A stretch of DNA of 12,481 nt from Deltaproteobacteria bacterium (lineage in GTDB: Bacteria; Desulfobacterota; DSM-4660; Desulfatiglandales; B25-G16). Positions 1 to 12,481 of the stretch are shown in pieces. Made by a program: the position numbers and the translations under genes. The DNA lies in assembly GCA_003646935.1 (NCBI GenBank), contig QMLW01000016.1, forward strand, positions 1-12,481. Direction: 5' to 3'. Each line of letters starts with the position of its first letter. The stretch's first letter is position 1. The notes below the pieces were generated by a model that did no database searches, was not told where the DNA came from, and worked only from the letters and a program-made list of their open reading frames with translations.

Positions 1-1353
1 ATGAGCCAAGCCGATTACAAAATGCTTCTCGATGATGTAGAGACCATGATCGAGGAGAAGGCCTTTCAAGAGCTCGAAAGGCTGTTGAGCCCGCTCCATC
101 CAGCAGACCTGGCGGACTTGTTAGAACACCTGGAGAGCGAGGAGAGGCACAGCGTACTCTCACTCCTCACCCCTGAAAGGGCTGGCGAGGTCCTGGCCCA
201 AATATCGCCCCCCATCCAGGAGAGCCTTACCAATGAACTCGATAACCAGAGACTCACCCGTGTTCTAAACGAACTTAATTCAGATGATGCCGCCGATATC
301 TTCAGCCACCTTTCCGAAGAAAGGGCTGAGGATATAATCGGATTGGTGAAGCCAGATGTGTCCGAGGAATTGCAGAGACTTGTCGGATATAAAAAGGATA
401 CAGCTGGCGGCATCATGGCCCTGGAATTCGTGTCCGTCAATGCCAACTCCACCATCCGAGAAGCCATTGAAAGAATAAGGGAAAAAAGAGAAGAGGTTGA
501 AAAACTCTATTATGTGTGGGTGGTTGATGATGCTGGCACATTGCTGGGTGTGGTGTCCATGAAAGACCTGCTCCTCGAGCCAATCGATACCAAAATCAAG
601 GACATAATGCACTCCGATGTTATCAGTGTAAATGCAAAAACTGACCAGGAAGAGGTAGCCAGGATCATCAAACAATACGATCTCACCCACGTACCGGTCG
701 TGAACGGTCATCACAAGCTGATAGGGAGAATTACTAACGATGATATCATAGACGTCATCGAAGCGGAGGCCAGTGAGGATTTCTCCTTGATGGCAGGTGT
801 TATGGATCAGGAAATCAGTGAAGGCTCCGCATTAAAGATCTCCAGGGCACGCCTTCCATGGCTCCTTTTATGCCTCTTGGGAGAGCTCTTCTCGGCTCTA
901 ATAATTAATCATTTTCATGGCTCAATAGAAAAGATCCTTGCGCTGTCATTTTTCATACCAGTGGTAATGGCAATGGGGGGAAGCACGGGCAATCAAGCGG
1001 CTACGGTTGTCATCAGAGGCCTTGCCACAGGCGAAATAAGCATAGTTCACACTGGTAAAAGACTTCTCACTGAGCTTTGGGTCGCCTTGATAAATGGTAT
1101 CCTCTGCGGCATCCTGTTAGGAGTAGTGGTAGCCCTTTGGCTCTCTGATCCCCATTTGGGTATAGGCATCGGGGTTAGCCTGATCGCCGTCATACTCTTT
1201 TCCGGCTCCTATGGGGCATCTATTCCTTTCTTCCTTAAAAAACTCAGGATCGACCCTGCACTGGCCGCTGGTCCCTTCATTACGACATCAAACGATATTC
1301 TGGGGCTCCTGATCTACCTCAGTATCATCACCCAGTTTCTGATCACTGCGTAG
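1..1353 (+). CDS. mgtE: Magnesium transporter MgtE
   Basis: This is an inner-membrane Mg2+ channel/transporter gated by intracellular Mg2+. The 450-residue length is that of a full MgtE. The layout is an acidic helical N-domain with superhelical repeats (about 10-125), two CBS domains (about 135-200 and 200-260), and about five membrane helices from residue 285 to the end. Family signatures visible are MGGSTGNQAATVVIRG in the membrane part and DPALAAGPFITTSNDILG near the C-terminus, the latter carrying the Asn-Asp pair of the Mg2+ selectivity site. The ATG is the first base of the window, so no ribosome binding site can be checked, but the N-terminal length is normal for the family. The last 11 bp overlap the convergent esterase gene. 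Confidence in the family is very high; cobalt transport is also known in the family. Confidence 0.96.
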   Translation: MSQADYKMLLDDVETMIEEKAFQELERLLSPLHPADLADLLEHLESEERHSVLSLLTPERAGEVLAQISPPIQESLTNELDNQRLTRVLNELNSDDAADIFSHLSEERAEDIIGLVKPDVSEELQRLVGYKKDTAGGIMALEFVSVNANSTIREAIERIREKREEVEKLYYVWVVDDAGTLLGVVSMKDLLLEPIDTKIKDIMHSDVISVNAKTDQEEVARIIKQYDLTHVPVVNGHHKLIGRITNDDIIDVIEAEASEDFSLMAGVMDQEISEGSALKISRARLPWLLLCLLGELFSALIINHFHGSIEKILALSFFIPVVMAMGGSTGNQAATVVIRGLATGEISIVHTGKRLLTELWVALINGILCGILLGVVVALWLSDPHLGIGIGVSLIAVILFSGSYGASIPFFLKKLRIDPALAAGPFITTSNDILGLLIYLSIITQFLITA

Positions 1354-2281
1354 CAAAAAGTCTTCTTGTTGCCCGTTTGATCCTATCCATGAATCCCCCG
1401 CGCCAAACCGGCCTCGCCAGTTTTCTTATCTCGGCAATCCTCTCCATCGCAGCCGCCTCTCCCATGGATATTAACTCCTGAGAGTGGGAAAAGTCCGTCC
1501 AATGGATGCCCCCCAGCTCCGGTCTGATCACGAGATCGGCGCATTCCAAATCGTATTCCTCAAGGTAAAAACCCTGGATTTCACCAGCCCTCACATAGAT
1601 ATCCACAGCTGTCTGAAGCTCCGAGGCTAGCGCTATATTCCTGTCTACAGCTATGGCGATGACCACCCGGGCGCCTTCCTCACGTGCATATCTCGAGGGT
1701 ACGGTACAGATGATTCCCCCATCTGACAATTGTCTCCCGTCAATCTCAACCGGGGGCAGGGCACCGGGAACGGCCGAACTCGCCAGTATCGAACGCCTCA
1801 GGGAGCCTTCCTTCAGAAGCACACATTCTCCGCTCTTTAGGTCCGTTGCAACGGTCCTGAACGGAATTGAAGTCTCCTCTATCCTGATATCAGGGATGAA
1901 ATAATTGATGAACTCCTCCATATCGCTCATGGGCAGAATGCCCGGCTTATAAAGAGCGCTCACGAGCCTTATCTTGGTCTTGAAATACCTCTGTATCCTC
2001 CTGCTTAGCCTCTGCTCTTCGCCGCTTTCCGCATCGCCCATGGCCTTGAGCTCCGAAGATGCATATAGATCACTTTCCAAAAAAGCGTACGCCCTCTCCT
2101 CCACCTGCTCAACCGTCATGCCGCTTGCCAGAGCACCACCGACAATCGAGCCAACGCTCGTTCCCACGATAATATCGGGGCTGATCCCCTCTCTTTCCAG
2201 GACCTTGATGGCGCCTATGTGGGCAAAGCCCCTCGCCCCACCGCCTCCCAGGGCCAGACCGAGCTTTCCGCCCTTTCTCAT
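1343..2281 (-). CDS. Patatin-like phospholipase/esterase (RssA-type)
   Basis: This 312-residue alpha/beta hydrolase of the bacterial patatin family has a Ser-Asp dyad. The oxyanion-hole loop GGGGARG is at residues 12-18, the nucleophile elbow GTSVG (Ser42) at 40-44, the SSAVPG segment at about 168-172, and the catalytic DGG (Asp186) at 186-188. The size and the short N-terminus are those of stand-alone, RssA/YlbK-like cytoplasmic enzymes. No signal peptide is seen. The start ATG has AAGGTG five bases upstream. The stop lies inside the mgtE 3' end, so the two genes converge with no room for a shared terminator. The likely activity is lipid acyl hydrolysis or esterase; the true substrate cannot be read from the sequence. 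The basic C-terminal tail (RIKRATRRLF) could contact membrane lipids (inference). Confidence 0.93.
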   Translation of the reverse strand: MRKGGKLGLALGGGGARGFAHIGAIKVLEREGISPDIIVGTSVGSIVGGALASGMTVEQVEERAYAFLESDLYASSELKAMGDAESGEEQRLSRRIQRYFKTKIRLVSALYKPGILPMSDMEEFINYFIPDIRIEETSIPFRTVATDLKSGECVLLKEGSLRRSILASSAVPGALPPVEIDGRQLSDGGIICTVPSRYAREEGARVVIAIAVDRNIALASELQTAVDIYVRAGEIQGFYLEEYDLECADLVIRPELGGIHWTDFSHSQELISMGEAAAMERIAEIRKLARPVWRGGFMDRIKRATRRLFATQ

Positions 2282-2521
2282 ACCCGCACCTTTTTTATGA
2301 TACCGAATTTCTTGTTCAGGATTGCGATAATCATATAATCAAAGGCAGATCATAGTATATAGTAGAATCCTAGCGTCTTCCTTTTTGATGGGCAAAATTA
2401 TATGAAGATAGCCACATAAGTGTAAAAGGGGCCGGATGCAAATGTTCTAGATTCATAATGCCAATCGCAGGGGATATCAGTTGCCTTTTTCTGTGTGCAC
2501 AAAGGCTGGAGCATTTGTTGC

Positions 2522-2899
2522 CTATACGGCTTGATGTATGCGTTCGTCAATAAGGTTCTCCAGTTGCCCTGAATCCCATCCTATGTAAGTGTGTCTTTTG
2601 TTGACGATGAAGGCTGGGAACCGAAAGAGCCTGTATCGTATCTGCTTCCAGAGGCCGAGGGGAGACTGCGCGTCAATCACTCGAATCTGAATCCTATGCC
2701 GATACAGATATGATATCTCCTGGAGCCACTTTGACAGGCGATCCACGGCCAGCTTCCATTCATCAGGATACTCATTAGTACAAGCACTACGATACTTGCC
2801 CTTTAGGCCTACATAACCAAAGATAAAACCACATCCCCGACACTTCATTTCCACAGTTGAGAGCATGGGGGCTAAGACTTCGAGAATTACTGGACTCAT
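2522..2899 (-). CDS. Small thioredoxin-like hypothetical protein with CxxC and third Cys
   Basis: This 125-residue protein is not recognised as a named gene. It has a Cys-Arg-Gly-Cys motif (Cys20, Cys23), a third Cys at 40, a YPDEW segment, then a beta-strand-like stretch (RIQIRVID, 69-76) and FPAFIVN (94-100) followed by YIGWD. The FPAFIV step, in which a Pro precedes a strand, is what thioredoxin-fold domains show at their cis-Pro, and the IGWD...LENLI ending also fits that fold. The CxxC lies far upstream of the fold core, so it may be a metal or redox site rather than the classical active site (inference). The start is uncertain: the ATG at 2899 has only a weak AGAGAG upstream, and Met12 or Met18 have no better site. 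It is a monocistronic - strand gene between the esterase and the 59-aa gene. Confidence 0.7.
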   Translation of the reverse strand: MSPVILEVLAPMLSTVEMKCRGCGFIFGYVGLKGKYRSACTNEYPDEWKLAVDRLSKWLQEISYLYRHRIQIRVIDAQSPLGLWKQIRYRLFRFPAFIVNKRHTYIGWDSGQLENLIDERIHQAV

Positions 2900-3060
2900 C
2901 TATAATCTCTCTACGATAAGGGTTACGCAAAATTTCATATCAATGATAGTAATATAACCCATATCCCTTTATTTACAAGATACAGATCGCGGAATCTTTA
3001 GGGATTGATCTATCTTTCCCAATCCTATATCGTTTTTGCTGGGGACTATATATCTACCTT

Positions 3061-3103
3061 AGCCCCGAGGCTTTAATTGGGGAACCAATGTTTCTACGGG
3101 GCT
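3061..3103 (+). other. Hairpin with GGAA tetraloop in the leader of the 59-aa gene
   Basis: The outer arms AGCCCCG (3061-3067) and CGGGGCT (3097-3103) are perfectly complementary. Inside, ATTGG-GGAA-CCAAT forms a 5-bp stem capped by a GNRA-type tetraloop, separated from the outer stem by an internal loop of about 8 and 7 bases. It begins about 9 bases after a TATATA box (3047-3052) and ends about 30 bases before the ribosome binding site of the next gene. It could be a 5' mRNA stabiliser or a regulatory leader. No known riboswitch class was recognised. Confidence 0.45.
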
Positions 3104-3146
3104 TTAACAAGGGAATATACGGGTAGAATTCAGGAGGAGGAATGTT

Positions 3147-3326
3147 ATGGACAGAAAGGGGGCGAAAGTCTATCTTGAGACAATTGATATTGAAACCAGC
3201 GGGGAGTTCTTTGAGGAAATTAAGCATGGCATTGCCAAAGCAGCAGGCCAGCAAGCAGCTGATATGATCCATGCAGCTATTCGGTTCAGGATTACAGAGG
3301 TACGGCCGATTGTTGAGGTGAGCTAG
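3147..3326 (+). CDS. Small protein of 59 aa, unknown function
   Basis: This short reading frame is supported by a near-ideal Shine-Dalgarno, GGAGGAGG at 3133-3140, six bases before the ATG. The product begins MDRKGAKVYLETIDIETSG and continues with an amphipathic helix-like stretch rich in Ala, Glu and Lys (FFEEIKHGIAKAAGQQAADM), then RFRITEVRPIVEVS. It has no Cys, no signal peptide and no membrane segment, so it should be a small soluble alpha/beta protein. I do not recognise the family. A competing ATG at 3143 would give a 41-residue, unprotein-like frame, so 3147 is preferred. The antisense frame here (3054-3272) looks like a shadow. The gene stands alone between the thioredoxin-like gene and the convergent ATPase gene. 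Confidence 0.6.
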   Translation: MDRKGAKVYLETIDIETSGEFFEEIKHGIAKAAGQQAADMIHAAIRFRITEVRPIVEVS

Positions 3327-3453
3327 ATCGAGTGATTAGCCAGATTGAGTTCAAAGATCCGCTTTCGAAAAGAGCCTTAAAGGCCGTGTGGAGAAGGAAA
3401 ATTTCATGAAGCATACAATTGAGGCTATCTGAATCTCATAGGAAGAAAATCCG

Positions 3454-4440
3454 CTATCCAGAGGGTGGAAAGAGGGCCTGAGCCACCTTTTCTACCATAC
3501 CCACGCCTCTAACCTCATTTTCAAAAAGGGGTATCTCACCGCAGACATTATCAAAAGATTGATACGCTTCTTCACGATACTTATCCTGCATCTTGATGCG
3601 GTTAATGATAAATTGAGCGGAATCTTTTCCCACTTCCGATTTATCGATAGCCTCGTTTATAATCACGCCGCCTATCGGTATTCCAAAATCCTTAAACCAG
3701 CCAATGAATCGGCGAATTACAGCAATGGGAAGAGACTCCAAAAGGGTCACAAAGAAAAAGGCACTTTTTTCCTCATCAGTCAAGAGGACTCTCATATGTT
3801 CTATCCTATCCCTAAACGTGGTGAGATACTCAAGCAATGGATCCTCTTCTTCTGCTACCTTCTTTTTCCGGAAGGAAAGGCTCAGCCTCATAGCCGCAGC
3901 TTCCTCCCGGCTTTTGTACATCTTGTCCACCCAGAGAGTATAGACCTTTGACATGCCTAAGAGCCTTCTGGCGTTTGCTGTAGGAGCAGTATCAAACACG
4001 TAAAACTCAAAGGCGTCTTCAAACATAATATTTATCATGTTCTCGAACATGGCCGACTCTTCAAATGCCGGATTCATAGTGGCAGACTCTATAAAATCAT
4101 CAGCCTTTGTGGGAATGTCGGCAAACTTAAGAAACCAGCTTATCTTTTCCCGGATCTCGCTCTTTGATCTTTCTATGGTGTCTTTTGTATCTATCTCCTG
4201 GACATAAAGATTTTCTGTCCCCGGTATTAACACGGGTTTTCCAAAGACATCCTGTTTGAAAAGGTTTGACAGGCTATGCACGGGATTTGTAGAGGCCAGG
4301 AGTGTCCTTTTACCCTGTTGTGCCATCCATAGTGCCACAGCCGCTGCAACAACCGTTTTGCCAACTCCCCCCTTTCCACCAAAGTAGGTGTATCTCATCT
4401 GGGGATGTCTCTTAAAGAAATCTTCCACGGTAGCTTTCAT
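3454..4440 (-). CDS. ArsA/Get3-like P-loop ATPase 2 (Asp-to-Asn in switch I)
   Basis: This 328-residue ArsA/Get3-type SIMIBI ATPase has the deviant Walker A GGKGGVGKT (21-29) and switch II DTAPTANARRL (150-160, family DTAPTGHTLRL). Switch I reads STNPVHSL, with Asn52 where ArsA and Get3 have the catalytic Asp of STDPAHSL. The Get3 Asp-to-Asn change is known to cripple hydrolysis, so this subunit may bind but not efficiently hydrolyse ATP (inference). The only Cys visible is in VCGEIPLF near the C-terminus, so there is no arsenite-binding Cys triad and no Get3 zinc CxxC. It is a paralog of the upstream gene, which it overlaps by 4 bp (ATGA), a sign of translational coupling; AGGAG lies eight bases before the ATG. 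It is the last gene of the cstA operon. Arsenic transport is unlikely despite the usual ArsA label. Confidence 0.92.
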   Translation of the reverse strand: MKATVEDFFKRHPQMRYTYFGGKGGVGKTVVAAAVALWMAQQGKRTLLASTNPVHSLSNLFKQDVFGKPVLIPGTENLYVQEIDTKDTIERSKSEIREKISWFLKFADIPTKADDFIESATMNPAFEESAMFENMINIMFEDAFEFYVFDTAPTANARRLLGMSKVYTLWVDKMYKSREEAAAMRLSLSFRKKKVAEEEDPLLEYLTTFRDRIEHMRVLLTDEEKSAFFFVTLLESLPIAVIRRFIGWFKDFGIPIGGVIINEAIDKSEVGKDSAQFIINRIKMQDKYREEAYQSFDNVCGEIPLFENEVRGVGMVEKVAQALFPPSG

Positions 4441-5420
4441 GATAATTTCTCCTCAAACATTACTTCTGCGAGATCTCTAATCACATCAAGCCCTTTTATC
4501 TCGGAATCGAATTCTGGAACAGCTGAAAGCACGGAAGAGCCAAATTTTGTATCAATCATCTCAAGGGCGCCGACCTGCATCTCTATCCTGTTCTTTAGAT
4601 ATGTTGGTATGTTATCTTTCAACAATTCCCTGTTAATGACCCGATTTACTATATATCCCGAAAGAGGCACCTTATATTTGGCAAAAAGCTGTGCCGCCTT
4701 TTCAGTATCCACTATGGTCATCTCTTCCGGGGTAAGCACGAAGAAAAAGGCGGTCTTTTCAGTATCTGTCATGATCTTGGAGGAACTTCCTATCCGATCC
4801 TTTATGTACATCAATTCGTTATATATCTCGTCCTGTTCTGTATCTTCCTCCCGCTTCATGGTAGCAATAGCCTTGTCATATTCCTTCATCTGCTCCCTCA
4901 GGCCGGTAATCTTTTCCAGCCACGCATCGTAGATGGATGCCATACTTAAATAGTAAAGGGCATGGCCCAGGGGGACGAGGTCATAAATGTAGTAGTCGAA
5001 ATCCCCTTTCACCACAATATCGACCACTGCATCGAAGATGGCGCTTTCCTCCATAGCTGGCTCAGCTGAGGAGGCCCTTATATAGTCTTCTATTTCCTCA
5101 GGGATCTTCTTCATGCCGTACATTGATATGATCTTCTGCCGTATTTCCTCCTGATAGTCCCGAACCCTCTTATCGGCATCGACCTCACAGGCAAAGAGGT
5201 TTTCCATTATCTCAACGTTTCCCTTGCCAAAGATATCGCGCTCGAATATATCGCTGAGCGATGCCTGTGGATCAACGGAGAATACGAGCACCCTTTTCCC
5301 CTTCTTTGCAAGGTAATAGGCCGTTGCCGCTGAAAAGGTGGTCTTGCCAAGCCCTCCCTTTCCACCATACATGAGGTATCTTCTGTTGGGATACCGTTCA
5401 AAGAAATCAACAAGGGACAT
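4437..5420 (-). CDS. ArsA/Get3-like P-loop ATPase 1 (altered switch II)
   Basis: This 327-residue paralog of the following ATPase starts MSLVDFFERYPNRRYLMYGG. Walker A GGKGGLGKTT is at 19-28, and switch I keeps the catalytic Asp (VDPQASLSD, Asp50). Switch II, normally DTAPTGHTL, is changed to DLVPLGHAL (147-155), losing both Thr residues. PAMEESAIFDAV (121-132) is shared with the partner (PAFEESAMFENM). The single Cys at 78 rules out the ArsA metalloid site. AGGAGG lies four bases before the ATG. About 76 bases separate it from the small gene upstream with no terminator seen, so it belongs to the cstA operon. With its neighbour it may form a heterodimer equivalent to the two fused halves of ArsA. 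The client or partner is unknown; the adjacent paired small proteins are the obvious candidates. Confidence 0.92.
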   Translation of the reverse strand: MSLVDFFERYPNRRYLMYGGKGGLGKTTFSAATAYYLAKKGKRVLVFSVDPQASLSDIFERDIFGKGNVEIMENLFACEVDADKRVRDYQEEIRQKIISMYGMKKIPEEIEDYIRASSAEPAMEESAIFDAVVDIVVKGDFDYYIYDLVPLGHALYYLSMASIYDAWLEKITGLREQMKEYDKAIATMKREEDTEQDEIYNELMYIKDRIGSSSKIMTDTEKTAFFFVLTPEEMTIVDTEKAAQLFAKYKVPLSGYIVNRVINRELLKDNIPTYLKNRIEMQVGALEMIDTKFGSSVLSAVPEFDSEIKGLDVIRDLAEVMFEEKLS

Positions 5421-5496
5421 ATGTCCTCCTTTGTGGTTTGCTGGGTTTCTCGAGTTTTATGTTAAAATCCTATGAACTCAAGGAACTCAACAAACA

Positions 5497-5784
5497 TTAA
5501 TACATGCTATCCATGAGATCCTTTTCCCTCAGCATCCTGCGCTTCCAGGTGGTGATCTGGGGCACAACATGGGGGAGCAAGCGGAGTGAATAGTAAGGCG
5601 GAAGTATGGGAATGCCAAGCATGTCACCCATGGTGATAAGGATGAAAAGGTGCTCCATGCTGGAGCGTTGTTTAAGTGCATGCCTTGCCATGCCATGGGT
5701 TGCCATGCCATACGTAAAGTCTCTTACAAAACCTAAAACGCCTCCTGTACTCTTCCTTTTTTTCCCTTTCTTTTTCTCTTCCAT
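5497..5784 (-). CDS. Small paired protein 2 (95 aa, WKRR/LRE signature)
   Basis: This 95-residue protein has a very basic N-terminus (MEEKKKGKKRKS) and a hydrophobic centre (LFILITMGDMLGIPILPPYY, 46-65). It ends with LRLLP, WKRRMLRE (80-87) and D-x-x-D. From residue 43 on it aligns without gaps to the 85-aa protein encoded just upstream, sharing LF, G, G-x-P, YY-x-LRL, P, WKRR, LRE and two Asp. Its N-terminal half contains a duplicated pentapeptide (GMATH GMARH) encoded by a 12-bp direct repeat. The ATG has GGAG only two bases upstream, a poor spacing, and lies 20 bases after the previous stop, so coupled translation is likely. It may be a small membrane-associated adaptor for the ATPase pair. 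It resembles, from memory only, small proteins found beside ArsA-family ATPases (cory-CC-star type), but lacks a terminal Cys-Cys. Confidence 0.8.
   Translation of the reverse strand: MEEKKKGKKRKSTGGVLGFVRDFTYGMATHGMARHALKQRSSMEHLFILITMGDMLGIPILPPYYSLRLLPHVVPQITTWKRRMLREKDLMDSMY
5685..5711. repeat. 12-bp direct repeat (15-bp period) within small gene 2
   Basis: TTGCCATGCCAT occurs at 5685-5696 and again at 5700-5711, with 3 bases between. On the coding (-) strand it yields the tandem peptide GMATH GMARH. It probably arose by slippage inside the gene. The paralogous small gene 1 has no counterpart. Confidence 0.85.
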
Positions 5785-5804
5785 GGCTCCAATCTCTTTT
5801 AACG

Positions 5805-6062
5805 TTATTCCCTTATCTGATCAAAGAAATCCCTTTCCCTTAAAACCCTTCTCTTCCATGGTCCAAGTCTTTTAACATAGTAAGGGAAAAGCCTCAAATG
5901 GTAATAGTTAAAAAGGCCGGGGAACCCAATTGCTTTACCAACGAGGGCTACCATAAACAGGTCGTCCAGACAACGCTTTTCTTTGTATACTCCTCCTATC
6001 AGGTCGTACAGAAAAAATCCTTTTAGATAATCCTTTATCGTTTGTATCCAGGGGTATTTCAT
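5805..6062 (-). CDS. Small paired protein 1 (85 aa, WKRR/LRE signature)
   Basis: This 85-residue paralog of the next gene product has an aromatic, partly hydrophobic N-terminus (MKYPWIQTIKDYLKGFFLYD), a hydrophobic middle (LFMVALVGKAIGFPG, 35-49), NYYHLRLFPYY (52-62), then WKRRVLRERDFFDQ (69-82). It is too short and too charged at the end to be a classical multi-pass protein. One membrane-dipping or interfacial segment is plausible (inference). It lies between cstA (88 bases upstream) and small gene 2 (20 bases downstream). No good Shine-Dalgarno precedes the ATG: the only purine run is GGCAG directly before it, and a T-run after a stem-loop lies immediately upstream, so its translation or transcription may be controlled there. 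The function is unknown. Synteny suggests it links CstA, or another membrane client, to the ArsA/Get3-like ATPases. Confidence 0.8.
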   Translation of the reverse strand: MKYPWIQTIKDYLKGFFLYDLIGGVYKEKRCLDDLFMVALVGKAIGFPGLFNYYHLRLFPYYVKRLGPWKRRVLRERDFFDQIRE

Positions 6063-6067
6063 CTGCC

Positions 6068-6133
6068 AAAAACGTAAGGGGATACACCCCTAGGACCATA
6101 AAGTCTCTCCCAGGTATTATATCCCCTTAAACG
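6068..6133 (-). terminator. Stem-loop plus T5 between cstA and small gene 1 (attenuator-like)
   Basis: On the - strand, AAGGGGATA (6128-6120) pairs perfectly with TATCCCCTT (6084-6076). CGT/ACG can extend the stem to 12 bp if two bases bulge. The stem is followed directly by TTTTT (6072-6068). The enclosed about 35 bases can pair further (CCTGGG with CCTAGG). It sits 6-70 bases before the start of small gene 1. It could be a partial terminator that lowers expression of the ATPase part relative to cstA, or an RNA-processing/stability hairpin. Confidence 0.5.
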
Positions 6134-6150
6134 CTTCTTAAAGACTAATC

Positions 6151-7815
6151 TTATGCTGGTGCCTTCTCTGCCTCAGCCGGGGCCTCTTCTGCCGCACCTG
6201 ATTTGTATTTCTTGAATGCCTTCCATCCGTCATAGGCAAGGACAAGGGCAAGTATTATGAGCAGAATGGCTACTGCAGCAGCAAAGAGATTTCCAAACAC
6301 CTTTTTGCCAGCAAATGCAGCAGGTATCAGCTTGAAAAAGGAAGTATAAAACAGGGCGCAAACCGTAGTGGCATACATGAAAAACATCGGGTAGATGGCG
6401 ATCTTGTAGTTCTTTGACTTCTGAACCAAGAACAGGGTTACCAGTAGAAGCGCAAAGGATGCCATCAACTGATTGGCGCCGCCAAAAAGTACCCATACGT
6501 AAAGCCACGTTCCTGTTTTTACCAGCACAAAGGTAATGACAAGGGCTACAATGGTTGCGACATGTGGGTTCTTTGCAACTGACCATGCATCACCCAGAAC
6601 CTCGGCGCTCGCAACCTTCATAAAGCGGAACACCAGGTTTACAATGGTAAGGGCGAGTATGATGATCATCATGCCTGCCAGGGCGCCGGTATACGACATG
6701 GGCAGCCCAAGAGAGGTAATTGCCCCTCCAAGGCCTCCAACAAAGATCCCTACAGGATTGCTCACCTTTGCCATGTAGGCTGCTGAGTCAGCAAATGCCG
6801 TAGCGCATACGATAACAGCAATAATTGATATCGTAAACTCCGCGAACATTGCCCCTGCTGTTACCGGCCTGACGTCCAGCTCGCTCTCAAGCTGCCGTGA
6901 GGTGGCAGTGCTGGATACCAGGCTGTGCCACCCGGAGATAGCACCGCAGGCGATTGTGACAAAGAGGAGAGGCCAAAGGGGTCCCATACCGATACTCCAG
7001 CTGGTAAAGGCGGGGAGCGTCATGGGTTTATGGCCTATAATTATCCCTATAACCCCAGCTATAATCCCGAAATATACCACGTATACCGAGGAATAGTTAT
7101 AGGGCTGGATGAAGCGCCATACGGGCAGAATCGAGCTAAAATAGCCAAATATCAACACGCATACAAGGACGGTGGTATAGGAAAGCTTAATGGTCCAAAC
7201 CGTACCTAACCAGATAGAGAAAAAGATCAATACAATAGCGATGATGGTAGTCGTAATGATGTTTACCTTTGCCTTATAGATCATATGCCCCACCAGAAAT
7301 GCCACCCCAATAACCACCAGCAAGGGAAAGGGGAGTGCTGCATTTCCACTTACACCCTTTGTAATTACATGTCCAAAGGCCGTAGCAATCAGGAGCAGGT
7401 AAAAGTAGATGAAGGTAAGGAGTATCTTCCTTGCCCGGGGCGATATCAACTTATAGCCCAGGGCCCCGAAGGTATCCCCATCGTTTCTTATAGATACCAT
7501 AGCGCTCGAGAAGTCATGGAGCCACCCGATGAAGAAAACACCCAACCCCAGCCACAGGAGTGCAGGCACCCACCCCCATTGAATGGCCACAATAGGGCCT
7601 ATGATCGGTGCGGCACCAGCTATTGAGTTAAGCTGGAATCCATAGAGCACATTCTTGTTTGCCGGCATAAAGTCAACCCCGTCCATATACATCTTGGCCG
7701 GGGTTGTTCTGCCTTCATCGATCTCAAACACTCTCTTAGCAGCCCATCTTGCGTATACCCAGTAGCCGAAAATAACAATTATTACCCACCATACTAATAC
7801 CCATAATGAATTCAT
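6151..7815 (-). CDS. cstA: Carbon starvation protein CstA family transporter
   Basis: This 554-residue polytopic inner-membrane protein has roughly 14-16 hydrophobic segments. CstA signatures seen include YGFQLNSIAGAAPIIGPIVA (about 58-77), WGWVPALLWLGLGVFFIGWLHDF, VSIRNDG, CGAISGWHSLVSSTATSRQ (about 292-310) and FGGANQLMASFALLL. Family members take up peptides or pyruvate; E. coli CstA has about 700 residues, so this is a shorter type. The C-terminal tail is cytoplasmic-like and rich in Ala, Glu and Pro (AAEEAPAEAEKAPA). The start is well defined: AGGGAGGG lies about seven bases before the ATG. It is the first gene of the five-gene - strand operon and is divergent from the DUF2784 gene. The unusual point is its company: no BtsSR-type two-component genes, but paired small proteins and paired ArsA-like ATPases. 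Confidence 0.95.
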   Translation of the reverse strand: MNSLWVLVWWVIIVIFGYWVYARWAAKRVFEIDEGRTTPAKMYMDGVDFMPANKNVLYGFQLNSIAGAAPIIGPIVAIQWGWVPALLWLGLGVFFIGWLHDFSSAMVSIRNDGDTFGALGYKLISPRARKILLTFIYFYLLLIATAFGHVITKGVSGNAALPFPLLVVIGVAFLVGHMIYKAKVNIITTTIIAIVLIFFSIWLGTVWTIKLSYTTVLVCVLIFGYFSSILPVWRFIQPYNYSSVYVVYFGIIAGVIGIIIGHKPMTLPAFTSWSIGMGPLWPLLFVTIACGAISGWHSLVSSTATSRQLESELDVRPVTAGAMFAEFTISIIAVIVCATAFADSAAYMAKVSNPVGIFVGGLGGAITSLGLPMSYTGALAGMMIIILALTIVNLVFRFMKVASAEVLGDAWSVAKNPHVATIVALVITFVLVKTGTWLYVWVLFGGANQLMASFALLLVTLFLVQKSKNYKIAIYPMFFMYATTVCALFYTSFFKLIPAAFAGKKVFGNLFAAAVAILLIILALVLAYDGWKAFKKYKSGAAEEAPAEAEKAPA

Positions 7816-7877
7816 GACTCTTGCCCTCCCTTCTCTAAAGGTTGCTTATCACCTTTATATAGAGGATAAATTACCCT

Positions 7878-7888
7878 TCACCTCCTTT
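7878..7888 (-). promoter_or_regulatory. Orphan perfect Shine-Dalgarno in the cstA leader
   Basis: The - strand reads AAAGGAGGTGA, a full complement of the usual 16S rRNA 3' end. No ATG, GTG or TTG follows at a usable distance, and cstA starts about 60 bases further on with its own site. It could be a ribosome standby site or a relic of a leader peptide. Confidence 0.4.
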
Positions 7889-7933
7889 CTATTATGATCT
7901 AAAAAATCCTCATAATTGCAGATATATGGCATT

Positions 7934-7960
7934 TCTATAATTTTAAAGGGAAAAAATCAA
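7934..7960 (-). promoter_or_regulatory. Weak candidate promoter for the cstA operon
   Basis: On the - strand TTGATT (7960-7955) is followed after 15 bases by TATAGA (7939-7934), in a very AT-rich stretch. The spacing is short for sigma70, so this is only a suggestion. The 7816-8090 interval otherwise holds only the two divergent leaders. Confidence 0.2.
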
Positions 7961-8090
7961 GAATTTTCTCGAAAATCATAAAATGAAAAATATCAGCTCT
8001 ATTAATTACCTTACTTTATAAAAACCATGTTAAACTCATCGGCCTGATAAGCTTTTTACATATAGCTGGCGATATTACTTGCGCTTCACC

Positions 8091-8498
8091 ATGCTTACCA
8101 TATACCTGGCCGACATCGTTGCGATCATTCACCTCGGATATGTTGTCTTCGTGATACTGGGATTCATATGCATCGTTGCAGGGATTGTCTTTCGGTGGCG
8201 GTGGATACGAAACCCGTGGTTTCGGGTCCTGCACCTGGCGGCAATCATAGCGGTGGCCATGGAAGCAATTGTTGGGGTAAATTGCCCCCTCACGGTGCTG
8301 GAGTTCAGGCTCAGATACCCCACCGGTCCCTTTCAGGAAAGCTCCTTTATCGGCGGTCTCATAGACTCCATGCTCTTCTATGACGCTCCGGGGTGGCTGT
8401 TTACGGCGGTCTATTGCTGCTTTGGAGCAGCAGTGCTCATCACGTTCATTGTGGCGCCGCCCAAAAGAAAAGGCACCTCATTTAAGAAAAACTGGTAA
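8091..8498 (+). CDS. DUF2784 family membrane protein
   Basis: This 135-residue inner-membrane protein starts MLTIYLADIVAIIHLGYVVF. It has about four hydrophobic helices: about 4-30, a second around LHLAAIIAVAMEAIVG, and a last near the C-terminus (LFTAVYCCFGAAVLITFIV), with the intervening DSMLFYDAPGW loop. DUF2784 signatures seen are ADxxxxxHxxYVxFVxxG at the N-terminus, the WFRVLHLAAI stretch and the NCPLTVLEFRLR motif. The ATG at 8091 is chosen because DUF2784 proteins start just before this AD motif. An in-frame TTG at 8079 would add four residues; neither start has a clear ribosome binding site. The C-terminus is basic (PPKRKGTSFKKNW). It stands alone, divergent from cstA and 261 bases before arsR. 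No function is known for the family. Confidence 0.88.
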   Translation: MLTIYLADIVAIIHLGYVVFVILGFICIVAGIVFRWRWIRNPWFRVLHLAAIIAVAMEAIVGVNCPLTVLEFRLRYPTGPFQESSFIGGLIDSMLFYDAPGWLFTAVYCCFGAAVLITFIVAPPKRKGTSFKKNW

Positions 8499-8700
8499 AA
8501 AAGAAGAGCTTGGTCAGTCCCTTTCCCCTGATATTTGTGCGCAACCATCAGATTGAGCATATCCAGCCCCCTTAACAAATCAAGCATGTCGCCTGCAGGG
8601 AACTCTGCACATAAGAGCATATGCTGTAATTAGCTTGGTTCAAACATAGGAATTTTTGCCCTGGCGAAAACGGTGGGAAAACCCTTGTCAAAAAAACTCA

Positions 8701-8730
8701 TTGACAATAACATAAAATGGAGGTTATATT
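8701..8730 (+). promoter_or_regulatory. Sigma70-like promoter of the arsenic operon
   Basis: A perfect TTGACA (8701-8706) is followed after 18 bases by TATATT (8725-8730), or after 17 bases by TTATAT. The arsR start codon lies 30 bases downstream. The interval 8499-8700 before it holds no convincing gene. Confidence 0.7.
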
Positions 8731-8759
8731 CCTAATACTGAATTTAGCAGGAGCGTTAA

Positions 8760-9104
8760 TTGAGAGATTTCATCAAGGTTATGAAGGCCCTTTCGGATCA
8801 AAACCGAGTCAAAATCGTTAAGATGCTCCAGCACAAGATGATGTGTGTCTGCGAGATCCAGGAGGCGCTCCGGATTGCACAGTCCAGTGTTTCCAAACAT
8901 CTGAAGATACTTGAAGAAGCGGGCCTTGTCGATTACCAAAAAGATGGCCTCTGGATGAACTATCATCTCACGGACGGAATGAAATCCCCATACGTAGCCA
9001 GTCTCATAGGAAACCTCCGGCACTGGCTGGAAGATGAGCCTGAAGTCAAAGAACTCATTAAAAGACTTCCTCATATCCGGCGAGAGGAAATCTGCAAGAG
9101 ATAA
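8760..9104 (+). CDS. arsR: ArsR-family arsenite-responsive repressor
   Basis: This 114-residue winged-helix repressor is the likely sensor of the downstream operon. It shows the ArsR core: KALSDQNRVKIVKML (9-23), then CVC (Cys29-Val-Cys31) at the start of the DNA-binding region, recognition helix SSVSKHLKILEEAGLV (42-57), and wing residues YQKDGLWMNYHL (59-70). The CVC pair is the As(III)/Sb(III) site of classical ArsR; the third Cys of E. coli ArsR is here replaced by Gln, and the only other Cys is 112. Translation starts with TTG, supported by AGGAG (8749-8753) six bases upstream and by agreement with family N-termini. It should repress its own promoter until arsenite binds (family knowledge). 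Confidence 0.93.
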   Translation: MRDFIKVMKALSDQNRVKIVKMLQHKMMCVCEIQEALRIAQSSVSKHLKILEEAGLVDYQKDGLWMNYHLTDGMKSPYVASLIGNLRHWLEDEPEVKELIKRLPHIRREEICKR

Positions 9105-9126
9105 GGAAAAATTTTTTTTGATCTTT

Positions 9127-9148
9127 ATATATCGCTAAATCGCTATAT
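9127..9148. promoter_or_regulatory. Imperfect inverted repeat, candidate ArsR operator
   Basis: The 22-bp element has ends ATATATCG and CGCTATAT around CTAAAT, matching its own reverse complement at 16 of 22 positions. ArsR/SmtB repressors bind such AT-rich, roughly 22-bp dyads. Its place after arsR and 28 bases before the permease start would suit a second, internal operator, but no matching copy was seen at the main promoter. Confidence 0.35.
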
Positions 9149-9175
9149 GGGTATTTAACCTATGAGATCCTGTCA

Positions 9176-9953
9176 ATGAAAGAGCGAACGAAACTGCTGA
9201 TAATCGTGCTGGCCTTCGCGGCAGCCTACTATATTCCCTGGGCACATGAAACAATCCGCCAATCAGGTCTTGAGGCATTCATGATGCTCCAGGAATATGC
9301 GCGGGAACACGTTGTAACCTGCCTGGTTCCCGCTTTTTTTATTGCGGGAGCCATTGCGGTTTTTGTCTCCCAGGCATCGGTTCTTAAATACTTCGGATCA
9401 ACGGCAAAGAAGATTTTGTCATATTATGTGGCCTCGGTATCCGGAACAGTGCTGGCGGTCTGCTCCTGTACCGTCCTTCCATTATTTGCAGGAATCTATA
9501 CACGCGGCGCCGGTATCGGACCGGCAACGGCCTTCCTGTATTCCGGTCCGGCCATTAACGTGCTTGCCATCGTGCTGACAGCCAGGATTCTGGGATGGCA
9601 ACTGGGGCTTGCCCGCGCCATCGGGGCTGTACTCTTTGCCATTTTGGCCGGACTTCTCATGGCCTTTTTCTTCAGGAAAGATGATGCAGAACGTACAGCA
9701 GGGCAGCTCTACCTCCAGGAAGAAGAGGAGAAAGGCCGGACGCTCACCCAGGAGGCCATTTTTATGCTCACCCTGGTCCTGATCCTCATTTTTGGTTTTT
9801 GCCACCGGCCACTGTCTTCCCATTGTGGCGGCGGGCAGCTCGACGGCGGCAGTAAAGAGGCTCCTGGACAACATCACCTGGCAGGGAGCCGGCGTGGTGA
9901 TCGTGATGTTGGGGGTTTACTTTATTGTTAACCCTTTTTTCTCATTTTTATAA
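9176..9953 (+). CDS. COG0701 permease, frameshifted and probably lacking its second half
   Basis: This is a polytopic membrane permease of the COG0701/DUF318 group, which includes ArsP-like transporters. The N-terminal half is intact: helices at about 6-22 and 46-70, then AVCSCTVLPLFAGIY (95-109, Cys96 and Cys98), GIGPATAF (113-120) and SGPAINVLAI (123-132), all typical. After residue about 205 the frame breaks. As written it runs to 9931 with a polar, unprotein-like tail. Dropping one T from TTTTT at 9789-9793 instead gives VLILILVFATGHCLP, then an Ala/Ser-rich stretch and a last helix VVIVMLGVYFIVNPFFSFL ending at 9953, about 258 residues. Family members I know have two related halves, so the C-terminal half seems absent. 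No clear ribosome binding site precedes the ATG. It could be a sequencing error in a T run, or a decaying gene. Confidence 0.85.
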
Positions 9954-9968
9954 AAAGAGACAGAGATC

Positions 9969-10493
9969 ATGTTACTCAAAAGCTACAAAAAGAATATCTT
10001 CAGACCAGAGTGCAATCCCAGCTTTCAATCCCTACACTGCATTGCCCACCTGGATCAGGACGTTAGCGAGGTTCTTCCCTATCTAAAGTCGGTGCTTGGG
10101 GGATTTGACTATCTTAAAGATCCTCCTGCCGTGACATTTAGAGGCTATGGAAAGCTCATCACGATCCACCCCCGGGAGATCGCTGTCAACGCACTTAAAG
10201 ACGAGGAGGAGGCCCACAAGATCCTGGAGTGGCTCAAGCGGGAGATCAACGAGGCGTGGGAAAAGAGGGGGGAGATCGAACCGAGGTGTGAAGGAGCACC
10301 AAAGCCGAAGCTGCTGGAAATCCTGAAACTCCTGCCGAAGACCAATTGCAGAGAGTGCGGTGAGCCCACATGCATGGTCTTTGCCGCTAAGATCGCTGAA
10401 GGTGCCAAGGGACCGGAAGATTGCCCTCATTTAGAGAAAGAAAACGGGATGAAGCTCCAGGAATACATGGAGCCCTTTCACTTGGTCGTATAG
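9969..10493 (+). CDS. Fe-S cluster protein (CxxC-x4-C...C domain) in the ars operon
   Basis: This 174-residue soluble protein has a C-terminal Fe-S domain of the kind found in the corrinoid/CODH-type proteins: [20 protein letters not shown] with Cys127, Cys130, Cys135, then Cys152 in GPEDCPHL. The four Cys would hold one [4Fe-4S] cluster. The N-terminal part (about 1-105) contains [20 protein letters not shown] with Cys15 and Cys24 and a highly charged helix region ([20 protein letters not shown]). No membrane segment or signal peptide is present, so it acts in the cytoplasm. The gene starts 15 bases after the frame-corrected permease stop and ends 31 bases before acr3, clearly within one operon. 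Its role in arsenic metabolism is unknown; electron transfer or metalloid binding are guesses. Confidence 0.85.
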
Positions 10494-10524
10494 TATAAGA
10501 ATTTGCTTACAGAGGAGAACTGCT

Positions 10525-11724
10525 ATGGCAATGGAAACAGAAAGGATAGAAGAGTTCAGAGGTCTGGGGTTTTTTGAAAAGTACCTCTATGTCTGGGTGA
10601 TCTTCTGTATTGTTGCCGGGATTATCCTTGGAAAGGTAGCCCCTGGTGTTGCAAACTACCTGGATGGATTGGCCATTTACGTGGGGCAAGCACCGGTGGT
10701 GTCCATACCCATCGCCATCTGCCTCTTCTTCATGATGTACCCCATCATGGTGAAGATCGATTTCGGAGAGGTGATCAAAGCCGGAAAAAGTGGAAAACCG
10801 GTTTTGCTCACGCTCTTCTTGAACTGGGCCATCAAGCCCTTCACCATGTACGGCATTGCTTTGTTTTTTCTCGGAACGGCCTTTTACGGTCTGATCGGAC
10901 CGGAGGCCGTCGATCATGTAAAAATGCCCTTTGGTCTCGATCTGCCGGTGGGCGCTGCCTACGGTGCAGGCAAGGTCATCATGGCCGGCGGGGTCAAGGT
11001 CCTGGAGGTTCCCCTGTGGCGAAGCTACCTGGCGGGCTGTATTTTGCTGGGGATTGCGCCTTGCACGGCCATGGTCCTTGTGTGGGGCTTTCTGGCTCGG
11101 GGAAACGACGGCCTCACCCTGGTCATGGTGGCCATCAATTCGCTTACCATGCTTGTGCTCTACGGAGTGCTCGGGGGGTTTTTGCTAGGTGTAGGACGAC
11201 TCCCGGTTCCCTGGCAGGCCCTGGTGCTTTCCATCGGTATATATGTGGCCTTGCCCCTGGTGGCCGGGTACATCTCCCGGAAGGCGATTATTAACGCCAA
11301 AGGAGAAGACTGGTTCAAAGGGAAGTTTCTTCACATACTAACGCCGATCACGATCATCGCGCTGCTCATAACCCTCATACTTCTTTTTTCCTTTAAAGGG
11401 GATGTGATTCTCTCAAACCCGCTCACCATACTCTGGATCGCCATCCCGCTCTTTATCCAGACCAACCTGATCTACTGGCTCGGCTATGGTCTGGCCCGAT
11501 GGCTCAAGCTCGAGTATCGGGACGCAGCCCCGGCGGCCATGATCGGAGCGTCCAACCACTTCGAGGTGGCTATTGCCGCGGCCACCATGCTCTTCGGGCT
11601 TTCATCGGGCGCGGCGCTTGCAACTGTGATCGGCGTGCTCATTGAGGTGCCCGTCATGCTCATGCTGGTGAAGATCTGTTTGAACACAACCCACTGGTTC
11701 TCACAGAGAGTGCCGGCGCCTTAA
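10525..11724 (+). CDS. acr3: ACR3 family arsenite efflux transporter
   Basis: This 399-residue inner-membrane carrier of the BART superfamily has about ten helices and exports arsenite using the proton-motive force. Signatures visible are [15 protein letters not shown] (69-83), the NWAIKPFTM motif (100-108), the essential Cys in [15 protein letters not shown] (Cys180), and [11 protein letters not shown] in the late helices. Compared with ordinary ACR3 it has a long loop between helices 4 and 5 (about residues 120-160, rich in Gly, Val and Lys). The start is secure, with AGGAG seven bases before the ATG. It follows the Fe-S gene by 31 bases and precedes the DUF1573 gene by 21 bases. It is the main detoxification step of the operon. 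Confidence 0.96.
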
Positions 11725-11745
11725 GAAAACAGGGGAGGAGAGAAG

Positions 11746-12481
11746 ATGTTAGAGATCAAGAAAACCGCCATTGCCCTCGATGAGATGTCTATGAATTTGA
11801 AAAAGCATTGGTTTCTTGGGTTGATCTCTTTCTCCATGTTGCTCTTTTGGTGCTGCTCTTCCCTGGCCCAGGAGACCAAGGGACCAAAAATAGTCTTAAA
11901 GGAGCGGACATTCGATTTCAAGAAAGTAAGAGAAGGTGAAGTTATCTCGCACACCTTTGCGGTCCGCAACGAAGGAGATCACGTCCTCGAGATAATCCGG
12001 GTGAAACCGGGGTGAGGCTGTTCCTTGGCCTCTTTTGACAGGGCCGTTCCCCCGGGTGGGGAGGGAAGGATTACACTCATGGTTCGGACAAAAGGGTACC
12101 AGGGGGCCCACCGCTGGAGCGCCAAGGTTAATACTAATGACCCCAGAACGAATGTGGCCCTTTTGAGCGTAAAGGCCTTTGTTCAGGTCCCCGTATACGT
12201 GAATCCCCGCTATGTTCGCCTCTACGGGAGGGAGGATGCAACGGTAACAAGGGGTGTTGAAATAGAGGCAGGACTTGATAAACCGCTCACGCTGAAACCG
12301 GGCCGATTCAACCTTGCAGGGAAAGTAACCTATATTATTGTTGAGGTAGACAAAGGCCGAAGGTTCAAGGTCTCTTTTACCAGCATCAGGGGGATTGCGG
12401 GCTTGTACAGGGGGCTTCTTACCCTCGAGACTAATTATGAGGAGAAACCCCTTGTCACTATCTGGATCAGCGGTCGGTTTG
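11746..12481 (+). CDS. Exported DUF1573 protein with in-frame TGA, probable selenoprotein (3' partial)
   Basis: The gene starts at an ATG with GGAGG seven bases upstream, 21 bases after acr3. An N-terminal signal segment (about 22-41) ends SSLA-QE, a likely signal peptidase I site, so the protein is periplasmic or surface exposed. Residues 48-88 are a DUF1573 Ig-like domain (ERTFDFKKVREGEVISHTF, then EIIRVKP). Codon 90 is TGA (12013-12015). The same frame then continues without any stop for 155 codons to the window edge, first with GCSLASFDRAVPPGGEGRIT, the normal DUF1573 continuation. The family motif is V-x-x-x-Cys-Gly-Cys-Thr; TGA replaces the first Cys, giving Sec-Gly-Cys-Ser. A second beta-rich domain follows from NPRYVRLYG. 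Read as a normal gene it would stop at 89 residues. A recent nonsense mutation or a read error are the alternatives. Confidence in the frame is high; confidence in selenocysteine is moderate. Confidence 0.75.
12016..12063 (+). promoter_or_regulatory. Possible bacterial SECIS hairpins just after the TGA
   Basis: Two foldings were found by eye. In the first, GGCTGTT (12016-12022) pairs with GACAG plus CC (12037-12041, 12044-12045, two bases bulged), leaving a 14-base loop containing GG. In the second, TTCCCC (12047-12052) pairs with GGGGAG (12058-12063) around the loop CGGGT. Bacterial SECIS elements start close to UGA and have G at the tip. The second tip is about 38 bases away, at the far edge. 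Energy was not computed. Confidence 0.3.

Follow-up and report, generated by a model that had tools for sequence, protein, structure and literature searches.

Selenoproteins with a DUF1573 domain have appeared in published lists since 2007-2008, so that the family, OS_HP2, is already known. In its accessible text, a 2008 paper (PMC2398784) lists OS_HP2 with pfam07610, a UxC motif and the figures 2, 2 and 354, which we take to be counts of Sec and Cys sequences. The accessible parts of two later reviews, PMC9312934 (2022) and PMC13188914 (2026), carry the entry "DUF1573 domain-containing protein, UGC", citing Zhang and Gladyshev 2007; that of PMC8318568 does not name DUF1573. The 2026 paper, as far as its text was accessible, also places an SO_0444 transporter and the Sao proteins alongside selenoproteins that have been implicated in resistance to metals or metalloids. 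A model for the family, NF041425 (OS_HP2 family (seleno)protein), exists in NCBIfam. A preliminary description of the locus studied here had called its gene a probable new selenoprotein and had known of no described DUF1573 selenoprotein. Since OS_HP2, a DUF1573 protein with Sec-x-Cys, stands in NCBIfam and in the accessible text of these three lists, both statements fall, whereas the reasoning about the TGA codon itself was right. In the titles and abstracts of the literature searched, which leaves most subscription journals outside its coverage, no link between OS_HP2 and arsenic genes was found, and the association of one branch of the family with an arsenite pump and thiol-reducing proteins seems to have been little noticed.

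The window, by which we mean the whole stretch of DNA analysed, is an entire contig (G000:C16, 12,481 bases) from a draft genome of 2.38 Mb in 429 contigs that is 73.9% complete. The OS_HP2 gene lies at its end (11746..12481, + strand) and starts with ATG at 11746, behind a purine-rich stretch recognized by eye as a likely ribosome binding site (GGGGAGGAGAG, 11732..11742, + strand). An in-frame TGA forms codon 90 (12013..12015, + strand) and is followed by 155 open codons up to the contig end; when the 465 bases downstream of the TGA were shuffled, the frame stayed open in 11 of 20,000 cases. Read with selenocysteine, the gene encodes 245 residues with the motif VKPGUGCS, in which the TGA supplies the first position of Sec-Gly-Cys after Pro-Gly. 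The PF07610 (DUF1573) match, at 57 bits, covers residues 50-144 and thus crosses the TGA, and a signal-peptide-like stretch can be recognized by eye at about residues 14-42. The open frame on both sides of the TGA, the continuous DUF1573 domain and the motif had all been proposed from the sequence beforehand, and all are borne out; the signal-peptide-like start, as judged by eye, fits the export also assumed there.

Because the window is the whole contig, the natural stop of the gene is absent from the sequence. The position of the stop can nevertheless be estimated from P0079, a metagenome protein from a 69 kb contig that shares 96% of its aligned residues with the window protein; its C-terminus lies 8 residues beyond the window end, which places the expected stop about 8 codons on. 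With Sec entered as Cys, the window protein passes the NF041425 cut-off of 100 narrowly, at 101.8 bits. A paralogue from the same genome (107.0 bits) and seven further relatives tested, one of them the Cys form, pass it too.

A PF07610 search of this genome returned two genes, each with one TGA inside the match. The second is the paralogue, a complete gene whose product is 47% identical to the window protein and which has its TGA at the same motif position. The preliminary description had also called for a look at the selenocysteine machinery, and three of its four genes were found: selC, the tRNA-Sec gene (73.8 bits; anticodon tca according to ARAGORN), selA (600.7 bits) and selD (394 bits), which is of the Sec type and carries a Sec codon of its own within the motif GAGUACK. 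No selB scored above the cut-off in this 73.9% complete assembly, for which the missing quarter of the genome is the simplest explanation. Within the class, the selB cut-off was exceeded by 66 of 85 genomes and that of selA by 73 of 85. A relative of the window protein is present in 69 of the 85, with a TGA inside the match in 68, and selA was matched in 63 of those 68. Thirty loci from this class search, the window's own included, were examined for where exactly the TGA falls, and all 30 have it at the Sec position, one of them when shifted by one codon.

When public genome contigs were scanned, 192 stretches matched, 148 of which encode relatives, and the best 80 of these 148 were kept. At the Sec position, 78 of the best 80 have TGA (one of them with a shift of one codon), one has TGC and one ACA, so that the expected homologs with Sec or Cys at this position do exist. 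The TGC locus, L077, encodes Cys, and the protein P0104 likewise carries CGC instead of Sec-Gly-Cys. In the ACA locus, L072, Thr replaces Sec and the remaining protein is kept, a natural replacement of the residue. Among 108 database homologues, 105 start downstream of the Sec residue, and in 94 of these the start lies 3-6 residues past it; this is the pattern expected when gene callers take the TGA as a stop, and it means that the family is widely mis-annotated.

Directly after the TGA lies a putative bacterial SECIS hairpin (12026..12046, + strand; 5' arm 12026-12031, 3' arm 12041-12046). Its folding was analysed in 80 genes, L072 and L077, which have no TGA, being left out and the window gene and the paralogue added. 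Aligned at the TGA, the 80 genes show a sharp peak of mean folding in the 45-base segment that begins at +12. The peak departs from the GC trend by 17 standard errors, a figure that overlooks the relatedness of the genes by counting them as independent. The RNA from +12 to +36 was compared with synonymous-codon randomisations; it gave a mean Z of -2.54, and 97% of the 80 genes lay below their own mean. As these randomisations keep the protein, the folding signal goes beyond protein coding alone. In the seven-pair consensus stem, 79.6% of cells are paired; shuffles reach 73.4%, and sliding the register lowers the figure to 30-47%. Third-codon-position pairs of the hairpin change together: columns 15 and 33, both third positions, hold GC in 40 genes, CG in 8, UG in 7, UA in 6, GU in 3 and AU in 2, and are unpaired in 13. 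Two of five pair measures did not exceed shuffles in the full set; for pairs with both partners changed, a value as high arose in 471 of 500 shuffles, and for further pair types in 211 of 500. In 11 loci (L071, L075, L081, L087, L090, L091, L093, L094, L095, L097 and L099), all from one branch, the stem is kept with a one-base shift: 59 of their 66 cells pair in the shifted register and 28 of 66 in the main one, compared with 344 of 414 cells pairing in the main register among the other 69 sequences. The stem thus appears, from these pairings, to have changed register during evolution.

In the window gene, six of the seven consensus stem pairs can form, and over +12..+36 the stability of its fold is equalled or surpassed by 8 of 500 randomisations. 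Folding is ordinary over +3..+36 (144 of 500 randomisations as low), +9..+42 (12 of 100) and +12..+57 (31 of 100), and the lowest-energy structure of a 54-base fold is another hairpin. Over +12..+36 the signal is also weak in the paralogue (151 of 500 randomisations as low) and in two members of its clade, L021 (233 of 500) and L024 (238 of 500). The suggested SECIS search therefore gives a hairpin conserved at the level of the family (n=80), with the window gene by itself standing out for +12..+36 only.

These results bear on how the TGA should be read. A change of the code throughout the genome is rejected, as 2 of 13 further reading frames examined in the window still end in TGA. Had the codon arisen by a nonsense mutation or a sequencing error, the gene would be a pseudogene or the codon should be Cys; the Cys codon in L077 (one of the best 80 of 148 relatives) and the CGC of P0104 would agree with this, as would the damage nearby, where a permease on the same contig is broken. 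Such an origin is nonetheless extremely improbable given the recurrence of TGA at this codon in nearly all of the best 80 of 148 relatives and in the paralogue, the frames of relatives that stay open over normal lengths, and the gene call of P0079, which starts four codons past the TGA position and so fits a TGA there. The codon might otherwise be a true stop between two proteins, the second translated from an internal TTG at 12025, and gene callers do annotate such downstream pieces. However, the Pfam match and the first Ig-like domain of the structure model both run across the TGA, the downstream piece has no signal-peptide-like start, and at the place expected for a SECIS element there is a hairpin found across the family, so that we consider two proteins very improbable. 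On the grounds of the recurrent TGA, the open frames, the homologue starts behind the Sec position and the paralogue, we reject pseudogene, sequencing error and two genes alike, and conclude that the TGA stands for selenocysteine and is not damage, as the preliminary description had argued against a random nonsense mutation. The window gene thus almost certainly encodes selenocysteine at codon 90, its product being a member of the OS_HP2 (DUF1573) family; SelB and tRNA-Sec would decode the TGA, with the hairpin serving as the SECIS element.

The structure model of the protein (pLDDT 93.7, pTM 0.74) shows an N-terminal helix followed by two tandem strand-rich domains, predicted to be Ig-like and to span residues ~48-147 and ~148-245. 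The modelled Sec is located at a turn before the strand formed by residues 92-97. The matches listed by Foldseek and VIA-align are Ig-like as well, namely of the PapD/ASH/HYDIN type and domains of Vibrio VesB and VesC. No significant relative emerged when solved structures were searched by sequence, the best E-values being 0.021 with the single sequence and 0.079 with a profile.

Immediately upstream of the OS_HP2 gene lies a gene for an ACR3 arsenite efflux transporter (10525..11724, + strand), which scores 371.7 bits with TIGR00832 (cut-off 282.8) and corroborates the arsenite pump named in the preliminary description. It is preceded on the same strand by genes for a small protein whose C-terminus carries an Fe-S motif (PF04060; 9969..10493, + strand), a broken permease and an ArsR/SmtB-type regulator (8760..9104, + strand). 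The permease region (9176-9953) combines an intact N-terminal part of about 210 residues from an ArsP_1 permease, SO_0444/SaoE-like (9176..9795, + strand), with the C-terminal ~50 residues of a DsbD/CcdA-like protein (9792..9953, + strand), a remnant that is 61% identical to residues 176-232 of the DsbD_TM protein of the related locus L020. In that locus the order is ArsR, ArsP-like permease, Thioredoxin_3, a DGC domain protein, a SurA-thioredoxin fusion, DsbD_TM, a short piece of the Fe-S gene, ACR3, OS_HP2, rhodanese and MauE. Compared with L020, the window lacks nearly 3 kb, comprising the rest of the permease, Trx_3, DGC, SurA-Trx and most of DsbD. A frameshifted permease gene is ruled out by this comparison, which shows the join to the DsbD end; the join may be a real deletion or an assembly chimera. 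Trx_3, DGC, SurA-Trx, rhodanese and MauE gave no tblastn match in the window, whose contig ends at the OS_HP2 gene. Further upstream, on the opposite strand (3454-6062), are two adjacent ArsA/GET3-family ATPase genes with two small proteins, alike by eye, before them, the first of which (5805-6062) matches cory-CC-star weakly (36.4 bits, cut-off 80). A Sec codon at the end of these two small genes was considered and ruled out, as both end in TAA.

A tree of 79 sequences was calculated, with L065, L075 and L054 left out as incomplete. The window gene falls into a clade of six with support of 99/95, and in all six ACR3 lies upstream on the same strand within ~2 kb. The ACR3 proteins of four members are 81-91% identical to that of the window; L049, on a long branch, carries a different ACR3 with 31% identity. 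The arsenic-linked loci as a whole do not form one clade: with arsenic and Rex labels set by hand from the neighbourhood data (the latter on 15 of the 16 loci with Rex), the arsenic label needs 4 changes, compared with a shuffled mean of 9.6. Neighbours were named from a family scan of sample members, and tblastn among the best 80 of 148 relatives located ACR3 near 8, ArsP near 9, DsbD near 9, ArsR near 8, Trx_3 near 8 and SurA-Trx near 9, all on the same strand; the PF04060 protein was matched near 8 of these 80. An arsenic-type gene lies near 12 of the best 80 of 148, in one case ArsR alone. Many loci have short flanks, and these counts are therefore minima. A second context (L027-L056, L066) has the Rex redox repressor upstream in 16 and RNase H downstream in 19 of the best 80 of 148, on the same strand, and at other loci the neighbours are PriA, methionyl-tRNA formyltransferase or HAD. 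With arsenic-type genes near 12, Rex near 16 and RNase H near 19 of the best 80 of 148, arsenic is not the general role of the family.

As to function, the window protein is probably an exported thiol/selenol protein, in which Sec-Gly-Cys would form a reactive selenol/thiol pair presented at a turn within Ig-like domain 1. A DsbD-type membrane protein and an exported thioredoxin, whose genes adjoin in relatives, might keep this pair reduced in the branch linked to ACR3, and the reduced pair might then bind or reduce a metal or metalloid outside the cytoplasmic membrane, with arsenite as the first candidate. On the evidence of sequence and neighbourhood, the likeliest working model would accordingly be a periplasmic selenol/thiol protein that is reduced from the cytoplasm and handles a soft metal or metalloid. 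The metalloid binding suggested beforehand for Sec-Gly-Cys would be plausible; a metalloid role of the window protein may exist, albeit with doubt outweighing confidence. The same selenoprotein could just as well serve general thiol redox in the envelope or have a structural role, its adjacency to ACR3 reflecting shared stress regulation. The neighbourhoods with Rex and RNase H, and with PriA or methionyl-tRNA formyltransferase elsewhere, speak for this, as do the DsbD and thioredoxin genes within the metalloid cluster. Against it, the grouping of the six ACR3-adjacent genes in one supported clade suggests a lasting partnership with ACR3, yet L049 sits there on its long branch with a divergent pump; we hold a general role to be close to evenly balanced, slightly on the doubtful side. 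The more specific proposal, that one OS_HP2 branch is a periplasmic metalloid-handling selenoprotein which, with its Sec-Gly-Cys held in the reduced state by DsbD and thioredoxin, captures or reduces arsenite or a thioarsenical outside the membrane together with ACR3 and the ArsP-like permease, we regard as rather unlikely. If true, it would amount to a selenium-dependent arsenic detoxification module in deltaproteobacteria, and the ACR3/DsbD/thioredoxin neighbourhood offers a concrete, testable set of partners for one branch of the family.

The layout of the window protein, a CxC motif on an Ig fold, presumably resembles that of the copper chaperone Cox11; no Cox11 entry is among the matches listed by Foldseek or VIA-align, which counts neither for nor against the likeness. 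With the PapD/ASH/HYDIN-like proteins and VesB/VesC the likeness seen is one of fold alone, not of motif or function. Weak matches to both the SO_0444 and the SaoE models are given by the window permease, which has CSC and no Sec, and by its intact relative from L020; even this intact protein remains far below both cut-offs. None of the nine proteins scanned passed a Sao or Tso model. The closest described system is OS_HP2 itself (NF041425; PF07610), with which the window protein shares the Sec-x-Cys motif, the DUF1573 domain and deltaproteobacterial relatives. Nothing that defines the family differs, and what is found here in addition is the second Ig-like domain of the structure model and the neighbouring ACR3 gene.
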